Translations under genes and position numbers: made by a program
In this document: positions 1-64,000 of the stretch, one piece after another
Layout of the letters: the number at the start of each line of letters is the position of its first letter
How positions within the stretch are numbered: the first letter of the stretch is position 1
Notes under the pieces: model-generated
Told to the model about the DNA's origin: nothing
The model's input: only the letters and a program-made list of their open reading frames with translations
The model's database searches: none
NCBI GenBank assembly: GCA_028687585.1
Contig: JAQTZV010000008.1
Location: forward strand, 62,001 to 126,000
DNA from: Desulfuromonadaceae bacterium
Lineage (GTDB): Bacteria; Desulfobacterota; Desulfuromonadia; Geobacterales; Pseudopelobacteraceae
Length of the DNA: 64,000 bases
Direction of reading: 5' to 3'

Positions 1-167
1 GATTCAGTCCCCTGACCTTGTCAAGATGATCGGTCACTTCCTGAATCCTGCCATGCCCGATGACGCTCTGATATGAAAATCCCCAGTCCCACTCTGCAGA
101 CGTGGCATTTTTCTATTATCTGAAGGATGGTTTCATAACTATTAATTTCGCAGGATGCACGTCTCAT
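1..167 (-). pseudogene. PPOX-family (NimA-like) flavoprotein, internally deleted and cut by the window edge
   Basis: The minus strand starts at ATG 167 behind a strong AAAGGAG. It reads MRRASCEINSYETI then IIEKCHVCRVGL, the usual opening of pyridoxamine 5'-phosphate oxidase-like proteins. The frame then fails, but another frame continues with EWDWGFSYQSVIGHGRI and HLDKVRGLN, which matches a later block of the same family (the W-G-x-x-Y-x-SVIG-G region). The middle, which would carry much of the FMN barrel, is missing. It is best read as an internal deletion joining two ends of one gene. The family assignment is from memory of its motifs. Confidence 0.55.
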
Positions 168-204
168 GCGAATCTCCTTTGCACATTAAATTGGTGGCAG
201 ACTA

Positions 205-1101
205 TTACGCTTCAGATGACAGAAGCGGGGCTTTTGCCTTGACCGGCCAGCAGGTGTGAACGGCCGTAGCGGTGAGGATGATTGCGCCACCTGCAAGGGC
301 GGGAATACCCGGGTTTTCACCCTGGAGTATCCAGGCCCAGAGCGGGTTGAGAGCCGGTTCAAGGAGGAGGAGCAACCCTGCTTCAATAGCGGTGACCTGT
401 TTCATTGCCCTGCTGAGCAGCAGAAATACCAGTGCCACACCAAATGTGCCGAGATACATGACCGTCAGCCAGTCTGACGCATGACTCTGCTGTACCGGTA
501 ATGCCATCGGCAGGGTAATCGCAGAGGCAATGACGCAGCCGAAAGTGACGGCTGCAGATGCCGTATTGCCGGTGCTTTTCCCCGTATGAGCCAGCCAGCG
601 CAATCCGACGACGGTCACAGCCCAGAACAACCCGCTCACCAGGGCAAACAGGTTTCCCCGCGCCGGGTCGGGTGCGCTGGAAGTCGGCTGATAGCTACCG
701 AGGAAAAAGAGTGATAACCCAACGGCCAGGGCACCCATGAACAGTGCGTCACGGCGACGCAGCGGTTCTTTAAGCAGCCAGGTGCTTAACAGGACTATGG
801 TAATGGGGGAGGTGCTCTGAAGAAAGATGGCGTTAGCAGATGTTGTCAACTTGGTTGCGAGTACGAACAGAACCGACGCGCAGGCATAAGCGCCGCCGAC
901 AGCCACCGTGCGGAAATTGAAGTTGCGAATCACTCCGGGAACAATGAGCAGCAGTACTGTTGCCGCTATGCCGGCGCGAAAACAGGCTACTTGCCAACTG
1001 GAGAAGGAATCGCATGTCTTGATGGCAGCGCCGCTGGTGGACATCAGGAGGGCTGCCAGCATGATCTGGAGACGTGGAGCTGAAAGTAACGGCATCATCA
1101 C
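205..1101 (-). CDS. DMT superfamily (EamA) drug/metabolite exporter
   Basis: Inner-membrane protein of 298 aa, the usual length for a ten-helix EamA transporter with two five-helix repeats. Hydrophobic segments run through the protein, for example the one ending LLLIVPGVI and the last repeat with GLLLLLEPALNPLWAW, a typical EamA signature (E-P-x-x-x-P/W). Translation can begin at GTG 1101 or at the two ATG codons that follow. The GTG overlaps the stop of the upstream MoaD/ThiS-like gene by four bases, so the two are probably translationally coupled. The substrate cannot be told from sequence. Confidence 0.85.
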   Translation of the reverse strand: MMMPLLSAPRLQIMLAALLMSTSGAAIKTCDSFSSWQVACFRAGIAATVLLLIVPGVIRNFNFRTVAVGGAYACASVLFVLATKLTTSANAIFLQSTSPITIVLLSTWLLKEPLRRRDALFMGALAVGLSLFFLGSYQPTSSAPDPARGNLFALVSGLFWAVTVVGLRWLAHTGKSTGNTASAAVTFGCVIASAITLPMALPVQQSHASDWLTVMYLGTFGVALVFLLLSRAMKQVTAIEAGLLLLLEPALNPLWAWILQGENPGIPALAGGAIILTATAVHTCWPVKAKAPLLSSEA

Positions 1102-1322
1102 CCTCCGGAAACAAGGGGAAACAATGCCACGGTATCCCCATCATGCAGTTCCGTATACTGCACTGCCGGCATTCCGTTCAGCGGTATGACTCCAGGCGGT
1201 TTACCGGTGAAGCCGAGGGTCTGAAGCAGATCGCCGACCGGGCATCCAGCGGGATAGTCCCGTTCAGCCTCTTTAAAACGCCCGACGCGGTAACTGGCAC
1301 ATAGTTTTACGGTAATCTGCAT
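1098..1322 (-). CDS. MoaD/ThiS-family sulfur-carrier-like protein
   Basis: A 74-aa beta-grasp protein that starts MQITVKLCASYR and ends in the diglycine GG required for C-terminal adenylation or thiocarboxylation in MoaD and ThiS. The segment NGMPAVQYTELHDGDTVALFPLVSGG matches the C-terminal half of the MoaD family. The ATG at 1322 is preferred over an in-frame upstream ATG at 1433 because GGGG precedes it and the fold starts there. It overlaps the DMT gene by four bases. Which pathway it serves (molybdopterin, thiamin, tungstopterin or other sulfur transfer) cannot be decided, as no partner enzyme is nearby. Confidence 0.7.
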   Translation of the reverse strand: MQITVKLCASYRVGRFKEAERDYPAGCPVGDLLQTLGFTGKPPGVIPLNGMPAVQYTELHDGDTVALFPLVSGG

Positions 1323-1401
1323 ACTGCCCCGGAAATGTATTATTTTTTCCTGGTTGCAGAATGGGAACTGCGACCAGGGAAGCTGCCTGCTCCGGATGTC
1401 G

Positions 1402-1641
1402 TCAGCCCCGGAGTTCCTGCAGTGACCCGTCAATTATCAAATGGATTCCGTATTTATCACAAATTTCACGCAAGCGGGGGAAATACTCGGGCGGTGGTGT
1501 GATGAAACCTCCTTCACCCTGAATCGGTTCGGCAATAATTGCCGCCGTTTTTTCAGCCGCAACGTGGCTGATGAAAAAGTCCTCCAGGTGATCGGCGCAG
1601 GCAGCGTTGCAGGTCGGGTGCGTGAGGCCGAAGCCTGCCGG
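1402..1641 (-). pseudogene. Class III (PLP) aminotransferase fragment
   Basis: A minus-strand open frame bounded by stops encodes HPTCNAACADHLEDFF, then KTAAIIAEPIQGEGG and PRLREICDKYGIHLIID. This is the conserved middle of class III aminotransferases (4-aminobutyrate or putrescine type), where AEPIQGEGG leads to LIIDEVQ. The homology stops right after LIID, just before the PLP-phosphate-binding region, and the frame then ends. The 5' end is also missing. It is a roughly 75-residue remnant with no start codon of its own. Confidence 0.65.
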
Positions 1642-1661
1642 TTAAATACCGGTATGCCATA

Positions 1662-1757
1662 ATGGCGAGCGAGATTGCGTCCTCAATGGTCTACAAAAAC
1701 AGCCCGACTGATGGCTATCAGGAGCTGGTTGAAGCCCACTTACGGGAGATGACGTAA
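1662..1757 (+). other. Short open frame, possible 3' end of a deleted gene
   Basis: ATG 1662 to TAA 1757 encodes 31 residues ending SPTDGYQELVEAHLREMT, with protein-like composition. It runs directly into a strong terminator. There is no ribosome binding site at the ATG, and the same frame stays open a little upstream. It reads more like the tail of a larger lost gene than a complete small gene. The family is not recognised. Confidence 0.25.
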
Positions 1758-1796
1758 ACAAATCGGGGCCGGATCAATGATCCGGCCCCGATTTGT
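1758..1796. terminator. Bidirectional intrinsic terminator 3' of htpG
   Basis: Near-perfect inverted repeat with a 19-nt arm (1758-1776) rich in G and C, a one-base centre at 1777, and the matching arm 1778-1796. The T-rich ends are suitable for either strand. It lies just past the htpG stop and the short plus-strand frame. Confidence 0.8.
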
Positions 1797-1828
1797 TATA
1801 AGAGTGTTAATGGGTTAGGTGATAACCG

Positions 1829-3763
1829 TTACTGCACCGCTTTAACCATCAGATCACTTACCAGCCGGGTAAAGCGTAGCGGGTCTTTGATCGTGGACCC
1901 CTCGGTCAACAGTGCCTGATCGTAGAGCAGGTCGGCATAGTCGGCCAGCGCGGCTGCAGAGGCATCTTTCTGGTGGATTGCGGCCATCGCCTTCAAAATT
2001 GCGTGATCCGGGTTCAGTTCCAGGATGCGTTTTGACTCCGGAACCGCCTGGTTCATCGCCTTCATGATGCGCTCCATATTGGCATTCATGCCGTATTCAT
2101 CAGCTACCAGACAGCAGGCGCTTTCGGTCAGGCGGTTTGAAAAACGAACCTCCTTGACCTTGTCTTTGAGGCGATCACTCATCAGGGAGATAAGATCGCT
2201 GAACTCTTTCTGTGCTTCTTCACGTTTCTTTTCCTTTTCCTTCTTCTCTTCGTCACTGTCGAGGCTGATATCGCCACGATCAACCGCTTTGAGGTGTTTT
2301 TCATCATATTCGGTCAGTGATTGCACAACCCATTCATCAACCGGATCGGTCAGGAAGAGCACTTCATATCCCTTGGCGCGGAATGCCTCCAGATGTGGCG
2401 ACTGCTCCAGGGTTTCGCGGCTGGCGCCGGTGATGTAGTAAATATCTTTCTGTCCTTCCGGCATTCTGCCGACATACTCCTTCAGCGAAACAAAGGAGCC
2501 GACTGCAGTGGTGGTGCTCTCAAACAGGATCAGTTCCTGCAGCTTTTCCTTGTTGGCGTAGTCAAAGTGCATCCCCTCCTTGATGACCTGCCCGAACTCT
2601 TTCCAAAAGGTAACGTATTCGTCGAAGTTCTGTTCCTTAACCTCTGAAAGTGTCGAGAGAATCTTGCCAACCAGGCTTTTCTGTATCCGCTTGATCTGCA
2701 CATCTTCCTGAAGAATTTCGCGGGACACATTGAGCGGCAGATCTGAGGAATCAACGACCCCCTTGACAAAACGGAGGTAGTCCGGAATCAGCTCTTCACA
2801 TTTGTCGCTGATGAAAACGCGGCGTACATAGAGCTGAAGTCCTTTCTTCCGGTCATTCATGAACATGTCGAATGGCTTCTTGGCGGGCAGATAGAGCAGC
2901 GCCTTGAATTCACTGACACCTTCCGCCGAAAAATGAATGGTGCGGAACGGCGGGTCGTAATCGTGTGACACATGCTTGTAGAACTCGGTGTACTCCTCAT
3001 CGGTGACATCGCTCTTGGCGCGGGTCCAGATGGCTTTCATCGAGTTAAGAGTCTGCTCCTCGATTTTTTCGATGGTGCCGGCGCCTTCGATTTCTTCGCC
3101 GTCTACCCCTTTCGGAGTTTCGCTTCGGGTGACATCCATGACGACCGGATACTGGATGTAGTCGGAGTATTTCTTGACAATCGAGCGGATCTTCCATTCA
3201 TCAAGATATGTTTTAAATTCTTCCTTGAGATGCAGAGTGATTTCAGTGCCGCGCAGTTCGCGGCTGCACTCTTCTACCGTATAACTGCCGTCACCGGTCG
3301 ATTCCCAGCGGCAGCCGTCAGTAACTGCTCCGCCTTTGCGGGTTTCCAGTGTGACCCGGTCAGCAACCATAAATGATGCATAGAAGCCGACACCGAACTG
3401 ACCGATCAGTTCCGGATTGCTGCTGTCGGCTTTTTCTTTCAGTGACTGCATGAATGCTTTGGTGCCGGAACGGGCGATGGTGCCGATGTTTTCTTCCACT
3501 TCGGCCATGTTCATGCCGATGCCGTTGTCGCGGATGATCAGAGTGCCGGCTTCTTTATTCGGAATCAGCTTGATTTTCCAGTCGCTGTTCCCTTCCAGAA
3601 GAGTTTCGTCGGAATGTGATTCAAAACGGACTTTATCGATGGCGTCGGAAGCATTGGATATAAGTTCGCGGAGAAAAATATCTTTGTTGGAATAGAGTGA
3701 GTGGATTACCAGGTCAAGCAATTGCTGGACTTCGGTCTGGAATTGTTTGGTGGTTTTTGACAT
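1829..3763 (-). CDS. htpG: Hsp90-family molecular chaperone HtpG
   Basis: Cytosolic ATP-dependent chaperone of 644 aa, typical bacterial Hsp90 length. The N-terminal GHKL ATPase is intact: [13 protein letters not shown] (catalytic Glu/Asn helix), DNGIGMN, and [15 protein letters not shown] with the ATP lid glycines. The middle domain contains RRVFISD and [11 protein letters not shown], a canonical Hsp90 signature with the gamma-phosphate-contacting Arg. The C-terminal dimerisation domain is complete. ATG 3763 is preceded by a GAAGGAG ribosome binding site. Upstream is a promoter with tandem TTGAAA motifs that would suit heat-shock control. Confidence 0.97.
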
Positions 3764-3807
3764 GGTTGGTAAAATCTCCTTCGTTGTGATGTATTCTGAG
3801 TAACAGC

Positions 3808-3836
3808 AACATAATCATACGGTTTCAAGTTTTCAA
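3808..3836 (-). promoter_or_regulatory. Putative htpG promoter
   Basis: On the minus strand, TTGAAA (3836-3831) is followed after 17 nt by TATGTT (3813-3808). A second CTTGAAA lies inside the spacer. This could be read by sigma-70, or, given CTTGAAA, by the sigma-32 encoded in this window. The choice is inference. Confidence 0.4.
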
Positions 3837-3887
3837 GGGGGAGCGGTAAAAAACCGGTTTGATGCCGACTGCCACCGTTTTAGGTAA

Positions 3888-3915
3888 TTGATAAACATAA
3901 GAGTTGTGGTATAGT
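3888..3915 (+). promoter_or_regulatory. Sigma-70-type promoter of the S1-domain gene
   Basis: TTGATA (3888-3893), a 16-nt spacer and TATAGT (3910-3915) each match the consensus at five of six positions. The predicted start near 3922 leaves a leader of about 30 nt before ATG 3951. Confidence 0.55.
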
Positions 3916-3950
3916 CCCGCAACCAAAAAATGTCCAGGGGAGCCACGCAG

Positions 3951-5189
3951 ATGAAAAGTAAGCATGACATTGATGATGATGATATGATTGAAGAAATCGA
4001 AGGTGTTGATGATGGCAGCTTTGCCGAGCTGTTTGAACAGAGCAGCAAGGAGAATAGCCGATGGCTGGAGCCGGGACAGAAGCTGACCGGTAAAGTACTG
4101 AAGATCGGTAGCGAATGGATCTTTATGGATACCGGCCAGAAAGGTGAGGGGGTCATCGAACGGAAAGAGTTTCTTGATATTGACGGCAACGTCACAGTCA
4201 AGGAAGGAGATTCAATTTCCGCATATTTCCTTTCGTCCAGTAATGGGGAGATGCGTTTCACCAGCAGAATCGGCGGTGGAGCTTCCGGCGGCGGCACTGC
4301 CCAGCTAGAGCAGGCGTGGCAGGCGGGCGTACCGGTGGAAGGAGTCGTTGAAAAGGAGATCAAAGGGGGCTATGAAATCAAACTGGGCGGCACCGCCCGG
4401 GCATTCTGCCCCTATTCGCAGATTGCGCTGCGCCGCGTTGAAAGCCCTGAAGCGCTCATCGGCACCCGGTTAACGTTTCAGATCAGCGAATACGCGGAAA
4501 ACGGCCGCAACATCATCGTTTCCCGCCGCGCCCTGCTTGAAGAGGAGCAACGCCGCCTGAAAGAGGAGGCACAGGCGGGAATAGTCGTCGGGATGACGGT
4601 GACCGGCACGGTAACGTCACTGCAGGATTACGGTGCATTTGTCGACATTGGCGGGCTGGAAGGACTGATACCGGTATCAGAAATCGCCTGGAGCCGGGTA
4701 AAAGATGTGCGTGAGGTGCTGAGTGTCGGCCAGCAGCTGAAGGTTGTCGTCAAATCAATCGACACGGAAAAGGACCGGATTTCCCTCAGTGTCAAGGATA
4801 CCCTTGACGATCCGTGGGATCAGGTGACAGACAAGTATCCTGAAGGATCGTTCCATACCGGTACCGTTGCGCGGCTGGATACATTTGGTGCCTTCGTAAC
4901 CTTGGGTGATGGTGTTGACGGTCTGCTGCATATATCAAAAATGGGTTCAGGCAAGCGTATTAACCACCCGCGTGAAGTTGTTAAAGAGGGTGAGCAGCTT
5001 GAGGTGAAAATAGAGAGTATTGACCGCGCCAGTCGCCGCATATCACTGGCGCTGGCTGGCCCTGCCCGCGCTGCTGCTGAAGAAGAAGAGACATTATCAG
5101 AGTTTCGCCGCCAGGCTGACGGTGCCCGGACTGGGATGGGAACGCTGGCTGATATGGTACGGACAAAAAATCAACGGGGTAAAAAATAA
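3951..5189 (+). CDS. S1 RNA-binding domain protein (four S1 repeats, RpsA-like)
   Basis: A 412-aa protein with an acidic N-terminus followed by four OB-fold S1 repeats. The best preserved are the third (GTVTSLQDYGAFVDIGGLEG) and the fourth (GTVARLDTFGAFVTLGDGVDG), each with the F-x-G/D-x-F pattern used to contact RNA. It is shorter than ribosomal S1; the six-domain rpsA is at 44.8 kb, so this is a second S1-like protein, perhaps acting on mRNA or ribosomes. ATG 3951 is chosen because AGGGGAG lies eight bases before it; an ATG at 3930 lies inside that leader. The gene below follows after three bases. Confidence 0.85.
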   Translation: MKSKHDIDDDDMIEEIEGVDDGSFAELFEQSSKENSRWLEPGQKLTGKVLKIGSEWIFMDTGQKGEGVIERKEFLDIDGNVTVKEGDSISAYFLSSSNGEMRFTSRIGGGASGGGTAQLEQAWQAGVPVEGVVEKEIKGGYEIKLGGTARAFCPYSQIALRRVESPEALIGTRLTFQISEYAENGRNIIVSRRALLEEEQRRLKEEAQAGIVVGMTVTGTVTSLQDYGAFVDIGGLEGLIPVSEIAWSRVKDVREVLSVGQQLKVVVKSIDTEKDRISLSVKDTLDDPWDQVTDKYPEGSFHTGTVARLDTFGAFVTLGDGVDGLLHISKMGSGKRINHPREVVKEGEQLEVKIESIDRASRRISLALAGPARAAAEEEETLSEFRRQADGARTGMGTLADMVRTKNQRGKK

Positions 5190-5192
5190 ACG

Positions 5193-5495
5193 ATGGCTGA
5201 ATGTACTCCTGAAGCGACAGATTGGGACAGTTACTGCAAACAGTGCGGGAGTTGCTGCTTCGAAAAAATTGAGGATGAGCGGGGCAATATCTTCTATATG
5301 CAGTCTGCCTGCCGTTTTCTTGATGTTGACAGTCGTCGGTGCAAAATTTTTGAGCGACGTTTTGAGATCAATCCCAGTTGTATAAAGTTGACTCCGGAGC
5401 TGGTGCCGACTCTGCACTGGCTCCCCCGCGATTGCGGGTATCGCAGTAAAACGGATGCCTCGGTCACCGTTTCGAAGAAAAATAGAAAACGGTAA
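5193..5495 (+). CDS. YkgJ/YcgN-family cysteine cluster protein
   Basis: A 100-aa protein with the cysteine pattern of the zinc- or iron-binding cluster family UPF0260/YkgJ: CKQCGSCC near residue 15, ACRFLD, RRCKIFERR, then a C-terminal Cys in SCIK and DCGYR. The motif W-L-P-x-x-C-x-Y is typical of YcgN. The biochemical role of the family is unsettled. It starts three bases after the S1-protein stop and so is probably co-transcribed with it. Confidence 0.8.
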   Translation: MAECTPEATDWDSYCKQCGSCCFEKIEDERGNIFYMQSACRFLDVDSRRCKIFERRFEINPSCIKLTPELVPTLHWLPRDCGYRSKTDASVTVSKKNRKR

Positions 5496-5500
5496 TGAAT

Positions 5501-5533
5501 TTGTTGTTGGGGCCCTCAGGGGCCCTACAACAA
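5501..5533. terminator. Bidirectional terminator between converging ycgN-like and metF genes
   Basis: The 15-nt arm at 5501-5515 pairs with 5519-5533 around a TCA loop with one mismatch. It has a GGGGCCC core and TTGTTGTT/ACAACAA ends. The right arm overlaps the last codons and stop of metF. Confidence 0.7.
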
Positions 5534-6400
5534 AAGTAACCCTTCCACCAGTTCCAGTACCACTTCGGCACGGTTCAGCGTGTAAATATGAACCCCAGGA
5601 ACTCCAGCTTCCAAGAGCTCACAGGCCTGGCGCCGGGCGTGGGCAATGCCGACTTTCTGCACCGCCGCCGCACCTCCCGTCTTATCAGCCATTTCCAGTT
5701 CAGCAAGAAATTCTGCCGGTATGGTCGCTCCGCAGAGAGAAACGATTCTTTTAATCACCTTCAGGCTGACAACCGGCAGAATGCCGGGAAGTATCGGTTT
5801 CGTGACTCCGGCGGCACGGGCACGTTCCACGAAAGCGTGATACAGGCTGTTGTCAAAGAACAGCTGGGTGATGGCAAAATCAGCGCCCCGATCGAATTTC
5901 AGCTGCAAATAGGAAAGATCATCATCCGGAGTTGCAGATTCAGGGTGAACTTCAGGGTAACCGGCAACGCCGATTCCCATGGCCGGGTATGCCGACCGAA
6001 TCAGGTTGACCAGATCGGATGCATATTGGAGCGGTGAGGGGAGGGGGGTTTCGACGGAGCCATCCTGGGGCAGGTCGCCGCGCAAGGCCAGAACATTGCA
6101 GACTCCCGCCGCTGCAAGGTCATTCAGAAACCCGGTTACTTCGCTGGTATTTGAGCCGAGACAGGTCAAATGCGCCATGGTTTCAATGCCATATTCCTGT
6201 TGGATTCGGGTGACAATTTCAAGCGAATCGATATTTGTGCTGCCGCCGGCGCCGTATGTCACCGAGGCAAAAAGCGGTTTCAGCACGGCAAGCCGTTGCA
6301 CGGTCTTAAAAAAAACAGGCCAGTCTTCCCGTGTTTTTGGCGGAAAATATTCTAGAGAGATAAATTGTGTATCCGGTTTAATTGCGTCGATGATTTTCAT
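5525..6400 (-). CDS. metF: 5,10-methylenetetrahydrofolate reductase
   Basis: Flavoprotein of 291 aa that reduces methylene-THF to methyl-THF for methionine synthesis (and for the methyl branch of the Wood-Ljungdahl pathway where present). Visible motifs are SLEYFPPKT near the N-terminus with the catalytic Glu, ASVTYGAGGS, LRGDLPQDG (FAD and folate contacts) and GADFAITQLFFDN. Length is normal. It stands alone on the minus strand and converges on the YkgJ-like gene over a shared terminator. Confidence 0.95.
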   Translation of the reverse strand: MKIIDAIKPDTQFISLEYFPPKTREDWPVFFKTVQRLAVLKPLFASVTYGAGGSTNIDSLEIVTRIQQEYGIETMAHLTCLGSNTSEVTGFLNDLAAAGVCNVLALRGDLPQDGSVETPLPSPLQYASDLVNLIRSAYPAMGIGVAGYPEVHPESATPDDDLSYLQLKFDRGADFAITQLFFDNSLYHAFVERARAAGVTKPILPGILPVVSLKVIKRIVSLCGATIPAEFLAELEMADKTGGAAAVQKVGIAHARRQACELLEAGVPGVHIYTLNRAEVVLELVEGLLLL

Positions 6401-6630
6401 GGTTCTCCACCAAAGTTGCGACTTCTCGAATTAAAAGTGTTCTCTTTTACCCAAAATTTAAAACAAATAGCAACAGAAGATTCATCCCTGGATTTTTGAT
6501 TTGACAGCCTATTACCTGATGACGTATACAGATTGCCCGCATTTTAGTGACTTTTCCCAGCTAGTTAGCCTACCGGTGATATGCTCTGAGTGCCATCGTA
6601 ACCAATCAAAAAAAGAGAGAAAACGAATCC

Positions 6631-7533
6631 ATGTTCAACTTGAAACCAGATGTTGTTGCCCGGCTCGAACGGGTGCTGAGTTCCGTAGAAATGCTGCTCC
6701 CCAAAGCGATCGCTGCGATTGACTGGGAACATTGCCCCGCCGCCAACTGGCGACGCCACTCTTTTTCCGGCTATCTTGAACCGGTTCGCGTCACAGACAC
6801 AACGACGTTACAGGAGCTGCTCGGGATCGAGGAGCAAAAAGAGGTCATGGTGAATAACACCCGCCAGTTTATTGCCGGTCTGCCCGCTAACAATGCCCTG
6901 CTCTGGGGCTCGCGTGGTTCCGGCAAATCGTCTCTTGTCAAAGCAATTTTAAACGAATTCGCTCCACAGGGGCTGCGCTTCATTCAGGTAGAAAAGGAAG
7001 ACCTGATATATCTTTCCGAAATATTCAACGCCGTCGAAAACCAGCCGTACCGTTTTATCCTGCTCTGTGATGACCTGACCTTTGAAGTGGGTGAATTGAG
7101 TTACAAAATGCTGAAAAGCGCCCTGGATGGCTCGGTCTATTCTGCCCCTGAAAATGTCTTGATCTATGTAACATCAAATCGTCGGCACCTCCTGCCGGAA
7201 TATGAATCAGATCATCTTGGTGGTAAATTTGTTAAGGGTGAACTTCAGCAGAGTGAAGCGATGGAAGAGAAGGTCTCTCTCTCCGACCGTTTCGGGATAT
7301 GGGTTGCATTCTATGCGTTCTCTCAGGATCGTTACATTGACGCGGTAAAGCTGAATGTTGAAAAAGAAAGTTCTCTGCGTAATGTACAGATTCCTTGGAG
7401 CAGTGAAATCGAGCGTGACGCCATCCAGTGGTCACATGACAAGAGCAAACGGTGCGGCCGGACCGCCTACCAGTTTGCCAAAAACTGGGTAGGACGTTAC
7501 CTGCTTTCAATAAATAACATGTTGCACCCGTAA
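6631..7533 (+). CDS. DUF815-family P-loop ATPase
   Basis: A 300-aa AAA-type ATPase. The Walker A motif is WGSRGSGKSSLVKA near residue 95, Walker B is RFILLCDDLTFE near residue 148, and VLIYVTSNRRHLLPE matches sensor 1 with the family's N-R-R-H-L signature. These are diagnostic of DUF815 proteins (COG2607), whose cellular role is unknown. The last third contains SLSDRFGIWVAFYAF, also conserved. Single gene with no obvious partner. Confidence 0.88.
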   Translation: MFNLKPDVVARLERVLSSVEMLLPKAIAAIDWEHCPAANWRRHSFSGYLEPVRVTDTTTLQELLGIEEQKEVMVNNTRQFIAGLPANNALLWGSRGSGKSSLVKAILNEFAPQGLRFIQVEKEDLIYLSEIFNAVENQPYRFILLCDDLTFEVGELSYKMLKSALDGSVYSAPENVLIYVTSNRRHLLPEYESDHLGGKFVKGELQQSEAMEEKVSLSDRFGIWVAFYAFSQDRYIDAVKLNVEKESSLRNVQIPWSSEIERDAIQWSHDKSKRCGRTAYQFAKNWVGRYLLSINNMLHP

Positions 7534-7568
7534 AATGAGCTTGTAATTTTCATTCGTCCTCCGTATAT

Positions 7569-7583
7569 TGACAATCATGTTCA
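7569..7583. promoter_or_regulatory. Fur-box-like palindrome before fur
   Basis: TGACAATCATGTTCA fits the 7-1-7 Fur pattern TGATAATnATTATCA at 11 of 14 informative positions. It sits inside a 19-bp imperfect palindrome (7567-7585), 14 nt before the fur start. Autoregulation is the expected role. Confidence 0.5.
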
Positions 7584-7596
7584 ATAAGGAGGGCGA

Positions 7597-8031
7597 ATGA
7601 TTCTCGAAAAAAAGAAGGCATTTAACGATTTTGCGTTGTCCAAGGGCCTCCGTTCAACCCGCCAGCGTGATGTTATCCTTGATGTATTCCTCTCTACCCA
7701 TCAGCATATCAGTGTCGAAGAACTCTACCTCAAAATTAAATCCAGCAACACCGGTATCGGTCACGCCACGGTGTATCGTACCCTCAAACTGTTTGCCGAA
7801 TCCGGTCTTGCACGTGAAATCCTGCTTCATGACGGCCAGACGCGCTATGAACACGTCATTGCCGGTGAACATCATGATCATCTCGTCTGTACGAAATGCA
7901 ATTCAATCGTTGAATTTGAGGATGAAACTATTGAAAAATTGCAGAAAGAAATTGCCGCTCGTCACGGCTTTCTGATTAAAAGCCATAAAATGGAAATATA
8001 CGGTTACTGCGCTGTCTGTAAACAGTTGTGA
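7597..8031 (+). CDS. fur: Ferric uptake regulator Fur
   Basis: A 144-aa metal-responsive repressor. The N-terminal winged helix includes LRSTRQRDVILDVFL and the recognition region GHATVYRTLKLFAESG. The C-terminal half carries the metal sites: GEHHDHLVCTKCNSIVEFED (His cluster plus CxxC) and a second CAVC pair at the end that can bind structural zinc. ATG 7597 follows AAGGAGGG. The adjacent feo operon and the two Fur-box-like palindromes support a Fur identity over Zur or PerR, although those cannot be fully excluded by sequence alone. Confidence 0.9.
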   Translation: MILEKKKAFNDFALSKGLRSTRQRDVILDVFLSTHQHISVEELYLKIKSSNTGIGHATVYRTLKLFAESGLAREILLHDGQTRYEHVIAGEHHDHLVCTKCNSIVEFEDETIEKLQKEIAARHGFLIKSHKMEIYGYCAVCKQL

Positions 8032-8083
8032 ATCGCCACTCTGCCCCTTTTCTTGCCGGCGGGGTGTTTTTTTATCTGTAAAC

Positions 8084-8098
8084 TGAAATTGAATATCA
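8084..8098. promoter_or_regulatory. Fur-box-like palindrome before feoB
   Basis: TGAAATTGAATATCA is a nearly perfect 7-1-7 palindrome and matches the Fur consensus at most positions. It lies 24 nt upstream of the feoB start, where a bound repressor would block transcription. Confidence 0.5.
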
Positions 8099-8122
8099 AG
8101 AGCATACCAAGGATGAGTCGAT

Positions 8123-10114
8123 ATGGCATCATGTTGCAGCAAACAGACCTTGTCTGAAACAGAATTGAACGGAGATGTTAAAAGAGTCGCTCTGGTCGGT
8201 AACCCCAACGTTGGGAAGAGTGTTCTGTTTAATGCCTTGACCGGTGCGTACGTTACAGTTTCCAACTACCCCGGCACCTCGGTGGAGGTGGCGCGAGGGA
8301 GTGCTGTCATCAGTGGGCAGCAGTGGGAGGTGATTGACACCCCCGGCATGTACTCAATCCATACGATCACCGAGGAGGAGCGTGTAGCCAGAGAGATCCT
8401 GCTGCACGAAACGCCTGATGTTGTTGTTCATGTACTTGATGCCCGCAATCTGGAGCGGATGTTGGCCATGACGATCCAGTTGATAGAAGCCGGACTGCCG
8501 GTCATACTGGTTGTCAATATCATGGATGAAGCCGAACGGATGGGTCTTCGCATTGACTTGAAGCTGCTGCAGCAAAAACTCGGCATCCCGGTTATCGGTG
8601 CTGCTACCGCCCGTAAGCGTGGTATTGATGAAATTAGAACGGCGCTTCATGACTATCGGTGCGCCTGCGATCAGCAGCGCTTTGAATACAGTCGACTGCT
8701 TGAACGTGATATCTCGGAAGTTGCCGGTTTGATGCAGGGGGAATACATTCTCTCGCGCCGCGCGTTGGCTCTGCTGTTGCTGCAACAGGATGAGGAAATC
8801 ATCGAACTGGCCCGGCAGCGTGAAGGAGACGGCTATGCACCACTGACGGAAAAGGTTCGAGAGATTACGTTTGAGCGTCGCGAATCATTCCACCTTGATC
8901 TGTCGATAGAGCGTAAGGATATGGTGCGGCGGATCATGCACGGCGTATTTTCCGCTCCGGAAAAACGAGTGGTGACACCTGCCGAACGGCTGTCAAACCT
9001 TGCTGTGCGGCCATTGACCGGTATACCGATGCTTATGATAGTGCTCTACTTTGGACTCTATCAGTTTGTCGGAGTTTTCGGTGCCGGCACCGTTGTGGAC
9101 TTTATTGAAAAGAAGTTTTTTGTCGAAATATTCAATCCATGGATAACGGGAACGGTCAAGTCGTTAATTCCCTGGGAGATACTCCAGGAGCTGTTTGTGG
9201 GCGAGTATGGCATAATCACGCTCGGAATCCGCTATGCGGTCGGTATCATCCTGCCGATTGTGGCCACCTTCTTCGTTTTTTTCTCTTTTTTGGAGGACAC
9301 CGGTTACTTTCCCCGTCTGGCATTGCTGGTCGACCGGATTTTCAAATATTTCGGCTTGACCGGGCGTGCCGTGATTCCAATGGTGCTAGGCTTCGGCTGC
9401 GATACCATGGCGACCATGGTGACCCGAACGCTGGAAACCACCCGTGAGCGAGTCATCGCAACGATACTGCTTTCTCTCACAATCCCCTGTTCTGCCCAGT
9501 TGGGCGTCATTATATCGCTGCTTTCAAAGTTTCCGGGTGCATTGGCAGTCTGGAGTGGCTGTCTGCTGCTGCTGTTTATCGTTGTCGGACTGCTCTCGGC
9601 AAAGATACTCCCTGGTGAAGCTCCGATGTTTTATATGGAGCTTCCCCCTATGCGCATGCCCCAGTTGGGCAACGTGGTTACCAAAACCTATACCCGTATG
9701 CAGTGGTATTTCATTGAGATACTGCCGCTGTTTGTGCTGGCATCGGTCTTACTCTGGCTTGGGAAAATTACCGGTTTATTTGAAAAGATGGTTGCTGCGA
9801 TGACGCCGGTAATGGCTTCTATCGGTCTGCCGAAAGAAACGGCGGTGGCTTTCATATTCGGTTTTTTCCGTCGTGATTACGGTGCTGCCGGACTGTATGA
9901 ACTGCAGACCAAGGGACTGATGGATGCCCGCCAGTTAACCGTTGCCGCCGTAACATTAACGCTTTTCATACCCTGTATTGCCCAGTTCCTTGTCATGAAA
10001 AAAGAGCGGGGCTGGAAGGTAGCCGGCGCTATTGGTATATTTGTCAGCCTGCTGGCATTTGGCAGCGGTTATGTTCTTAACCGGGCGTTGCTGGTGACGG
10101 GATTATTGTCATGA
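8123..10114 (+). CDS. feoB: Ferrous iron transporter FeoB
   Basis: A 663-aa inner-membrane Fe(II) uptake protein. The N-terminal G domain has GNPNVGKSVLFNALTG (G1), NYPGTSVE (G2/switch I), DTPGMYS (G3) and VVNIMDEAE (G4). It is followed by a helical domain and a membrane core with two Gate motifs, for example GYFPRLALLVDRIF and MVLGFGCDTMATMVTRTLE, and TIPCSAQLGV. No free-standing feoA precedes it. Instead, the downstream regulator carries a FeoA-like C-terminal domain. The stop overlaps the next start (ATGA), so the three genes form one operon, probably Fur-controlled. Confidence 0.95.
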   Translation: MASCCSKQTLSETELNGDVKRVALVGNPNVGKSVLFNALTGAYVTVSNYPGTSVEVARGSAVISGQQWEVIDTPGMYSIHTITEEERVAREILLHETPDVVVHVLDARNLERMLAMTIQLIEAGLPVILVVNIMDEAERMGLRIDLKLLQQKLGIPVIGAATARKRGIDEIRTALHDYRCACDQQRFEYSRLLERDISEVAGLMQGEYILSRRALALLLLQQDEEIIELARQREGDGYAPLTEKVREITFERRESFHLDLSIERKDMVRRIMHGVFSAPEKRVVTPAERLSNLAVRPLTGIPMLMIVLYFGLYQFVGVFGAGTVVDFIEKKFFVEIFNPWITGTVKSLIPWEILQELFVGEYGIITLGIRYAVGIILPIVATFFVFFSFLEDTGYFPRLALLVDRIFKYFGLTGRAVIPMVLGFGCDTMATMVTRTLETTRERVIATILLSLTIPCSAQLGVIISLLSKFPGALAVWSGCLLLLFIVVGLLSAKILPGEAPMFYMELPPMRMPQLGNVVTKTYTRMQWYFIEILPLFVLASVLLWLGKITGLFEKMVAAMTPVMASIGLPKETAVAFIFGFFRRDYGAAGLYELQTKGLMDARQLTVAAVTLTLFIPCIAQFLVMKKERGWKVAGAIGIFVSLLAFGSGYVLNRALLVTGLLS

Positions 10115-10311
10115 TCTGCGGTTTCTGTGGTTTGGACTTTGAAGAAGAACATGGTAAAAAGGGGTGTGGCGGTTGTTCCGGCGGCTGTCACAGTGTCCAT
10201 TGCCCTCGCTGTAATTATAAGAACCCGCTGGAAGCGGGCGTTGTAAAAAAATTACGAGACATCTTCGGGAAAAGTGTCCAGAAAAAGGAGTTAAATAATG
10301 AAACTCTCTGA
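10111..10311 (+). CDS. Small cysteine-rich protein of the feo operon
   Basis: A 66-aa protein with CGFCGLDFEEEHGKKGCGGC followed by CHSVHCPRCNYKNP. It thus has eight cysteines, several in CxxC pairs, plus two histidines, suggesting a zinc ribbon or an iron-binding site. Small Cys-rich proteins (FeoC or FeoB-associated) are common beside feoB, and this one is probably such an accessory protein. It overlaps feoB by four bases and the next gene by 14, so it is tightly coupled to both. Confidence 0.75.
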   Translation: MICGFCGLDFEEEHGKKGCGGCSGGCHSVHCPRCNYKNPLEAGVVKKLRDIFGKSVQKKELNNETL

Positions 10312-10942
10312 AAAAGCTGAAGAAATACTTGAGTCACTCTGGACTGCCGTGGAAGAGGGGGGGGCAGCTTTTCTTGACCCGGAAAAGATGAGTTTTCCAA
10401 CAGATGATCCCGCGTATCTCGAGCTGACCAGTCAAACCCTGATCGAAATCCGTCAGGGGATGATCTATTTCCGTCCCGAAGGTCGCGAAGAGGGTAAAAT
10501 GTCAATCCGTCGCCATCGACTGGCGGAACGGCTGCTTATGGATGTCCTCAATATCCGCGGTAACGATGGCGAAATAAAAGCGTGTCAGTTTGAACATCTG
10601 CTCAACGATGGAGCCGACATCAAGCTGTGTACCATGCTCAATCATCCGGCCACATGCCCCCACGGCAAACCGATCCCTCCGGGTGAATGCTGCCTTCAGG
10701 CCCGTGCGCAAGGCGACCTGGGAGTTGTTCCTCTTACCGAGTTCAAATCGGGGCAGGAGGGGGAGATTGCCTATATTCAGACTGATGATAATAAAAAAAT
10801 GCAGAAACTGATGGCAATGGGAGTGCTGCCGGGTAACCGTATCGTTTTGATGCAGGCGTATCCGTCATACATTTTTCGGGTAGGGTATTCGGAGTTTGCA
10901 ATCGACAGCAATCTGGCTAAAGAAATCTTTGTGCGGAAGTAG
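10298..10942 (+). CDS. DtxR/IdeR-family metalloregulator with C-terminal FeoA-like domain
   Basis: A 214-aa protein. The segment RRHRLAERLLMDVL and the following CQFEHLLNDGADIKLC, then HPATCPHGKPIPPGECC, are the metal-binding/dimerisation block of DtxR-type regulators. The last 75 residues (LTEFKSGQEGEIAYI, then MQKLMAMGVLPGNRI) are an SH3-like FeoA domain. The N-terminal helix-turn-helix is poorly conserved, so DNA binding is less certain than metal sensing. Its place in the feo operon suggests it senses Fe(II) or supplies FeoA function in trans to FeoB. A good AAAGGAG precedes ATG 10298. Confidence 0.8.
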   Translation: MKLSEKAEEILESLWTAVEEGGAAFLDPEKMSFPTDDPAYLELTSQTLIEIRQGMIYFRPEGREEGKMSIRRHRLAERLLMDVLNIRGNDGEIKACQFEHLLNDGADIKLCTMLNHPATCPHGKPIPPGECCLQARAQGDLGVVPLTEFKSGQEGEIAYIQTDDNKKMQKLMAMGVLPGNRIVLMQAYPSYIFRVGYSEFAIDSNLAKEIFVRK

Positions 10943-11063
10943 GCTGGGGGTATTTCTCTATTGACAAAAGTGGACCGGTATTGTTCTACTGCACACTTGT
11001 GACTTTCAGCACACTAGAGTCTGCACGCTCGAATCAGTTATTAAAAACTACAGGAGGAAGTCG

Positions 11064-12368
11064 ATGAACCCATTAGCACAAGAACTGAATGATCTGCTTA
11101 CCCAACACAGCCCGCACGTTTTGGAAATGTTGTCCGATCTCGGTAAGAACCTCTTTTTTCCCAAAGGTATTCTGACCCAGTCGGCCGAAGCGAAAGACAA
11201 GGCGCACAAATACAATGCCACCATCGGTATTGCAACTGAGAACGGCGGCCCGATGTACCTGCAGTGCATCCAGGACAAGCTCTCCGCCTTTGATCCCAAG
11301 GATATCTACCCCTATGCACCGCCAGCCGGCAAACCGGAACTGCGCGCTCTCTGGACTGAAAAAATGCTGCGGGAAAACCCCAGCCAGCAGGGGAAGCACT
11401 TCAGTAACCCCATAGTTACCAATGCGTTGACTCACGGTCTCTCCATTGTTGGTGACATGTTTGTTGATAAGGGAGATCACCTGATTCTTCCCGACATGCT
11501 CTGGGGTAACTATAACCTGACTTTTGGCACCTGTAACGGTGCTATTGTCAAAAAACACCCGACGTTTACCGTAACTGGCGGCTATGACATCGATGCTTTC
11601 ACTGCGACACTGAAAAACAGTGCCGAAGAAAAGGGCAAAGCGGTAGTGCTGCTTAACTTCCCGAATAACCCCAGTGGCTATACCCCGACAGTAGCCGAAG
11701 GGGACGCTATTGTGGCAGCTATCCTCGAAGTTGCCAAATCCGGGTGCAACATTGTTGTCGTGGTTGACGACGCCTACTTCGGGCTCTTTTACGAGGACAG
11801 TCTCAAAGAATCGCTGTTCGGTAAACTTGCCAACCTTCATCCGCGTATTCTTGCGGTTAAACTTGACGGCGCCACCAAGGAGGAGTTTGTCTGGGGCTTC
11901 CGTACCGGTTTTATCACCTTTGCCGACGGTAACAGCTATGAAAATACTCCGGTTATAACCGCTCTTGAGAAGAAGGCGATGGGTATTATTCGCGCCAAAA
12001 TTTCCAACTGCCCGCACCCCTCACAGACCTTTGTCATTGAGGCACTTCGTTCTCCACAATTCCTGGCTCAGAAGGAAGAAAAGTTCCAGGTTATGAAGGG
12101 GCGCGCACTGAAAACCAAGCAAGTTCTTAACAGCAGCAAATACGAAAAAGCATGGGATTACTATCCATTTAACTCCGGTTACTTCATGTGTCTGAAGCTG
12201 AAAACGGTGGAAGCGGAAAAACTGCGCGTCCATTTATTGGACAAATACGGCGTCGGTGCCATTTCCACTACCAAGACCGACCTGCGTATTGCGTTCTCCT
12301 GCATCGCAGAGGAGAATATCCAGGAGCTGTTTGATATTATTTACCAGGGTGTTCAGGACCTCGCTTGA
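11064..12368 (+). CDS. PLP-dependent aminotransferase, class I/II
   Basis: A 434-aa fold-type I aminotransferase. LLNFPNNPSGYTP contains the conserved Asn, VVVDDAYFGLFYED gives the Asp and Tyr that hold the pyridine ring, and VKLDGATKEEFVWGFRTGF contains the likely Schiff-base Lys and the substrate-carboxylate Arg. It resembles bacterial aspartate or aromatic aminotransferases, but the substrate cannot be assigned. It starts at ATG 11064 behind ACAGGAGG. It is a single gene closed by a strong terminator. Confidence 0.88.
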   Translation: MNPLAQELNDLLTQHSPHVLEMLSDLGKNLFFPKGILTQSAEAKDKAHKYNATIGIATENGGPMYLQCIQDKLSAFDPKDIYPYAPPAGKPELRALWTEKMLRENPSQQGKHFSNPIVTNALTHGLSIVGDMFVDKGDHLILPDMLWGNYNLTFGTCNGAIVKKHPTFTVTGGYDIDAFTATLKNSAEEKGKAVVLLNFPNNPSGYTPTVAEGDAIVAAILEVAKSGCNIVVVVDDAYFGLFYEDSLKESLFGKLANLHPRILAVKLDGATKEEFVWGFRTGFITFADGNSYENTPVITALEKKAMGIIRAKISNCPHPSQTFVIEALRSPQFLAQKEEKFQVMKGRALKTKQVLNSSKYEKAWDYYPFNSGYFMCLKLKTVEAEKLRVHLLDKYGVGAISTTKTDLRIAFSCIAEENIQELFDIIYQGVQDLA

Positions 12369-12388
12369 TATTTGTATCGTTTTGGAAA

Positions 12389-12423
12389 AAGGAGAGGGCT
12401 CACATTTCGTGAGCCCTCTCCTT
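12389..12423. terminator. Intrinsic terminator after the aminotransferase
   Basis: A perfect 15-bp stem (12389-12403 with 12409-12423) around an ATTTC loop, GC-rich, with an A-tract before and T-rich sequence after. It serves both the aminotransferase and the converging DUF1566 gene. Confidence 0.85.
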
Positions 12424-12432
12424 ATATGGTAA

Positions 12433-12936
12433 TCACTTACTATCTGTTTTTCCGCCATGGACAGGCCATACGCAAAAACTACTTTCCTTGTTCTCAAATC
12501 TCCCCTTGCCATCGAACATATTTACCACCCAGATGTTGGACGCGCTAACATCGGAAGGGCTCGACGACCAGTAAAAACAAAGCTGAACGTCTTTAAATCC
12601 TGCTTTATTTAAAAACTGATACGGAGATAAGAGTTCCATTCCGCCACCGTAGCCGGCGCGCATGGCATAGGTTATCAAAGTCCCAAGCTCGTCCTTGTTT
12701 GGGAGTCTCCAATCTTTTGCACCGGCGTACTCCTTTTTATTCAGCGTATTTATTAATTCGGAGGCACCAGCCCAGTCCAATTTACCCATATCGGCATCTC
12801 TCGCCCACGTCAAATCAGTGCGTTTATCCTCTACCGTCCTCCAGGAAAAGGCAAATCGCGAATCGTCCGCCAAAGCCGTTCCAGCCCACAATGTTATCAT
12901 TAACACACCAGCCAGTAACAACGTCACTCGTTTCAT
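12433..12936 (-). CDS. Exported DUF1566 (Lcl C-terminal domain) protein
   Basis: A 167-aa protein with a clear Sec signal peptide (MKRVTLLLAGVLMITLWAGTALA, cleavage after ALA). The mature part has the DUF1566 pattern: LTWARDADMGKLDWAGA, DWRLPNKDELGTLI, then FYWSSSPSDVSASNIWVVNMFDG and a late Cys-Val-W. These domains occur in extracellular or periplasmic proteins of Geobacter and relatives; the function is unknown. Confidence 0.8.
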   Translation of the reverse strand: MKRVTLLLAGVLMITLWAGTALADDSRFAFSWRTVEDKRTDLTWARDADMGKLDWAGASELINTLNKKEYAGAKDWRLPNKDELGTLITYAMRAGYGGGMELLSPYQFLNKAGFKDVQLCFYWSSSPSDVSASNIWVVNMFDGKGRFENKESSFCVWPVHGGKTDSK

Positions 12937-13041
12937 TCACCGCCTCCTGATATTTGGTTGCACAACGAATAATTCTTATACCCTCTGTACGATTCTAATT
13001 TACGCATCCTACCAGAGCAAGACAAAGAGTTATATTCAGAT

Positions 13042-14220
13042 TTAGGCATCATGAGCATATTTCTCATCAAATTGCCGGAAATACTCCAGTCTGCACCAAT
13101 TTTCGACATTAACCAGCGACTGAAATGCTTCGCGAAAATCAGACATGCCGGTACTGAATACTCCATGTCCGTAAACAATAGCCGCACCGGTTATTCCGAT
13201 CACCGGCGGGACATTTTTGGCTATGCCGCCGGCGCCTATCTCACCCGCGACTACCGGAGTTCCTCCCAAAAAACGAACTTTTGTGCAATCCTTCCAGCAA
13301 TCTGCAGTATGGCACGTCCCCTTTTCGCTGCATATCATGCTCATGACTACCGCGAAGCGCGGGTGGCCGTGCAAAATGGCCCGACAGCCGGTAGTCTCGA
13401 AAATAGAGCGGTGAACGACCAGTTCGCTGGAGGCGGTGATGCCGACCGTTGAGCTGTTTTCAAAAGGAACCGGATCAATGCACCCCGGAAGTTCATCCAG
13501 ACTCGATGCGGTTTGCGAAATATAGATCAAATTGCCGTTTGAATAGGAAATGTTGCCGAAAAAAGAATCAACCAGCCGGCTCTGAACAGTATATCGCCCA
13601 ACAGTGGCAATCTCCATCAGAATGACACTCTTTTCAAGTAAGGGGCCTTGTTGAAACTCGAGCCCATCGGCTGAAATCGGAAGAAGTGATTCGTAGCGAA
13701 AACGGTTAAAGGCGGCCTCTTCGCCCGGAATGATGAAACCGTATGCAAGAATGTCTTCCAGATATTTGATATAGGTTGCATGAAAAACTGATGACCAGTT
13801 GATATACGACTGTTCGATCGTCAATGCCCCAACAGCAATGATTCCTATACCCTCCACGATAATCCCTTTGCGATTTCCTAACAGCTCGGCAATTCTTTCC
13901 GCAGAATCCAAGCCGAGTTCCTTTTTACGGACGATGGGAATGTCATGCAGAAACGTACGGGTTTCGGTGTCGCGGGGGACGATGGTGTGTTCAAAAACAG
14001 AGGACCTCTGAATGAGAAGCTCAGCGAAGGGTAGCGAAGGAGTTGCGGCAGCAAGGGCAAGACAGTTGAGGCGGGAGAGTACCGTTTCTGCCAGTGAAGC
14101 CAGAATGGGGTCTCCATCTGAAATCATGATGTCATCTTGAGCGGCAAAAGCGATTTGCCCGGCGTGTGATGAACCATCTGAAACCAGTTTTGCGCAATAT
14201 TTTGCTATCTGGTCACGCAT
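13042..14220 (-). CDS. Tandem class II aldolase/adducin-domain protein
   Basis: A 392-aa protein built of two class II aldolase-like halves. The C-terminal half is clearer: DSFFGNISYSNGNLIYIS, TASSELVVHRSIF, then AILHGHPRFAVVMS with the HGH zinc ligands, and YGHGVFSTG with a third His. The N-terminal half (GQIAFAAQDDIMISDGDPI and HATYIKYLEDILAYGFIIPG) is degenerate and lacks the histidines. The reaction is unknown; known members are sugar-phosphate aldolases, epimerases or dehydratases. Its ATG overlaps the stop of the M23 peptidase gene by one base (TGATG). Confidence 0.75.
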   Translation of the reverse strand: MRDQIAKYCAKLVSDGSSHAGQIAFAAQDDIMISDGDPILASLAETVLSRLNCLALAAATPSLPFAELLIQRSSVFEHTIVPRDTETRTFLHDIPIVRKKELGLDSAERIAELLGNRKGIIVEGIGIIAVGALTIEQSYINWSSVFHATYIKYLEDILAYGFIIPGEEAAFNRFRYESLLPISADGLEFQQGPLLEKSVILMEIATVGRYTVQSRLVDSFFGNISYSNGNLIYISQTASSLDELPGCIDPVPFENSSTVGITASSELVVHRSIFETTGCRAILHGHPRFAVVMSMICSEKGTCHTADCWKDCTKVRFLGGTPVVAGEIGAGGIAKNVPPVIGITGAAIVYGHGVFSTGMSDFREAFQSLVNVENWCRLEYFRQFDEKYAHDA

Positions 14221-15011
14221 CAGGGGGTAGACGCGGGAAGGTTGGTAAACAGGATTGAACCGTCGGAAAGGGTTTCACTCCTGAGGCGGGCTGCACGATA
14301 ACTCTTGGCGACAAGTGCCGATGGTGGAATGGTCACGCCGCTGTCGGGAAGAAATGCTGAGGTGACGTTTGTTCCGGCCTGCCAGGCTTCAAAGTGGAGA
14401 TGCGGTCCGGTTGATCTTCCGGTAGAACCTGAGAGCGCCAGAGTGCTTTCAGCGGAAACCTGTTGCCCCTCTGCAACCACAATTCGACTGTTGTGTGCAT
14501 ATAACGTAATGATTCCGTTGTCGTGCTCTACGACGATAGTGTTGCCGTATCCGGAACGACGGCCGCTGTAGACGACCACACCGGAAGCAACCGCTTTAAC
14601 CGGAGTTCCTGAAGGTATTGCAATGTCAACACCGTTGTGATGCCGCCAGGTGCCGTCAATCGGATCGATTCTCATGCCAATTTTTGAGGTTATCGTTCCA
14701 CCGACAGACGGCAGATGAGGCTCAAAAATATTTTGTTCATGATTTTGCGGTAAGAGGGACGCAGTTACCGCTTTCAGGGCAATTTCATCCAGGGAAATAG
14801 TGTGAATTTTCTGTTTTTTTGAATGAGCACGCTTTTTAGAGGTAGAGGAAGGCTGGTCTTTGATGACGACGATGGCGCTCTTGTTGCTCGGTGTGTCAGT
14901 AAAAGTCTCAATGCCATCGACGGTGACAAAGCGGAAAATATCAGCTTCTGCAAACGTGCTTACAAGGCAAAAAACAAGAGATAGAGGCAGAATACGCAGA
15001 CAGTGAAGCAT
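14220..15011 (-). CDS. Exported M23-family peptidoglycan endopeptidase with DUF4124-like N-terminus
   Basis: ATG 15011 gives MLHCLRILPLSLVFCLVSTF and a signal peptide ending AEA, so it is preferred over an in-frame start at 15110. The mature N-terminus (DIFRFVTVDGIETFTDTP) resembles DUF4124. The C-terminal LytM/M23 domain has the zinc ligands HHNGVDIAIPSGTPV (HxxxD) and GPHLHFE (HxH), with VEHDNGIITLYAHNS between them, so it should be catalytically active on periplasmic peptidoglycan. It is translationally linked to the aldolase-like gene. Confidence 0.85.
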   Translation of the reverse strand: MLHCLRILPLSLVFCLVSTFAEADIFRFVTVDGIETFTDTPSNKSAIVVIKDQPSSTSKKRAHSKKQKIHTISLDEIALKAVTASLLPQNHEQNIFEPHLPSVGGTITSKIGMRIDPIDGTWRHHNGVDIAIPSGTPVKAVASGVVVYSGRRSGYGNTIVVEHDNGIITLYAHNSRIVVAEGQQVSAESTLALSGSTGRSTGPHLHFEAWQAGTNVTSAFLPDSGVTIPPSALVAKSYRAARLRSETLSDGSILFTNLPASTP

Positions 15012-15147
15012 GAACCCAAGTGTGGAAAAATCTATACGATGCGGCGTCAATTGTGCTTGTTGTTCGTGATATTTTCTGATACTTAAATTCATTGGTGATA
15101 TATAGCTCATTTTTGAAAATAGTTCAATTCTTCTGAGGGGTGTCTTG

Positions 15148-15861
15148 GTGTTTCAATATTATGACAAAACCATTCGGGGAACTGAAAAGGAAGATGCGCT
15201 CGTTATTCTGCAGTTTCTGAAAGGGATGATCGGGCAGAAATTTTCTTTTTTAAATTATTTCAGAGAGGTTCCCGTATCATACGATGCCGTTTTATTGAAT
15301 GTTGAAAATGAGATGGCGGAATTTTCTGTTCATGAATATCAGGCAAAAGTAATAAATCTGGAAAAAATGACGCTCATCCATTCGCACCCACGGAGTACTT
15401 TTACTGAGGATATGATTGGTGAGGCTTTTTATGTCAGCTCTGCAAAAAAGCGCGTTATTTTATGTAATTTTGGATATACTCGAATCCGTTCAGTCACGAG
15501 GAAGTTTGTACGTGTTCTTCTTGAATGTCCCGTTGAAGTTGAAATGATTTTTGAAGGAGATATTTTAAAAGGCAATGTAAAAGACATTTCGCTTGGAGGT
15601 GCCGCTTTACACACCATGTCAGCAGACCTTTTAACACCGGGACTTGATGTAAATATGTTTTTGAAACTGCCGGATGCCAGCGGGAAACCGATTCTGGAAG
15701 TTGGCATCACTGCGACGATTATTAACGTAATCGGAACGAGTGCTCCTTTTACCTGTTTAATTGAGTTCCATACGGAAAAACATTCACAGCAGCAGATTGC
15801 ATATTATATCAACCAGCGTCAGGTTGAGATAATCAAGGAGCTGAAGGATATATTTTTGTGA
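15148..15861 (+). CDS. PilZ-domain c-di-GMP-binding protein
   Basis: About 237 aa. The C-terminal half has the two c-di-GMP motifs of PilZ: RKFVR (RxxxR) and DISLGGAAL (D/NxSxxG), followed by the beta-barrel strands. The N-terminal half (residues 1-110) resembles the YcgR-N type but is not clearly assigned. GTG 15148 follows GAGGGG at suitable spacing; TTG 15145 is an alternative. It is a likely effector for diguanylate cyclases such as the one at 21.8 kb. Confidence 0.85.
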   Translation: MFQYYDKTIRGTEKEDALVILQFLKGMIGQKFSFLNYFREVPVSYDAVLLNVENEMAEFSVHEYQAKVINLEKMTLIHSHPRSTFTEDMIGEAFYVSSAKKRVILCNFGYTRIRSVTRKFVRVLLECPVEVEMIFEGDILKGNVKDISLGGAALHTMSADLLTPGLDVNMFLKLPDASGKPILEVGITATIINVIGTSAPFTCLIEFHTEKHSQQQIAYYINQRQVEIIKELKDIFL

Positions 15862-16014
15862 TGTACCATTCGTATGCTGCTTTGCCTGAATTATGTGCAG
15901 ACAACCGTTGTGCGTGACTGTTAATTAGGCATACCGGGTGGCATTGAGATCTCCTCTATACGCACTGTTTTTTCTAAGTATTTAAAAATGCGTGAATAAT
16001 AATTAGGCAACAAC

Positions 16015-16031
16015 TTGGCAAGAAGCTTGCT
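16015..16031 (+). promoter_or_regulatory. Sigma-54 promoter of glnB-glnA
   Basis: TTGGCAAGAAGCTTGCT matches the -24/-12 consensus TTGGCACGnnnnTTGCW except for one base, with the GG (16017) and GC (16029) dinucleotides exactly 12 nt apart. Transcription would begin near 16041, leaving a leader of about 80 nt. NtrC-type activation under nitrogen limitation is the expected control. Confidence 0.85.
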
Positions 16032-16042
16032 CTTGTGGTTGA

Positions 16043-16462
<420 letters not shown>

Positions 16463-16490
16463 TATAATAAACCACAAAAAGGAGTAACAG

Positions 16491-17903
16491 ATGACACCGA
16501 AGCAAGTTGTTGAATTTGCCAAAGAAAATGGCGCGAAGATGGTAGATTACAAATTTATGGATTTTATTGGTACCTGGCAGCACGTTTCAGTGCCTATTAC
16601 CGAGTTTGATGAGGATACCTTCGAGGAGGGGCAGGGCTTTGACGGCTCTTCAATCCGCGGTTGGCAGCCGATCCACGCCTCTGACATGATCCTTCTTCCT
16701 GATCCGACAACCGCAAAGATGGATCCGTTTATCAAGGTTCCGACAATGTCGATCATTTGCGATATTTTTGATCCAATCACAAAAGAAGATTACTCGCGTG
16801 ACCCGCGCAATATTGCAAAAAAAGCTGAAATGTACCTGAAGTCAACCGGAATCGGCGACACCGCATTCTTTGGCCCGGAGGCTGAGTTCTTTATATTTGA
16901 TGATGTCCGCTATTCTTCAACTGCCAATCAGTCATTTTTTGCTGTAGATTCGTCTGAAGGTGCCTGGAATAGTGGTCGCGAAGAGTTTCCCAACCTTGGT
17001 TACAAACCGCGTCATAAAGAAGGTTACTTCCCCTGCTCTCCGGTTGATTCCCAGAATGACCTGCGTAACGAGATGGTTGAAGTGCTCCAGTCTGTCGGTA
17101 TTCGTGTTGAGTGCCAACACCATGAAGTTGCCACCGGTGGTCAGGCAGAAATTGATATGCGTTTTTCTTCACTCGTTGATATGGCTGACCAGTTGCAGTG
17201 GTTCAAATATGTTATCAAAAACGTTGCTTACCGCAACGATAAAACAGTAACCTTCATGCCGAAGCCGTTGTATGGCGATAACGGTTCCGGGATGCATTGT
17301 CACCAGTCGATCTGGAAAGACGGACAGAACCTGTTCGCCGGCGATAAATACGGCGGTCTTTCCCAGATGGCCCTCTGGTACATTGGCGGTATCATCAAGC
17401 ACGCCAAAGCACTCTGTGCCATCACCAATCCAACCACTAACTCATACAAGCGCCTTGTGCCCGGTTTTGAGGCTCCGGTTAATATGGCGTATTCAAGCCG
17501 TAACCGTTCCGCTTCACTCCGTATCCCAATGATGTCCACCAATCCTAAGTCCAAGCGTGTTGAATACCGTACTCCTGATCCATCATGCAATGGGTATCTG
17601 GCTTTTGCAGCCATGCTGATGGCCGGTCTTGACGGCATTGAGAACAAAATTGATCCGGGTCAGCCACTTGATAAAGATATTTACGGGCTGTCACCAGAGG
17701 AATTGAAGGACATTCCATCTGCTCCGGGTACTCTTGAAGAGGCACTTAAATGTCTGAAAGATGATCATGAGTTCCTGCTGAAGGGTGATGTATTCACCCC
17801 CGACGTTATCGAGAAGTGGATTGAGTACAAAACCGAGGCTGAGGTAAATCCGGTCCGTATGCGTCCGGTGCCACTTGAGTTTGAACTGTACTACGATATT
17901 TAA
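16491..17903 (+). CDS. glnA: Glutamine synthetase, type I
   Basis: A 470-aa enzyme that makes glutamine from glutamate, ammonia and ATP. It contains DGSSIRGW, the metal-binding [21 protein letters not shown]-type region (here [17 protein letters not shown]), [11 protein letters not shown] and NRSASLRIP. The sequence near the C-terminus, [22 protein letters not shown], occupies the adenylylation-loop region; a Tyr ([10 protein letters not shown]) is in the position of the AMP-accepting residue. Transcription from the sigma-54 promoter before glnB would cover both genes. Confidence 0.97.
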
Positions 17904-17930
17904 TTTTAATTTAAACGGTAATAAACAGAG

Positions 17931-17958
17931 CAAAGGCGGGAGCTACCCCGCCTTTGCT
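17931..17958. terminator. Bidirectional terminator between glnA and rpoH
   Basis: An 11-bp GC-rich stem (17931-17941 with 17948-17958) with a six-base loop, followed by a short T-rich stretch, placed between converging genes. Confidence 0.75.
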
Positions 17959-18014
17959 GCTTTAACACCTCAATTGTATCAACTCTCTGGTAAAGAATTT
18001 TGGGTGTTAGTAAA

Positions 18015-18866
18015 TTAATTTATCACCATTACTTGCGGGGCCAGAATCTGCTTTAATTTAGACAAAGCCCGCTCTTCAATCTGCCGTATCCGTTCACGAG
18101 ATATCTGAAAATGATCCGCTATGTCCTGAAGTGTCAACGGCTCATCGCTTGTCACCCGATGCTCAATTATAAAACGCTCCTTCTCGTTTAATCCTTCCAA
18201 AGCTCTTTTTACGTGGAGTTTCAGTTCATGCTCCTGCTGATATGTATCCAGCAGCTCCTCCTGATTCATTCGATCATCTGCGATGGTTTCAAGAACCGTT
18301 ACGTTGTCGCTCTCGCCAATATAGCTATCAAGTGAAACTTCTCCTTTCATGCGCTGTTCCATATCAGTCACATCCTGATCAGAGACCTGAAGCATATGAG
18401 CAGTTCCGGCGATGTTCGGTTCATGCCCCGTCAACTGAAAGAGCTTTTCCTTTGCTTTGCGCAACCCATAGAACAGTTTCCGCTGTGCTTGGGTCGTTCC
18501 AATTTTCACAAGACTCCATGCGGAAAGAATGTAATTCTGGATATAGGCCCGAATCCACCATACGGCATATGAGATAAGGCGCACGCCCTTGTATGGGTTG
18601 AACTTCCGTACCGCAATCATCAGTCCGATGTTTCCCTCCTGAATCAGATCAAGCATCTTGAGACCATAATGACGATATTCTGATGCAACCTTGACAACAT
18701 ATCGAAGATTGGAAGTGATCAGCGTATGCGCCGATTCCAGACTCTTTTCCTCAAACAACCTCTCGGCATGGAAACGTTCTTCATCTTCATTCAGAATTTT
18801 GAATTGTCTGATTTCAGCCAAATACAGCGTCAGGCTGTCAGCTAAAACCGGGTAATTAGCGACCAT
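18015..18866 (-). CDS. rpoH: Heat-shock sigma factor RpoH (sigma-32)
   Basis: A 283-aa group 3 sigma factor. Region 2 has LITSNLRYVVKVASEYRHYG, DLIQEGNIGLMIAVRKFNP and YAVWWIRAYIQNYIL. The sigma-32-specific RpoH box is present as AQRKLFYGLRKAKEKL. Region 4 ends with LTLQDIADHFQISRERIRQIEERAL. It is divergent from three small heat-shock protein genes, which it probably controls. An AGGAGG precedes the start. Confidence 0.95.
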   Translation of the reverse strand: MVANYPVLADSLTLYLAEIRQFKILNEDEERFHAERLFEEKSLESAHTLITSNLRYVVKVASEYRHYGLKMLDLIQEGNIGLMIAVRKFNPYKGVRLISYAVWWIRAYIQNYILSAWSLVKIGTTQAQRKLFYGLRKAKEKLFQLTGHEPNIAGTAHMLQVSDQDVTDMEQRMKGEVSLDSYIGESDNVTVLETIADDRMNQEELLDTYQQEHELKLHVKRALEGLNEKERFIIEHRVTSDEPLTLQDIADHFQISRERIRQIEERALSKLKQILAPQVMVIN

Positions 18867-18924
18867 AACATACCTCCTGCATGAAGGTGATTTGCATTGG
18901 CACTCTCGCCTGTTGACTGCTAAA

Positions 18925-18953
18925 AATATAGCAACTATTGTTCAAGAAATCAA
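18925..18953 (-). promoter_or_regulatory. Sigma-70-type promoter of rpoH
   Basis: Minus-strand TTGATT (18953-18948) and TATATT (18930-18925) are separated by exactly 17 nt, about 60 nt upstream of the rpoH start. Confidence 0.5.
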
Positions 18954-19019
18954 GGGCAATAATTATATTATTAACAACAATACTAATATGTTAACTGCAT
19001 ATATTTTTGTGTATTCCCC

Positions 19020-19050
19020 CTTGATTTTTTTAAAAAGCTGTTTATCCATA
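19020..19050 (+). promoter_or_regulatory. Possible sigma-32 promoter of the hsp20 cluster
   Basis: CTTGATT (19020-19026) and TTATCCATA (19042-19050) loosely fit the sigma-32 pattern CTTGAAA / CCCCATnT with a spacer of about 15 nt, 35 nt before the first hsp20 start. Confidence 0.35.
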
Positions 19051-19084
19051 AGTCAGAAATACAAAATGAAAGGAGGTAATTCAC

Positions 19085-19534
19085 ATGGCAACCTGGGATG
19101 TTTTCAAAGAGCTGGACACGTTAAGACGGGAGATCGATGAAGCGGTTCGTGGCGCAGGTTACAATCGACAATTTGGTCCGACATTCCTTTCGCCGGTAAC
19201 AACCCGTCGTTTTCCAATGGTCAACTTCAGTGAAGATGAAGGGCATGTATACATCGAGGCACTGGTTCCCGGCGTAGATCCAAAAGATGTCGAACTTTCT
19301 GTGCTGCGGAACACTGTCACCGTCAGTGGTGAGCGTAAGCCGTTTGTCGAAAAAGAAGGGCAGATTGTGCATCGCTCTGAACTCGGTTCCGGCAAATTTT
19401 CCCGGACTCTGGAACTGCCGGTTGATATCGATCCTGAAAAAATTTCTGCCCAGTGCAAAGACGGTATCATGCAGATCACCCTGGCCAAGGCAGAACATGC
19501 CAAGCCGAAGAAAATTGAAATCAAGCTTTCGTAA
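19085..19534 (+). CDS. Hsp20/alpha-crystallin small heat-shock protein
   Basis: A 149-aa ATP-independent holdase. The alpha-crystallin domain runs from FPMVNFSEDEGHVYIEALVPG to the hallmark KDGIMQITLAKAE (A-x-x-x-n-G-v-L-type motif), with the oligomerising I-x-I replaced by IEIKLS at the end. It is preceded by a perfect GAAAGGAGGTAATT Shine-Dalgarno. First of three adjacent hsp20 genes divergent from rpoH. Confidence 0.9.
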   Translation: MATWDVFKELDTLRREIDEAVRGAGYNRQFGPTFLSPVTTRRFPMVNFSEDEGHVYIEALVPGVDPKDVELSVLRNTVTVSGERKPFVEKEGQIVHRSELGSGKFSRTLELPVDIDPEKISAQCKDGIMQITLAKAEHAKPKKIEIKLS

Positions 19535-19567
19535 ACAATCAAACCACTTGGAAAGGAGGTAATTATC

Positions 19568-19966
19568 ATGGCAGCAAACAGCTTGACGGAAAGAAATGAT
19601 GAACGGAATGTCCAGGCACGTGAAGAGACACGGTCGAACGAAAAATATATCCGCCCGGCGGTGAATATCATAGAGACCGAAGAAGGTCTTGTCCTTACCG
19701 CTGACATTCCCGGTGCATCTAAAGAGGCTCTCGATGTTAACGTCGAAAAAGGCATTCTGACCATCAACGCACCGGCACAGCACAGCATGTCGGGAACCTC
19801 TGCCTATCGTGAATTCGAACTTGCCAGTTACTACCGTCAGTTCACGATTCCGGAAAGTCTCGATCACGAAAAGGCAAAAGCAGAGTATGTTAACGGTATT
19901 CTGACTCTGCGGGTGCCCAAGGCGGAAGTTGCAAAACCGAAACGGATCTCCGTACAGGTTGGTTAA
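19568..19966 (+). CDS. Hsp20/alpha-crystallin small heat-shock protein
   Basis: A 132-aa small heat-shock protein. It includes IRPAVNIIETEEGLVLTADIPG, YREFELASYYRQFTIPESLD and the signature AEYVNGILTLRVPKAE, ending in ISVQVG. The same 14-nt GAAAGGAGGTAATT leader as the gene before it precedes its ATG, suggesting tandem duplication including the translation signal. Spacing to the previous gene is 33 bp. Confidence 0.9.
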   Translation: MAANSLTERNDERNVQAREETRSNEKYIRPAVNIIETEEGLVLTADIPGASKEALDVNVEKGILTINAPAQHSMSGTSAYREFELASYYRQFTIPESLDHEKAKAEYVNGILTLRVPKAEVAKPKRISVQVG

Positions 19967-19976
19967 GGAAAAGTGG

Positions 19977-20441
19977 GTGAAGTTGCCTGAAAAATGGAAC
20001 GAGGCGCTGGAGAGGGTTCACGACAAAGTCGGCCATTTCCTGAACAGGCTGGTGACATGGAAGAAACAGGAACAGTCACCGGAAAGGACCCTTTCAGAAT
20101 TCATGAAGCTTGGTAGCCCCCAGCTGGACATGCATGAGGCGTCTGATGAACTGATTGTCAGGGCCGAAGTACCTGGACTTAATAAAGATGACTTTTCAGT
20201 CATGCTTGTCGGCAGGCGGTTAACAATACATGGTGAAATGAAAGTCGTACGAGAACAGAAAGGAGGTGATGGGTGCCTTATTTCAGAATGCAGGTACGGC
20301 AGTTTTTTCCGCACTGTCCAGTTGCCGTACGATATAGATGAGAAGTTGATTACGGCGGAGCTCAAACACGGGGTCCTCACCACCCGGCTCCCCAAGCCGG
20401 AAAAGGAACAGCATACCCGCTATCGTGTACCTGTCTCCTGA
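19977..20441 (+). CDS. Divergent Hsp20-family protein
   Basis: About 154 aa. A basic/amphipathic N-terminus (VKLPEKWNEALERVHDKVGH) leads into a divergent alpha-crystallin domain: PQLDMHEASDELIVRAEVPGL, YGSFFRTVQLPYDID and AELKHGVLTTRLPKPE. GTG 19977 is chosen because an AAGGAA lies just upstream, immediately after the previous stop; the frame is open further back to 19929 but would overlap the second hsp20 gene. It ends at a strong terminator, closing the hsp20 operon. Confidence 0.8.
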   Translation: MKLPEKWNEALERVHDKVGHFLNRLVTWKKQEQSPERTLSEFMKLGSPQLDMHEASDELIVRAEVPGLNKDDFSVMLVGRRLTIHGEMKVVREQKGGDGCLISECRYGSFFRTVQLPYDIDEKLITAELKHGVLTTRLPKPEKEQHTRYRVPVS

Positions 20442-20458
20442 ACACATGAAGATGCACC

Positions 20459-20481
20459 GAGGGCCGCTTGATGCGGCCCTC
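20459..20481 (+). terminator. Intrinsic terminator of the hsp20 operon
   Basis: A perfect 9-bp stem (20459-20467 with 20473-20481), loop TTGAT, followed by ACTATTTT. Confidence 0.8.
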
Positions 20482-20681
20482 ACTATTTTGAGCATAGGAC
20501 ACCATTGCTAAACGTATGGCTCGCCTTGACGACTATCAGTTCGGTCAACCAATAAAGCTTTACATTCTGGCCAGTTCAGTGTTAGCCATTAAGGTAAGGC
20601 GGTCTGAGTATTTGATTTTTGACCGGGAGGATCTTCCGTGCAGAGACGTTTAACTGTTATTACCCTATAAAAAGCAGTAAT
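20482..20681. other. Gene-poor gap with one 45-codon open frame
   Basis: No recognised gene. An open frame from ATG 20516 to TAA 20653 encodes 45 residues with SSVLAIKVRRSEYLIFD. It has no ribosome binding site and no recognised family, so it may be a remnant. The palindromic CACGAA element begins at 20682. Confidence 0.2.
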
Positions 20682-20807
20682 CCACGAAAAGCACGAAATA
20701 CACGAACGAAATCAGAAAGACAAACAACTTCACGACGTAACCTGCTTGGTGAATCACTGTTTTACTGTAATGCTTTAATTTTTCGTGTTTTATCGTGCTT
20801 TTCGTGG
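20682..20807. repeat. Gene-free CACGAA palindromic element (MITE-like)
   Basis: The left end (20682-20706) is CCACGAAAAGCACGAAATAC followed by ACGAA. The right end (20782-20807) is its inverted copy with one extra base. Between them are about 75 nt without a gene. Similar CACGAA-type termini flank the two GxxExxY genes at 51.4-52.0 and 53.7-54.2 kb. The sequence just inside the left end (GAAATCAGAAAGA) also resembles that at 51441 (GAAAATCTGAAAGA). It looks like a gene-less member of the same family. Confidence 0.7.
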
Positions 20808-20830
20808 ACTCAAAAGCCGTTTTTAGGATT

Positions 20831-21053
20831 ACTGTTCCAACGGCAACGGTCTGATGGCTTACGGACGGGAGGTTGCCGCCCGAACCGAGCAACAGTGGCG
20901 CCCTATCAAGCATGTGCGCCGGATCAAGGCTGCCACGAGCGCTATCCCCGGTTCTTAGAATATGGCGAGGCTGAAAGTTGGCAGAAAGGGCTGGAAAGAT
21001 TGAGGCGGAAATATCCGAAAGAGGATTTCAGCGTAAACAAAGAGGGAAACTGA
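20831..21053 (+). pseudogene. Frameshifted remnant of an unrecognised gene, 5' end lost
   Basis: One frame reads CSNGNGLMAYGREVAARTEQ and WRPIKHVRRIKAA. After a one-base shift near 20936 another frame continues HERYPRFLEYGEAESWQ and LERLRRKYPKEDF to a stop at 21053. The two segments read as one protein broken by a frameshift. The 5' end is absent and the palindromic element sits immediately upstream. The stop is two bases before the thioredoxin start, with GAGGGAAAC between reading as its ribosome binding site. The family is not recognised. Confidence 0.45.
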
Positions 21054-21054
21054 C

Positions 21055-21498
21055 ATGAATGCTGTAAGCTACATCGTGAAATGCCCATTATGCGGCACCG
21101 GCAACCGTATCCCGGCAGATAAAGAAGGGCTCAAGGGACATTGCGGCAGTTGCAAGGCAGTCCTGCCGCCAATGTACTGTCATGCTCAGCAGATGACCGA
21201 CCGAACCTTCGACTCATTCATAAACTCCTATCCAGGCCCGGTTTTGGCGGAATTTTGGGCTCCTACTTGACCGCATTGCCATACGTTCGCACCGGTGGTG
21301 CGAACTCTTGCAGAAAAACTGGCCGGACAGGCGGCAGTATTACAGATCAATACCCAGGACAGCTCAAATCTGGCAACTCGCTTCGGAATCCGTGGTATCC
21401 CGGCAATAGTACTGTTGAAGCAGGGACGAGTTATAGATCAACTTCCGGGAGCTCAAGCGCTTGATGCTGTTATAGCGTGGTTCCGCCGGAAAGCATAA
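21055..21498 (+). CDS. Thioredoxin (TrxC-like) with in-frame UGA at the active site: probable selenoprotein
   Basis: Reads as one frame of 147 residues if TGA 21268-21270 (codon 72) is translated. The N-terminal CPLCGTGNRIP and CGSC form the zinc finger of TrxC-type thioredoxins. The thioredoxin fold follows: VLAEFWAPT, then UGA, then PHCHTFAPVVRTLAEKLAG, INTQDSSNLATRFGIRGIPA (cis-Pro) and VLLKQGRVIDQLPGA. The UGA falls exactly where the first Cys of the usual WCGPC stands, giving U-P-H-C with the resolving Cys kept. A hairpin of the bacterial SECIS type begins 14 nt after the UGA. The alternative is a nonsense mutation, but the position, the intact downstream frame and the hairpin all favour selenocysteine. 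Confidence 0.8.
21285..21305 (+). promoter_or_regulatory. Bacterial SECIS-like hairpin in the thioredoxin mRNA
   Basis: GTTCGCACC (21285-21293) pairs perfectly with GGTGCGAAC (21297-21305) around a GGU loop. The loop G lies 24 nt after the UGA, close to the spacing of the SelB-binding loop in known bacterial SECIS elements such as E. coli fdhF. The hairpin lies in the coding frame. Confidence 0.7.
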
Positions 21499-21714
21499 AA
21501 AGTTCTGCTTGATGTACCCGTTATCCTCCCAATTTTTGTGGAATTGCAGGATCTCGAATTTTAAGGAGTTTGCCTCTGGAATATCTTGTTTATGTCAAAA
21601 CTATGACACACCATCTCTTTTTCTATGCATATCTAACGCGTACAAACTAGTCGTTTAGTATCCCATTATCTTATAACACCCGTAAAATACAAGTGTATTT
21701 TGTGTTTTATGGGT

Positions 21715-21731
21715 ATGGTACAAATATTGCT
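21715..21731 (+). promoter_or_regulatory. Sigma-54 promoter of the diguanylate cyclase gene
   Basis: ATGGTACAAATATTGCT keeps GG (21717) and GC (21729) 12 nt apart and the TTGCT -12 element. It is weaker than the glnB promoter in the -24 box. The 14 nt from 21734 are nearly identical to those at the same position after the glnB promoter. Confidence 0.65.
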
Positions 21732-21800
21732 TGTGTGGTTGATTGTCAGCATCATGACAGAAAAAACGCAATAAGTGCCTAAAGTGAAATGGGGGCAGCC

Positions 21801-22880
21801 ATGTTAACAGAAAATTTTGACAAAACCGTACAGAGTGGAATCAAACTCAAGAATGGGAGTGCTGAAGAAACTAGCGCTCCCGAATACATGCATGCCCTAC
21901 TTGAAGAGGCGCGTTTCATCAGTAGTTTTATGGCAGCTGTCTGTACTTCTCTGGAAATTGACGATATCTGCTCAATCGCCGCCAGAGCTCTTTATGAGTA
22001 TTCCCCTTTTTACCGGATTGTCTTTACTTTTTCCTCAAATCCTGAGGTAAGAACCGTTACCATTTCACCGATGGTTCAGAAAGGAATTCTTGCTGCCAAA
22101 GCAAAAATTACTGTTGGGGCAATTTGCTCTCAGTCTGATGTACCAGAGAGTTCACTTGCCTCTGCCCACCTTACATTACCGGACAACATTGGTGCCATTG
22201 CCATTTATTTTAAGGCCGGGCAGGATAAAACCTTTTCCGAGTCACTTCTCGTTAGCGTGACAGCCTGTTTCAGTCAGACGATCAGGAATGCACAGGAACA
22301 TGGCAAGATGAAAGATCTGGCTATGCGCGACGGCCTTACGGAACTTTCAAACCGCAGAATTTTTGATGAGACTCTCGCCCAAAAAGTAAAATACCCGGAC
22401 ATGCATCCGGTTTCTCTCCTTATAATCGATTTGGACAATTTCAAACAGGTGAACGACACCTTTGGTCATCAAGCCGGTGACCAGGTGTTAAAGACTGTTG
22501 CGAAAATTCTTAAGGAGAGTTGCCGCGGGCAAGATCTGGTAGCCCGCTTTGGCGGAGAAGAGTTTGCCATTATTCTTTCGCAGACAAAAGCGGTGACTGC
22601 TCATGCTATTGCACAACGGATCAGAAACAGGTTGGCAAAAACCGTTTTCACCTTCGATGACCGACCGCTGCTCATGACCGCCAGTATAGGTCTGGCAACG
22701 TGTCATGAAGGAAGCTCCATCTTCACTGCCAATCTGGTAAAACAAGCTGACAGAGCTCTGTATCAAGCCAAGAGAACCGGCAAAAACAAGGTTTGTGTGT
22801 ACCCTGATGATTTGCTGAAAGTTGAAACAACCGGCTTTGGCGCGGATAATTATGGAGCGCTTACTTCCGCTCATTGTTGA
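21801..22880 (+). CDS. Diguanylate cyclase with N-terminal GAF-like sensor
   Basis: About 359 aa. The N-terminal 170 residues resemble a GAF-type sensor (SLEIDDICSIAARALYEYS). The C-terminal GGDEF domain is complete: DGLTELSNRRIFDE, LLIIDLDNFKQVNDTFGH with the metal Asp, and the active-site GGEEF. An allosteric I-site RGQD sits five residues before GGEEF, so product inhibition is expected. The ATG at 21801 follows GGGGG; an in-frame ATG at 21789 is possible. It is driven by a sigma-54 promoter, so c-di-GMP synthesis here is tied to an enhancer-binding protein. Confidence 0.88.
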   Translation: MLTENFDKTVQSGIKLKNGSAEETSAPEYMHALLEEARFISSFMAAVCTSLEIDDICSIAARALYEYSPFYRIVFTFSSNPEVRTVTISPMVQKGILAAKAKITVGAICSQSDVPESSLASAHLTLPDNIGAIAIYFKAGQDKTFSESLLVSVTACFSQTIRNAQEHGKMKDLAMRDGLTELSNRRIFDETLAQKVKYPDMHPVSLLIIDLDNFKQVNDTFGHQAGDQVLKTVAKILKESCRGQDLVARFGGEEFAIILSQTKAVTAHAIAQRIRNRLAKTVFTFDDRPLLMTASIGLATCHEGSSIFTANLVKQADRALYQAKRTGKNKVCVYPDDLLKVETTGFGADNYGALTSAHC

Positions 22881-23034
22881 GTCAATATGAAGTGCAGCGC
22901 TCAAAATGTCCTGGTAACGTTATTTGACAAAAAATGTGCTGCCTTGATTCTATCAGGAAACTAACTGTATTTTGCATTAAGTCGTTTAATATGTAATTAT
23001 ACAAAAAATATAATTTCTATTACACGGTGACATA

Positions 23035-25413
23035 ATGCTTCAGGTTAATACGACAGACCGTTTATTATTCAATTTGTGCATACTGCTGCTCCTCATTCTC
23101 TTCACCGGCTGCGCCGGGAAAGCGCTCCCTCCGGTAACAGTTAAAATCCCGACCCGGACCATCGATTACCAGAAAGAGGTAAAACCGCTGCTGGATAAGC
23201 GCTGCACAGTCTGTCACTCCTGCTACAACTCTCCCTGTCAGCTCAAGCTGGACTCATTTGAGGGGATCGACCGGGGGGCGACGAAACGCGCGATTTATAA
23301 CGCCGGGCGGTTGACAACCATGGAGCCGACCCGGTTGTTTACCGATGCCCAGACCACACAGGAGTGGCGCAAAAAGCAGTTCTTCAGCGTTACCGAGAGC
23401 AGTGTCGGTGACGGCTTGAACAACTCGCTGATGATCCAGCTGCTCTCCCATAAGATGAAAAACCAGAAGAGTACCGGCGAGTACAAGCCTGAAGCGGATG
23501 ACCTGACCTGTGCCGAAAATCGCGAAGAGTTGGGGGGATATCTGGAAAAGCACCCCAACAACGGTATGCCGTTCGGGTTTCCACCGCTGAAGCAGGACGA
23601 GTTCGAGACAGTCGCCGGGTGGCTCGTTCAGGGCGCCAAAGGACCTGATGCCGCCCAGCAGGAACTGCTCACGACACCGAAGCCGGCGGATGCCCTGGCC
23701 ATCGGAGAGTGGGAAGACTTTTTCAACCGCAACGATGCCAAGCACGCCATGACGGCGCGCTATATTTACGAACATCTCTTCCTTGCACATCTGAAATTCG
23801 GCACACCGACGGGCGAATTCTATGAACTGGTGCGCTCCACAACTCCGCCGGGCCAACCGATCAATCTGATCGCTTCTGTCCGTCCCTATGACGATCCGGG
23901 TGTGGCACAGGTGTACTACCGTTTCAGGAAAATCCACTCCACTATCGTCCAGAAGACCCATATGGTATTCGATCTTGATGATAGGCAACTCAAGCGATTT
24001 GACGAGCTGTTCATTCAGCCTGAATGGCTGCAGCCGCCGCACCTGATGGGGTATGACCCGAAACTGAGCTCCCGTCCGTTTGCTGTGTTCGAACAGATCC
24101 CTCCCCGTTCGCGCTACCAGTTTCTGCTCGACAATGCCCGCTACTCGATTATGACATTCATTCATGGTCCGGTCTGCAAGGGGCAGATCGCCCTCAACGT
24201 GATTGATGATCACTTCTGGGTGATGTTCATGGATCCCGATCACGATCTGAGTGTGCAATACCCGGCGTTTCTGAAGCTGCACGCTGACAAGCTTACCATG
24301 CCAATAGAGAGCGGCAGCGACCTGGGGCTGTTCTCGGCGCTTACCGACAAGCATCGTAACGCGGCGGTGGAGTTTTACAAAGCCCGGCAGGATTACTACA
24401 TGTCGCACAATTACACCGGCCTCGGAATTGACTCAATCTGGGCGGGAAGTCGACCCGGCGATGAACCGCTGCTCACCATTTATCGCCATTTCGACAGCGC
24501 ATCGGTGCATAAGGGAGCGCTCGGGAATCTGCCCAAAACTCTCTGGGTCCTCGATTATCCCCTGTTGGAGCGGATCTATTATGCCCTTGTTGCCGGATTT
24601 GACATTTACGGCACCGCCGGTCATCAACTGGCGGTTCGGCTGTATATGGACGAACTGCGTGTCGAAGGGGAGAGCTATTTCCTCGATTTTCTTCCTCCGG
24701 CTAAACGACAGGAGATCATGCAGTCGTGGTATATCGGCGAGAAACTGGAGAATATGCATTACTACCCGTCTGCTCTGCCGGCCCGGATCTCGTTCGTCAC
24801 CGCTGACCCCAAGCGCGAGTTTGTCGAACAAGTGGTGGACCGGCATCTGCTCCCGGCCAGTGGCATAAAGTTCGATCCGCTCAACTATCTACGGGCTGGT
24901 GAACAGTACCCTGTCATGCCAAAAGGATACAAAAGTGTGGATGACTATATAGGGGCATTCCGGGCTCTTTCTCAGCCTGGCACTCCGTTCGCCAGAGTCA
25001 TCAATGGTAACAACTCCAACCTTGCCTACCTGAGGATCCGCCTGAAGAACGGCACTAATGTGATCAGCAGTATGGTGGTCAACCGATGGCATGACAATGT
25101 GTCTTTCCTGATCAAGGAAGATGCCCATCTCGATGCGACAAAGGACAGTGTTGATTTTGTCGCTGGGCTGATAGGCTCATACCCGAATTATTTCTTTGAT
25201 GTCCAAGAAGAAGATCTGCCTGATTTTATCGACCTGCTGGCCCATTATGAAGATACCCCGAAGGAACTTGCGCGGTTGGCAAAATACGGGATAAACCGGG
25301 CGGACGACCGCTTCTGGGAAACCTACGACTGGTTTCAGCAGCGCTTCAACAAGGATGAGCCGGTGCGTGGAGGGCTTTTTGATTTAAACCGCTACTACTA
25401 CAGGGCCCTTTGA
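23035..25413 (+). CDS. cti: Fatty acid cis/trans isomerase with heme c motif
   Basis: A 792-aa periplasmic enzyme that converts cis unsaturated phospholipid acyl chains to trans, stiffening the membrane under solvent or heat stress. The N-terminus is a lipoprotein-like signal (LLLLILFTGC). A c-type heme motif CTVCH follows near residue 60, as in Pseudomonas Cti. The rest covers the family, including HFHxD-like and ARISFVTADPKREFVEQVVDRH blocks. It is longer than strictly needed but normal for the family. A long minus-strand open frame inside it is a codon-bias shadow. Confidence 0.9.
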   Translation: MLQVNTTDRLLFNLCILLLLILFTGCAGKALPPVTVKIPTRTIDYQKEVKPLLDKRCTVCHSCYNSPCQLKLDSFEGIDRGATKRAIYNAGRLTTMEPTRLFTDAQTTQEWRKKQFFSVTESSVGDGLNNSLMIQLLSHKMKNQKSTGEYKPEADDLTCAENREELGGYLEKHPNNGMPFGFPPLKQDEFETVAGWLVQGAKGPDAAQQELLTTPKPADALAIGEWEDFFNRNDAKHAMTARYIYEHLFLAHLKFGTPTGEFYELVRSTTPPGQPINLIASVRPYDDPGVAQVYYRFRKIHSTIVQKTHMVFDLDDRQLKRFDELFIQPEWLQPPHLMGYDPKLSSRPFAVFEQIPPRSRYQFLLDNARYSIMTFIHGPVCKGQIALNVIDDHFWVMFMDPDHDLSVQYPAFLKLHADKLTMPIESGSDLGLFSALTDKHRNAAVEFYKARQDYYMSHNYTGLGIDSIWAGSRPGDEPLLTIYRHFDSASVHKGALGNLPKTLWVLDYPLLERIYYALVAGFDIYGTAGHQLAVRLYMDELRVEGESYFLDFLPPAKRQEIMQSWYIGEKLENMHYYPSALPARISFVTADPKREFVEQVVDRHLLPASGIKFDPLNYLRAGEQYPVMPKGYKSVDDYIGAFRALSQPGTPFARVINGNNSNLAYLRIRLKNGTNVISSMVVNRWHDNVSFLIKEDAHLDATKDSVDFVAGLIGSYPNYFFDVQEEDLPDFIDLLAHYEDTPKELARLAKYGINRADDRFWETYDWFQQRFNKDEPVRGGLFDLNRYYYRAL

Positions 25414-25472
25414 TATGAGGAATCGGGCATTGCTAAAGAGAGAGAGAATCCATAAGTAATGAGAGGTATCAC

Positions 25473-26459
25473 ATGCTGATCCTTGCCGGAGACATCGGCG
25501 GAACATCCACGCGGCTCGCCTATTTCGACAGCACCGGCGGGACTCTGGAGCCGGTAGTCGAGGAGCGCTTCCCCAGTCGGGAGAGCGGGAGCCTGGAGGA
25601 GATCGTCAGCCGTTTTGCCGCCGAGCAGGGGCTGACTGCGGAGAGCGCCTGTTTCGGCATTGCCGGGCCGGTCCGCAATGGCCATGTCAGAACGCCCAAC
25701 CTTCCCTGGAGCATTGAGGCCACCGTGCTGTCCCGCATCCTCGGACTTCCGGCGGTGCGGTTGATCAACGATCTTGCGGCCAATGCCTACGGCATTGATC
25801 TCCTGGGGCCGGATGACCTGATAACACTCAACCCTGGTGTTCCGGATCCCACCGGTGCTATCGCTGTTGTTTCTGCCGGCACCGGGCTGGGAGAAGGCCT
25901 TGCCTACTGGGACGGCACTGCTCACCGGCCGCTTCCCAGCGAGGGGGGACATGCTGATTTTGCCCCCCGCAATGAGCTTGAGACGGAGTTGATGCTCTTT
26001 CTGCGCGACGAACATGGACGCGTGAGCACCGAACGGGTCGTCTCCGGTCCCGGATTCTGCAATATCTACCGTTTCCTGCGCGACGCCCGGCACCTTCCTG
26101 AAATCCCGGCGATTGCAGAGGCGATGCGCTTAGGGGATCCGGCTGCGGTCATTTCCCGGGCGGCCCTTGCAGGAGAGTGTCCACTCTGCGGTCAGGTCCT
26201 TGACCTGTTCGTTTCCCTGTACGGGGCAGAGGCGGGCAATGTTGCTTTGCGCGTGCTGGCCACCGGCGGTATCTACCTCGGGGGGGGCATTGCTCCGAAA
26301 ATTATTGAACGGCTGAAAGGGCCGGGGTTTATGATGGCCTTCTGTGCCAAGGGGCGTCTGAGCCCGCTTCTGGAGAATATCCCGGTTCGGGTTATTCTCA
26401 ATGACCGGACTGCACTGCTCGGCGCTGCGCGTTGTGCAGCTATTTCCGGACCGGACTAA
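25473..26459 (+). CDS. glk: Glucokinase
   Basis: A 328-aa ROK-unrelated bacterial glucokinase (Glk family), which phosphorylates glucose with ATP. It has the phosphate-binding LILAGDIGGTSTRLAYFD, LINDLAANAYGIDLL with the catalytic Asp, SAGTGLGEGLAYWDG, EGGHADFAPRNELE and a C-terminal GGIYLGGGIAPKI. ATG 25473 follows GAGAGG. It lies 60 bp after cti and shortly before the AI-2E transporter. Confidence 0.92.
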   Translation: MLILAGDIGGTSTRLAYFDSTGGTLEPVVEERFPSRESGSLEEIVSRFAAEQGLTAESACFGIAGPVRNGHVRTPNLPWSIEATVLSRILGLPAVRLINDLAANAYGIDLLGPDDLITLNPGVPDPTGAIAVVSAGTGLGEGLAYWDGTAHRPLPSEGGHADFAPRNELETELMLFLRDEHGRVSTERVVSGPGFCNIYRFLRDARHLPEIPAIAEAMRLGDPAAVISRAALAGECPLCGQVLDLFVSLYGAEAGNVALRVLATGGIYLGGGIAPKIIERLKGPGFMMAFCAKGRLSPLLENIPVRVILNDRTALLGAARCAAISGPD

Positions 26460-26491
26460 TTAACCGAATTAACCGGAGGAAAATTGCACCA

Positions 26492-27580
26492 ATGACAGCC
26501 ACTTCCCCACCGCGAGACCTCACCCGCACGATGCTGGCGCTGCTTTTTATCGGCTTGCTCATTGTTGCCTGTTTCTGGATTCTGCACCCGTTTTTGAGCG
26601 CCTTGCTGTGGGCTGCCATGATAGTTATTTCATCGTGGCCGCTCATGCTGAAAATACAGGTGCTGCTCTGGGGCAAGCGCTCCCTGGCCGTGGCCTTCAT
26701 GACGTTGCTGCTGCTTATGATGCTTGTGGTGCCGTTATCTCTTTCAATCATAACGGTTGTTGAACGCTCCGACGAGATTGTCGTTTGGACCAGGTCCCTT
26801 GCCACTCTCTCTCTGCCGGCGCCGCCTCCCTGGGTCGGCAATCTGCCGGTAGTCGGTAAAAAGATAGCAGATGGCTGGAGCCATCTCGCCACCAGCTCTC
26901 CGGCGGAGCTTTCCGCGCGCATAACGCCCTACGGTGGAATTGCCGCGAGCTGGATCGCGTCAAAGGCCGGGAGTTTCGGGATGATGATAGCGCAGTTCCT
27001 CCTGACGGTGATTATCTCGGCAATACTCTATAGCACCGGCGAAATGGCCGCTACAGGGGTCTGTCTCTTTGCCCGGCGGCTTGCCGGGCAGCAGGGAGAG
27101 GATGCTGCAATCCTTGCGGCAAAGGCGACCCGGGGGGTTGCTCTCGGGGTTGGCGTCACTGCGCTCGTTCAGGCTCTTCTTGGCGGGATAGGCCTGGCCG
27201 TGAGCGGGGTGCCGGCCGCAACCCTGCTTACGGCAGTCATGTTCATGCTCTGTCTGGCACAGGTCGGACCGGCGCTGGTGCTCATACCGGCGGTGGTCTG
27301 GCTCTTTTGGCAGGACCAGACCCTCTGGGGGAGCATCATGATTTTCTGGACGATGTTTGTCGGTACCATCGACAATTTTATCAAGCCGTTTCTGATTAAA
27401 AAAGGTGCCGATCTTCCGCTGATTCTTATTTTTGCCGGTGTGCTCGGCGGACTGTTTGCCTTCGGCATCATCGGTCTCTTTATCGGCCCGGTAGTGCTTG
27501 CCGTTACCTACACCCTGCTTTCAGCGTGGGTGGTCGGTGACATTTCCGGAGAAGTGTCGGCTTCTGATGAAAATGCTTAA
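26492..27580 (+). CDS. AI-2E family transporter
   Basis: About 362 aa polytopic membrane protein. Eight or so hydrophobic segments follow the AI-2E (TqsA/YdiK) pattern, with a long loop after helix three, then the conserved C-terminal LPLILIFAGVLGGLFAFGIIGLFIGPVVLAV. ATG 26492 is preferred because CCGGAGGA precedes it; an upstream in-frame start at 26432 would overlap glk. Substrates in the family vary (autoinducer-2, Na+/H+), and none is implied here. Confidence 0.85.
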   Translation: MTATSPPRDLTRTMLALLFIGLLIVACFWILHPFLSALLWAAMIVISSWPLMLKIQVLLWGKRSLAVAFMTLLLLMMLVVPLSLSIITVVERSDEIVVWTRSLATLSLPAPPPWVGNLPVVGKKIADGWSHLATSSPAELSARITPYGGIAASWIASKAGSFGMMIAQFLLTVIISAILYSTGEMAATGVCLFARRLAGQQGEDAAILAAKATRGVALGVGVTALVQALLGGIGLAVSGVPAATLLTAVMFMLCLAQVGPALVLIPAVVWLFWQDQTLWGSIMIFWTMFVGTIDNFIKPFLIKKGADLPLILIFAGVLGGLFAFGIIGLFIGPVVLAVTYTLLSAWVVGDISGEVSASDENA

Positions 27581-27688
27581 TGATGGTTCATTGTTGTTGA
27601 CTTCTACATAGTCAGTGGTACAGTTTTTATGAATATTTTCTAAACGCTTCGCAGCAATGGCGAATAAAAAAAATGGAGGAAATAATTT

Positions 27689-30097
27689 ATGCTGATAAGA
27701 TCGCTTTACCTTTTGTTGATTGCCCTGTTTGTGAGCGAGGCAGCCTTCGCCGCCGGCGAGTCTTCGGTGAAAGTCAGTGTCACCACGCCGGGTGCAACGG
27801 TGAAGGTTGATCAGGTCATCCAGGATGGCAGGGTGGTGGTAAACGTCCAGGATGCTAATAAAAACCCGTTACTCGGCTTGGGTACCCCGGATTTTTCGGT
27901 AACGCAGGCGGGAAAAAAGGCGAAAATCGTTTCGGTGCTACCGATTACCGAGAGCCTTGATGTGCCGCGTCATATCGTCATGGTTCTGGATAATTCGTTC
28001 TCAATGAGCGAGCGTAACGCGGTCAAGCCGCTGCTTCAAGGTGTTGCCGAGCTGCTTAAGACCGTTCGGCCGATTGATGATGTGCAGGTTGTGGTTTTTG
28101 ACAGCACGCAGAAAATTACCGTCGATGGCCGCGAACTGCGTGTGAAAACATTCAAATCAAATGTCCCGGCTGAGGTGCAGGCTTTCGCTGATACGGCCTA
28201 TGGAAAGGAAGGCCTTACCACCAAGACCACACTATACGAGGGAATGCTGGCCGGCCTCGATCTCGTCGGAAAAATGCCTGCCAAGGAGCCCCACTTCATG
28301 GTTGTCTTCAGCGACGGACAGGATCTGAACAGCGCGTACAAACGCGAGGATGTCCTCAAAGCAGCAAAAGGGGTCGGGGCTTTCAGTGCGTTCGCTGTTG
28401 ATTATATGGAAACAGCGGAAGCCGACAAATTCCTGTCCAAGTTTGCCACCCAGAACGGCGGCCAGATATGGAAGGCTAAATCAGAGACAAACCTTGTGCC
28501 TATTTTCCAGAGTGTTGCCTCGAAAATGCAGTATCTGTATGTCGTCAATTACCTGTTTGAGCCGAGCGGAAAACTATCCGTTGCGCCGACCAGTCTGACA
28601 ATTAATGAAGTAAAAACTTCCGGTTTGGCTGCAAAATTGGATACGACTACGCTGCTGCTGCGGCCGGTGGTTGATTCCGTCTACGGCATCGCCAGCTGGA
28701 AAGTTGCCGTCAGCAATAGCAAGGGGAGCGTTGCCGACCTTGCCGGAGAGGGCAATCCTGCAGCGGAATTGAGCATTCCACTACAGTCAGTTGAATTGCA
28801 GGTGCTTGCCACCGGGGGCGACCTTGCCGTGAAGATGGAGCTCAAAGACAGCAAAGGGCAGAATCTGGTGCTGACTGCGCAACCGGTTACCATCAAGATT
28901 GTCCAGACAAGCGCACGCCTGACGTCGGCTCCTGCCGGTCCTACCGGCGTGACGATCGAAGAGATCAAGACTATTGATTCTTCTCCGATGCTGGCTCATT
29001 TTTACTTCGCCAAAGCGTCAAGTGACATTCAGTCACAGTATCTTCGTTTCAGCGCTCCCGGGGAAACGGCAGGGTTCGATGAGAAAAAGTTCACCACTAC
29101 CCTCGAAAAATATTACCAGGGTCTGAATATTATCGGTAAACGTCTGATTGACAATCCCGAAGCCAAAATCACACTGGTCGGGTGCAACGACAACACCGGC
29201 AAGGAAAAGGGGAATAAAAAACTCTCTACACTACGGGCTGAAGTTGTGCGGGATTACCTGCAGACGATCTGGAACATCGCCCCTGACCGGATAACTATCA
29301 AGGCGCTTAACCTACCAACGAAGCCGAGTTCCGTAAAAACCAAGGAAGGTCAGGCGGAGAACCGGAGAGTTGAGGTCGTTTCGACTGACCCGGCAATACT
29401 TGAGCCTATCCGGAGCACCTACCTTACCACCCGGATCGACACTTCCAATCTGACGATGCGGCCTGATGTCGTTGCGCCCTACGGCATTGCCAGTTGGACG
29501 GTAACCGCCACTAACGCCTCGGAAACTCTGGCCAACATGTCAGGGAAGGGGGCGCCGGCCAAAGAAATCAATATTCCGCTCGCGTCAAGGGATCTTAAGG
29601 CGCTTGCCGCCGGTGGCGACATTACCGTGAAGATGGAGATGCTGGATAATAAGGGCCAGACAATTGCGCTTACTCCTGAACCGGTCAAGGTTACCTTCAT
29701 CCAGACCAGCCAGAAGCTCGCAGAAAAGCAGGGCCTGATAGTTCAGGAAAAATACGCCCTGATTCTGTTCGACTTCGACAAGGATACGATTGAAGCCCAG
29801 AACCAAACCATCGTCAACCGGATCGTGGAGCGCATCAAAACGTTGCCCCAGGCTAAGGTAGAGATCGTCGGTCATACCGATAACATCGGTGCGGAAAAAT
29901 ACAATCAGAAGCTTTCCGAGCGCCGGGCTTTGGCAGTAAACAAGATGCTGACAGCTGCGTATGGCGAAGCCCCGGGAGACCGGATCCGTTACTCGGGCGT
30001 AGGTCAGAACTCCCCGCTGTTTGACAACCTGTCGCCTGAGGCCCGTTCATTCAACCGTACAGTGACCATCACGGTGGAATACCTGAGTGCCGAGTAG
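27689..30097 (+). CDS. VWA-domain protein with two OmpA-type peptidoglycan-binding domains
   Basis: An 802-aa exported protein with signal peptide MLIRSLYLLLIALFVSEAAF ending AAG. A von Willebrand A domain lies at roughly residues 85-290, with an intact MIDAS start DNSFSMS. An OmpA-like domain follows near residues 430-560 (YFAKASSDIQSQ, then LVGCNDNTG). The C-terminal OmpA domain is canonical: LFDFDKDTIEAQN and VEIVGHTDNIGAEKYNQKLS. A stretch of about 100 residues (YGIASWKVAVSNS near 330 and YGIASWTVTATNA near 600) is duplicated. It is likely a periplasmic or outer-membrane scaffold. Confidence 0.85.
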   Translation: MLIRSLYLLLIALFVSEAAFAAGESSVKVSVTTPGATVKVDQVIQDGRVVVNVQDANKNPLLGLGTPDFSVTQAGKKAKIVSVLPITESLDVPRHIVMVLDNSFSMSERNAVKPLLQGVAELLKTVRPIDDVQVVVFDSTQKITVDGRELRVKTFKSNVPAEVQAFADTAYGKEGLTTKTTLYEGMLAGLDLVGKMPAKEPHFMVVFSDGQDLNSAYKREDVLKAAKGVGAFSAFAVDYMETAEADKFLSKFATQNGGQIWKAKSETNLVPIFQSVASKMQYLYVVNYLFEPSGKLSVAPTSLTINEVKTSGLAAKLDTTTLLLRPVVDSVYGIASWKVAVSNSKGSVADLAGEGNPAAELSIPLQSVELQVLATGGDLAVKMELKDSKGQNLVLTAQPVTIKIVQTSARLTSAPAGPTGVTIEEIKTIDSSPMLAHFYFAKASSDIQSQYLRFSAPGETAGFDEKKFTTTLEKYYQGLNIIGKRLIDNPEAKITLVGCNDNTGKEKGNKKLSTLRAEVVRDYLQTIWNIAPDRITIKALNLPTKPSSVKTKEGQAENRRVEVVSTDPAILEPIRSTYLTTRIDTSNLTMRPDVVAPYGIASWTVTATNASETLANMSGKGAPAKEINIPLASRDLKALAAGGDITVKMEMLDNKGQTIALTPEPVKVTFIQTSQKLAEKQGLIVQEKYALILFDFDKDTIEAQNQTIVNRIVERIKTLPQAKVEIVGHTDNIGAEKYNQKLSERRALAVNKMLTAAYGEAPGDRIRYSGVGQNSPLFDNLSPEARSFNRTVTITVEYLSAE

Positions 30098-30161
30098 GCC
30101 GATTTTATGACAATTTCAAATCGAATATGAAATCAAGGCGGTGATTGTTTCAGCAGTTGAT

Positions 30162-30189
30162 GCCGGCTCTCTGTTTTTGGGGGGCCGGC
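30162..30189 (+). terminator. Possible terminator after the VWA-OmpA gene
   Basis: Self-complementary GCCGGC copies at 30162-30167 and 30184-30189 could form a short GC stem, followed by TCTTTATT. The stem is only six pairs. Confidence 0.3.
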
Positions 30190-30285
30190 TCTTTATTGTA
30201 CTTGACTGACAGGAAAGGTTATTGGGACAGAGTGGTGGAATAGAACTGTTCCAAATCCGTATGTTCGCTCTTTCCAAATACTGTA

Positions 30286-30954
30286 CTAGCCTTGTTTCGG
30301 GATCACATAATAATAAATGGAGAAGAAGTGGCATGCGCTTCCTGCAAGGACAAAAAGGTGCCAGATTGCATGATTGTAGGGGAGGCGATCCCAGAGGTAA
30401 AAGATGACGCCCACAGTGTAGGCTACACCGCCGGCAAACAGCAGTAAGATACCATTTGCCGGGAGTGCTGCGAAGAGAGGCTTCCAGGCGATCACCACGA
30501 TCCATCCAAGAGCTATGTAGAGTATCGGTCCGATATACCGCAGGCGATGGATCGTGAAGATCTTCATGACCGCCCCCGCTGTTCCCAACCCCCAGACCGT
30601 CCCGAATAGAGACCAGCCCCAGGCTCCCCGTAACGTCACCAGGGCAAAAGGAGTGTAGCTCCCTGCAATCATCACGTAGATGCTGGCGTGGTCCAGAATA
30701 CGGAAAATATATCGGATGTAGGGCTTGTGCACGCTGTGGTAGGCGGTTGACAGGCAATAGAAGGTGATCATAGCCACGCCGTACATGCAGGCGCTGACAA
30801 CGCGATATATATCATGCTGCCTGGAGGCAAGTGTGATCAGGGCGATTACCCCGATTACGCTCACCAACGCGCCGAATCCGTGGGTGCAGCGGTTAGCCAG
30901 CTCTTCCCCTTCGCTGTAGAACACAAGCCGTTCACTGTGATCAATAGTTTTCAT
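30286..30954 (-). CDS. TrhA/hemolysin III family membrane protein (PAQR-like)
   Basis: About 222 aa with seven hydrophobic segments. The family motifs are EGEELANRCTHGFGALVS, FYCLSTAYHSV and a C-terminal HAIWHLFVLAGSACHFFSIYYY with the conserved H-x-x-x-H. ATG 30954 is chosen because the only upstream in-frame start is a TTG. Characterised relatives (TrhA/YqfA) affect membrane energetics and lipid homeostasis; haemolysis is not implied. Confidence 0.88.
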   Translation of the reverse strand: MKTIDHSERLVFYSEGEELANRCTHGFGALVSVIGVIALITLASRQHDIYRVVSACMYGVAMITFYCLSTAYHSVHKPYIRYIFRILDHASIYVMIAGSYTPFALVTLRGAWGWSLFGTVWGLGTAGAVMKIFTIHRLRYIGPILYIALGWIVVIAWKPLFAALPANGILLLFAGGVAYTVGVIFYLWDRLPYNHAIWHLFVLAGSACHFFSIYYYVIPKQG

Positions 30955-31137
30955 GGAATTAATACTACAACTTATGGTATGGGAAAGACAAGGCAACTAA
31001 CATAGCGCGAAGTACCTTCCGCTTGACAACCGTAATTACTGCAGTAACCTCAGTCCAGGCTGACGAACATTCCGGAATAAGAGCATAACTCATTATGCGT
31101 GCTCCCGAGAGCCCTAATTGCTGCAGGGGAGCCTTTC

Positions 31138-32427
31138 ATGTCTTCACCAGATTATGATGTTATAATTGTAGGCACCGGACCGACAGGGCTTGGCGCCGCG
31201 TTTCACCTTGTTGAACACTCTTCTTCTCTCTCCATTCTTATGGTTGACAGAGAGAAAATATGCTCCGGGGGTCTGCTTAACGACTGCAAGCAGAACTATA
31301 CGTTTCCGATCGGCTTTGCTGTCGAGAATTGGAGCAGAGAAGAGGCCGAGCGGTTATTACCGCAAGTCGAAAAATGGCTGCAGCCGGTTATAAAAGAAAA
31401 ACAGAATATCGACGTGTACCGGCGGAGGGCTGAACGGCTTGGCACTACTCTTCTTGATATTCGTCAGGCCCATGTCGGCACCGATCGCAGCCTGCGGCTG
31501 ATACAATACCTTCGTGACGAGCTGTCGCGGCGTGGAGTGCAGTTTTTGCTGGAGCGGGAAGTAACTGACATATTTGATAATGCCTCGGGTACCGGTATAG
31601 TGATGTCCGATGGCGAATCATTTCGTGGGCGTAGGGTTGTTGTCTCGCCCGGACGGAAAGGTTTCAGCTTTCTCCAGCAAGTGATGGAGCGGATGGGCAT
31701 TTTTTATATCGACAATGTGGTGGATGTTGGAATCCGCATTGAGACAAAGCGTGAAAACTACCCGATCGTAAATGACTATTATGATCCCAAGTTTATCTTT
31801 CCCAATAGTGTACGCACCTTCTGTACCAACTCCGGGCTCGCCAAGGTAGTGCTGGAGCGTTATCAGGAATTTAACCTGGTTAACGGCCATGCCCTTTCAG
31901 AACATCACTCCGGGAATAATCTGGTGAATTTTGCCCTGCTCAAGACAATCGGCCTGAAAAATCCGGTGCGGAGCGGCCAGCAGATGGCTGTTTTTCTCGC
32001 CCGACTGGCCAATGAAATCGGCGGTGGCATGCCGCTTATGCAACGGGTTGGAGATTTTCGCATGGGGAAACGCTCCAGTGGAGAGACTTTTAATGAAGAC
32101 CTCTACGACTTCCCTCCAAGTTGCCAGGTCACGCCGGGTGATCTGGGACTGGCTGTGCCGGCAAAGATTATGCGTCATCTCTGGGAAGCCATGAAAAGGC
32201 TTGATACCATTGTCCCCGGTGTCCTCCACCCAAGCACCATAATGTACTATCCGGAGATTAAAATGTACGCCAACAAACCCGCCTTTCTCGATAGTCATTT
32301 CAGGGTGAGCGCTTGTGTGTACATGGCAGGTGACGGCGCCGGAACATCACGGGGGATTACCGGCGCCTGGGCAAGCGGCATCAGGGTGTCAGAAGGTATC
32401 CTGCAGAGCTTTGCTGCTGACTTTTAA
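31138..32427 (+). CDS. FAD-dependent oxidoreductase
   Basis: About 429 aa. The N-terminal Rossmann motif is DVIIVGTGPTGLGAAFHL with a second-strand acidic residue in MVDREK. A C-terminal GDGAGTSRGITGAWASG provides the second FAD-contact block. The overall pattern fits the COG2509-type FAD-dependent dehydrogenases of unknown substrate, including CKQNYTFPIGFAVENW and RVVVSPGRKG. ATG 31138 follows GGGGAG. It stands alone. Confidence 0.82.
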   Translation: MSSPDYDVIIVGTGPTGLGAAFHLVEHSSSLSILMVDREKICSGGLLNDCKQNYTFPIGFAVENWSREEAERLLPQVEKWLQPVIKEKQNIDVYRRRAERLGTTLLDIRQAHVGTDRSLRLIQYLRDELSRRGVQFLLEREVTDIFDNASGTGIVMSDGESFRGRRVVVSPGRKGFSFLQQVMERMGIFYIDNVVDVGIRIETKRENYPIVNDYYDPKFIFPNSVRTFCTNSGLAKVVLERYQEFNLVNGHALSEHHSGNNLVNFALLKTIGLKNPVRSGQQMAVFLARLANEIGGGMPLMQRVGDFRMGKRSSGETFNEDLYDFPPSCQVTPGDLGLAVPAKIMRHLWEAMKRLDTIVPGVLHPSTIMYYPEIKMYANKPAFLDSHFRVSACVYMAGDGAGTSRGITGAWASGIRVSEGILQSFAADF

Positions 32428-32492
32428 GCATATTTCGGTATTGTTCTCAATATATTAGTTGAAATAGTAAATAACTGGGGTATTCTTAATCA

Positions 32493-33752
32493 ATGATAAC
32501 AACAACGACACTTGATAATGGCGTTCGCATCGTTACCCAAAAAATTGGCTTTATGCACACGGTAACGACCGGCATTTGGGTTGCAAATGGTACCCGGCAT
32601 GAATCTCCGGAAGATAATGGTGTTGCCCATTTTATTGAACACATGCTCTTTAAGGGCACAAAGCGCCGTAGCGCTCACCAGATCACCCGCGAAATAGACT
32701 CAATGGGAGGCATCCTCAACGCGTTTACCGGACATGAGTATGTCTGCTATTATGCCAAGGTTCTGGCTAAATTCCTTCCTCGTGCCGCCGATCTTCTGGC
32801 GGATATTTTTCTGAATTCCACGTTTCCACTTGATGAAATTGAGCGAGAGCGCAAGGTTGTCCTACAGGAAATAAAAATGCGGGATGATTCGCCCGAAGAG
32901 TACATTCATGACCGTTTTCACCAAAACTACTTTCGGGGCCAGATGCTCGGCATGCCGGTTCTGGGGAGTGAACAAACGGTCACGAATCTGACCAGAGACT
33001 CAATTATGTCCCACAAAAACAGTCGGTATCGTCCACGGGATATAATTATAGCAGCTGCTGGTAATGTAGAGCACGACGAACTGGTTGCCATTCTGTCGCC
33101 GCTTTTTTCCGATGTATTTTCACCGTGGCAGCCGCAAAATACGGACTCATTTTCTCCCGGCGGAAAAATGATGCAACTCATTGAGCGCGAAATGGAGCAG
33201 ACGCTGGTCTGTCTCGGCACACGTTCGCTCTGTTATGATCACCGCGATCGGTATCCTCTTTTCCTGTTGACGACAATACTGGGTGGCGGCATGAGTTCCC
33301 GGTTGTTTCAGGAGGTTCGGGAGAAAAGAGGGTTGGCATATTCCGTTTACTCGTACATTATTTCCCATGCGGATTCCGGGGCGCTGGTCGTGTATGCCGG
33401 CACTGAAAAAGATCATTGCCGTGAAGTAATTGATATTGCGCAACGGGAGATGACACGCCTTGTAACTGAAGAGGTACCACAGGATGAACTCGATGCTGCA
33501 CGGGAACAACTGAAAGGAAAAACACTTATGTCGCTTGAAAGTAGCGACAGTTTGATGACCCGTCTGGCAAAAAATGAAATTTACCATCAAAAACAGCAGT
33601 CCATTGAAGATGTCATTGCCAACTATGATGCGGTCAGCAGCCAGGATATCCAGCGGGTGTCTCAAGAATTATTCCGGAGTGAATTTCTTCACCTTGAAGT
33701 CATGGGACAGGTTGCAGGCCTGGGGTTGTCAACTGATATGCTGGAGGTTTGA
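32493..33752 (+). CDS. M16-family zinc peptidase (processing-peptidase-like)
   Basis: A 419-aa insulinase-type peptidase. The inverted zinc motif HFIEHMLFKGT (HxxEH) and the downstream Glu within a conserved helix are present, and EIDSMGGILNAFTGHEYVCYYAKV is characteristic. The C-terminal half has GGGMSSRLFQEVREKRGLAYSVYS, the R/Y substrate-binding signature. So it is a catalytic-type single-domain protein, active as a dimer in the family. The following gene encodes a small exported protein. Confidence 0.92.
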   Translation: MITTTTLDNGVRIVTQKIGFMHTVTTGIWVANGTRHESPEDNGVAHFIEHMLFKGTKRRSAHQITREIDSMGGILNAFTGHEYVCYYAKVLAKFLPRAADLLADIFLNSTFPLDEIERERKVVLQEIKMRDDSPEEYIHDRFHQNYFRGQMLGMPVLGSEQTVTNLTRDSIMSHKNSRYRPRDIIIAAAGNVEHDELVAILSPLFSDVFSPWQPQNTDSFSPGGKMMQLIEREMEQTLVCLGTRSLCYDHRDRYPLFLLTTILGGGMSSRLFQEVREKRGLAYSVYSYIISHADSGALVVYAGTEKDHCREVIDIAQREMTRLVTEEVPQDELDAAREQLKGKTLMSLESSDSLMTRLAKNEIYHQKQQSIEDVIANYDAVSSQDIQRVSQELFRSEFLHLEVMGQVAGLGLSTDMLEV

Positions 33753-33804
33753 TCCATTAGAGGCGCATGTATCCTATTTGTCCAGTCTCAAGGGGGGGCG
33801 GAAT

Positions 33805-34296
33805 ATGAATGTAAGATTTCTGGTTGCAGCAATTGCCGTCATGGTCGTTCTGTTCTCAGGTTTTGGATTGCGAAGTACCGCACAAGCAGAGTCCCTCCTC
33901 GAAAAAAATATGTCTGACACACTTGATACCTGGCGTGATGGGCGCTATGAACAGCTTTTTGACCTATTGGCGCATCGAGGCAAAACTTCGCGCGAGTCTT
34001 TTGTGGAAAAAATGCGTGAATCGACAACCCGTCCTGCCTGTTGCTGGCAGAAAATGGAGCATTTCAAAATTTTGAACGAGAAAAGTACCGAAGCGACGGT
34101 ATACGTTAAAATAGGGTTGGAGGGCGCTCCTAATTCAGCTACGGCAGCGACTCGCGAATTTAAAATGTCTCACATGGATGGTGTCTGGAAAATGCAGTTG
34201 GCAGATGTCCTTTCAATAGCGGGTATAACGGGTAAAAAAAACAATAAAAAACATAAAGCAAAGAATTTACACCCATACAATAACCAACCAAAATAG
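33805..34296 (+). CDS. Small exported protein of unknown function
   Basis: A 163-aa protein beginning MNVRFLVAAIAVMVVLFSGF with a signal peptide ending AQA. The mature part (LDTWRDGRYEQLFDLLAHRGKTS, then FKILNEKSTEATVYVKIGLEG and HMDGVWKMQLADVLSI) resembles small NTF2/DUF4878-like periplasmic domains but is not firmly assigned. ATG 33805 follows GGGGGGGCGG. The lysine-rich C-terminal tail (KKNNKKHKAKN) is unusual. It sits 27 bp before dgt. Confidence 0.6.
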   Translation: MNVRFLVAAIAVMVVLFSGFGLRSTAQAESLLEKNMSDTLDTWRDGRYEQLFDLLAHRGKTSRESFVEKMRESTTRPACCWQKMEHFKILNEKSTEATVYVKIGLEGAPNSATAATREFKMSHMDGVWKMQLADVLSIAGITGKKNNKKHKAKNLHPYNNQPK

Positions 34297-34323
34297 CTTG
34301 TAATATCCATGTAAAGGACATTG

Positions 34324-35466
34324 ATGAACAACTCAACTGAACGAACTGATTTGGCGGGGTATGCCTGTACCAGTGTCTCTTCGCGTGGCCGCAAGCATCC
34401 GGAAAATCATCGTGACAATCGACCGGCATTTGAGCGTGACCGGGATCGCATTATCCACTGTGCTGCTTTCAGGCGCCTGGAATATAAGACGCAGGTCTTT
34501 GTAAATCATGAAGGTGATTATTATCGCACGCGTCTGACTCATTCGCTTGAGGTAGCGCAAATCGGGAGGGCAATTGCCCGAAAATTACATTTAAACGAAG
34601 AGCTCACCGAAGCGTTAGCGTTATCCCATGATTTAGGCCACACACCCTTTGGCCATACCGGCGAGGATGTTCTCAACAGGTTGATGCAGGGCTTTGGAGG
34701 GTTTGAACATAACATGCAGTCTTTTCGAGTTGTTGATGAGCTTGAAGAGAGATATCCCGGGTTTAATGGACTGAACCTTACCTGGGAGGTGCGAGAGGGA
34801 ATTATTAAACACTCGTCGCCTTATGACTCCGCAAGCGAAGTTATGGAAGATTTTTTGCCCGGAGTTGTACCGACGATTGAAGGGCAGATCATTAATTATG
34901 CAGATGAAATTGCGTATAATAATCACGATATTGATGATGGGTTAAAGTCCGGATATATAACCATCGGGATGCTGGAAAAGGTGGACCTGTGGCAGGAGGT
35001 CAGCTCCGCAGTACTCTGCACGTACCCGGCTATTGACGATAAACGCCTGGTCCTTCAGACAATCAGTGCGTTAATAGGGCTGCTGATTGGCGATATCTGC
35101 AGCACTACCGCAGCAAATATCGAACGGTTGGGCATTGAATCCCTCGATGGTCTGCGGAGAGAAAACCAGGTTGTTGTGCATTTTAATCCCGATATAACTG
35201 AACGAAATCTAGCGCTCAAGCGCTTTCTGTTCCAAAATCTGTACCGCCACTACAAGGTAGACAAGATGCGGATAAAGGCAGAACTCTTCATCACCCGGTT
35301 ATTTGAAACATATCTGCGCCATCCCAACCTGCTTCCGCCAAAATACCAGTCACGTCTGGAGCGTTTCGGTCTGCATCGAGTGGTATGCGATTATATCGCC
35401 GGCATGACTGACCGCTTTGCGCTGGATGAGTACAAACGGCTCTTTGAGCCGTATGAAAGAGTATGA
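34324..35466 (+). CDS. dgt: Deoxyguanosinetriphosphate triphosphohydrolase-like protein
   Basis: A 380-aa HD-domain enzyme that hydrolyses dNTPs to deoxynucleosides and triphosphate. It contains FRRLEYKTQVFVNHEGDYYRTRLTHSLEV (H of the metal site), HDLGHTPFGHTGEDVLN (HD) and YADEIAYNNHDIDDGL (late Asp). This is the shorter, hexameric-type dGTPase subfamily (Thermus-like). ATG 34324 follows AAAGGAC; TTG 34321 is the alternative. The stop overlaps the start of the following 5'-nucleotidase gene. Confidence 0.93.
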   Translation: MNNSTERTDLAGYACTSVSSRGRKHPENHRDNRPAFERDRDRIIHCAAFRRLEYKTQVFVNHEGDYYRTRLTHSLEVAQIGRAIARKLHLNEELTEALALSHDLGHTPFGHTGEDVLNRLMQGFGGFEHNMQSFRVVDELEERYPGFNGLNLTWEVREGIIKHSSPYDSASEVMEDFLPGVVPTIEGQIINYADEIAYNNHDIDDGLKSGYITIGMLEKVDLWQEVSSAVLCTYPAIDDKRLVLQTISALIGLLIGDICSTTAANIERLGIESLDGLRRENQVVVHFNPDITERNLALKRFLFQNLYRHYKVDKMRIKAELFITRLFETYLRHPNLLPPKYQSRLERFGLHRVVCDYIAGMTDRFALDEYKRLFEPYERV

Positions 35467-36074
35467 CAATGACTGAAGCTCCACAGCCTGAACAATTTGA
35501 TTTTTTTGCTTTTCTCTCCCGTATGCGCTACATCAGCCGCTGGGGTTTGATGCGTAACACGGTTCCGGAAAATATCCAGGAACACAGTCTTGATGTCGCA
35601 ATTATTGCCCATGCGCTGGTAATGATCCGCAATACCTATTTTGACGGCACTCTTGACGCTTCGCGAGCGGCTCTGTACGGAATCTTTCATGATACCAGTG
35701 AGATCTTTACCGGTGACATGCCGACACCGGTGAAGCATTTTAATCCTGACTTCAAACGATCATTTCATCTGTTAGAGGATACCGCCCGCAGAAAACTGCT
35801 GGCGATGCTGCCTCCTGAGTTGGCAAGAGAGTATGAGCCGTTGTTTTTTTTCGATGACCAGGAAGAGTATGTCCAACTGGTAAAGGCTGCCGACAAAATT
35901 GCGGCACTGACGAAATGCATTGAAGAGGGAAAGAGCGGCAACCGTGAGTTCCGCCGGGCCGAAACTGAGCATTTTGAACAGCTGTCCGCAAGCAGTCTGC
36001 CGGAGGTTCGCTATTTTCTCGAAAAACTTCTCCCCGGTTACCGGTTATCGCTTGATGAGTTGAAGCTGGGGTAA
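35463..36074 (+). CDS. YfbR-like 5'-deoxynucleotidase (HD domain)
   Basis: A 203-aa HD phosphohydrolase. The metal motif is spread over NIQEHSLDVAIIAHAL, GIFHDTSEIFTGDMPTPVKH and AADKIAAL, matching YfbR, which hydrolyses deoxynucleoside 5'-monophosphates. It overlaps dgt by four bases, so the two nucleotide-clearing HD enzymes are translationally coupled; together they would control dNTP and dNMP pools. Confidence 0.88.
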   Translation: MTMTEAPQPEQFDFFAFLSRMRYISRWGLMRNTVPENIQEHSLDVAIIAHALVMIRNTYFDGTLDASRAALYGIFHDTSEIFTGDMPTPVKHFNPDFKRSFHLLEDTARRKLLAMLPPELAREYEPLFFFDDQEEYVQLVKAADKIAALTKCIEEGKSGNREFRRAETEHFEQLSASSLPEVRYFLEKLLPGYRLSLDELKLG

Positions 36075-36080
36075 ATAAGT

Positions 36081-36115
36081 AACGGGCCTCCGGCGTACTG
36101 CCGAAGGCCCGTTTT
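36081..36115. terminator. Terminator after the dgt operon
   Basis: Inverted repeat AACGGGCCTCCGGC (36081-36094) with a GTACT loop and its partner to 36113, one mismatch, followed by TTTTG. It is shared with the converging PP-loop gene. Confidence 0.75.
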
Positions 36116-36144
36116 GAAGATAGCGCCCTGATTTAGAATTGGTA

Positions 36145-37152
36145 TTACGCCACCAGATACTTCTCCACCGCATCAGGTCCCATATCGTTAACAACCGAAA
36201 ACAGCTGTTTCGTATCATTGAAACGCTGCTCTATTCTGCATTCGGCGCCCGGTTCGGCTTTTGTATAGCGCAGCATGATTCTGGCGCTTAACCTGAAGAG
36301 CTCTTCGTCCTGCTCACCGACAATGATCACCACCGGTGTGTTGCCATCGAGCCAGGTAAGGGCGGTTTCTCCGGCCTGGCGGGCAAGTTCAAGCTGGTTG
36401 TTGTCCGCCTCGCTGCGTCCCATTATCGCTTTACTCTGTGGTCCGATACGGAAATGGCGGCCGGTTTTCAGCAGCCGGAAATCACGCTGGTTGAGCTCTT
36501 CAGAATGAGCGAAGACATCCTTGATTTTGGGAACGAATGACAGTTCAGTGAGCAGACAGCCACCGGCCGGGCAGGGGTAGTTCTTTACATCCAGATCTTC
36601 AGCCATCTGCATCTGCACTGAACGCGACCGCCCTTCAATCGCCAGCAGTTTGCTCCGGTCTACCCATCCCTCTTTTTCGGGGATCGTCGGTTCAAAATGA
36701 CGGGCAGAAAGCGGGCGCAACAGCAGGCCGTCAAGCCCGCTTTCCCGTTCAATTACCCGCAGTGTGTCCCGTCTCTGGCTCATCGGGCGCTGACCAAGCA
36801 CTTCTCCGGTAAAAACAAAGTCAGCACCGCTTTCGAGCATATACTCTTTGGCCTTCTTAAGCAGATATATCCGGCAGTCAATACATGGATTGACGCCCTT
36901 GCCGTAACCGTGGACCGGATTCCGGACAATTTCCAGATAATCCAGGCCTTTATGCACCACTTTGATCGGAATGCTGTATTCCTGGGCAACACGGACCGCT
37001 TCAGATTTACAGCCGGAATTTTTGCCGGTACAGGTACAAAACGGGGAGGTAAAGTTGAGGGCCTCGACGTCAATATCAAGATCAAGCATCATCTTGACGG
37101 CAAGGGTTGAGTCGAGTCCCCCCGAGAGGAGGGCGATTGCTTTTCGTTTCAT
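36145..37152 (-). CDS. PP-loop ATPase (MnmA/ThiI-like tRNA thiolation family)
   Basis: About 335 aa. The PP-loop LLSGGLDSTLAVKM is at the N-terminus. NPCIDCRIYLLKKA carries a CxxC, PSMSQRR-type VLGQRPMSQRRDTLRVIE is conserved, and a CPAGGCLLTE motif follows. This is the pattern of the COG1365/MnmA-like family found in anaerobes, often annotated as a thiouridylase. The catalytic cysteines make sulfur transfer plausible, but the substrate is not established. ATG 37152 follows GGAG; ATG 37173 is in frame upstream. Confidence 0.8.
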   Translation of the reverse strand: MKRKAIALLSGGLDSTLAVKMMLDLDIDVEALNFTSPFCTCTGKNSGCKSEAVRVAQEYSIPIKVVHKGLDYLEIVRNPVHGYGKGVNPCIDCRIYLLKKAKEYMLESGADFVFTGEVLGQRPMSQRRDTLRVIERESGLDGLLLRPLSARHFEPTIPEKEGWVDRSKLLAIEGRSRSVQMQMAEDLDVKNYPCPAGGCLLTELSFVPKIKDVFAHSEELNQRDFRLLKTGRHFRIGPQSKAIMGRSEADNNQLELARQAGETALTWLDGNTPVVIIVGEQDEELFRLSARIMLRYTKAEPGAECRIEQRFNDTKQLFSVVNDMGPDAVEKYLVA

Positions 37153-37339
37153 AAAGAGCTCCTGGGGCTCCATGACGAGAACATTCAGAATGGGCAGTGA
37201 CCGTCACAGGACCAATTTCTGCCAAGCTAACATGACGTACCGAAGATTGTAAAGCGGTTAGTCGAAAAAATGACACTTGAACTCTGCTGAACTTCTGCTA
37301 CTATCCACAAATTATTGCTGTGGTTTGCTTATAGGTTTA

Positions 37340-38587
37340 ATGATGGCCTCTTCTCCCGAAAAATTCTTTTTAGGACGTCAACCGATTCTTGATCGCAATC
37401 AGGAGATTATCGGCTTTGAACTGCTGTTCCGTTCCGCCGATATTGGGCATGCGGTTTTTGACAACTATTCCCAGGCGTGTTCGGACGTTATCACGCATGC
37501 ACTTTCTTCTTTCGGCATAGATGAGGTTCTCGGTGGAAAGCTGGGCTATATAAACATATATCTCGACTTGCTGCTGTCGGATTTACCTGAACTTTTGCCG
37601 AAGGATTCAGTTGTCCTTGAGCTGCTGGAGACGATCAAGCTCGACGCCCAGGTGCTTGAACGCTGTCGTGAGCTGAAAGAGATGGGCTATACCCTCGCCC
37701 TTGATGATCATGTTTTTGACTCCTCCAATAATGAATTTTATTTTGTCGCTGATATTATCAAAATAGATATTCTTGACACTGGAATGGAAGCATTGCCGGA
37801 GGTGATCAGGCAGTTCCGCAATTATCCGGTCAAGCTATTGGCTGAAAAAGTGGAAACGGTGGAACAGTTTCAGATCTGTTACGATTTGGGCTTTGATCTG
37901 TTTCAAGGCTATTTCTTCGCGCGGCCGGTGGTGCTCAAAAAAAGAAAGATCGATGTTTCGGAGTTCGCGTTGCTCAAGTTGCTGCAGCAATTGTCCATGA
38001 AAGCCAGTATCGAGATGATAGAAATGACTTTCAAAGAGAATCCCGGTCTTTCTTACAACCTGCTGAAGCTCGTAAATTCGGTATCTCTCGGGATGCGTGA
38101 AAAAATCAAAACATTGCGGCATGCGATTCTTCTCATCGGGATGAACCCTCTGAGGCGCTGGACGCAGCTGTCTCTGTTTGCCGGGCATGATACACGCGGC
38201 ATTAATCACCCGTTGCTTGAGATGGGTGCCGTCCGCGGAAGACTTATGGAGATTATGTTTAAGCAGTTGGTCGGACGTGTATTCAGTGATGAACAGGCTG
38301 AGGCTGCGTTTATGGTAGGAATTCTTTCCCTGCTGGATGTTTTGTTTGACACGCCGATGGAAGAGATTATTGCCAACCTCAACCTCAATGATGATGTCAG
38401 CTCGGCTCTGCTAAATCGGGGAGGCCGGCTTGGCAATATGTTGATGCTGACGGAAAAACTTGAGGTGACGGATTTTGCTGCGGTAACGGTTCTTCTCGGC
38501 GAGTGCGGGGTCTCACTCGATCAACTGCTGACGGCACAACTTGAGGCGTTTAACTGGAGAAGCTCTATCATTCATCAGGAAGAGTAG
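37340..38587 (+). CDS. EAL-HDOD two-domain signalling protein (YuxH-like)
   Basis: About 415 aa. The N-terminal half is an EAL domain starting FLGRQPILDRNQEIIGFELLFR, where the EAL triplet reads ELL and catalytic residues are degenerate, so phosphodiesterase activity is unlikely. The C-terminal half is an HDOD domain (SIEMIEMTFKENPGLSYNLLKLVNS and KTLRHAILLIGMNPLRRW). Such proteins are common in Geobacter and are thought to act as scaffolds in c-di-GMP or stress signalling. ATG 37340 is chosen because the EAL domain begins there. Confidence 0.85.
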   Translation: MMASSPEKFFLGRQPILDRNQEIIGFELLFRSADIGHAVFDNYSQACSDVITHALSSFGIDEVLGGKLGYINIYLDLLLSDLPELLPKDSVVLELLETIKLDAQVLERCRELKEMGYTLALDDHVFDSSNNEFYFVADIIKIDILDTGMEALPEVIRQFRNYPVKLLAEKVETVEQFQICYDLGFDLFQGYFFARPVVLKKRKIDVSEFALLKLLQQLSMKASIEMIEMTFKENPGLSYNLLKLVNSVSLGMREKIKTLRHAILLIGMNPLRRWTQLSLFAGHDTRGINHPLLEMGAVRGRLMEIMFKQLVGRVFSDEQAEAAFMVGILSLLDVLFDTPMEEIIANLNLNDDVSSALLNRGGRLGNMLMLTEKLEVTDFAAVTVLLGECGVSLDQLLTAQLEAFNWRSSIIHQEE

Positions 38588-38616
38588 TAGTACGCTGCTT
38601 TTACTCACCGTCTTTT

Positions 38617-38784
38617 TCAGATCGCGAATGATAACAATGAACATCCCTCCTGCAGGAACCTCTTCTCATTATCTTGGTCCACAACCCAATACAGGTGGTC
38701 TTCTCCCAGCATGATGGCAACCGGCGCATTAAGGGAGAGCGCATATAGCTGAGCTACTGAATAGAACGGAAATTTTGCGTACAT
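38617..38784 (-). CDS. Small hypothetical protein (55 aa)
   Basis: A minus-strand frame from ATG 38784 to TGA 38617, reading MYAKFPFYSVAQLYALSLNA and then MLGEDHLYWVVDQDNEKRF. It has a good AAAGGA seven bases before the ATG and reads as a compact folded protein. It fills part of the otherwise gene-free 38.6-38.97 kb gap. No family is recognised. It overlaps no other gene, which supports it. Confidence 0.5.
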   Translation of the reverse strand: MYAKFPFYSVAQLYALSLNAPVAIMLGEDHLYWVVDQDNEKRFLQEGCSLLSFAI

Positions 38785-38970
38785 GAGGAATTCCTTTACT
38801 GTCTGAAAGTTGTTGAGTGTCTAAAAAAATCTCTTAGCAATTTGCACTATGCATGCCAATCATAAAAAACGTATCAGGTCAAACTGTTGCGTTTGCATGT
38901 CAAATATATGACTAAAATATGTGCATAGATGTAGCATTTTTTTCAAAATAATGACTGGAGTGTGCAACGT

Positions 38971-39525
38971 ATGTGGGCAACAAACCTGTTAACTCGATAT
39001 CTTGACGGTACACCGCTTGAAATTGTTCTTGAACATAGCCGGAATGTTGCGGACCTCGCGCTGGAAGTTGCCGATCACCTGTCGTTGCCGGAAGAAACCC
39101 GCTATTTTATTGAAGAAGCAGCGCTGATTCATGATATCGGCGTCTGCCGGGTACATGCGCCCAGCCTTGGGCTGCATGGCCCGCATCCGTATATTACGCA
39201 CGGAGTTCACGGACGTGAAATTCTCGACCGGGAAGGATTTCCGCTCCATGCGTTGGTCTGTGAGCGTCACACCGGTGTCGGCTTGACGCTCACAGATATT
39301 GTCCGGCAAAATTTACCGTTGCCGCATAGAGAGATGTGTCCCGAGTCACTACCCGAGCAGATCATCTGTTTTGCCGATCTGTTTTATTCGAAAAAGCCGG
39401 GTAGATTGTCCGAACGCAAAACAGTTGAAAAGGTACGAAAGAAACTGCTCCCGTTTGGAGAAGAAAAGGTGGAAATATTTGACTCCTGGCTCGTCAGGTT
39501 TGGTGTGGGAGAAATCAATCGCTGA
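38971..39525 (+). CDS. HD-domain phosphohydrolase
   Basis: About 184 aa. It contains LEHSRNVADLALEVADHL, AALIHDIGVCRVHAP (HD metal pair), THGVHGREIL and a second His in CERHTGVGLT, with a late Asp in CFADLFYSKKP. This is the HDIG-type subfamily of small metal-dependent phosphohydrolases. ATG 38971 is selected because CTGGAG lies ten bases before it; the GTG at 38962 is too close to that site. The substrate is unknown. Confidence 0.82.
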   Translation: MWATNLLTRYLDGTPLEIVLEHSRNVADLALEVADHLSLPEETRYFIEEAALIHDIGVCRVHAPSLGLHGPHPYITHGVHGREILDREGFPLHALVCERHTGVGLTLTDIVRQNLPLPHREMCPESLPEQIICFADLFYSKKPGRLSERKTVEKVRKKLLPFGEEKVEIFDSWLVRFGVGEINR

Positions 39526-39715
39526 AATGACCGATTATTAGTAAGTTAGAAGTTATTTTCTGCGCTTTTCAGGCTGAAAACAACTTCGTTAACGCACGTA
39601 TCCTGTTTATCAGGGTTACGGCAGACGCCCGAAATGCGGTTGCTTTTTATCTGTCCTTGTTTTACATTAACCCCCCTTTTACAGCATAGTTATCTAATTC
39701 ATCAGGCGGTTCCCT

Positions 39716-40795
39716 GTGCAGAATAATACATTAACCATTCAAGAACTTCGGGCGCGGATAGATACTATCGACGATTCCATACTCGATCTGTTAAATGAAC
39801 GATCCCAGATCGTTCTTGATGTTGGCCGTCTTAAATCAGGCAAAAATCTCGATTTTCACGTTCCGGGTCGGGAACGGCAAATCTATGAACGATTGCTGAG
39901 TCAAAATTCCGGCCCGTTTCCTAATGATGCTCTGAAAAATATTTATCGCGAAATAATATCTGCATGCCTTGCTCTGGAATCGCCGATGAAAGTTGCGTTT
40001 CTGGGGCCCAAGGCAACCTTCAGCCATCTGGCGACGATGCAGCAGTTTGGTCTTTCAGCCGAATTTGTCCCGATGAAGTCAATCCCGTCCGTCTTTGAAG
40101 AGGTGGAAAAGGGCAAAGCGCTCTACGGCGTTGTGCCGGTCGAAAATTCGACCGAAGGGGTCATATCCCACACTCTCGATATGTTCACGGAAAGCACGCT
40201 GCAAATCACTGCAGAGATTCTTCTTGAGGTGCATCACGACCTGTTGTCCCGCACCGGTCGCCTGGAAGACATCAAGAAGGTTTATTCGCATGCGCAGCCG
40301 ATTGCCCAGTGTCGTCAATGGCTTGATGATAATCTGCCGGGCATTCCGCTGGTCGATGTTGCCTCCACGGCCGTAGCGGCCCAGATTGTCAGTGAGGATT
40401 ACACCGCCGCCGCCATAGCCAGTGAGTTGGCCGCCTCACTCTATGATATCAAGGTTGTCAGGAGCAGGATTGAGGACCAGGTCAACAACTTTACCCGTTT
40501 TCTGGTAGTGTCCCGTAAGGGGTGTGACCGCTCGGGCAGCGACAAAACTTCAGTGCTCTTCTCGGTTAAAGATGAACCGGGGATTCTCTGCCGTATGCTG
40601 GAACCGTTTGCCAGGCGGGGGATCAACCTCACCAAAATCGAATCGCGACCATACAAGAGCAAGGCGTGGGAGTACATATTCTTCCTTGATCTCTTCGGTC
40701 ATGTTTCCGATCCTGAAGTATCCGAAGCTCTGGATGAACTCAAAGGGTGTTGCCAGTTTCTCAAGGTTCTCGGATCATATCCGAGGTCAATGTAG
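39716..40795 (+). CDS. pheA: Bifunctional chorismate mutase/prephenate dehydratase (P-protein)
   Basis: A 359-aa enzyme of phenylalanine synthesis. The N-terminal chorismate mutase helix bundle (LRARIDTIDDSILDLLNERS) covers about 1-85. The prephenate dehydratase domain starts VAFLGPKATFSHLA and includes VPVENSTEGVISHTLDM and the catalytic Thr-Arg-Phe as NNFTRFLVVS. An ACT regulatory domain (SVLFSVKDEPGILCRMLEPF, then ESRPYKSKAWEY with the Phe-binding ESRP) ends the protein. It starts at GTG 39716. First gene of the aromatic-amino-acid/cmk/ispH/rpsA run. Confidence 0.96.
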   Translation: MQNNTLTIQELRARIDTIDDSILDLLNERSQIVLDVGRLKSGKNLDFHVPGRERQIYERLLSQNSGPFPNDALKNIYREIISACLALESPMKVAFLGPKATFSHLATMQQFGLSAEFVPMKSIPSVFEEVEKGKALYGVVPVENSTEGVISHTLDMFTESTLQITAEILLEVHHDLLSRTGRLEDIKKVYSHAQPIAQCRQWLDDNLPGIPLVDVASTAVAAQIVSEDYTAAAIASELAASLYDIKVVRSRIEDQVNNFTRFLVVSRKGCDRSGSDKTSVLFSVKDEPGILCRMLEPFARRGINLTKIESRPYKSKAWEYIFFLDLFGHVSDPEVSEALDELKGCCQFLKVLGSYPRSM

Positions 40796-40807
40796 GGGGG
40801 CGGGCAG

Positions 40808-41671
40808 ATGACCATTATGATAAATCGGTTGGCAATAATAGGAGTGGGGCTGATCGGAGGCTCCCTGGCACGTGCCCTGCGTGAAGCAGGCGCTGTGGGG
40901 AGTGTCGTCGGCATCGGCAGATCTCTCGCTAACCTTGAGGAGGCACTTGCCCTGGGGATTTGTGATGAGATTACCCGGGACGTCCGCAAAGGGGTAGCGG
41001 GGGCAGACATGGTGTTTATTTCCGTACCGGTCTGTGCCATTCCTGCTGTAGTTGCAGAGATTGCCCCGTCGTTGGCTCCCGGCTGCATTGTCACGGACGG
41101 CGGCAGCGTCAAGACGGCTATTGTCAGCGAGTGCGAAGCGCTTATGCCGTCCGGATGTCACTTTGTTGGGGGACACCCCATCGCCGGCACCGAGCATTCG
41201 GGGGCTGCGGCCTCGTTTGCCACGCTCTACCGGGGCAAACGCTGTATTTTGACTCCCACTGAGCGCACGGACCGTGCCGCTCTGGCGACGGTTGACCATC
41301 TTTGGCGTCTTACCGGGGCAGAAGTCTGCTCCATGGAGCCGGGGCATCATGATCGTATTTTTGCCGAGATTTCACATCTGCCCCATATGGCAGCCTATGC
41401 CTTGGTGCATGCGGTGGGCACGGCTGACGTGGAGGGTGAAAACGTACTCTCCTACACAGCGGGCGGTTTTCGCGACTTTACCCGTATCGCATCTTCCGAT
41501 CCGGCCATGTGGCGCGATATTTCGCTGATGAACCGGGAGGCGCTTTTGAAGAGTATCGACGGCTTTTCCGCCAGTCTGGCCGAACTGCGCAGACGGATCG
41601 ACACGAGCGATCAGGCCGGCTTGACCGAGTTCTTTACCATCGCAAAACAGTTCCGCGACGGAATAGTCTGA
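40808..41671 (+). CDS. tyrA: Prephenate dehydrogenase
   Basis: A 287-aa enzyme that makes 4-hydroxyphenylpyruvate for tyrosine. The N-terminal NAD(P) motif is LAIIGVGLIGGSLARAL, followed by VFISVPVCAIPAV, DGGSVKTAIV, VGGHPIAGTEHSGAA and HDRIFAEISHLPHMAAYAL. These are the canonical TyrA blocks, including the catalytic His in GGHPIAG. No ACT domain is fused. It begins 12 bp after pheA. Confidence 0.95.
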   Translation: MTIMINRLAIIGVGLIGGSLARALREAGAVGSVVGIGRSLANLEEALALGICDEITRDVRKGVAGADMVFISVPVCAIPAVVAEIAPSLAPGCIVTDGGSVKTAIVSECEALMPSGCHFVGGHPIAGTEHSGAAASFATLYRGKRCILTPTERTDRAALATVDHLWRLTGAEVCSMEPGHHDRIFAEISHLPHMAAYALVHAVGTADVEGENVLSYTAGGFRDFTRIASSDPAMWRDISLMNREALLKSIDGFSASLAELRRRIDTSDQAGLTEFFTIAKQFRDGIV

Positions 41672-41690
41672 TACACAATCAATAGCATTC

Positions 41691-41814
41691 TTTAACAGGG
41701 ATGAGCAGGATGAAGGGGGTAAAATCATGAGCTTTTGGATTCTATCTATAAAACTTTACGTAACTGTTTAATTTTAATGATTTTATCCTGTCCACCCCCT
41801 TTATCCCTGTTAAA
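41691..41814. repeat. Imperfect inverted-repeat element between tyrA and aroA
   Basis: The left end TTTAACAGGGATGAGCAGGA (41691 on) and right end ending TTATCCCTGTTAAA (to 41814) are inverted copies. The inner ends AAAATCAT and ATGATTTT also pair. The roughly 48 nt between hold no gene. It resembles short AACAGGGAT/AGGATAAAA elements that I recall as dispersed in related genomes. Confidence 0.55.
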
Positions 41815-41886
41815 TCGGTTTTGTTTTTTCGTTGATTTTCTATCTGATACTGAAATAGTTTATATACAAACTTGTCTGGAGTGCCC

Positions 41887-43176
41887 GTGAATTCAATTAC
41901 CATACAACCTGCAGCTTCTGTACGGGGCGACATCGTCGTTCCCGGTGATAAATCAATTTCCCACCGTTCAATCATGCTCGGCGCGATAGCCAATGGCGTC
42001 ACCACGGTGCGCGGCTTTCTCCGTGGCGAAGACAACATGTCAACCATGCACGCATTTCGTGCCATGGGAGTTGCAATCGCTGATGATGGCGAAATAATTC
42101 AGATTACCGGAAGAGGACTGCATGGCCTTAAAGAACCGGGTGATGTTCTCGACTGCGGAAATTCCGGAACCACAATCAGACTGATTACCGGTCTTCTTTC
42201 CGGGCAGGCGTTTTTCTCTGTGGTGACCGGTGACCAATATCTGCGCAAGCGCCCCATGAAGCGTGTTGTTGAACCACTTTCTCTCATGGGTGCCCGCATT
42301 GCCGGTCGTAACGGCGGTACGTTGGCTCCGTTGGCTATCAATGGCGGCAGCCTGAAAGGGATCAGTTATCAATCACCGGTTTCAAGTGCCCAGATCAAAT
42401 CATCAATCATGCTGGCTGCTCTGTACGCTGACGGTGCAACCACTGTTACCGAACCGAGTCTCTCTCGAGATCATTCCGAGCGGATGTTTCGTTATTTCGG
42501 CGCCTCGCTTGACATACTCAATGATGGCGTAACGGTCCGTGGCGGTGTGGAACTAACCGCTCAGGAGGTAACAGTACCGGGCGATATCTCGTCGGCCGCT
42601 TTTTTTATAGTGGCGGCGTTAATAACGCCAAACTCAGAACTGCTTATAAAAAACGTCGGTGTGAACCCCTCCCGGACCGGCGTTATCGATATTCTTCAGG
42701 CCATGGGAGGAGATATTCAGCTGGTGGACCTGCGTGACGTTTCCGGTGAACCGGTAGCGGACTTGCTGGTTCGCTCCTCCCGTCTGAAGGGCACCAGAAT
42801 TTCAGGAAGTGTTGTTCCGCGTGCCATTGATGAATTCCCGGCTATCTGTGTCGCCGCCGCACGAGCAGAAGGGGTAACGACTATCAGGGATGCCAAAGAA
42901 TTGCGGGTGAAAGAGACCGACCGGATCACCGCCATGGCGGTCAATCTCAAAAAGCTGGGTATCACGGTCACCGAAGCTGAAGACGGCATGGATATTACCG
43001 GTTCCGAGCAACTACTCGGCGGGGCTGTTGACAGTTGTGGTGATCATCGCATCGCTATGTCCATGTCCATTGCCGCTCTGGTTGCCGCCGATGCAATCAC
43101 CGTGTCAGATATCGGCTGTGTTGCAACCTCTTTCCCGACTTTTTTCCCGCTGTTGGAAAAAGTGGCGTTACAATAA
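41887..43176 (+). CDS. aroA: 3-phosphoshikimate 1-carboxyvinyltransferase (EPSP synthase)
   Basis: About 429 aa. PGDKSISHRSIMLGAIA near the N-terminus binds shikimate-3-phosphate and PEP. DCGNSGTTIRLITGLL, SRDHSERMFRYFGA, and AIDEFPAICVAAARAEG and DAKELRVKETDRI contain the catalytic acid and the R/K anion contacts. SCGDHRIAMSMSIAAL is also present. GTG 41887 follows GGAG; TTG 41872 is an alternative. It catalyses the sixth step of the shikimate pathway and is followed by cmk after three bases, as in many bacteria. Confidence 0.95.
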   Translation: MNSITIQPAASVRGDIVVPGDKSISHRSIMLGAIANGVTTVRGFLRGEDNMSTMHAFRAMGVAIADDGEIIQITGRGLHGLKEPGDVLDCGNSGTTIRLITGLLSGQAFFSVVTGDQYLRKRPMKRVVEPLSLMGARIAGRNGGTLAPLAINGGSLKGISYQSPVSSAQIKSSIMLAALYADGATTVTEPSLSRDHSERMFRYFGASLDILNDGVTVRGGVELTAQEVTVPGDISSAAFFIVAALITPNSELLIKNVGVNPSRTGVIDILQAMGGDIQLVDLRDVSGEPVADLLVRSSRLKGTRISGSVVPRAIDEFPAICVAAARAEGVTTIRDAKELRVKETDRITAMAVNLKKLGITVTEAEDGMDITGSEQLLGGAVDSCGDHRIAMSMSIAALVAADAITVSDIGCVATSFPTFFPLLEKVALQ

Positions 43177-43179
43177 CCG

Positions 43180-43881
43180 ATGCCTTTGCGACCAGACGGA
43201 ATAGTCATCGCAATTGACGGACCTTCCGGTGCCGGGAAAAGTACTCTTGCACGTCTCCTTGCTGAACGCCTCGGGTATATCCAGATCGACACCGGAGCCA
43301 TGTATCGGGCGGCCGCCCTGTTGCTCTCACGTGCAGGCGTTAATCTTGATGATTCTGCTGCTGTTGAGCAGTTTTGCCGGAACCTGGATATCAGACTCGA
43401 ACTGGATTCAGGCAGGCAGGTGGTCCGTGCCAATGGTACCGATGTGACCGACAAAATCCGGTCAGCGGAAATGTCGCTGCTAACTTCTCGAACCGCAACG
43501 CTCAAACCGGTACGTGAAGCGATGCGGAAAGCGCAGCAACTGATGGGAAGCAGGGGAGGGGTTGTTCTAGAAGGGCGTGACATCGGCACGGTGGTCTTTC
43601 CGGAAGCTGAAATTAAATTTTATCTCAGTGCCTCTGTGGAAGAGCGCGCCAGAAGACGCTGTGAAGAAATGATAAGTAACGGGGAACCGGCATCTCTTGC
43701 TGAAACGATTTTAGCTGTAGAAAAACGGGACCAGCAGGACTCCGGGAGGGATATTGCACCACTCAGGCAGGCCGATGATGCGGTGCTGATCGATTCGTCC
43801 CGGCTTTCTATCGATGAGGTGTTGCGGAGCATGGAGACCCTCTGCCGTCATAAAATAGAGAACATTGATACGTTGCCATGA
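43180..43881 (+). CDS. cmk: Cytidylate kinase
   Basis: A 233-aa nucleoside monophosphate kinase that phosphorylates CMP and dCMP. The P-loop IDGPSGAGKSTLARLLAERLG leads into IDTGAMYRAAAL (nucleoside contacts), VVLEGRDIGTVVFPEAEIKF and a C-terminal RQADDAVLIDSS. Its length is normal. The stop overlaps the ispH start (ATGA), so the two are translationally coupled. Confidence 0.95.
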   Translation: MPLRPDGIVIAIDGPSGAGKSTLARLLAERLGYIQIDTGAMYRAAALLLSRAGVNLDDSAAVEQFCRNLDIRLELDSGRQVVRANGTDVTDKIRSAEMSLLTSRTATLKPVREAMRKAQQLMGSRGGVVLEGRDIGTVVFPEAEIKFYLSASVEERARRRCEEMISNGEPASLAETILAVEKRDQQDSGRDIAPLRQADDAVLIDSSRLSIDEVLRSMETLCRHKIENIDTLP

Positions 43882-44720
43882 ATGTTATCCTTGCAAAGCA
43901 GGCCGGTTTTTGTTTCGGGGTAAAGCGGGCAACCCAGATTGCCTTTGAGGCTGCCGGCAAAAATAAAATAACCTACACACTCGGGCCGATTATTCATTCT
44001 CCACAAGTTGTCGGTAAACTTGAAGAGCTGGGTATCCGTGCCGTTGACTCTCTTGATGGCCTTGAAGAGGGAACCATAATTATCCGGTCACATGGTGTCG
44101 AGCAGAAAGAGATTAACGAGGCTCAGCAGAAAAAACTTGATATTGTCGATGCGACATGTCCGTTTGTAAAAAAAGCTCAGGAGCATGTGAAAAGCCTTTC
44201 AGATGCCGGGTACAGTGTTGTCGTTGTCGGTGATGCTGATCATCCTGAAGTTCAGGGAATTGTTTCCTACGGCGGTGAGAAGATTTATGTTGTCGCGTCA
44301 AGCGATGATGTTAAAAAACTCCCTAAAATGAAAAGGATCGGAGTGGTAGCGCAGACCACCCAGTCGTTTGAAAATCTGAAAAATGTGGTGTCGGGATGTT
44401 TGCAGCGTGGCGGTGAAATTCGTGTCTTCAACACCATTTGTGACGCCACCGCCGTTCGTCAGGAAGAAGCGAAAGAGCTGGCCGGCCGCGTTGGATGCAT
44501 GCTGGTTATCGGCGGGTTTAACAGTGCAAATACGCGCCGCCTGCTTGAAGTCTGTGCCGGGATTCAGCCGCGCACCTACCATATTGAAACGGCCTCTGAA
44601 ATTAACCCGGCCTGGTTTACCGGTGTCGAACAGGTAGGAGTGACGGCCGGCGCTTCGACTCCCAAGTGGATAATCGATGAAGTTTTGAATAAAATTGAGC
44701 AATTGAATAAAAGCGATTGA
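43878..44720 (+). CDS. ispH: 4-hydroxy-3-methylbut-2-enyl diphosphate reductase
   Basis: A 280-aa iron-sulfur enzyme of the MEP isoprenoid pathway that makes IPP and DMAPP from HMBPP. The three cluster cysteines are in KQAGFCFGVKRA, VDATCPFVKKAQEHV and NTICDATAVRQEEA. Substrate contacts GPIIHSPQVV, IIRSHGVEQ and GASTPKWIIDEV are present. The downstream rpsA is a frequent neighbour of ispH, fused to it in some other bacteria. Confidence 0.96.
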   Translation: MNVILAKQAGFCFGVKRATQIAFEAAGKNKITYTLGPIIHSPQVVGKLEELGIRAVDSLDGLEEGTIIIRSHGVEQKEINEAQQKKLDIVDATCPFVKKAQEHVKSLSDAGYSVVVVGDADHPEVQGIVSYGGEKIYVVASSDDVKKLPKMKRIGVVAQTTQSFENLKNVVSGCLQRGGEIRVFNTICDATAVRQEEAKELAGRVGCMLVIGGFNSANTRRLLEVCAGIQPRTYHIETASEINPAWFTGVEQVGVTAGASTPKWIIDEVLNKIEQLNKSD

Positions 44721-44797
44721 AATATTATGTTCATATTGATACATTGCTACGCTTAATAAAAACAGAAGAACGATAAATGTCCAGGGGGTATGGTGTA

Positions 44798-46531
44798 ATG
44801 GTGAATTTTAAAAAGCTTGACGCTGCCGGAGAAGAACATGAGGAACTCGACGGCGATCAGCAAAGCAGTGAATTTGCAGCGCTTTTCACTGAGAGTTTAA
44901 AAGATCGTCCTGAAAAGGATAAAATCATAGAGGGAACTGTAGTGCGCGTGGATGTAGATACGGTCCTCGTTGATATCGGGCTGAAATCGGAAGGGCATGT
45001 GCCTGTCGACGAATTCAGGGATGCAGGTGGCGAATTATCTGTTCGGGTCGGTGACAAAATTCGTGTCCTGATGACGCGTCAGGATGGGAAAAAAGGCTAT
45101 GTCCTCTCCAAAAAGAAGGCAGATTACCTTTCTGCGTGGGATAAAATCGGTGATGCCTGTCAGGAAGGCGGCATAATTGAAGGTACGATAACCGGTAAAG
45201 TTAATGGCGGTTTTACTGTTGACATCGGTGGCATACAGGCGTTTCTGCCATCCTCACAGGTTGATATCCGCCCTTCATCTGACTCAGACAGCTATAATGG
45301 CCTTAAAGCACGCTTCAAGGTAATTAAAGTCAATCAGCGCCGTGACAATATTGTCTTGTCCCGCCGCGCCGTTCTTGAAGAAGAGCGTGCAACCGTTCGT
45401 GATGAAACACTTGAAAAACTTGAAGAAGGACAAATCGTTGAGGGAACAATTAAAAATGTTACCGACTATGGCGCTTTTGTTGATTTAGGCGGCGTTGACG
45501 GATTACTCCACGTTTCAGATCTTTCCTGGGGCAGATTGGGTAAACCGTCTGATGTACTCAAACCCGGACAGCTGATCACCGCAAAAATCCTCAAATTTGA
45601 CCGGGCAAAAGGGAAAATTTCACTTGGTGTCAAGCAGACCCTTGTTGATCCATGGCTTGATGTTCCTGCCAAGTTTCCGATTGGGGAGCGCGTACGTGGC
45701 CGGGTTGTCAGCCTGATGGAGTACGGTGCTTTTGTCGAACTGGAAGCGGGTATTGAAGGTCTGATTCACGTTTCTGAAATGTCCTGGACAAAGCGGGTTC
45801 GCCGTGCCGCAGATATTCTTGCTATTGATGAAGAAGTTGAAGCTGTCGTCCTTGGCATTGATATGGGGAATCGTAAAATTTCTCTCGGCCTCAAACAGGT
45901 GTCGGGAAATCCCTGGGTAACCATTGCCGATAAATATCCGACAGGTACCAGAATTGAGGGACAAATAAAGAACATGACTGATTTCGGAATGTTCATCGGA
46001 ATCGAAGACGGTATTGACGGCCTGGTCCATGTGTCGGATATGTCGTGGACAAAGCGCATCAAACATCCGAGCGATGTATATGAAAAAGGGAGCCTCGTAC
46101 AGGCGGTTGTCCTGAAGGTTGATGTAGAAAACGAGCGGCTTTCCCTTGGTATCAAACAGCTTGAACCTGATCCATGGAGTCTTGCTGCGGGTAAATATCG
46201 TGCCGGCGCTCTGGTTACCGGTAAAGTTACCTCTTTAACTGATTTTGGGGTCTTTGTGGAGCTTGAAGAGGGAATCGAAGGTTTGATTCATGTTTCTGAG
46301 CTTTCTCGTGAAAAAGTTGCCTCAGCGAAAGAGTTTGCGGCAATCGGTGATAATCTTGAAGCAGTTGTCTTAAGCTGTGATTCTAAAGATCGCCGTATAT
46401 CTCTATCCATTAAATCGATGCATGTCGCAGTTGAAAAAGCCGATTTCGAGCAGTACATGGGTTCGCAGGGTGAGTCAACCTCAACGTTTGGCGATTTACT
46501 TAAACAGAGTTTAAACAATAAAACCAATTAA
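44798..46531 (+). CDS. rpsA: 30S ribosomal protein S1 (six S1 domains)
   Basis: About 577 aa with six S1 repeats. The first two (GTVVRVDVDTVLVDIGLKSEG and GTITGKVNGGFTVDIGGIQAF) are the ribosome-binding, divergent repeats; the last four have the classical YGAFVDLGGVDGLLHVSDLSW form. It recruits structured mRNAs to the 30S subunit. ATG 44798 is selected because AGGGGG lies about nine bases before it. An ATG at 44777 sits inside that leader, the same arrangement as in the shorter S1 gene at 3951. Confidence 0.96.
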   Translation: MVNFKKLDAAGEEHEELDGDQQSSEFAALFTESLKDRPEKDKIIEGTVVRVDVDTVLVDIGLKSEGHVPVDEFRDAGGELSVRVGDKIRVLMTRQDGKKGYVLSKKKADYLSAWDKIGDACQEGGIIEGTITGKVNGGFTVDIGGIQAFLPSSQVDIRPSSDSDSYNGLKARFKVIKVNQRRDNIVLSRRAVLEEERATVRDETLEKLEEGQIVEGTIKNVTDYGAFVDLGGVDGLLHVSDLSWGRLGKPSDVLKPGQLITAKILKFDRAKGKISLGVKQTLVDPWLDVPAKFPIGERVRGRVVSLMEYGAFVELEAGIEGLIHVSEMSWTKRVRRAADILAIDEEVEAVVLGIDMGNRKISLGLKQVSGNPWVTIADKYPTGTRIEGQIKNMTDFGMFIGIEDGIDGLVHVSDMSWTKRIKHPSDVYEKGSLVQAVVLKVDVENERLSLGIKQLEPDPWSLAAGKYRAGALVTGKVTSLTDFGVFVELEEGIEGLIHVSELSREKVASAKEFAAIGDNLEAVVLSCDSKDRRISLSIKSMHVAVEKADFEQYMGSQGESTSTFGDLLKQSLNNKTN

Positions 46532-46556
46532 TATATATTATCTGCCAGAGGTATGT

Positions 46557-46835
46557 ATGACCAAAAGTGAACTCATTGAAAAAGTTGTCCAGTCGCACGG
46601 AATGTTAAATATCAGAGTTTCGGAAATTGTCGTTAATACGGTTTTCGATTCAATTGAAGAAGCGCTCAAGTCCGGCGATAAAGTAGAAATCCGCGGTTTT
46701 GGCAGTTTTACCATTCGTGAACGTCTTGGACGTGAAGCGAGAAATCCGAAAAGCGGTGAAGTCGTACGTATTCCGTCCAAGAAGACGCCGTTTTTCAAAA
46801 CAGGAAAAGAGCTTAAAGAGCGAGTAAACTGCTGA
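46557..46835 (+). CDS. ihfB: Integration host factor subunit beta
   Basis: A 92-aa HU/IHF-family DNA-bending protein. It has MTKSELIEKVVQSHG, DKVEIRGFGSFTIRERLGREARNPKSGE with the beta-arm RNPKSG, and IPSKKTPFFKTGKELKERV. Its location immediately after rpsA (25 bp) is the classic rpsA-ihfB (himD) arrangement, so the beta assignment is more likely than HU or IHF-alpha. IHF commonly aids sigma-54 promoters such as those in this window. Confidence 0.92.
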   Translation: MTKSELIEKVVQSHGMLNIRVSEIVVNTVFDSIEEALKSGDKVEIRGFGSFTIRERLGREARNPKSGEVVRIPSKKTPFFKTGKELKERVNC

Positions 46836-46857
46836 TTAAGTATCTGCTGAAAATTAT

Positions 46858-46944
46858 GCCCGAATGGCGGAACTGGTAGACGCAAGGGACTTAAAATCCC
46901 TCGGTGGAAACGCTGTGCCGGTTCGATTCCGGCTTCGGGCACCA
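46858..46944 (+). tRNA. tRNA-Leu (UAA anticodon)
   Basis: An 87-nt tRNA with a 7-bp acceptor stem (GCCCGAA with TTCGGGC), A discriminator and encoded CCA. The anticodon loop CTTAAAA within GGGACTTAAAATCCC gives UAA. The long variable arm (TCGGTGGAAACGCTGTG) is typical of class II tRNA-Leu, and the T-arm GGTTCGATTCC is intact. Confidence 0.95.
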
Positions 46945-46977
46945 ACTAACAATCCAATAAGATGTGATGATGTATTT

Positions 46978-47004
46978 AAGCCCCTTGAAAATAGGGGCTT
47001 TTTT
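46978..47004 (+). terminator. Terminator after tRNA-Leu
   Basis: AAGCCCC (46978-46984) pairs with GGGGCTT (46994-47000) and runs into TTTTT. Confidence 0.75.
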
Positions 47005-47118
47005 ATCGTCTGTTAATAGCATAAACTTGGCTGATTTGTTTGATCTGATATTCAGGGTTACGCTCATAACAACACAGATAGATGCTTTGTGGGTTTTCCG
47101 TTGGGCGAAAGGAAAGAG

Positions 47119-48057
47119 ATGAGGACCACTAAATATCACGGTATGAGAAATGCGTTCCTGGTTGCGTTGTTACTACTTGGTTTCGGAGCAGGTGCAACCA
47201 TATACCTGAAGAATAGCGTTATCGCCGGGCTTCGCTCCTACGGGATTAGCCTGCGTATTGCTGAGACTCCCATCTTCTCGTTTTTGCCCAGATGGTTTCT
47301 CAATAGAGCGGCAATACCAATCTCGCACGAACGAAACGCCGCCGTATTGAAGAGTGCGCTTGAAGTGTTCGATCCTTCATTGAGACCCTTCCTGATATCG
47401 GTCCCGATAATTTTTGATTCCTCCGCAAAGACGGCGAGGTCATATTCTGCAAAAGGCTACATTGGCGTCAATCCGGACTGGGACAACACGGTGCTTCAAT
47501 CACCATTCAGGGAGATTTACGAACAAAGGGGAATGAAACCGGAGGATCCTGTTTTCTTACGGCGCTTCAAAACAAGTTTGTTGATACACGAATTCCTGCA
47601 CATACTCCAGGTTCACCAGGGAATTGAAAACCGTTCGCTTTACGAGGCGGTTGCGCGATGGTATGTAGACCCACGATATGGCAAACCGTCTCCAAATGGC
47701 GTGGTCCGTGCTGACACGACGAAAGACAGAAGAGCCGATTCACTCGCGTACAACAGGGTTAAATATGTCATATGGCATCAGCTGTACAATTATCGAAGGT
47801 TACATGAAGTGCCTCTGGATGGGAGCTGGAAGGATATGCACTACGTAGAAAGATACCAGTCGGCCAAAAGGGGAGTTGAGGAATTCGCCTACATCGGAGA
47901 AGAAATACTCGCCAGTGGAAGCGCTTCTGAGAACTTCATTAAGACAGGTCAGTGGCGAGATAATGACTGGAAGGAGAAGAAGAAGAGATTGCTGGAGGTC
48001 TCTCCGGAAGTTATTGCACTTTACAGAGGCGTGTTCAATCCTGATGTGCTACGGTAA
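47119..48057 (+). CDS. Membrane-anchored putative zinc metalloprotease (HExxH)
   Basis: About 312 aa. One N-terminal hydrophobic segment (AFLVALLLLGFGAGATIYL) anchors or exports it. The region LLIHEFLHILQVHQG contains a zincin HEFLH motif with a following helix, and YEAVARWYVD supplies a possible downstream acidic ligand. ATG 47119 follows AAAGGAAAG, so it is preferred over the start at 47089. The protein is not assigned to a named family. It is the first gene past the tRNA-Leu, and the accessory half of the window begins around here. Confidence 0.6.
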   Translation: MRTTKYHGMRNAFLVALLLLGFGAGATIYLKNSVIAGLRSYGISLRIAETPIFSFLPRWFLNRAAIPISHERNAAVLKSALEVFDPSLRPFLISVPIIFDSSAKTARSYSAKGYIGVNPDWDNTVLQSPFREIYEQRGMKPEDPVFLRRFKTSLLIHEFLHILQVHQGIENRSLYEAVARWYVDPRYGKPSPNGVVRADTTKDRRADSLAYNRVKYVIWHQLYNYRRLHEVPLDGSWKDMHYVERYQSAKRGVEEFAYIGEEILASGSASENFIKTGQWRDNDWKEKKKRLLEVSPEVIALYRGVFNPDVLR

Positions 48058-48134
48058 ATTGTAGCGGTAACCCTTTGATTTGAGGCAGGGATTCGGAAAC
48101 ACAACACCACTAATTCTATAAATGTAATGCAAAG

Positions 48135-48908
48135 TCAGTAAGTTGTACTTGAATCATGCAACTGATGAATGAAGGTTTCAGCCGCAGAGAAATATGCTTT
48201 CTGATTGACCGACATAATGGTGTTGTGATCGCCATGTGCAAAGATGAGCAACTTCTTCGGTTCGTTGGCCCACGAATATAGACGCTCTGCGTGAGAAACT
48301 GATACCAGGTCGTCGTTACGGCAATGCATCACCATCACGCGCCCCCTGAATGCCGCAATCTTTTCCTGCTGATTGAGACAGCGGTCAACCGATGCTCGCA
48401 GTTCGTCAATCGTTGCACCGATGTCTGACGGTTCGACTCTGACAAGTATACGTTCCAGCGGGTCGGCCAGACCGCTCTCTATTATCACTCCGGCTGCCTG
48501 AGGATAGCAGGCGGCGCCGTGCATGGCATAGAGTGAGCCGAGTGAACGTCCAAAGAAGATAATGTGTTCCGGTGGGACTCCGGATGCCGCAACGATCAGC
48601 TCCACATCACCCAGCATGGCGGCGAGAGCCGGCACACCGCTGGACATGCCGTATCCACGGTACTCTGCCAATAGCAGATTTGCCCCCAGTCCGGTTATGA
48701 TCTCCTCAAACCCCCCGAGGTAATCAGCCACATTTTCACCGTTGCCATGAAAGTGAATAATAGTCGGTGCATCATCATGCACGCGGAGGTAACGGCAGCC
48801 GAGCCTGAAACCATCTCCTTCAACAAAAAACGGTGTATCGAATTTGTCCGGCAAAGGGTAGAAATAGCGGCCGGTGAGCAGCGGGTGGTCAAGAAATGGA
48901 TCGTTCAT
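48135..48908 (-). CDS. Alpha/beta hydrolase
   Basis: A 257-aa serine hydrolase-fold protein. The oxyanion strand is IIHFHGNGENVADY, the nucleophile elbow is FGRSLGSLYAMHG (G-x-S-x-G with Ser), the Asp is in HCRNDDLVSV and the His in FAHGDHNTIMS. This is the pattern of the YqiA/BEM46-like hydrolases. No signal peptide is seen, so it is probably cytosolic. Its substrate is unknown. It ends upstream of sbcC on the same strand, with a gap of 47 bp. Confidence 0.85.
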   Translation of the reverse strand: MNDPFLDHPLLTGRYFYPLPDKFDTPFFVEGDGFRLGCRYLRVHDDAPTIIHFHGNGENVADYLGGFEEIITGLGANLLLAEYRGYGMSSGVPALAAMLGDVELIVAASGVPPEHIIFFGRSLGSLYAMHGAACYPQAAGVIIESGLADPLERILVRVEPSDIGATIDELRASVDRCLNQQEKIAAFRGRVMVMHCRNDDLVSVSHAERLYSWANEPKKLLIFAHGDHNTIMSVNQKAYFSAAETFIHQLHDSSTTY

Positions 48909-48955
48909 ACCGATAGCCCCTTTTATTCAGCCCCCTGGATAACAGTACTTGCACG

Positions 48956-51391
48956 TTACAACTCAATAATTTTATCCGTAATCTCAGAAAAGGCCACGTC
49001 ATGGCTGACCAGAAAGAGCTGGTCGTACCAGTGCTCGGTGACTTCCTCACGGCCAACATCGATGGCACGGAAGGCATGCGCAAGATTCTCGCGGCGGGCG
49101 GCATCAAGGTTGGAAGTCGGTTCGTCGAAGAACGCAACTCGTGCCCCGATAGTCTGCAGCAGTGCCAGCCTCAGTGCAACGACTGCGCTCATCATCTGAC
49201 CGCCCGAGAGCTGGTCGTCACTGCGCTCCCGCATACTGCCGTCCTGCATATCCTTGAGGATGATCTGGTAGTTGTCGCCCCAGTACAGCTCCTCATCAGA
49301 CTCGGCAATGGTCCGGTATATACGGTCGGCCCGCAGGCTGATCTCCTCGCGAAAACGTTCCGACAGCTGGGAGGAGACGTTCTTGAAGAGCTGGTTGCGC
49401 AGAAACTTGACCAGCTTCTCCTTCTCATCATAGCTCTTTATCTCGGCCTGTTTGCCCAGAATCTCTACGTGTATCTTATTGAGCCGGGCTATCTCGGTTT
49501 CCAGGCGCCCGGCATTCCGGTCAAGGTCAATGATCTGCTGGCGCAGGGTGGCTCTATCGGCCAGCAGTTTCTCTTTGTCCTGACGTGACTGCAGGAGCAG
49601 TTCAATCCGGAATCTGCTTTTTTTATCGGCCAGTTCCGCCTGTCTGGCGGTGATTTCTTCTGTCAATTCCTTCAGCAGCCGCTCCATCTTCGTTTGCTGC
49701 TGAAGACGGTTCTCAAGGTCCTGCGCGACATTCAGGTTTGCAGTGCAGGCATCCCGGGCAGGCTGGTGCTGCAGACGCTCCTGCTCGGACTGGACGATGG
49801 CCGCATCAAGATCTGCAAAGGCTTTCAACTCGCCCCTGCGGGCTTCCACCCGACCGGCAGCCCCGGCATGCTGTGTTATGATGGTATCCAACCCGGCCGA
49901 CCGCTGGTTGTTTTTGCTGCGGCGCTCCTCCAGTGCGGCCAGCTGTTTGTCAAGCTCCTGCAGGCGTATGGCGCGGCTGCTCAGCTCCTTTTCAGCCGCC
50001 TCGGCCTCTTTGAGCTGCATGTCCAGCTGTTTGAGTTTCCCGTCCAGGTCAGACGCAAGCCGATCCAGATCGGCGAAGCGGGAGCTGAAAACATCGCGCG
50101 GTTCTGAGCCGGCGATGTTGCGGCACTGCTCCTGAAAAAAGGGGCAGACACCCCCGGCCAGTTTTTCCCTCCCCTCCAGCAGGCTTTCGCGGCGGCCGTC
50201 CAGCAAGGAACGTTGACCTTTCAGAGTTTCAATCTCCATCTTCACACCCGCTAAACGGGCGGCTGTGGCAGGCAGGTGTGCATCCGGCTGCAATTCTATA
50301 CGGGAGGTATGTAACTTCTCCTGTTCCCCGGCCAGCTGGTTGCCGGACTTGTCGATCTCGTCGCGCTCATGTGCCAACAGCTGGGACAGGCGCAGCGACT
50401 CTTTTTCCAGTCCGGCAATCTCCTGCTCGACCACACGCCGCTGCTGCTCCTGACGGCGCAGCGCGGTCAGAAGGGCCTCAGCCTTGTCGAAAGCTTCTTT
50501 GCCGCTCTTCGATTCATCCACGATTTTCAGGGCCTTTTGACTCTCCTCCACCCTCAGTTTCTGCTCGGCGGTCTTGGCGTTGCCATCCTTGATGCGGTTT
50601 TCCAGCAGCTGTACTTCATTGCTCAAAGCGCTAATCGCCTTTTCCTGGGCCTCCTGCTCTCCCAACAGTGTCTCCAGAGCGACAAGCGTTGTCTCCTTAT
50701 CAGTCAGCTCCTGCTGCCGCAGCACCAGATCGCTTCTGTTGGCTGTCAGTTCGGCGCTCTTGTCAGGCAGTACGACCAGCTGCTCCTGCTTGCCCGCAAC
50801 CTCGGCCGCCAGCACCTTCATCCGCTCCTGTACCGCAGAGAGCAGAGCGGCAGTTCCCTTGTACGTCTTACGCCAGGCATCGATACCAAGGATCTCGTCA
50901 AAGGCCTCCTGACGTTTGGTGGGCTGCTTGATGACAAACGGCCCGAGAAAGTCGTTCTGGAAGGGTCCGATCACCAGCTTGAACTGCTCCGCCAGCGGCC
51001 GGCCATTAGACAGACCGAGTATCTCCGCCACCCGTGCCTCGGTCTCTTCCAGGCGGGCGTGATCCTCTACCTCGAAGAGCCCGCCGATCTCCCTGGCCAG
51101 CAGCCACTTGGCAGCGGCCCCGACCGTACGGCTCACCCGGTAGGTTTCGCCGTCATCAGCCCGGAAAACCACACTGATCTCCCCCTTCTTGCTGCCGATG
51201 GAGAGGAAGCGCTCCACATTGGAGACGAAGTCCTTGGCATCCACCCCGAACATTGCATAGCCGATCGCCTCGAAGACCGTACTCTTGCCGGCGCCGTTCG
51301 GGCCGGAGAGGACGTTGATGCCGGCAGAGAAGGAAAGCTCCGTGTCGCGGTGGGACTTGATGTTCTTGAGATGTATGGAGAGAATCTGCAT
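48956..51391 (-). CDS. sbcC: SbcC, ATPase subunit of the SbcCD nuclease
   Basis: An 811-aa SMC-type ATPase that unwinds and channels DNA ends and hairpins to the SbcD nuclease. Walker A is SGPNGAGKSTVFEA near residue 31; the ABC signature is LSGGQMMSAVVALRLALLQ and Walker B RVAFFDEPTSNLDA near the C-terminus. Two long coiled-coil arms flank a hook region with CPFFQEQC, a C-x6-C rather than the usual C-x2-C of Rad50/SbcC zinc hooks. It is separated from sbcD by a GxxExxY gene and CACGAA repeats that appear inserted. Confidence 0.92.
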   Translation of the reverse strand: MQILSIHLKNIKSHRDTELSFSAGINVLSGPNGAGKSTVFEAIGYAMFGVDAKDFVSNVERFLSIGSKKGEISVVFRADDGETYRVSRTVGAAAKWLLAREIGGLFEVEDHARLEETEARVAEILGLSNGRPLAEQFKLVIGPFQNDFLGPFVIKQPTKRQEAFDEILGIDAWRKTYKGTAALLSAVQERMKVLAAEVAGKQEQLVVLPDKSAELTANRSDLVLRQQELTDKETTLVALETLLGEQEAQEKAISALSNEVQLLENRIKDGNAKTAEQKLRVEESQKALKIVDESKSGKEAFDKAEALLTALRRQEQQRRVVEQEIAGLEKESLRLSQLLAHERDEIDKSGNQLAGEQEKLHTSRIELQPDAHLPATAARLAGVKMEIETLKGQRSLLDGRRESLLEGREKLAGGVCPFFQEQCRNIAGSEPRDVFSSRFADLDRLASDLDGKLKQLDMQLKEAEAAEKELSSRAIRLQELDKQLAALEERRSKNNQRSAGLDTIITQHAGAAGRVEARRGELKAFADLDAAIVQSEQERLQHQPARDACTANLNVAQDLENRLQQQTKMERLLKELTEEITARQAELADKKSRFRIELLLQSRQDKEKLLADRATLRQQIIDLDRNAGRLETEIARLNKIHVEILGKQAEIKSYDEKEKLVKFLRNQLFKNVSSQLSERFREEISLRADRIYRTIAESDEELYWGDNYQIILKDMQDGSMRERSDDQLSGGQMMSAVVALRLALLQTIGARVAFFDEPTSNLDAARRENLAHAFRAIDVGREEVTEHWYDQLFLVSHDVAFSEITDKIIEL

Positions 51392-51418
51392 GTTAATTCA
51401 CCACAAAAAATTATTTCA

Positions 51419-51560
51419 CCACGAAGTCACGAAGTTCACGAAGAAAATCTGAAAGATACTGTTTTTTAAATCAATGTTTCAGGCAGCAATGCAAAAAGAC
51501 ACGAGAAGATTTTAGCCAATATATTTAATCCTTAATTTCGTGTTCTTCGTGCCTTCGTGG
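51419..51560. repeat. CACGAA inverted-repeat element 3' of the GxxExxY gene
   Basis: The left arm CCACGAAGTCACGAAGTTCA continues to 51443 and the right arm (51537-51560) is its inverted copy. About 93 nt between have no gene. GAAAATCTGAAAGA just inside the left arm resembles the gene-free element at 20.7 kb. The right arm is also one of a pair of identical 27-nt direct repeats that bracket the GxxExxY gene. Confidence 0.65.
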
Positions 51561-51573
51561 TGTAAAAATCGGA

Positions 51574-51960
51574 TTAAAGAACGAATCTACTGATTCCGTC
51601 TTTGAGAAGAGCCTCGTTGAAGTTAATCAGCAGGCCTGTACGGAGTCCTGTCAGTTTTAAGTATGTCAATATCTGTGCCTCATGAATGGGTAAAACTATT
51701 TCCACACTTTTGAGTTCCAAAAGAATTTTCTCTTTTACAACCAAATCCAGGCGGTAGGCACAATCAAGATTTTTCCCCTTATAGAAAATCGGTAATGGCT
51801 TTTGACGTTCAAAAGGAATATTTCTCAAATCCAGCTCATGACAAAGACATTCCTCATAAGCGGACTCAAGCAATCCCGGGCCAAGGTGTCGGTGGACTTC
51901 CAACGCAGCCGCAATAATCTCACGCGTTCCATCATCTGGTATGATACTCGGCTTGTTCAT
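51574..51960 (-). CDS. GxxExxY (PDDEXK_3) protein inserted in the sbcCD operon
   Basis: A 128-aa protein with the GLLESAY (GxxExxY) signature near residue 29 and a PD-(D/E)xK-like core: YRLDLVV with an Asp and ILLELKSV (E-x-K). Pfam places this family in the PDDEXK nuclease clan; activity is not shown here. ATG 51960 overlaps the sbcD stop by four bases, so it is translationally coupled to sbcD. Identical 27-nt CACGAA-type direct repeats flank it (51537-51563 and 51972-51998), the second lying within the 3' end of sbcD. Confidence 0.85.
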   Translation of the reverse strand: MNKPSIIPDDGTREIIAAALEVHRHLGPGLLESAYEECLCHELDLRNIPFERQKPLPIFYKGKNLDCAYRLDLVVKEKILLELKSVEIVLPIHEAQILTYLKLTGLRTGLLINFNEALLKDGISRFVL

Positions 51961-53237
51961 AATGGTTTCCCTTCGTGTTCTTCGTGCCTTCGTGGTGTGC
52001 CAGATAGCAGTCCCAAAAGTTCCTCCCCCTCCACGTCACCTTTCATGACCTGATCACGAATTGCCAGAGCCAGGCCCACCAGTTCATCCTTACGATCCTT
52101 GTAACTGCTGTTGGCGCTGATCAGCTCACCCAGTACATCCCGTTCGATCTCGGACAGAGTGCGTTTGACCTCTTCCCCGCCACCACTGCGGGTTACCAGC
52201 GAGAGATGGTTCTTGATCTCCACATGCAGCGGGTTGCAGATCTCCTCCAGCGTCAGTCGCAGCCGTTCACGTCCCAGTTCAAAGGGATGGAAGGCCACCC
52301 GTCCGGTAAGTCTGACTTCGAGTAATGGACGGCGCTGGTCATCTGTCCGGGGAAGCTTTTCTGCTATCTGGCTGCGGAAACTTTCCAATGCCTGATCGGC
52401 ATTCCCGGCACCATCCAGGTTGATGGTTGCTACCAGCATCGGGCGAGGGGAGGTGGGGCGGTGCTCATGAAGGTATGTGCCGTTATCTACGCTGACCAGG
52501 TAATAGCCCTTGGCGTATTTCTCCTCACCGAAGTTGACCCGCTCCGGCGCCCCGGGGTTGAAGGCGTAATGACGACCTTCCGGGGTGGAGATACAGTAGG
52601 GTTTGTGCCCATGGCCGAGTGCCACGTAATCGAAGGTATCAGCCAGCGGCAGGGCCTCGTCCGGCTGCATGTTGCCTATCTCCACCGGCGAATAGCTCCA
52701 GACCCCTACATGGAACAGCAGCAGGTTGTTTTCCGTGGCTACCGCCTCGCAGATACGCGCCACATGGTTGCCTGCCTGGGTGCCGATGTAGCCGAGGCCG
52801 TAGATGTTGAGGCCCTTGATATGTATATGCCCGCCGGCGCCGCTTTCAGGATCGAACGGATCGAAACGGTAGCCGCCATCCTCGCTGCGGGACGGGCGCA
52901 GCAGGTGGATGTAGCCCATCTGCGAGAGCGCCTCCATCCAGGAGATGCTGTCGCGGCGATGAATCCAGTCGTGGTTTCCTTCGACGGCAATGCAGGGGAT
53001 GCCGGCGTCTATGAGCGGCTGCAGGGTTTCGATGGTGCGGGCAAAGGTGCGGGGAAGGATCTGGCCGGTGTGGAACAGGTCACCGCCGATCAGGACAAAG
53101 TCTACCTGTTCGGCAATGGCGTCGGCAACGATGCCGCCGAGCATACGGAAGAAATCTTCGTAGCGCTCGGCTTCACCGGCAGAGGTGCGGTATGTTTTGC
53201 CGAGGTGGATGTCGGCGGTGTGAAGGAATGTGATCAT
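51957..53237 (-). CDS. sbcD: SbcD, nuclease subunit of SbcCD
   Basis: A 426-aa Mre11-type metallophosphoesterase nuclease. Motifs are FLHTADIHLGKTY (D-x-H), LIGGDLFHTGQ (GD-x-F), CIAVEGNHDWIHRRDS (GNHD), LFHVGVWSYSP and YVALGHGHKPY (GHxH-like). The C-terminal capping region is present. The last dozen residues, SGTPRRHEEHEGKPL, are encoded by the CACGAA repeat and do not look native. It begins the sbcD-GxxExxY-sbcC run. Confidence 0.93.
   Translation of the reverse strand: MITFLHTADIHLGKTYRTSAGEAERYEDFFRMLGGIVADAIAEQVDFVLIGGDLFHTGQILPRTFARTIETLQPLIDAGIPCIAVEGNHDWIHRRDSISWMEALSQMGYIHLLRPSRSEDGGYRFDPFDPESGAGGHIHIKGLNIYGLGYIGTQAGNHVARICEAVATENNLLLFHVGVWSYSPVEIGNMQPDEALPLADTFDYVALGHGHKPYCISTPEGRHYAFNPGAPERVNFGEEKYAKGYYLVSVDNGTYLHEHRPTSPRPMLVATINLDGAGNADQALESFRSQIAEKLPRTDDQRRPLLEVRLTGRVAFHPFELGRERLRLTLEEICNPLHVEIKNHLSLVTRSGGGEEVKRTLSEIERDVLGELISANSSYKDRKDELVGLALAIRDQVMKGDVEGEELLGLLSGTPRRHEEHEGKPL
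51972..51998. repeat. 27-nt CACGAA direct repeat inside the sbcD 3' end
   Basis: Base-for-base identical to 51537-51563, in direct orientation. It encodes the last SbcD residues (TPRRHEEHE region), so the repeat has replaced or extended the native C-terminus. In GxxExxY orientation it lies directly upstream of the gene, just as the repeat at 53727 does for the second GxxExxY gene. Confidence 0.8.
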
Positions 53238-53337
53238 GCGAGTAATGCCTTATATACGGCAGCGAAATATTCTTTAGCTTCACGGCATGTTATGAAATTG
53301 TTCTGTTGCGAAGAGAAACCGTACCGAAAGGGCACCG

Positions 53338-53472
53338 GTGAAGCTCAAGGGCAAACTATCATGGTTGATGAAGTCAGTACAGCGGAGTTTGTTTCCCCAT
53401 TTTGATGAATCCCTTGATGTGCCTCTTATTCGGGTGGCCTTTTCTGTTGGTGAAACCGGCAATATATTATAG
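53338..53472 (+). pseudogene. Possible transposase N-terminal fragment
   Basis: An open frame from GTG 53338 reads KLKGKLSWLMKSVQRSLFPH then FDESLDVPL, which resembles the N-terminus of some IS1182/ISNCY-type transposases (K-x-L-S-x-F/L-M-x-S-x-x-x-L-F-P). It departs from this after DVPL and stops at 53472. The assignment is weak, from memory, and the fragment has no inverted repeats that I can see. Confidence 0.25.
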
Positions 53473-53486
53473 AGTTTTCCCGGTAT

Positions 53487-53663
53487 ATGGAACTACTCAA
53501 CAATCCTGATTTTAATCCCGTGGAATTCGACGGGATTAACATGCAGGCCGGTCTCAACAGTTTTACGCTTACCCGAAAAGGAGAGCTTGCGTCTGAGTGT
53601 GACGCCGGAACAGGTGACGGCGTAATTACTCGAACGAATAAGCGGTTGCTGAGTTGCAAGTGA
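53487..53663 (+). pseudogene. KilA-N-domain protein, N-terminal fragment
   Basis: ATG 53487 starts MELLNNPDFNPVEFDGIN, then QAGLNSFTLT, a typical opening of phage-type KilA-N DNA-binding proteins. The homology ends after SFTLT, where about 200 residues are missing, and a short tail ends KRLLSCK at TGA 53663. A second, independent KilA-N remnant at 55.5 kb is broken just after the same SFTLT. The 28-nt palindrome 53512-53539 lies within it. Confidence 0.6.
53512..53539. repeat. 28-nt near-perfect palindrome in the first KilA-N remnant
   Basis: TTAATCCCGTGGAATTCGAC continues to GGGATTAA and reads the same on both strands except at two positions. It lies in the codons for NPVEFDGI. A palindrome of different sequence occupies the homologous codons of the KilA-N remnant at 55471-55506. 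Confidence 0.6.
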
Positions 53664-53691
53664 GTTATGAATGGTGACACTTCGAATAAAT
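53641..53691 (+). repeat. 51-nt direct repeat, copy 1
   Basis: Starts AGCGGTTGCTGAGTTGCAAG and matches 54198-54248 at 46 of 51 positions. The last 30 nt also match the 3' end of the HigA-ImmA gene (57735-57768), where they encode VSYEWRHFE. Copies 1 and 2 bracket the second GxxExxY cassette. Confidence 0.7.
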
Positions 53692-53726
53692 GATAGATAG
53701 GCGTAACAAAAGCCAAAACCTCTTGT

Positions 53727-53751
53727 CCACGAAAAACACGAAAGGCACGAA
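53727..53751 (+). repeat. CACGAA repeat, left end of the second GxxExxY cassette
   Basis: CCACGAAAAACACGAAAGGC then ACGAA ends at the base before the GxxExxY start codon. Its inverted partner lies at 54138-54162, just downstream of the gene. Confidence 0.8.
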
Positions 53752-54132
53752 ATGGAAGACAAAATCATATTCAGGGATGAATGCTACGCAATTCAGGGAG
53801 CCGTATTTGAGGTATACCGCGAAATTGGCAGCGGTTTTCTTGAAGCGGTTTATCAGGAATGCCTTGAAAAGGAACTTCGATTAAGGAAAATACCCTTTAT
53901 TTCCCAGCAGGAACTCAAGCTGTATTACAAAGGGGAAGAATTACGGCAGTTCTACAAACCGGATATGATCTGTTTTGACAAAATAATTGTCGAACTGAAG
54001 GCACTGCGCGAGCTAACCGGTGAGCATCGCTCTCAGGTGTTGAATTATCTGAAGTCAACCGGAATGAAGGTTGGGTTACTGGTTAATTTCGGTTGTTACC
54101 CTAAAGCGGCAGTGGAACGAATAATCTTCTGA
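53752..54132 (+). CDS. GxxExxY (PDDEXK_3) protein, stand-alone cassette
   Basis: A 126-aa protein with GFLEAVY (GxxExxY) near residue 29, an Asp in YKPDMICF and the E-x-K of IIVELKAL, as in the copy inside the sbcCD operon. The two proteins share this architecture but differ at many positions, so they are not a recent duplication. There is no separate ribosome binding site: the CACGAA repeat abuts the ATG. The gene plus its inverted-repeat ends makes a 436-nt cassette (53727-54162). Confidence 0.85.
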   Translation: MEDKIIFRDECYAIQGAVFEVYREIGSGFLEAVYQECLEKELRLRKIPFISQQELKLYYKGEELRQFYKPDMICFDKIIVELKALRELTGEHRSQVLNYLKSTGMKVGLLVNFGCYPKAAVERIIF

Positions 54133-54137
54133 TCTCT

Positions 54138-54162
54138 TTCGTGTTTTTCGTGTGTTTCGTGG
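54138..54162 (-). repeat. CACGAA repeat, right end of the second GxxExxY cassette
   Basis: TTCGTGTTTTTCGTGTGTTT then CGTGG begins five bases after the stop codon and is the inverted partner of 53727-53751. Confidence 0.8.
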
Positions 54163-54197
54163 ACAAGATTGAGTGCCTTTGTTGTACGAGCGGCGAA

Positions 54198-54248
54198 AGC
54201 GGTTGCTGAGTTGCAGGTGAGTTCTGAATGATGCCACTTTGAATAAAT
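54198..54248 (+). repeat. 51-nt direct repeat, copy 2
   Basis: Matches copy 1 (53641-53691) at 46 of 51 positions and lies immediately past the second GxxExxY cassette. The rest of the gap up to 54368 has no gene; a good AAAGGAG at its end serves the antitoxin. Confidence 0.7.
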
Positions 54249-54368
54249 TGGGGGGGGTGTCCCGCTTTTTCCCCGAGGATGTTTTGGACTGGAGTAGTAT
54301 CGGGGACTTTGATATAACTTCATTATTACAGAAACCTTGCAAGTTACGCTGATTGAAAGGAGCATGTC

Positions 54369-54674
54369 ATGCCCCATATACATCCTGTATCCGATCTCAA
54401 AAACAATCTGAGTCATCTTTCGGAAATATGCCGTAAAGAACATGAACCGGTTTATCTTACCCGCAGGGGGCGCGGCGAGCTCGTTCTATTAGGTATAGAA
54501 GAGTATGAATGCATGGTGGCAAAGCTTAAAACCACCGAAGAGGAAGATGCCGAGATAGAAGCATTGTGGGTTTCCGAGATTCAGGAGCGGTATCGAGACA
54601 TACAGGAAGGGACTGTTACCTGCGTCCCAGCGGATGAGGCGATGAAACAGGCGCGTGAGCGACTCGGACGATGA
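54369..54674 (+). CDS. Phd/YefM-type antitoxin
   Basis: A 101-aa protein with the Phd/YefM opening PVSDLKNNLSHLSEICRKEH, EPVYLTRRGRGELVLLGIEEYE, and an acidic helical C-terminus (TTEEEDAEIEALW) that would wrap the toxin. It would repress its own operon and neutralise a ParE/RelE-type toxin. An AAAGGAG precedes ATG 54369. The downstream toxin gene, which overlaps the stop by four bases, is cut to 19 codons, so this is now an orphan antitoxin. Confidence 0.85.
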   Translation: MPHIHPVSDLKNNLSHLSEICRKEHEPVYLTRRGRGELVLLGIEEYECMVAKLKTTEEEDAEIEALWVSEIQERYRDIQEGTVTCVPADEAMKQARERLGR

Positions 54675-54730
54675 AGCTGGTCGAATATCACCCGTCTGCG
54701 CTGGCAGAACTTATTAAAGCAGCGGAATAG
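54671..54730 (+). pseudogene. Truncated ParE/RelE-type toxin
   Basis: ATG 54671 overlaps the antitoxin stop (ATGA). It encodes only MKLVEYHPSALAELIKAAE before TAG 54730. This is the first strand and helix of a ParE-type toxin (typically ...HPEA-EL---A-YYE), so the rest has been lost. The TumA gene ends two bases later on the other strand. Confidence 0.6.
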
Positions 54731-54731
54731 G

Positions 54732-55088
54732 CTATGCTGCCAAAGGTAGCTCGATGGAGAGCGTCTGGTGTGGTGCAATAATATGGTTCTTGCCGTCTCT
54801 CTCTATCAATCCGGACTCTTCCAAAATTTTCACATCTTGGTAAACATTCTTGTAATCCCGTTGCAAGAGTGTAGCGAGTGCCCTTATGCTTAATCCAGCG
54901 TTTGCATGGAGTGTGCGTAAGAGTTGGCTTCGTTGACGAGTCAATACCCGAGACAATGCCTCCGCAGATTCAAAATATACTCGGTGAATCGGACCAGGGA
55001 CAACTTCCCCACGATCTATTGCCGTCCAGTCTTTTTCCAATTCAGAGAAAAATTCATTCGTGCCTTTTATGACTATCTTCTTTTTCAC
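54732..55088 (-). CDS. TumA-like HTH antitoxin
   Basis: A 118-aa protein with a C-terminal winged helix: LSIRALATLLQRDYKNVYQDVKILEESGLIERDGK. The N-terminal part (FFSELEKDWTAIDRGEVVPGP, then HRVYFESAEALSRVL) matches the HVO_A0114/TumA-type DNA-binding antitoxins. It overlaps the 3' end of the toxin-like gene by four bases, so toxin comes first and antitoxin second in the operon. It probably represses the shared promoter. Confidence 0.75.
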   Translation of the reverse strand: MKKKIVIKGTNEFFSELEKDWTAIDRGEVVPGPIHRVYFESAEALSRVLTRQRSQLLRTLHANAGLSIRALATLLQRDYKNVYQDVKILEESGLIERDGKNHIIAPHQTLSIELPLAA

Positions 55089-55378
55089 GTTGGCTCCTCA
55101 CATTCTTTAATAGCCGATCTGAAATCACTTATAAGCGTCGGAATATCCTTAAACTGGTAAGGGGACTCATTGCCATTAATATGCTGGTGGTCTCCTTTGC
55201 CCTGCTCATTGTCGAAGCGTACCAGACATGTTCCGCTCTTTCCGTAATACAGCCGATACTTGAAACGGTGCCGTGATCCCGGAAGCGGGACCGGCAACTC
55301 CCAGACAACAGCTTGGATAATGCTGCCGTCAGCAAGGTTCTGTTTTCGTTCAATAACCAAAGTGGCTTTTCTTTTCAT
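55085..55378 (-). CDS. TumE-like (DUF6516) toxin
   Basis: A 97-aa protein beginning MKRKATLVIERKQNLADGS. The segment VVWELPVPLPGSRHRFKYRLYYGKSG, then RFDNEQGKGDHQHI and ESPYQFKDIPTLISDF, is the DUF6516 (TumE) signature with its GKGDH-H motif. These proteins are toxins paired with TumA. ATG 55378 has no ribosome binding site and lies only nine bases from the -10 box, so its transcript may be leaderless or nearly so. Confidence 0.8.
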   Translation of the reverse strand: MKRKATLVIERKQNLADGSIIQAVVWELPVPLPGSRHRFKYRLYYGKSGTCLVRFDNEQGKGDHQHINGNESPYQFKDIPTLISDFRSAIKECEEPT

Positions 55379-55386
55379 TATGGTAC

Positions 55387-55414
55387 CATATACCATCACA
55401 TTTTGACTGTCAAG
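55387..55414 (-). promoter_or_regulatory. Promoter of the tumE-tumA operon with overlapping palindrome
   Basis: Minus-strand TTGACA (55414-55409), a 16-nt spacer and TATATG (55392-55387). A perfect palindrome ATGGTACCAT (55380-55389) overlaps the -10 box and start site and is a good candidate operator for the TumA-like protein. Confidence 0.55.
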
Positions 55415-55464
55415 CAGCCTTCTTTCCGGCACTTTTCGCCGCTCGTATCTGAGAGCAGCTCAAT

Positions 55465-55661
55465 AATCTGCTTTTTAAACCCATCGTATTCGATGGGTTT
55501 AAAAAGCAGGCGGGACTCAATAGCTTTACCCTTACAGCAAAACATCAGAAGGTATGTTGCAACCGGAGCGGTTGCTGAAACTGAACAGGATCGCCATCCA
55601 GCAGATGAAGTTGCTGACGGATGGTGCAGGGATACACAGGCTGATGAGTTCTGAATTATGA
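55465..55661 (+). pseudogene. KilA-N-domain protein with internal deletion
   Basis: The first frame reads LLFKPIVFDGFKKQAGLNSF, then TLTAK, the KilA-N N-terminus. After a junction near 55560 a second frame gives ERLLKLNRIAIQQMKLLTDG, then AGIHRLM, the KilA-N family's C-terminal tail. About 200 residues between are missing, so an internal deletion joined the two ends. It has no start codon. The 36-nt palindrome 55471-55506 lies within it. Confidence 0.6.
55471..55506. repeat. 36-nt perfect hairpin in the second KilA-N remnant
   Basis: CTTTTTAAACCCATCG pairs perfectly with CGATGGGTTTAAAAAG around a TATT loop. It lies in codons homologous to those of the palindrome at 53512-53539. It could also act as a terminator-like structure, but no U tract follows. 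Confidence 0.65.
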
Positions 55662-55832
55662 TGGACGAATTATGAATTATGAAAACTACAACTTTTCCCA
55701 TTCCCTGTTTGACGTCAGATGTTTTTACGTATATACACGTAGCCTCTTATATTTAATGAAATTAAATAATAGGGGAGGGGGAAGTACGCATGGGCGGCCG
55801 GCTTTATCCGGAGAGTTTTGTCCGGTTCGACC

Positions 55833-56225
55833 ATGAAGCTCGCAACGAGCGGTCCCCCAACTACACCGATCCTGCCTTTCAGCTTTCCGTTAACAATTGC
55901 CCATAAAGGCAGAACGGTTACAACGTTACTCTTACTGGACACTGGAGCGACGAACACCTCAATATCACCTGCGCTCGCCCGACGGCTGGGAGTTCAAACA
56001 ACAGAGACAACCGGCGGAAAGGCCAGGCTCGCAGATGGGAGTATGGTACAGACAGCCCACGTAGTTGTTGATTCTGTTACGGTAGGGCCAAAGGCAAAGC
56101 GATACCTAACCGTGCAGATCATACCGCGATCCGGAAATGAAGAAACGGGACTGCTTGGGATGAATTTTCTGGGAGATTTCCCGCATATCATTGAAGCCAG
56201 AGCAGGGACTATTCGCTGGCAATGA
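55833..56225 (+). CDS. Retropepsin-like aspartic protease (clan AA)
   Basis: About 130 aa, with one D-T-G-A active-site motif: LLLLDTGATNTSISPALARRLGV, followed by KARLADGSMV and a later LLGMNFLGDF flap/turn region. This is the architecture of small bacterial retropepsin-like proteases (TIGR02281/PF13975-type), which work as homodimers. ATG 55833 has no good ribosome binding site; TTG 55818 follows GGAGAG and is an alternative start. It has no signal peptide. Role in the island unknown. Confidence 0.7.
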   Translation: MKLATSGPPTTPILPFSFPLTIAHKGRTVTTLLLLDTGATNTSISPALARRLGVQTTETTGGKARLADGSMVQTAHVVVDSVTVGPKAKRYLTVQIIPRSGNEETGLLGMNFLGDFPHIIEARAGTIRWQ

Positions 56226-56306
56226 AGGGTCTATAAATAATCTGGGCAGTGTTCTGCATTTATTCGCAGGTGTTTCAAAGGCTGTAAAAAAAATATATTT
56301 AAAAGT

Positions 56307-56336
56307 GTTTACCAAAACGGTAAACTAGTTTATAAA
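56307..56336 (+). promoter_or_regulatory. higBA promoter with overlapping operator palindrome
   Basis: GTTTACC (56307-56313) and GGTAAAC (56319-56325) form a perfect 7-5-7 palindrome. TTTACC (56308-56313), a 17-nt spacer and TATAAA (56331-56336) form a promoter. The operator covers the -35 box and spacer, as expected for HigA autorepression. The higB ATG lies 12 nt past the -10 box. Confidence 0.6.
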
Positions 56337-56347
56337 AGGTCATCCGA

Positions 56348-56677
56348 ATGGATATAGAATTTTCTTCTCCAGATCTTCAGGTTCTTTGCGAACAACAGCG
56401 GATAATGACAAAACAACTTGGCGACATCTGCAGCCGCAAGCTGAGAACCAGGTTATCGGACTTACGGGCTATCGCCAGCGTGGCGGAGTTAAGTGCTGGG
56501 CGTCCGCATCCGCTGAAAGGTGATCGCACTGGTCAGTTTGCCCTCGATCTTCATGGTGGCAAGCGGCTTGTTTTTGAACCGGCAAACATTCCGGTTCCGT
56601 TACTCGAAGATGGCTCGATCGCCTGGGTTCTTGTCACAAAGGTTCGCATCATTTTCATAGGTGATTATCATGACTAA
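56348..56677 (+). CDS. higB: HigB/RelE-type toxin
   Basis: A 109-aa protein related to HigB plasmid-maintenance killers: LRTRLSDLRAIASVAEL, GRPHPLKGDRTGQFALDLHGGKRLVFEP and KVRIIFIGDYHD. The HPLKGDRxGxFxLxxxGxxRLxF segment is the family hallmark. It is a ribosome-dependent mRNA endonuclease in the family. It overlaps the next gene by eight bases in the usual higB-higA order. The promoter upstream overlaps a palindromic operator. Confidence 0.85.
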   Translation: MDIEFSSPDLQVLCEQQRIMTKQLGDICSRKLRTRLSDLRAIASVAELSAGRPHPLKGDRTGQFALDLHGGKRLVFEPANIPVPLLEDGSIAWVLVTKVRIIFIGDYHD

Positions 56678-57767
56678 TAACATCTCTACTTTCACTCCTG
56701 ATTGGATTTCGCTGCCGGGGGATACCATCCTCGATCTTCTTGAGGAGTACGGTTGGAAACAGACCGAACTGGCCAAGCGCACCGGCTATACGACCAAACA
56801 TATCAGCCTGCTGATAAACGGCAAGGCGCCGATCACTGAAGATACGGCCATAAAGCTGGAGCGGGTATTGGGGAGCAGTGCGCAATTCTGGCTTACCCGT
56901 GAAGCCCAGTATCGCGAAGGTTTGATGCGCATAGCCGAAAGAGCGGACCTGAAGGTTGAAGCTGATTGGCTCAAGGCGATCCCGCTGAAAGATATGCTTA
57001 ATTTCGGCTGGATCCGGGCGTTTATGGATAAGGGCGAGCAAGTTGCCGAATGTCTGCGTTTCTTCGGCGTGGCTTCGGTAGACGTCTGGAAACAGGAATA
57101 CGCCGAACCGTTGGCGGCGTTCCGTGCTTCCGAAAAATATGAGAAACATACCGGGGCGGTCGCGGCCTGGTTGCGCCAAGGCGAGCGCACTGCGGCGACG
57201 ATAAAGACTGAGGCTTACGACAAGTTGGCATTTAAGGATACTCTAGTGAAGTTACGGACGCTCACTAGGGAAGCCGATTCGGATATATTTATCCCGCAGT
57301 TGGTTGAAGAGTGCGCAAAGTGCGGCGTTGCGGTGGTTATAGAACCGGCACCAAAGGGGTGCCCCGTCAGCGGAGCCACGCTCTGGATCGGGCAGGACAA
57401 GGCCTTGCTGATGTTGAGTCTCCGGCACAAAACCAATGATCATTTCTGGTTTTCGTTCTTTCACGAAGCCGGGCATCTGCTCCGTCACGGCAAGCGGTTA
57501 CGCTTCATCGAAATGGAGGGGGCGCTTGGTAACGATCACGAAAACGAGGCGAACGAATTTGCCAGGGATTGGCTGATTCCGCCGCAAGCCTCCAAGGTGC
57601 TGTCCGGCATGCCGAAAACGGAAGCGGCAATCAGAGAGCTTGCCGACAAGCTGGAGATAGCGCCGGGGATCATTGTTGGGCGGTTGCAGAATGAAGGGTT
57701 GCTGCAATGGGGGTCGGTTTTGAACAAGTCGTTGAAGGTGAGTTATGAATGGCGGCACTTTGAATAA
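56670..57767 (+). CDS. HigA-like XRE antitoxin fused to an ImmA/IrrE metallopeptidase
   Basis: A 365-aa protein. The N-terminal XRE helix-turn-helix (EEYGWKQTELAKRTGYTTKHISLLINGKAPIT) covers about residues 15-65. The C-terminal half has FHEAGHLLRHGKRL (HExxH, near residue 264) and HENEANEFARDWLIPP, the ImmA/IrrE zinc peptidase signature. A plain HigA is about 100 aa, so this is a fused form in which the antitoxin may be cut or may cleave a partner. The 3' end (VSYEWRHFE) is the source-like copy of the 51-nt repeats at 53.6 and 54.2 kb. Confidence 0.85.
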   Translation: MTNNISTFTPDWISLPGDTILDLLEEYGWKQTELAKRTGYTTKHISLLINGKAPITEDTAIKLERVLGSSAQFWLTREAQYREGLMRIAERADLKVEADWLKAIPLKDMLNFGWIRAFMDKGEQVAECLRFFGVASVDVWKQEYAEPLAAFRASEKYEKHTGAVAAWLRQGERTAATIKTEAYDKLAFKDTLVKLRTLTREADSDIFIPQLVEECAKCGVAVVIEPAPKGCPVSGATLWIGQDKALLMLSLRHKTNDHFWFSFFHEAGHLLRHGKRLRFIEMEGALGNDHENEANEFARDWLIPPQASKVLSGMPKTEAAIRELADKLEIAPGIIVGRLQNEGLLQWGSVLNKSLKVSYEWRHFE

Positions 57768-57832
57768 ACGGGAAGTGCCGCTATTCTCTCCGATTGCTTT
57801 GAGATTTTAACCAATTTTGATATGGAGATACC

Positions 57833-59989
57833 ATGCACGATAAGTTGCCCCCAGATTTACTTAATGCCTTTCAGAGCAATAACTTAATTCCCGTAATCGG
57901 AGCTGGCGTGTCGATGTCGTTGACCGACATAGCCGGGGAAAGGGTCTTTCCCAGTTGGGTTGAACTACTGGGGCACGCCGCTGAGGAACTTAGGCTTGCA
58001 GGTAAAGAAGAACTCTCTGATGGTATTACCTCTATGTTGAAATTAAAACAATTTCAATTAGCAGCTCGGTTTGCACGAGAAGGATTACAAGGAGCGTTGT
58101 GGAGCAAATTTTTCAAGAAATATTTTGAAGAGCCATTGGACAGAATCACTGATGAAAGCAAAGCGCTACCCAAGGCGATCTGGGGACTTAGCAACCGAGT
58201 GTTAACTCTTAATTATGACAAGGTTTTACGCGGAGCTTGTCCGGATTGCGAGCGTTTGAGCGAATTGGATAATAACAATAAGGCGGAGTTGGCAGATTTT
58301 AAGCGTGGTACTCTTCAGGCACCGGCAATTTGGCACTTTCATGGCCGAGTCGACAACATTTCCACTGTAATTTTTACTGCAGAGAGTTACTGCAATCTCT
58401 ACGCAGAAAACGATAAAAACTACCAGGCTGCATTGGAGGTATTCAGAGGGCTATGTCGTGATCAGCGGCTGCTATTTGTCGGATGCAGCCTTGATGACGC
58501 TGAGTTGCTGCAAGAAATGGCAAAACAACACCAACTGTTTGGTGGCAATACCGGCCCCCATTATGCCTTGGTTCATCGAGATCAACTTGACTCCATCAAG
58601 CAAAAGATTGGCGAACTACCCGTGGAATTGCTGCCATTTGAAGACTTTGGTGATCCTTTGGTAAAGCTTGTCAACTGCATCACAAGCCATGCTCCACGAC
58701 AACAAGAATCCGGTAAAGATGCCGTCAGTAAGCAGCCCGACCAACAACTGCAGCAGATTAAATTGGGCGGTAAAAAAATTGCTCTATTCTCTGCCAGCCC
58801 TCTGGATGAGGAACAACATTATTCTGGGTTGCTCAAAGAATTCAGAAATATTGCCTGCCCGATTGACCACTATAGCCTGAGCATCGATAACCTCAACAAT
58901 GTACAAGGTTATGACTATCTATTGATTCTCTCAAAGGTAATCAAACACAAATTGCTTATAGAGGATGATTGCCTGTGCAGTCGCAGGATTGGGTTTGAAG
59001 AGTTAGAAGAGGAAATCGGAAATGAAAGAACTGCGGGTATCTTCTTTTTTGTAGATCAGTTACCGGATCCTATTTCAACAGCAAAAATATTCCTGCCTAC
59101 ATTGATCCTAGCTGATGTGGAAAAGAAACAGCTCCGGAGTGTTGTATTTCAGCTTTTCAAGAAAAATAATTTGGACTTTTACGAAAACTCTCTGCTTCTT
59201 AATCGACAAGCCTTTGAACTCAATGCGCTGTCAGAAAAGATCCAGGGTGACAACAATATCCAGAAGCACAAAACCTCTCTGCCAGAAAGTATTGACCCAA
59301 AGACAGTGCGTAACTTCATTGGGCGTACCGGTGACCTCGAACAGATCTGCCGCAAACTAATGGCTCTTAAAGAAGATGGCGGAGTGTTAACCATCAAGGG
59401 TTCCGGCGGAATCGGTAAGACAACTACTGTTAAAAAAATCACCGTGGCTTTAGCTGATCGGGGATATTTCAAAGGTGGGATTAGCTTTGTTGATTGCGAA
59501 CCTATCACCGACAGTCAGCAGTTTCAATATAAGGTTGCTGCAGCATTCAACCTTGAGCAGGCCGAGGATCTTAAGCAGCACCTGAGAGACCATCATGATC
59601 AGCAGTCTCGCCTGATCCTCCTCGATAACTTTGAAACCCTTCTATACCTGAATGATCACCAGGAAATTAAGTCAGTTCTAGGTTTAGTCTGCGATTTTGC
59701 AACCATTGTAATTACTTCACGAGAGCGTCTGCAAGTAGAGGGTGAAGTCGTTTATGAAATGCGACAGTTTACAACAGATGAAGCGGTCGAACTATTTATC
59801 TCCTGCCTTGACCAGCGGATAATCGCTCCTGATGAGCTGGAATTGTTGAGGCAGGATATAATAGAGAATCTCTTGGACAACAACCCACTGGCGATAAAAT
59901 TGATTACCGCGAATATGCCTAAAGGAAAAAGGTTTGCAGATTTAAAAAAGGAATTAGAAACTGACTCTATTCAGCAAAATCAACGATAG
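57833..59989 (+). CDS. SIR2-STAND NTPase, N-terminal part (SIR2 plus NB-ARC)
   Basis: A 718-aa protein. The N-terminal SIR2-like domain (about 1-280) keeps VIGAGVS, NRVLTLNYDKVL, WHFHGRVDN (catalytic His) and LLFVGCSLDD, so NAD binding and cleavage look possible. An alpha/beta segment follows (KKIALFSASPLDEEQ, near 310-440). The STAND NTPase domain has IGRTGDLEQI, the P-loop IKGSGGIGKTTT near residue 523, Walker B LILLDNFE and sensor VITSRERL. It ends abruptly at TAG 59989, but the next frame continues the family sequence, so the gene is split near 59966. ATG 57833 follows ATGGAGAT. Confidence 0.85.
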   Translation: MHDKLPPDLLNAFQSNNLIPVIGAGVSMSLTDIAGERVFPSWVELLGHAAEELRLAGKEELSDGITSMLKLKQFQLAARFAREGLQGALWSKFFKKYFEEPLDRITDESKALPKAIWGLSNRVLTLNYDKVLRGACPDCERLSELDNNNKAELADFKRGTLQAPAIWHFHGRVDNISTVIFTAESYCNLYAENDKNYQAALEVFRGLCRDQRLLFVGCSLDDAELLQEMAKQHQLFGGNTGPHYALVHRDQLDSIKQKIGELPVELLPFEDFGDPLVKLVNCITSHAPRQQESGKDAVSKQPDQQLQQIKLGGKKIALFSASPLDEEQHYSGLLKEFRNIACPIDHYSLSIDNLNNVQGYDYLLILSKVIKHKLLIEDDCLCSRRIGFEELEEEIGNERTAGIFFFVDQLPDPISTAKIFLPTLILADVEKKQLRSVVFQLFKKNNLDFYENSLLLNRQAFELNALSEKIQGDNNIQKHKTSLPESIDPKTVRNFIGRTGDLEQICRKLMALKEDGGVLTIKGSGGIGKTTTVKKITVALADRGYFKGGISFVDCEPITDSQQFQYKVAAAFNLEQAEDLKQHLRDHHDQQSRLILLDNFETLLYLNDHQEIKSVLGLVCDFATIVITSRERLQVEGEVVYEMRQFTTDEAVELFISCLDQRIIAPDELELLRQDIIENLLDNNPLAIKLITANMPKGKRFADLKKELETDSIQQNQR

Positions 59990-60077
59990 TGAACTAGAGA
60001 TTTTTGACAATAGTTCCGATCTCAACATCGCCAAGAAAAAGTCGATCTATGGTTCAATTCTATACTCCTACAATCAT

Positions 60078-61460
60078 TTGCTCGACAATGAAAAGATGGC
60101 TTTTGAACTGCTGTCGCTATTTCCCGATGGTATCGGGCTGGAAACGTTCAAACGGCTAACCAACGGCCATAGAAATACAAAAAATAACAGCAATGTCGAG
60201 TTACAACAGACAATGATTACTGACAAGATCATCAAAGCACTGGAAAACAAATCGATTATCGAAAACAATAATGGACTAATCAAACTGCAATCAATAGTAG
60301 GCAAGTTTGCCGAGGGGCAACTGCGGTGCCGGAATAACCTCACCCGGTTTTATCGCAACGCTTTTGAATATAACCGTATGTTTACTTCAGCCCTAATAGA
60401 GCTAAAGAATAACAACGAAAAGCGCACCCTAGAAATATTTAATAGTCAACAAGCCAATTTTTTAAAAAGCATCACGTATTTCGATATGGCGGAAGTAGAT
60501 AGTGCAGATTTAATAGATTATTTAGAAGAATTAGGCTTGTTTTTTATTAATATATGTTCGCCTAGCGGTTTGATTCGTGAACTCTCCATCAAGGTTGATA
60601 GCTTCCATGGCAGGGACAGGCAATGTGTTGAGACTCAATTACTTCTCGCTCGTTATTTTGATGGTGATTTCGACAACGCCTTTGCCGAGATAAAGAAGGT
60701 GACACCGTTAGAGACACTGGCTACATTGGATAGGTCAAATCCTGTTGAGCATATACTGGCTGGCGCTGCGTTGAATATTTATTTGATGGAAGGTGAGGCT
60801 TTGTACTCAGCAAAATATGAAGCAAAACATAAACTCATAGATATTAAATATCCAGCGTCATTCTTTGCGCTGGGTGAGTACAACAAGGAGCTTGTAGAAT
60901 GTTGTAAATACGACTTTGCCACTTGTGAGGTCTTGGCCAATATTGGGAGTATGTCGGCACTTGAGGTTATTGATGCCTACCTGTCGGGCCTCTACGATAA
61001 AGCCCATTTGGAGAGGATGCAGGTATCATATACGCGCTCAAAGTTGATACCAATTAAGCAGCAAGACATTGAAATTCTAGTCACGGTCAACCCCTATACC
61101 AGAGGTCTTAAAGGGCTGATGTTAGCCTTTGTCGAGCAGGATGCCACAAAGGCTGAAATACTTTATCTTGAGGCGATAAGTCAACTCAGCCATATCAGAT
61201 ATTATCATGTTGAAGCCTTGTATTATTACACTAAATTTTTGCAAAAACATGCGCATGCGGATTTTGCCAGCTTCTATGGCCGAGGACTCGGACTGGCGCA
61301 AAAACACCAATATCGCTTTTTGCAATATCAATTCGAACAACTGCTTAATCACACAGACACAGCCTATGACCCTTGTAATTATCCGTTCCCGGATAACTAC
61401 AACCTCACCGGCTATATCCAGTTTTTGATCAAGGAAAACAAAAAGCGCAAAGGGAAATAA
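60078..61460 (+). CDS. SIR2-STAND NTPase, C-terminal part (winged helix and helical sensor)
   Basis: A 460-aa frame whose coding actually continues back to about 59967: LFSKINDSELEIFDN, then KKKSIYGSILYSYNHLL, typical of the winged-helix segment after NB-ARC. FELLSLFPDGIGLETF follows. The rest is alpha-helical, repeat-like (TPR-type) sequence that would serve as ligand sensor. The TTG at 60078 has no ribosome binding site. It is best read as the C-terminal half of the protein encoded from 57833, in the +1 frame. The 72-bp gap to the helicase gene suggests co-transcription. Confidence 0.7.
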   Translation: MLDNEKMAFELLSLFPDGIGLETFKRLTNGHRNTKNNSNVELQQTMITDKIIKALENKSIIENNNGLIKLQSIVGKFAEGQLRCRNNLTRFYRNAFEYNRMFTSALIELKNNNEKRTLEIFNSQQANFLKSITYFDMAEVDSADLIDYLEELGLFFINICSPSGLIRELSIKVDSFHGRDRQCVETQLLLARYFDGDFDNAFAEIKKVTPLETLATLDRSNPVEHILAGAALNIYLMEGEALYSAKYEAKHKLIDIKYPASFFALGEYNKELVECCKYDFATCEVLANIGSMSALEVIDAYLSGLYDKAHLERMQVSYTRSKLIPIKQQDIEILVTVNPYTRGLKGLMLAFVEQDATKAEILYLEAISQLSHIRYYHVEALYYYTKFLQKHAHADFASFYGRGLGLAQKHQYRFLQYQFEQLLNHTDTAYDPCNYPFPDNYNLTGYIQFLIKENKKRKGK

Positions 61461-61532
61461 TGCCATTAAGGGCATAGATAGAGATGAACACAAGGGGCAT
61501 GCTACCATTATCCATAATATCCAAGGCCAACC

Positions 61533-63317
61533 ATGTCCACCCTGATCCCCAGCATAACTTCCTGCAAATTCGACACTCCCGGCGAGCGCCGCTTTGCCCG
61601 ACTGCTTGAGGCAAAGCTGGAAGACGACTACCTTTGCTGGTACAACGTTCCCATCGGCCCTTCCAGGCTCCACCCCGACTTTATCATCATGCATCCGCAG
61701 CGAGGCCTGCTTGTTCTGGAAGTGAAGGACTGGCGTATGTCCACCATCCAGAGCATCAACAGCCACGAAGCAACCATATTCGTCAACAACATTCCCGCAA
61801 AAGTTAAGAACCCCCTTGAACAGGCCCGTATCTACGCCATGGCTGTTGCGGACATTCTTAAAACCGACCCCCAACTGATTTGGGCAGAAGGCAAGTACCA
61901 AGGAAAACTGCTCTGCCCGTGGGCTTTTGGCGTTGTCTTTACCAATATAACCCGCAACGACTTTGAGCAAACCGACCTCGGGGAAGCAATCGAGCCGCAC
62001 CACGTTATCTGCAAGGATGAGATGACTGAGTCTGTCGATGCGATGTCTTTTCAGGAACGGCTTTGGGGGATGTTCCCTTTCAATTCTCACGGCCTGCTGA
62101 CCCTCCCGCAGATCGACCGGGTGCGCTGGCATCTCTTTCCGGAAATCCGCCTGCCGTACAAACAAGCGTCACTTTTCGATGATCTGGACGACGAACCGCA
62201 GGGGTTTCCTGATCTTATGCGGGTTATGGACCTGCAACAAGAGCAACTGGCCCGTAGTCTGGGGCAGGGACATCGGGTGATTCATGGTGTTGCCGGTTCC
62301 GGCAAAACGCTTATCCTCGGCTGTCGGGCCGAACATCTGGCCAAAGCCTGCTCACGGCCGATACTGGTACTCTGCTACAACCGCCTGCTTGCTCAACGGC
62401 TGGAACAGTGGATGCAGATCAAAGGGATTGCCGACAAGGTCCATGTGCATACCTTTCACGCCTGGTGCCGGAAACAGCTGTCGGCCTACCATATTGAAAC
62501 GCAACGCAATCACGGCGACGACAACGCTTTCTTCGATGAAATGGTTGAAACGGTGATTCGTGAGGTTGATCGCGGGATGATTCCGTCCGGGCAGTATGAT
62601 GCCGTCATGATCGACGAGGGGCATGATTTCCGCTCTGAATGGCTCAAGCTGGTGGTGCAGATGGTCAATCCCCAAACCAGCTCGCTGCTGGTTCTGTACG
62701 ATGATGCCCAATCCATCTATGACACCCGCAAAAAAGGGAAGTTCAGTTTCAAGGGTGTCGGTATCCAGGCACAGGGCAGAACAACCATCTTGAAGGTGAA
62801 CTATCGCAATACCCGTGAGATTCTTGATTTTGCCGCCGATTTTGCCCGCCAGTTGCTGACCCAGGAGGATGCTGACGAGGACGGCATACCGCGTCTGGCC
62901 CCGCTTTCTGCGGGCAGACGAGGAACCAGACCGCTCCTGGTTAAACTCCCGACTATCAGGGCCGAGGCCGATGAGATTGCCAGTCGCCTGAAGGAAGCCA
63001 ATCGAAAGGGGATCGCGTGGAAAGATATGGCGGTGCTGTACTGGGATCACACGGATAAAGATGAGCTATTTCGGGCGCTCAAGGCACAAAATATTTTCGT
63101 CGTCGGTAAAAAATCGATTACCTTTGACAAGGATGATAAAAAGGTAAAATTCCTGACAATTCACAACAGCAAAGGACTGGAATTCCCCCTTGTAGCAATC
63201 ATGGGCGGCCGAATCACCGAACGGGCCAAGAGCGACGTGGAGACCGCCAAACTGCTCTACGTGGCCATGACCCGTGCTACGTCGCAACTGGTGATGACGG
63301 TTGCCGGACCTTTTTAA
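61533..63317 (+). CDS. NERD-domain UvrD-like helicase
   Basis: A 594-aa SF1 helicase. The N-terminal NERD nuclease domain (about 15-130) includes TPGERRFARLLEAKL, HPDFIIMHPQRGLLVLEVKDW (D...E-x-K) and NPLEQARIYA. The helicase core has Walker A GVAGSGKTLIL near residue 252, TFHAWCRKQL, DAVMIDEGHDF, LYDDAQSIYD, NYRNTREIL, and the C-terminal FLTIHNSKGLEFPLVAIMG and LLYVAMTRATSQL. It looks complete and active as nuclease plus helicase. It follows the SIR2-STAND gene on the same strand and probably belongs to the same unit. Confidence 0.9.
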   Translation: MSTLIPSITSCKFDTPGERRFARLLEAKLEDDYLCWYNVPIGPSRLHPDFIIMHPQRGLLVLEVKDWRMSTIQSINSHEATIFVNNIPAKVKNPLEQARIYAMAVADILKTDPQLIWAEGKYQGKLLCPWAFGVVFTNITRNDFEQTDLGEAIEPHHVICKDEMTESVDAMSFQERLWGMFPFNSHGLLTLPQIDRVRWHLFPEIRLPYKQASLFDDLDDEPQGFPDLMRVMDLQQEQLARSLGQGHRVIHGVAGSGKTLILGCRAEHLAKACSRPILVLCYNRLLAQRLEQWMQIKGIADKVHVHTFHAWCRKQLSAYHIETQRNHGDDNAFFDEMVETVIREVDRGMIPSGQYDAVMIDEGHDFRSEWLKLVVQMVNPQTSSLLVLYDDAQSIYDTRKKGKFSFKGVGIQAQGRTTILKVNYRNTREILDFAADFARQLLTQEDADEDGIPRLAPLSAGRRGTRPLLVKLPTIRAEADEIASRLKEANRKGIAWKDMAVLYWDHTDKDELFRALKAQNIFVVGKKSITFDKDDKKVKFLTIHNSKGLEFPLVAIMGGRITERAKSDVETAKLLYVAMTRATSQLVMTVAGPF

Positions 63318-63569
63318 TGATCACCCGCTACCTAAAAACCTTCTCCACCCTCCGCTCCGACACCAGCCGCTCCCGCTGGACGGCGGCAACCAAATACCGC
63401 GCCCCGCACAAACCGTTCTTGTTACCGACCGTTATCCGCGAACAACAACATCCCCAGCCATATGCAGACTCTTGCAGGGCGCCCCATCATCGGGCCTGTC
63501 GAGCAGTTGTTATGGCCTGAACCGGACGCGCTCCATTGGCATCAGCAGAAGATCTTCAGGAAATATTGA
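63317..63569 (+). pseudogene. HNH-type restriction endonuclease gene with internal deletion
   Basis: ATG 63317 overlaps the helicase stop (TAATG). It reads MITRYLKTFSTLRSDTSRSR then APHKPFLL, the N-terminus of the HNH putative restriction endonucleases (...APHKPLLLLSVIDL). From 63447 another frame gives MQTLAGRPIIGPVEQLLWP, then PDALHWHQQKIFRKY, the C-terminus of the same family. The roughly 200 residues between, including the HNH centre, are absent. Internal deletion is the best explanation. Confidence 0.6.
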
Positions 63570-63574
63570 TGTTC

Positions 63575-63754
63575 CTGACCCAACTCCCGATGCGCCGTAA
63601 CCCGGCTGCAATGAGTCATCGAAGCAAACTTCTGCGTCGTCAATCCACCCGTAAACCCATCCGGACCTGAATCCAACAGCCGATTGATCACCTTCTTCCG
63701 GCGAACCGTCTGCTAATCCTTGGCACGTTTCCGCCAAAACGCTGCCGTGGAGAA
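63575..63754 (-). pseudogene. Fic-family protein C-terminal fragment
   Basis: The minus strand reads FWRKRAKD, then a TAG stop, then QTVRRKKVINRLLDSGPDGF and TGGLTTQKFASMTHCSRVTAHREL. This is the C-terminal winged-helix tail of Fic proteins (VINRLLDAGPDGFTGGLTTRKY). It lacks the Fic core, has an internal stop, and runs out before any natural end. It faces the HNH remnant. Confidence 0.55.
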
Positions 63755-64000
63755 CATGCCATTATCCGCAACCACAATTACGTAAAACGCATAAAGGCAG
63801 ACTATAAAAATCTGCCTGGTGTGTATCAAATTACCCCGGTTATTTCGCTAGTGGCTGATATACTGCCTATTTTTTAGACTTTGGGATTCAAGACCGTTTT
63901 AGACTTAATTGTATACCGCTAAAAATAACTATTGACACTATATATCAGCTAGTTACATGCCGTGTCCAATCTCTGTGCAATCCGATAAAACAGTAGTCAT
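63755..64000. other. No gene seen at the right edge
   Basis: No supported gene. A possible promoter-like TTGACA near 63933 lacks a convincing -10 box. A small hairpin (AGGCAGACT...) near 63796 precedes T-poor sequence. Codon use resembles no frame. Confidence 0.3.

Follow-up and report, generated by a model that had tools for sequence, protein, structure and literature searches.

Thioredoxins that contain selenocysteine (Sec) are already known in Geobacter. They were listed for three species of this genus in 2006 (PMC1794560), GSU3446 of Geobacter sulfurreducens was described as a Sec-thioredoxin in 2007 (PMC1914089) and a 2026 review, which lists Sec-thioredoxin among its entries, regards the Sec form as adapted to high substrate concentrations (PMC13188914). 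The gene considered here, trxC, which lies in a 64,000-nt stretch of Desulfuromonadaceae DNA (the window), is almost certainly an additional Sec-thioredoxin gene. With the described bacterial family (GSU3446 and its counterparts in G. metallireducens and G. uraniumreducens) it shares a bacterial group and a UGA within the frame, at position one of UxxC, whereas the portions of those descriptions that we compared mention neither a zinc ribbon nor a U-P-H-C site nor a chaperone cluster, all of them seen in the window. GSU3446, compared here through its description, may well be an ortholog of the window gene.

Two other systems invite comparison. The first is thioredoxin 2 (TrxC), which likewise has a zinc ribbon ahead of its thioredoxin domain and is the best NCBIfam match of the window protein; the latter differs in scoring under the equivalog cut-off and in having Sec and P-H in its active site. 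The second is tLST, a horizontally moved cluster that resembles ours in combining a thioredoxin and a DegP-type protease with small heat-shock proteins, but has, in the parts of its description compared, ClpK, YfdX, HdeD and KefB where the window-type cluster has RpoH, DnaJ and CbpM (PMC8290217). The thioredoxin of the window-type cluster is moreover a predicted selenoprotein. As far as that description goes, tLST is a parallel and not the same group. Titles and abstract openings of the papers listed from the open-access literature yielded no Sec-thioredoxin tied to a chaperone cluster or island.

The gene, its product and its homologs

The window gene almost certainly encodes a selenocysteine thioredoxin of TrxC architecture, in which UGA is read as Sec (Table 1). 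A preliminary description made from the letters alone had proposed a single frame broken only by a TGA in the active site, and this is borne out: the sole interruption is codon 72, the first position of the site, in the context WAPT-U-PHC-HTFAPV. A typical thioredoxin active site is C-G-P-C, unlike U-P-H-C, and C-P-H-C is the motif of DsbA. Pfam Thioredoxin (PF00085) spans the UGA with 83.8 bits (9.7e-24) and, together with the zinc ribbon (PF21352), completes the pair of domains by which TrxC is recognised. Zinc-ribbon residues C30 and C33 are invariant in 32 homologs, and C10 and C13 nearly so. The proposal of a Sec-containing TrxC-type thioredoxin holds for the selenoprotein and for the architecture, not for the curated TrxC equivalog, whose model (NF008229) is the top NCBIfam match with 99.5 bits against a cut-off of 125. 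Purifying selection acts on both sides of the UGA, dN/dS between the window gene and 10 relatives lying at 0.05-0.13 upstream of it, with one saturated value, and at 0.07-0.25 downstream.

Homologs were sought in 58 relatives and then in 244 genomes of the class. Of the 156 fetched loci, many of which were the same place twice, 90 were retained as diverging by more than 2% across 300 nt; three of these are Cys-TrxC outgroups and the other 87 are the family counted here. L117, which did not reach the site, was excluded, L165 (gap) was excluded from the codon test only, and L191, truncated by its contig, could not be assessed for redundancy. Codon 72 is TGA in 75 of the 87, TGC in 8, TGT in 4 and nothing else, that is, either UGA or Cys (12) and none of the random residues against which the preliminary description had warned. 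Isolates with a UGA copy include Geomobilimonas luticola, Geomesophilobacter sediminis, Geobacter sp. OR-1, Pelotalea chapellei, Oryzomonas japonica and Geomonas azotofigens. Among the 85 matches listed with E <1e-40 in the 244 class genomes, 74 have exactly one internal TGA and 11 are stop-free; two of the weaker matches, which are other thioredoxins, have TAG or TAA inside. Viral contigs gave one pattern match and no relative, and the 1304 matching plasmid records were all below 60% identity (31-38% among the 30 matches listed).

On a tree of 90 rows and 144 columns, computed with residue 72 masked and in which 22 of 87 inner branches are weak, the Sec/Cys state needs four changes. One falls between outgroup and family, its direction not being given by the tree, and the three within the family, at L033, at L156 and in a 10-row clade of the window's genus, are interpreted as replacements of Sec by Cys. 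A 3.5-kb contig titled Phycisphaera mikurensis (MAG) carries a UGA trxC that is 79% identical (L082) and is probably a mis-binned Geobacterales contig, and two trxC fragments with internal TAG and TAA (G003:C3:152755-152926) are a decayed extra copy.

Table 1. Features of the trxC locus, in coordinates of the window
Feature	Position	Strand	Evidence
RpoH-type sigma factor, cluster head	18015..18866	-	NCBIfam TIGR02392 rpoH_proteo 323.3 bits, cut-off 323.1; same position in relatives
Hsp20 A	19085..19534	+	Pfam HSP20 5.6e-22
Hsp20 B	19568..19966	+	Pfam HSP20 2.7e-18
Hsp20 C	19929..20441	+	Pfam HSP20 7e-19; true start probably further downstream
Broken remnant of the 203-aa gene lying before trxC in relatives	20591..21053	+	interrupted by other sequence
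Imperfect palindromic repeat within the 203-aa gene remnant	20685..20832		fold z -2.84
Sec-thioredoxin CDS, TrxC architecture	21055..21498	+	147 aa with U72; Thioredoxin and Zn_ribbon_Thio2 through UGA
N-terminal zinc ribbon, residues 10-35	21082..21159	+	Pfam PF21352 27.8 bits, cut-off 27.1
UGA predicted to be read as selenocysteine, U72 of U-P-H-C	21268..21270	+	homolog codons 75 UGA, 12 Cys (n=87)
Resolving Cys75 codon	21277..21279	+	invariant, 32 aligned homologs
SECIS hairpin, 9-bp stem, GGU loop 21294-21296	21285..21305	+	bSECIS limits, synonymous constraint, compensatory changes

Chaperone neighbourhood

One trxC clade, with the motif WAPT-U-PHC and including the window's gene, is linked to an RpoH-Hsp20-DnaJ-CbpM-HtrA cluster, a linkage that is new as far as the literature listings show. 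In its fuller neighbourhoods (L058, L059, L080, L081, L083, L085 and L199) the cluster consists of three Hsp20 genes, DnaJ, a CbpM-like MerR protein, HtrA and a 203-aa protein, with trxC last. An RpoH-type sigma factor, which was not found at L080 and L081, fronts these clusters on the opposite strand except in L083. Between sigma factor and trxC in L058, the surroundings of which were scanned in part, ORFs of at least 80 aa encode a transposase, three Hsp20, DnaJ, the CbpM-like protein, HtrA and the 203-aa protein. This last protein (L058:9189-9800) is conserved in relatives, carries the motif FNCFYCSYGNGL, lies directly before trxC and has no match in Pfam or NCBIfam. Because trxC closes the cluster in these fuller loci, repair of oxidised proteins under stress is its most likely role.

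In the window the cluster has a reduced form: it lacks DnaJ, CbpM and HtrA, and its 203-aa gene is broken, with the pieces at 20591-20637 and 20829-21060 matching the intact L058 gene at 87% and 83%. A stress role would therefore be weaker here than in the relatives. The palindromic repeat inside the remnant occurs once in the window and is absent from the three further stretches of the contig that were examined. Closely downstream of trxC, at 23035-25413, lies a gene for a fatty acid cis/trans isomerase (Pfam CTI, 3.1e-256), a membrane stress enzyme judging by its family name.

There is a sizeable, if less than even, chance that the link is a coincidence and that a housekeeping Sec-thioredoxin landed near Hsp20 genes in a few genomes. 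Cluster genes are absent from 49 of the 54 loci L152-L205 in the stretch covered (mostly ~6 kb upstream, at most 1.3 kb in three), and within the clade osmC-yeiH takes the place of the cluster upstream of L055, L056 and L061, while five further places are free of markers, some of them on short contigs. Such a coincidence sits badly, however, with the nine of the clade's 19 places where Hsp20 lies upstream on the trxC strand and trxC directly follows a complete or partial 203-aa gene, an arrangement found at one further place (G081) beyond the 19, and with L066 and L068, outside the clade, where trxC follows two Hsp20 genes. The remaining two clade places are L054, which has cluster fragments only, and L057, whose contig begins within the cluster.

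Probable movement between species

Judging from near-identical blocks in distant genomes, the cluster appears to have moved between species. The window (C12:62001-126000) belongs to a genome of 5.47 Mb in 60 contigs (G000) that has a second copy on contig C3, with a protein 86% identical and the UGA kept. This copy lies within a 37-kb block, which extends to the end of its contig and matches G003 at 99.99% identity; the glnA regions of the two genomes are 75% identical and glnA alone 80%. Similarly, G016 and G042, which belong to different families, have 16.7 kb in common at an identity of at least 99.9%; a 1.3-kb insert carrying a transposase gene divides this sequence in two. Another 13.8 kb match at 97.4%, against 78% identity in the glnA region. 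The shared blocks of both pairs hold the cluster or a reduced form of it.

At the block edges of C3/G003 and G042 stands a 160-residue piece of a ComM/YifB-type gene (Pfam Mg_chelatase and Mg_chelatase_C), after which an HTH gene begins. The same junction sequence precedes the clusters of G016 and G081, with an 18-residue comM-like stub only, and longer comM pieces occur at other junction copies ~4 and 10 kb away. This repeated junction, CAGGGGTGTGT plus the start of an HTH_3 gene, edges the interspecies blocks and recurs inside them beside comM fragments (L052/L226 on our own contig at C3:193212-230223, L053, L058, L059, L199, L217, L219 and L224). Modules near it include molybdopterin oxidoreductase, nitrate-reductase-beta-like and MFS genes in L224, and cytochrome c552 and a prismane protein in L217. 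Among the element genes scanned there was no integrase and no recombinase, bar one transposase in the L058 insert. The window copy, which sits just downstream of glnA, has no such junction inside the window (two mismatches or fewer allowed), and the sequence downstream of glnA in G016, G003 and G042 holds nothing similar to the window locus.

Plain mis-binning of the C3 copy from a G003-like organism is disfavoured by a comparison of C3:20000-26000. This region matches G003 only partly (68-85%) and has a repeat in common with other contigs of G000, C12 included (90-97% identity), which favours acquisition of the block by transfer; an assembly join at the block edge would be the alternative. 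A bolder and rather unlikely reading, which we put forward tentatively, is that the RpoH-Hsp20-DnaJ-CbpM-HtrA genes and the DsbA-like U-P-H-C Sec-thioredoxin form a selenium-dependent mobile stress cassette, spreading among Geobacterales-type bacteria within elements that insert at comM. Full function of such a cassette would depend on the host keeping Sec decoding, and its thioredoxin could revert to Cys.

Predicted decoding of the UGA

The sel genes, on which the preliminary description had made the Sec reading hinge, are all present. Three are on the window's contig, namely selB (637-aa ORF, TIGR00475 386 bits, cut-off 242), selA (552-aa ORF, TIGR00474 603.7 bits, cut-off 268) and selC at 15443-15536 (RF01852 69.3 bits, cut-off 47; tRNA-SeC with anticodon tca by ARAGORN), and selD is on contig C38 (TIGR00476 383 bits, cut-off 125). 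Across the window, Rfam found one tRNA and nothing else. SelA and tRNA-Sec were found together in 22 of the 25 UGA-carrying genomes, in 9 of the 11 that have Cys copies only and in 17 of the 22 that lack this gene; as these 58 genomes reveal no clear association between UGA copy and machinery, this tally is left out as evidence. G024 (96% complete) and G033 (92%), whose UGA copies are loci L054 and L061, have no match to SelA or tRNA-Sec, and G025 (66%) has none to SelA, the explanation being either incomplete assemblies or selenoprotein genes stranded in non-decoding hosts. G009 and G020 have two above-cut-off tRNA-Sec matches each.

The hairpin is as first described: a 9-bp stem (21285-21293 with 21297-21305) starts after 14 nt from the UGA, and the loop G at 21294 is 24 nt past the last UGA base. 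The bacterial SECIS model, in the portion of the source compared, has a loop of 3-9 nt, a stem of 4-16 bp, an MFE of -7.5 or below, a G in the first two loop positions and a UGA-loop distance of 16-37 nt (PMC13188914). By that account the window hairpin lies within all five limits (loop 3 nt, stem 9 bp, loop start GG, spacing 23 nt, MFE -14.9). The -14.9 kcal/mol of the 43-nt stretch has a z of -2.36 and is equalled or bettered by 4 of 200 dinucleotide shuffles, and 1 of 2000 shuffles preserving protein and codon use folds as well as the native hairpin.

The homologs tell the same story, the hairpin being kept in those with UGA and lost in most of those with Cys. The preliminary description had named a lack of hairpin conservation in close relatives as a refutation, and this is not what is seen. 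An MFE of -7.5 or below is reached by 75/75 UGA homologs versus 2/12 Cys homologs, the two being L033 and L156, single Cys tips amid UGA rows of the tree, in which the hairpin is intact, while the ten-species Cys clade has a worn one. The loop of the 75 UGA genes reads GGC (39), GGT (31), GTC (4) or GGG (1), and all eight tested stem pairs are kept in 68, seven in 6 and six in 1. Normalised synonymous entropy in these genes is 0.139 over the six hairpin codons versus 0.787 over 91 codons elsewhere, lower than in any of 20000 random draws, and two codons, CCG and GTG, are frozen (74/74 each); in Cys genes it is 0.75 in the hairpin codons versus 0.642 elsewhere. One stem pair has changed from C-G to T-A on both sides in five UGA genes (L106, L183, L184, L186 and L189), each with Arg83 replaced by Gln, which sit in three parts of the tree (L189, a long branch, is of unsure placement). 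The entropy contrast between UGA and Cys genes and these two-sided changes show that the RNA structure is under selection, and solely in genes that have the UGA. A chance hairpin is ruled out by the synonymous shuffles and the UGA/Cys contrast.

That the TGA is instead a true stop, the gene being a thioredoxin pseudogene with a nonsense mutation or the product of a sequencing error, has a negligible probability. The broken 203-aa gene next door does suggest a locus in partial decay, but a stop is at odds with the sharing of this UGA by 75 of 87 homologs, named isolates among them, with selection on both sides of it and with a frame free of any further stop; UGA conservation, selection and the hairpin rule it out. 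Decoding of the UGA as another residue (by suppressor tRNA, frameshift or general readthrough) next to an incidental hairpin is just as improbable, given that Cys codons are the sole replacements of UGA, the Sec machinery is complete and the hairpin constraint is limited to UGA genes.

Proposed mechanism and implications

With UGA 21268 read as Sec, the ribosome would insert this residue there rather than terminate, the hairpin 14 nt downstream would bind SelB, which would deliver Sec-tRNA(Sec), and the latter would be charged by SelA with selenium supplied via SelD. Sec72 and Cys75 of U-P-H-C would then carry out thiol-disulfide exchange in what is presumably a cytoplasmic redox protein induced by stress, and the Sec-thioredoxin would most likely reduce or repair oxidised proteins under stress.

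A standard gene caller would split or omit trxC, and the annotation would then lack a working redox enzyme. The trxC family also offers a clean natural experiment on Sec/Cys exchange, in which the hairpin constrains codons only while the UGA is present. Should the link with the chaperone genes prove functional, the supply of selenium would matter for a mobile module of stress tolerance in these bacteria. The genomic context of this Sec-thioredoxin merits a functional test.
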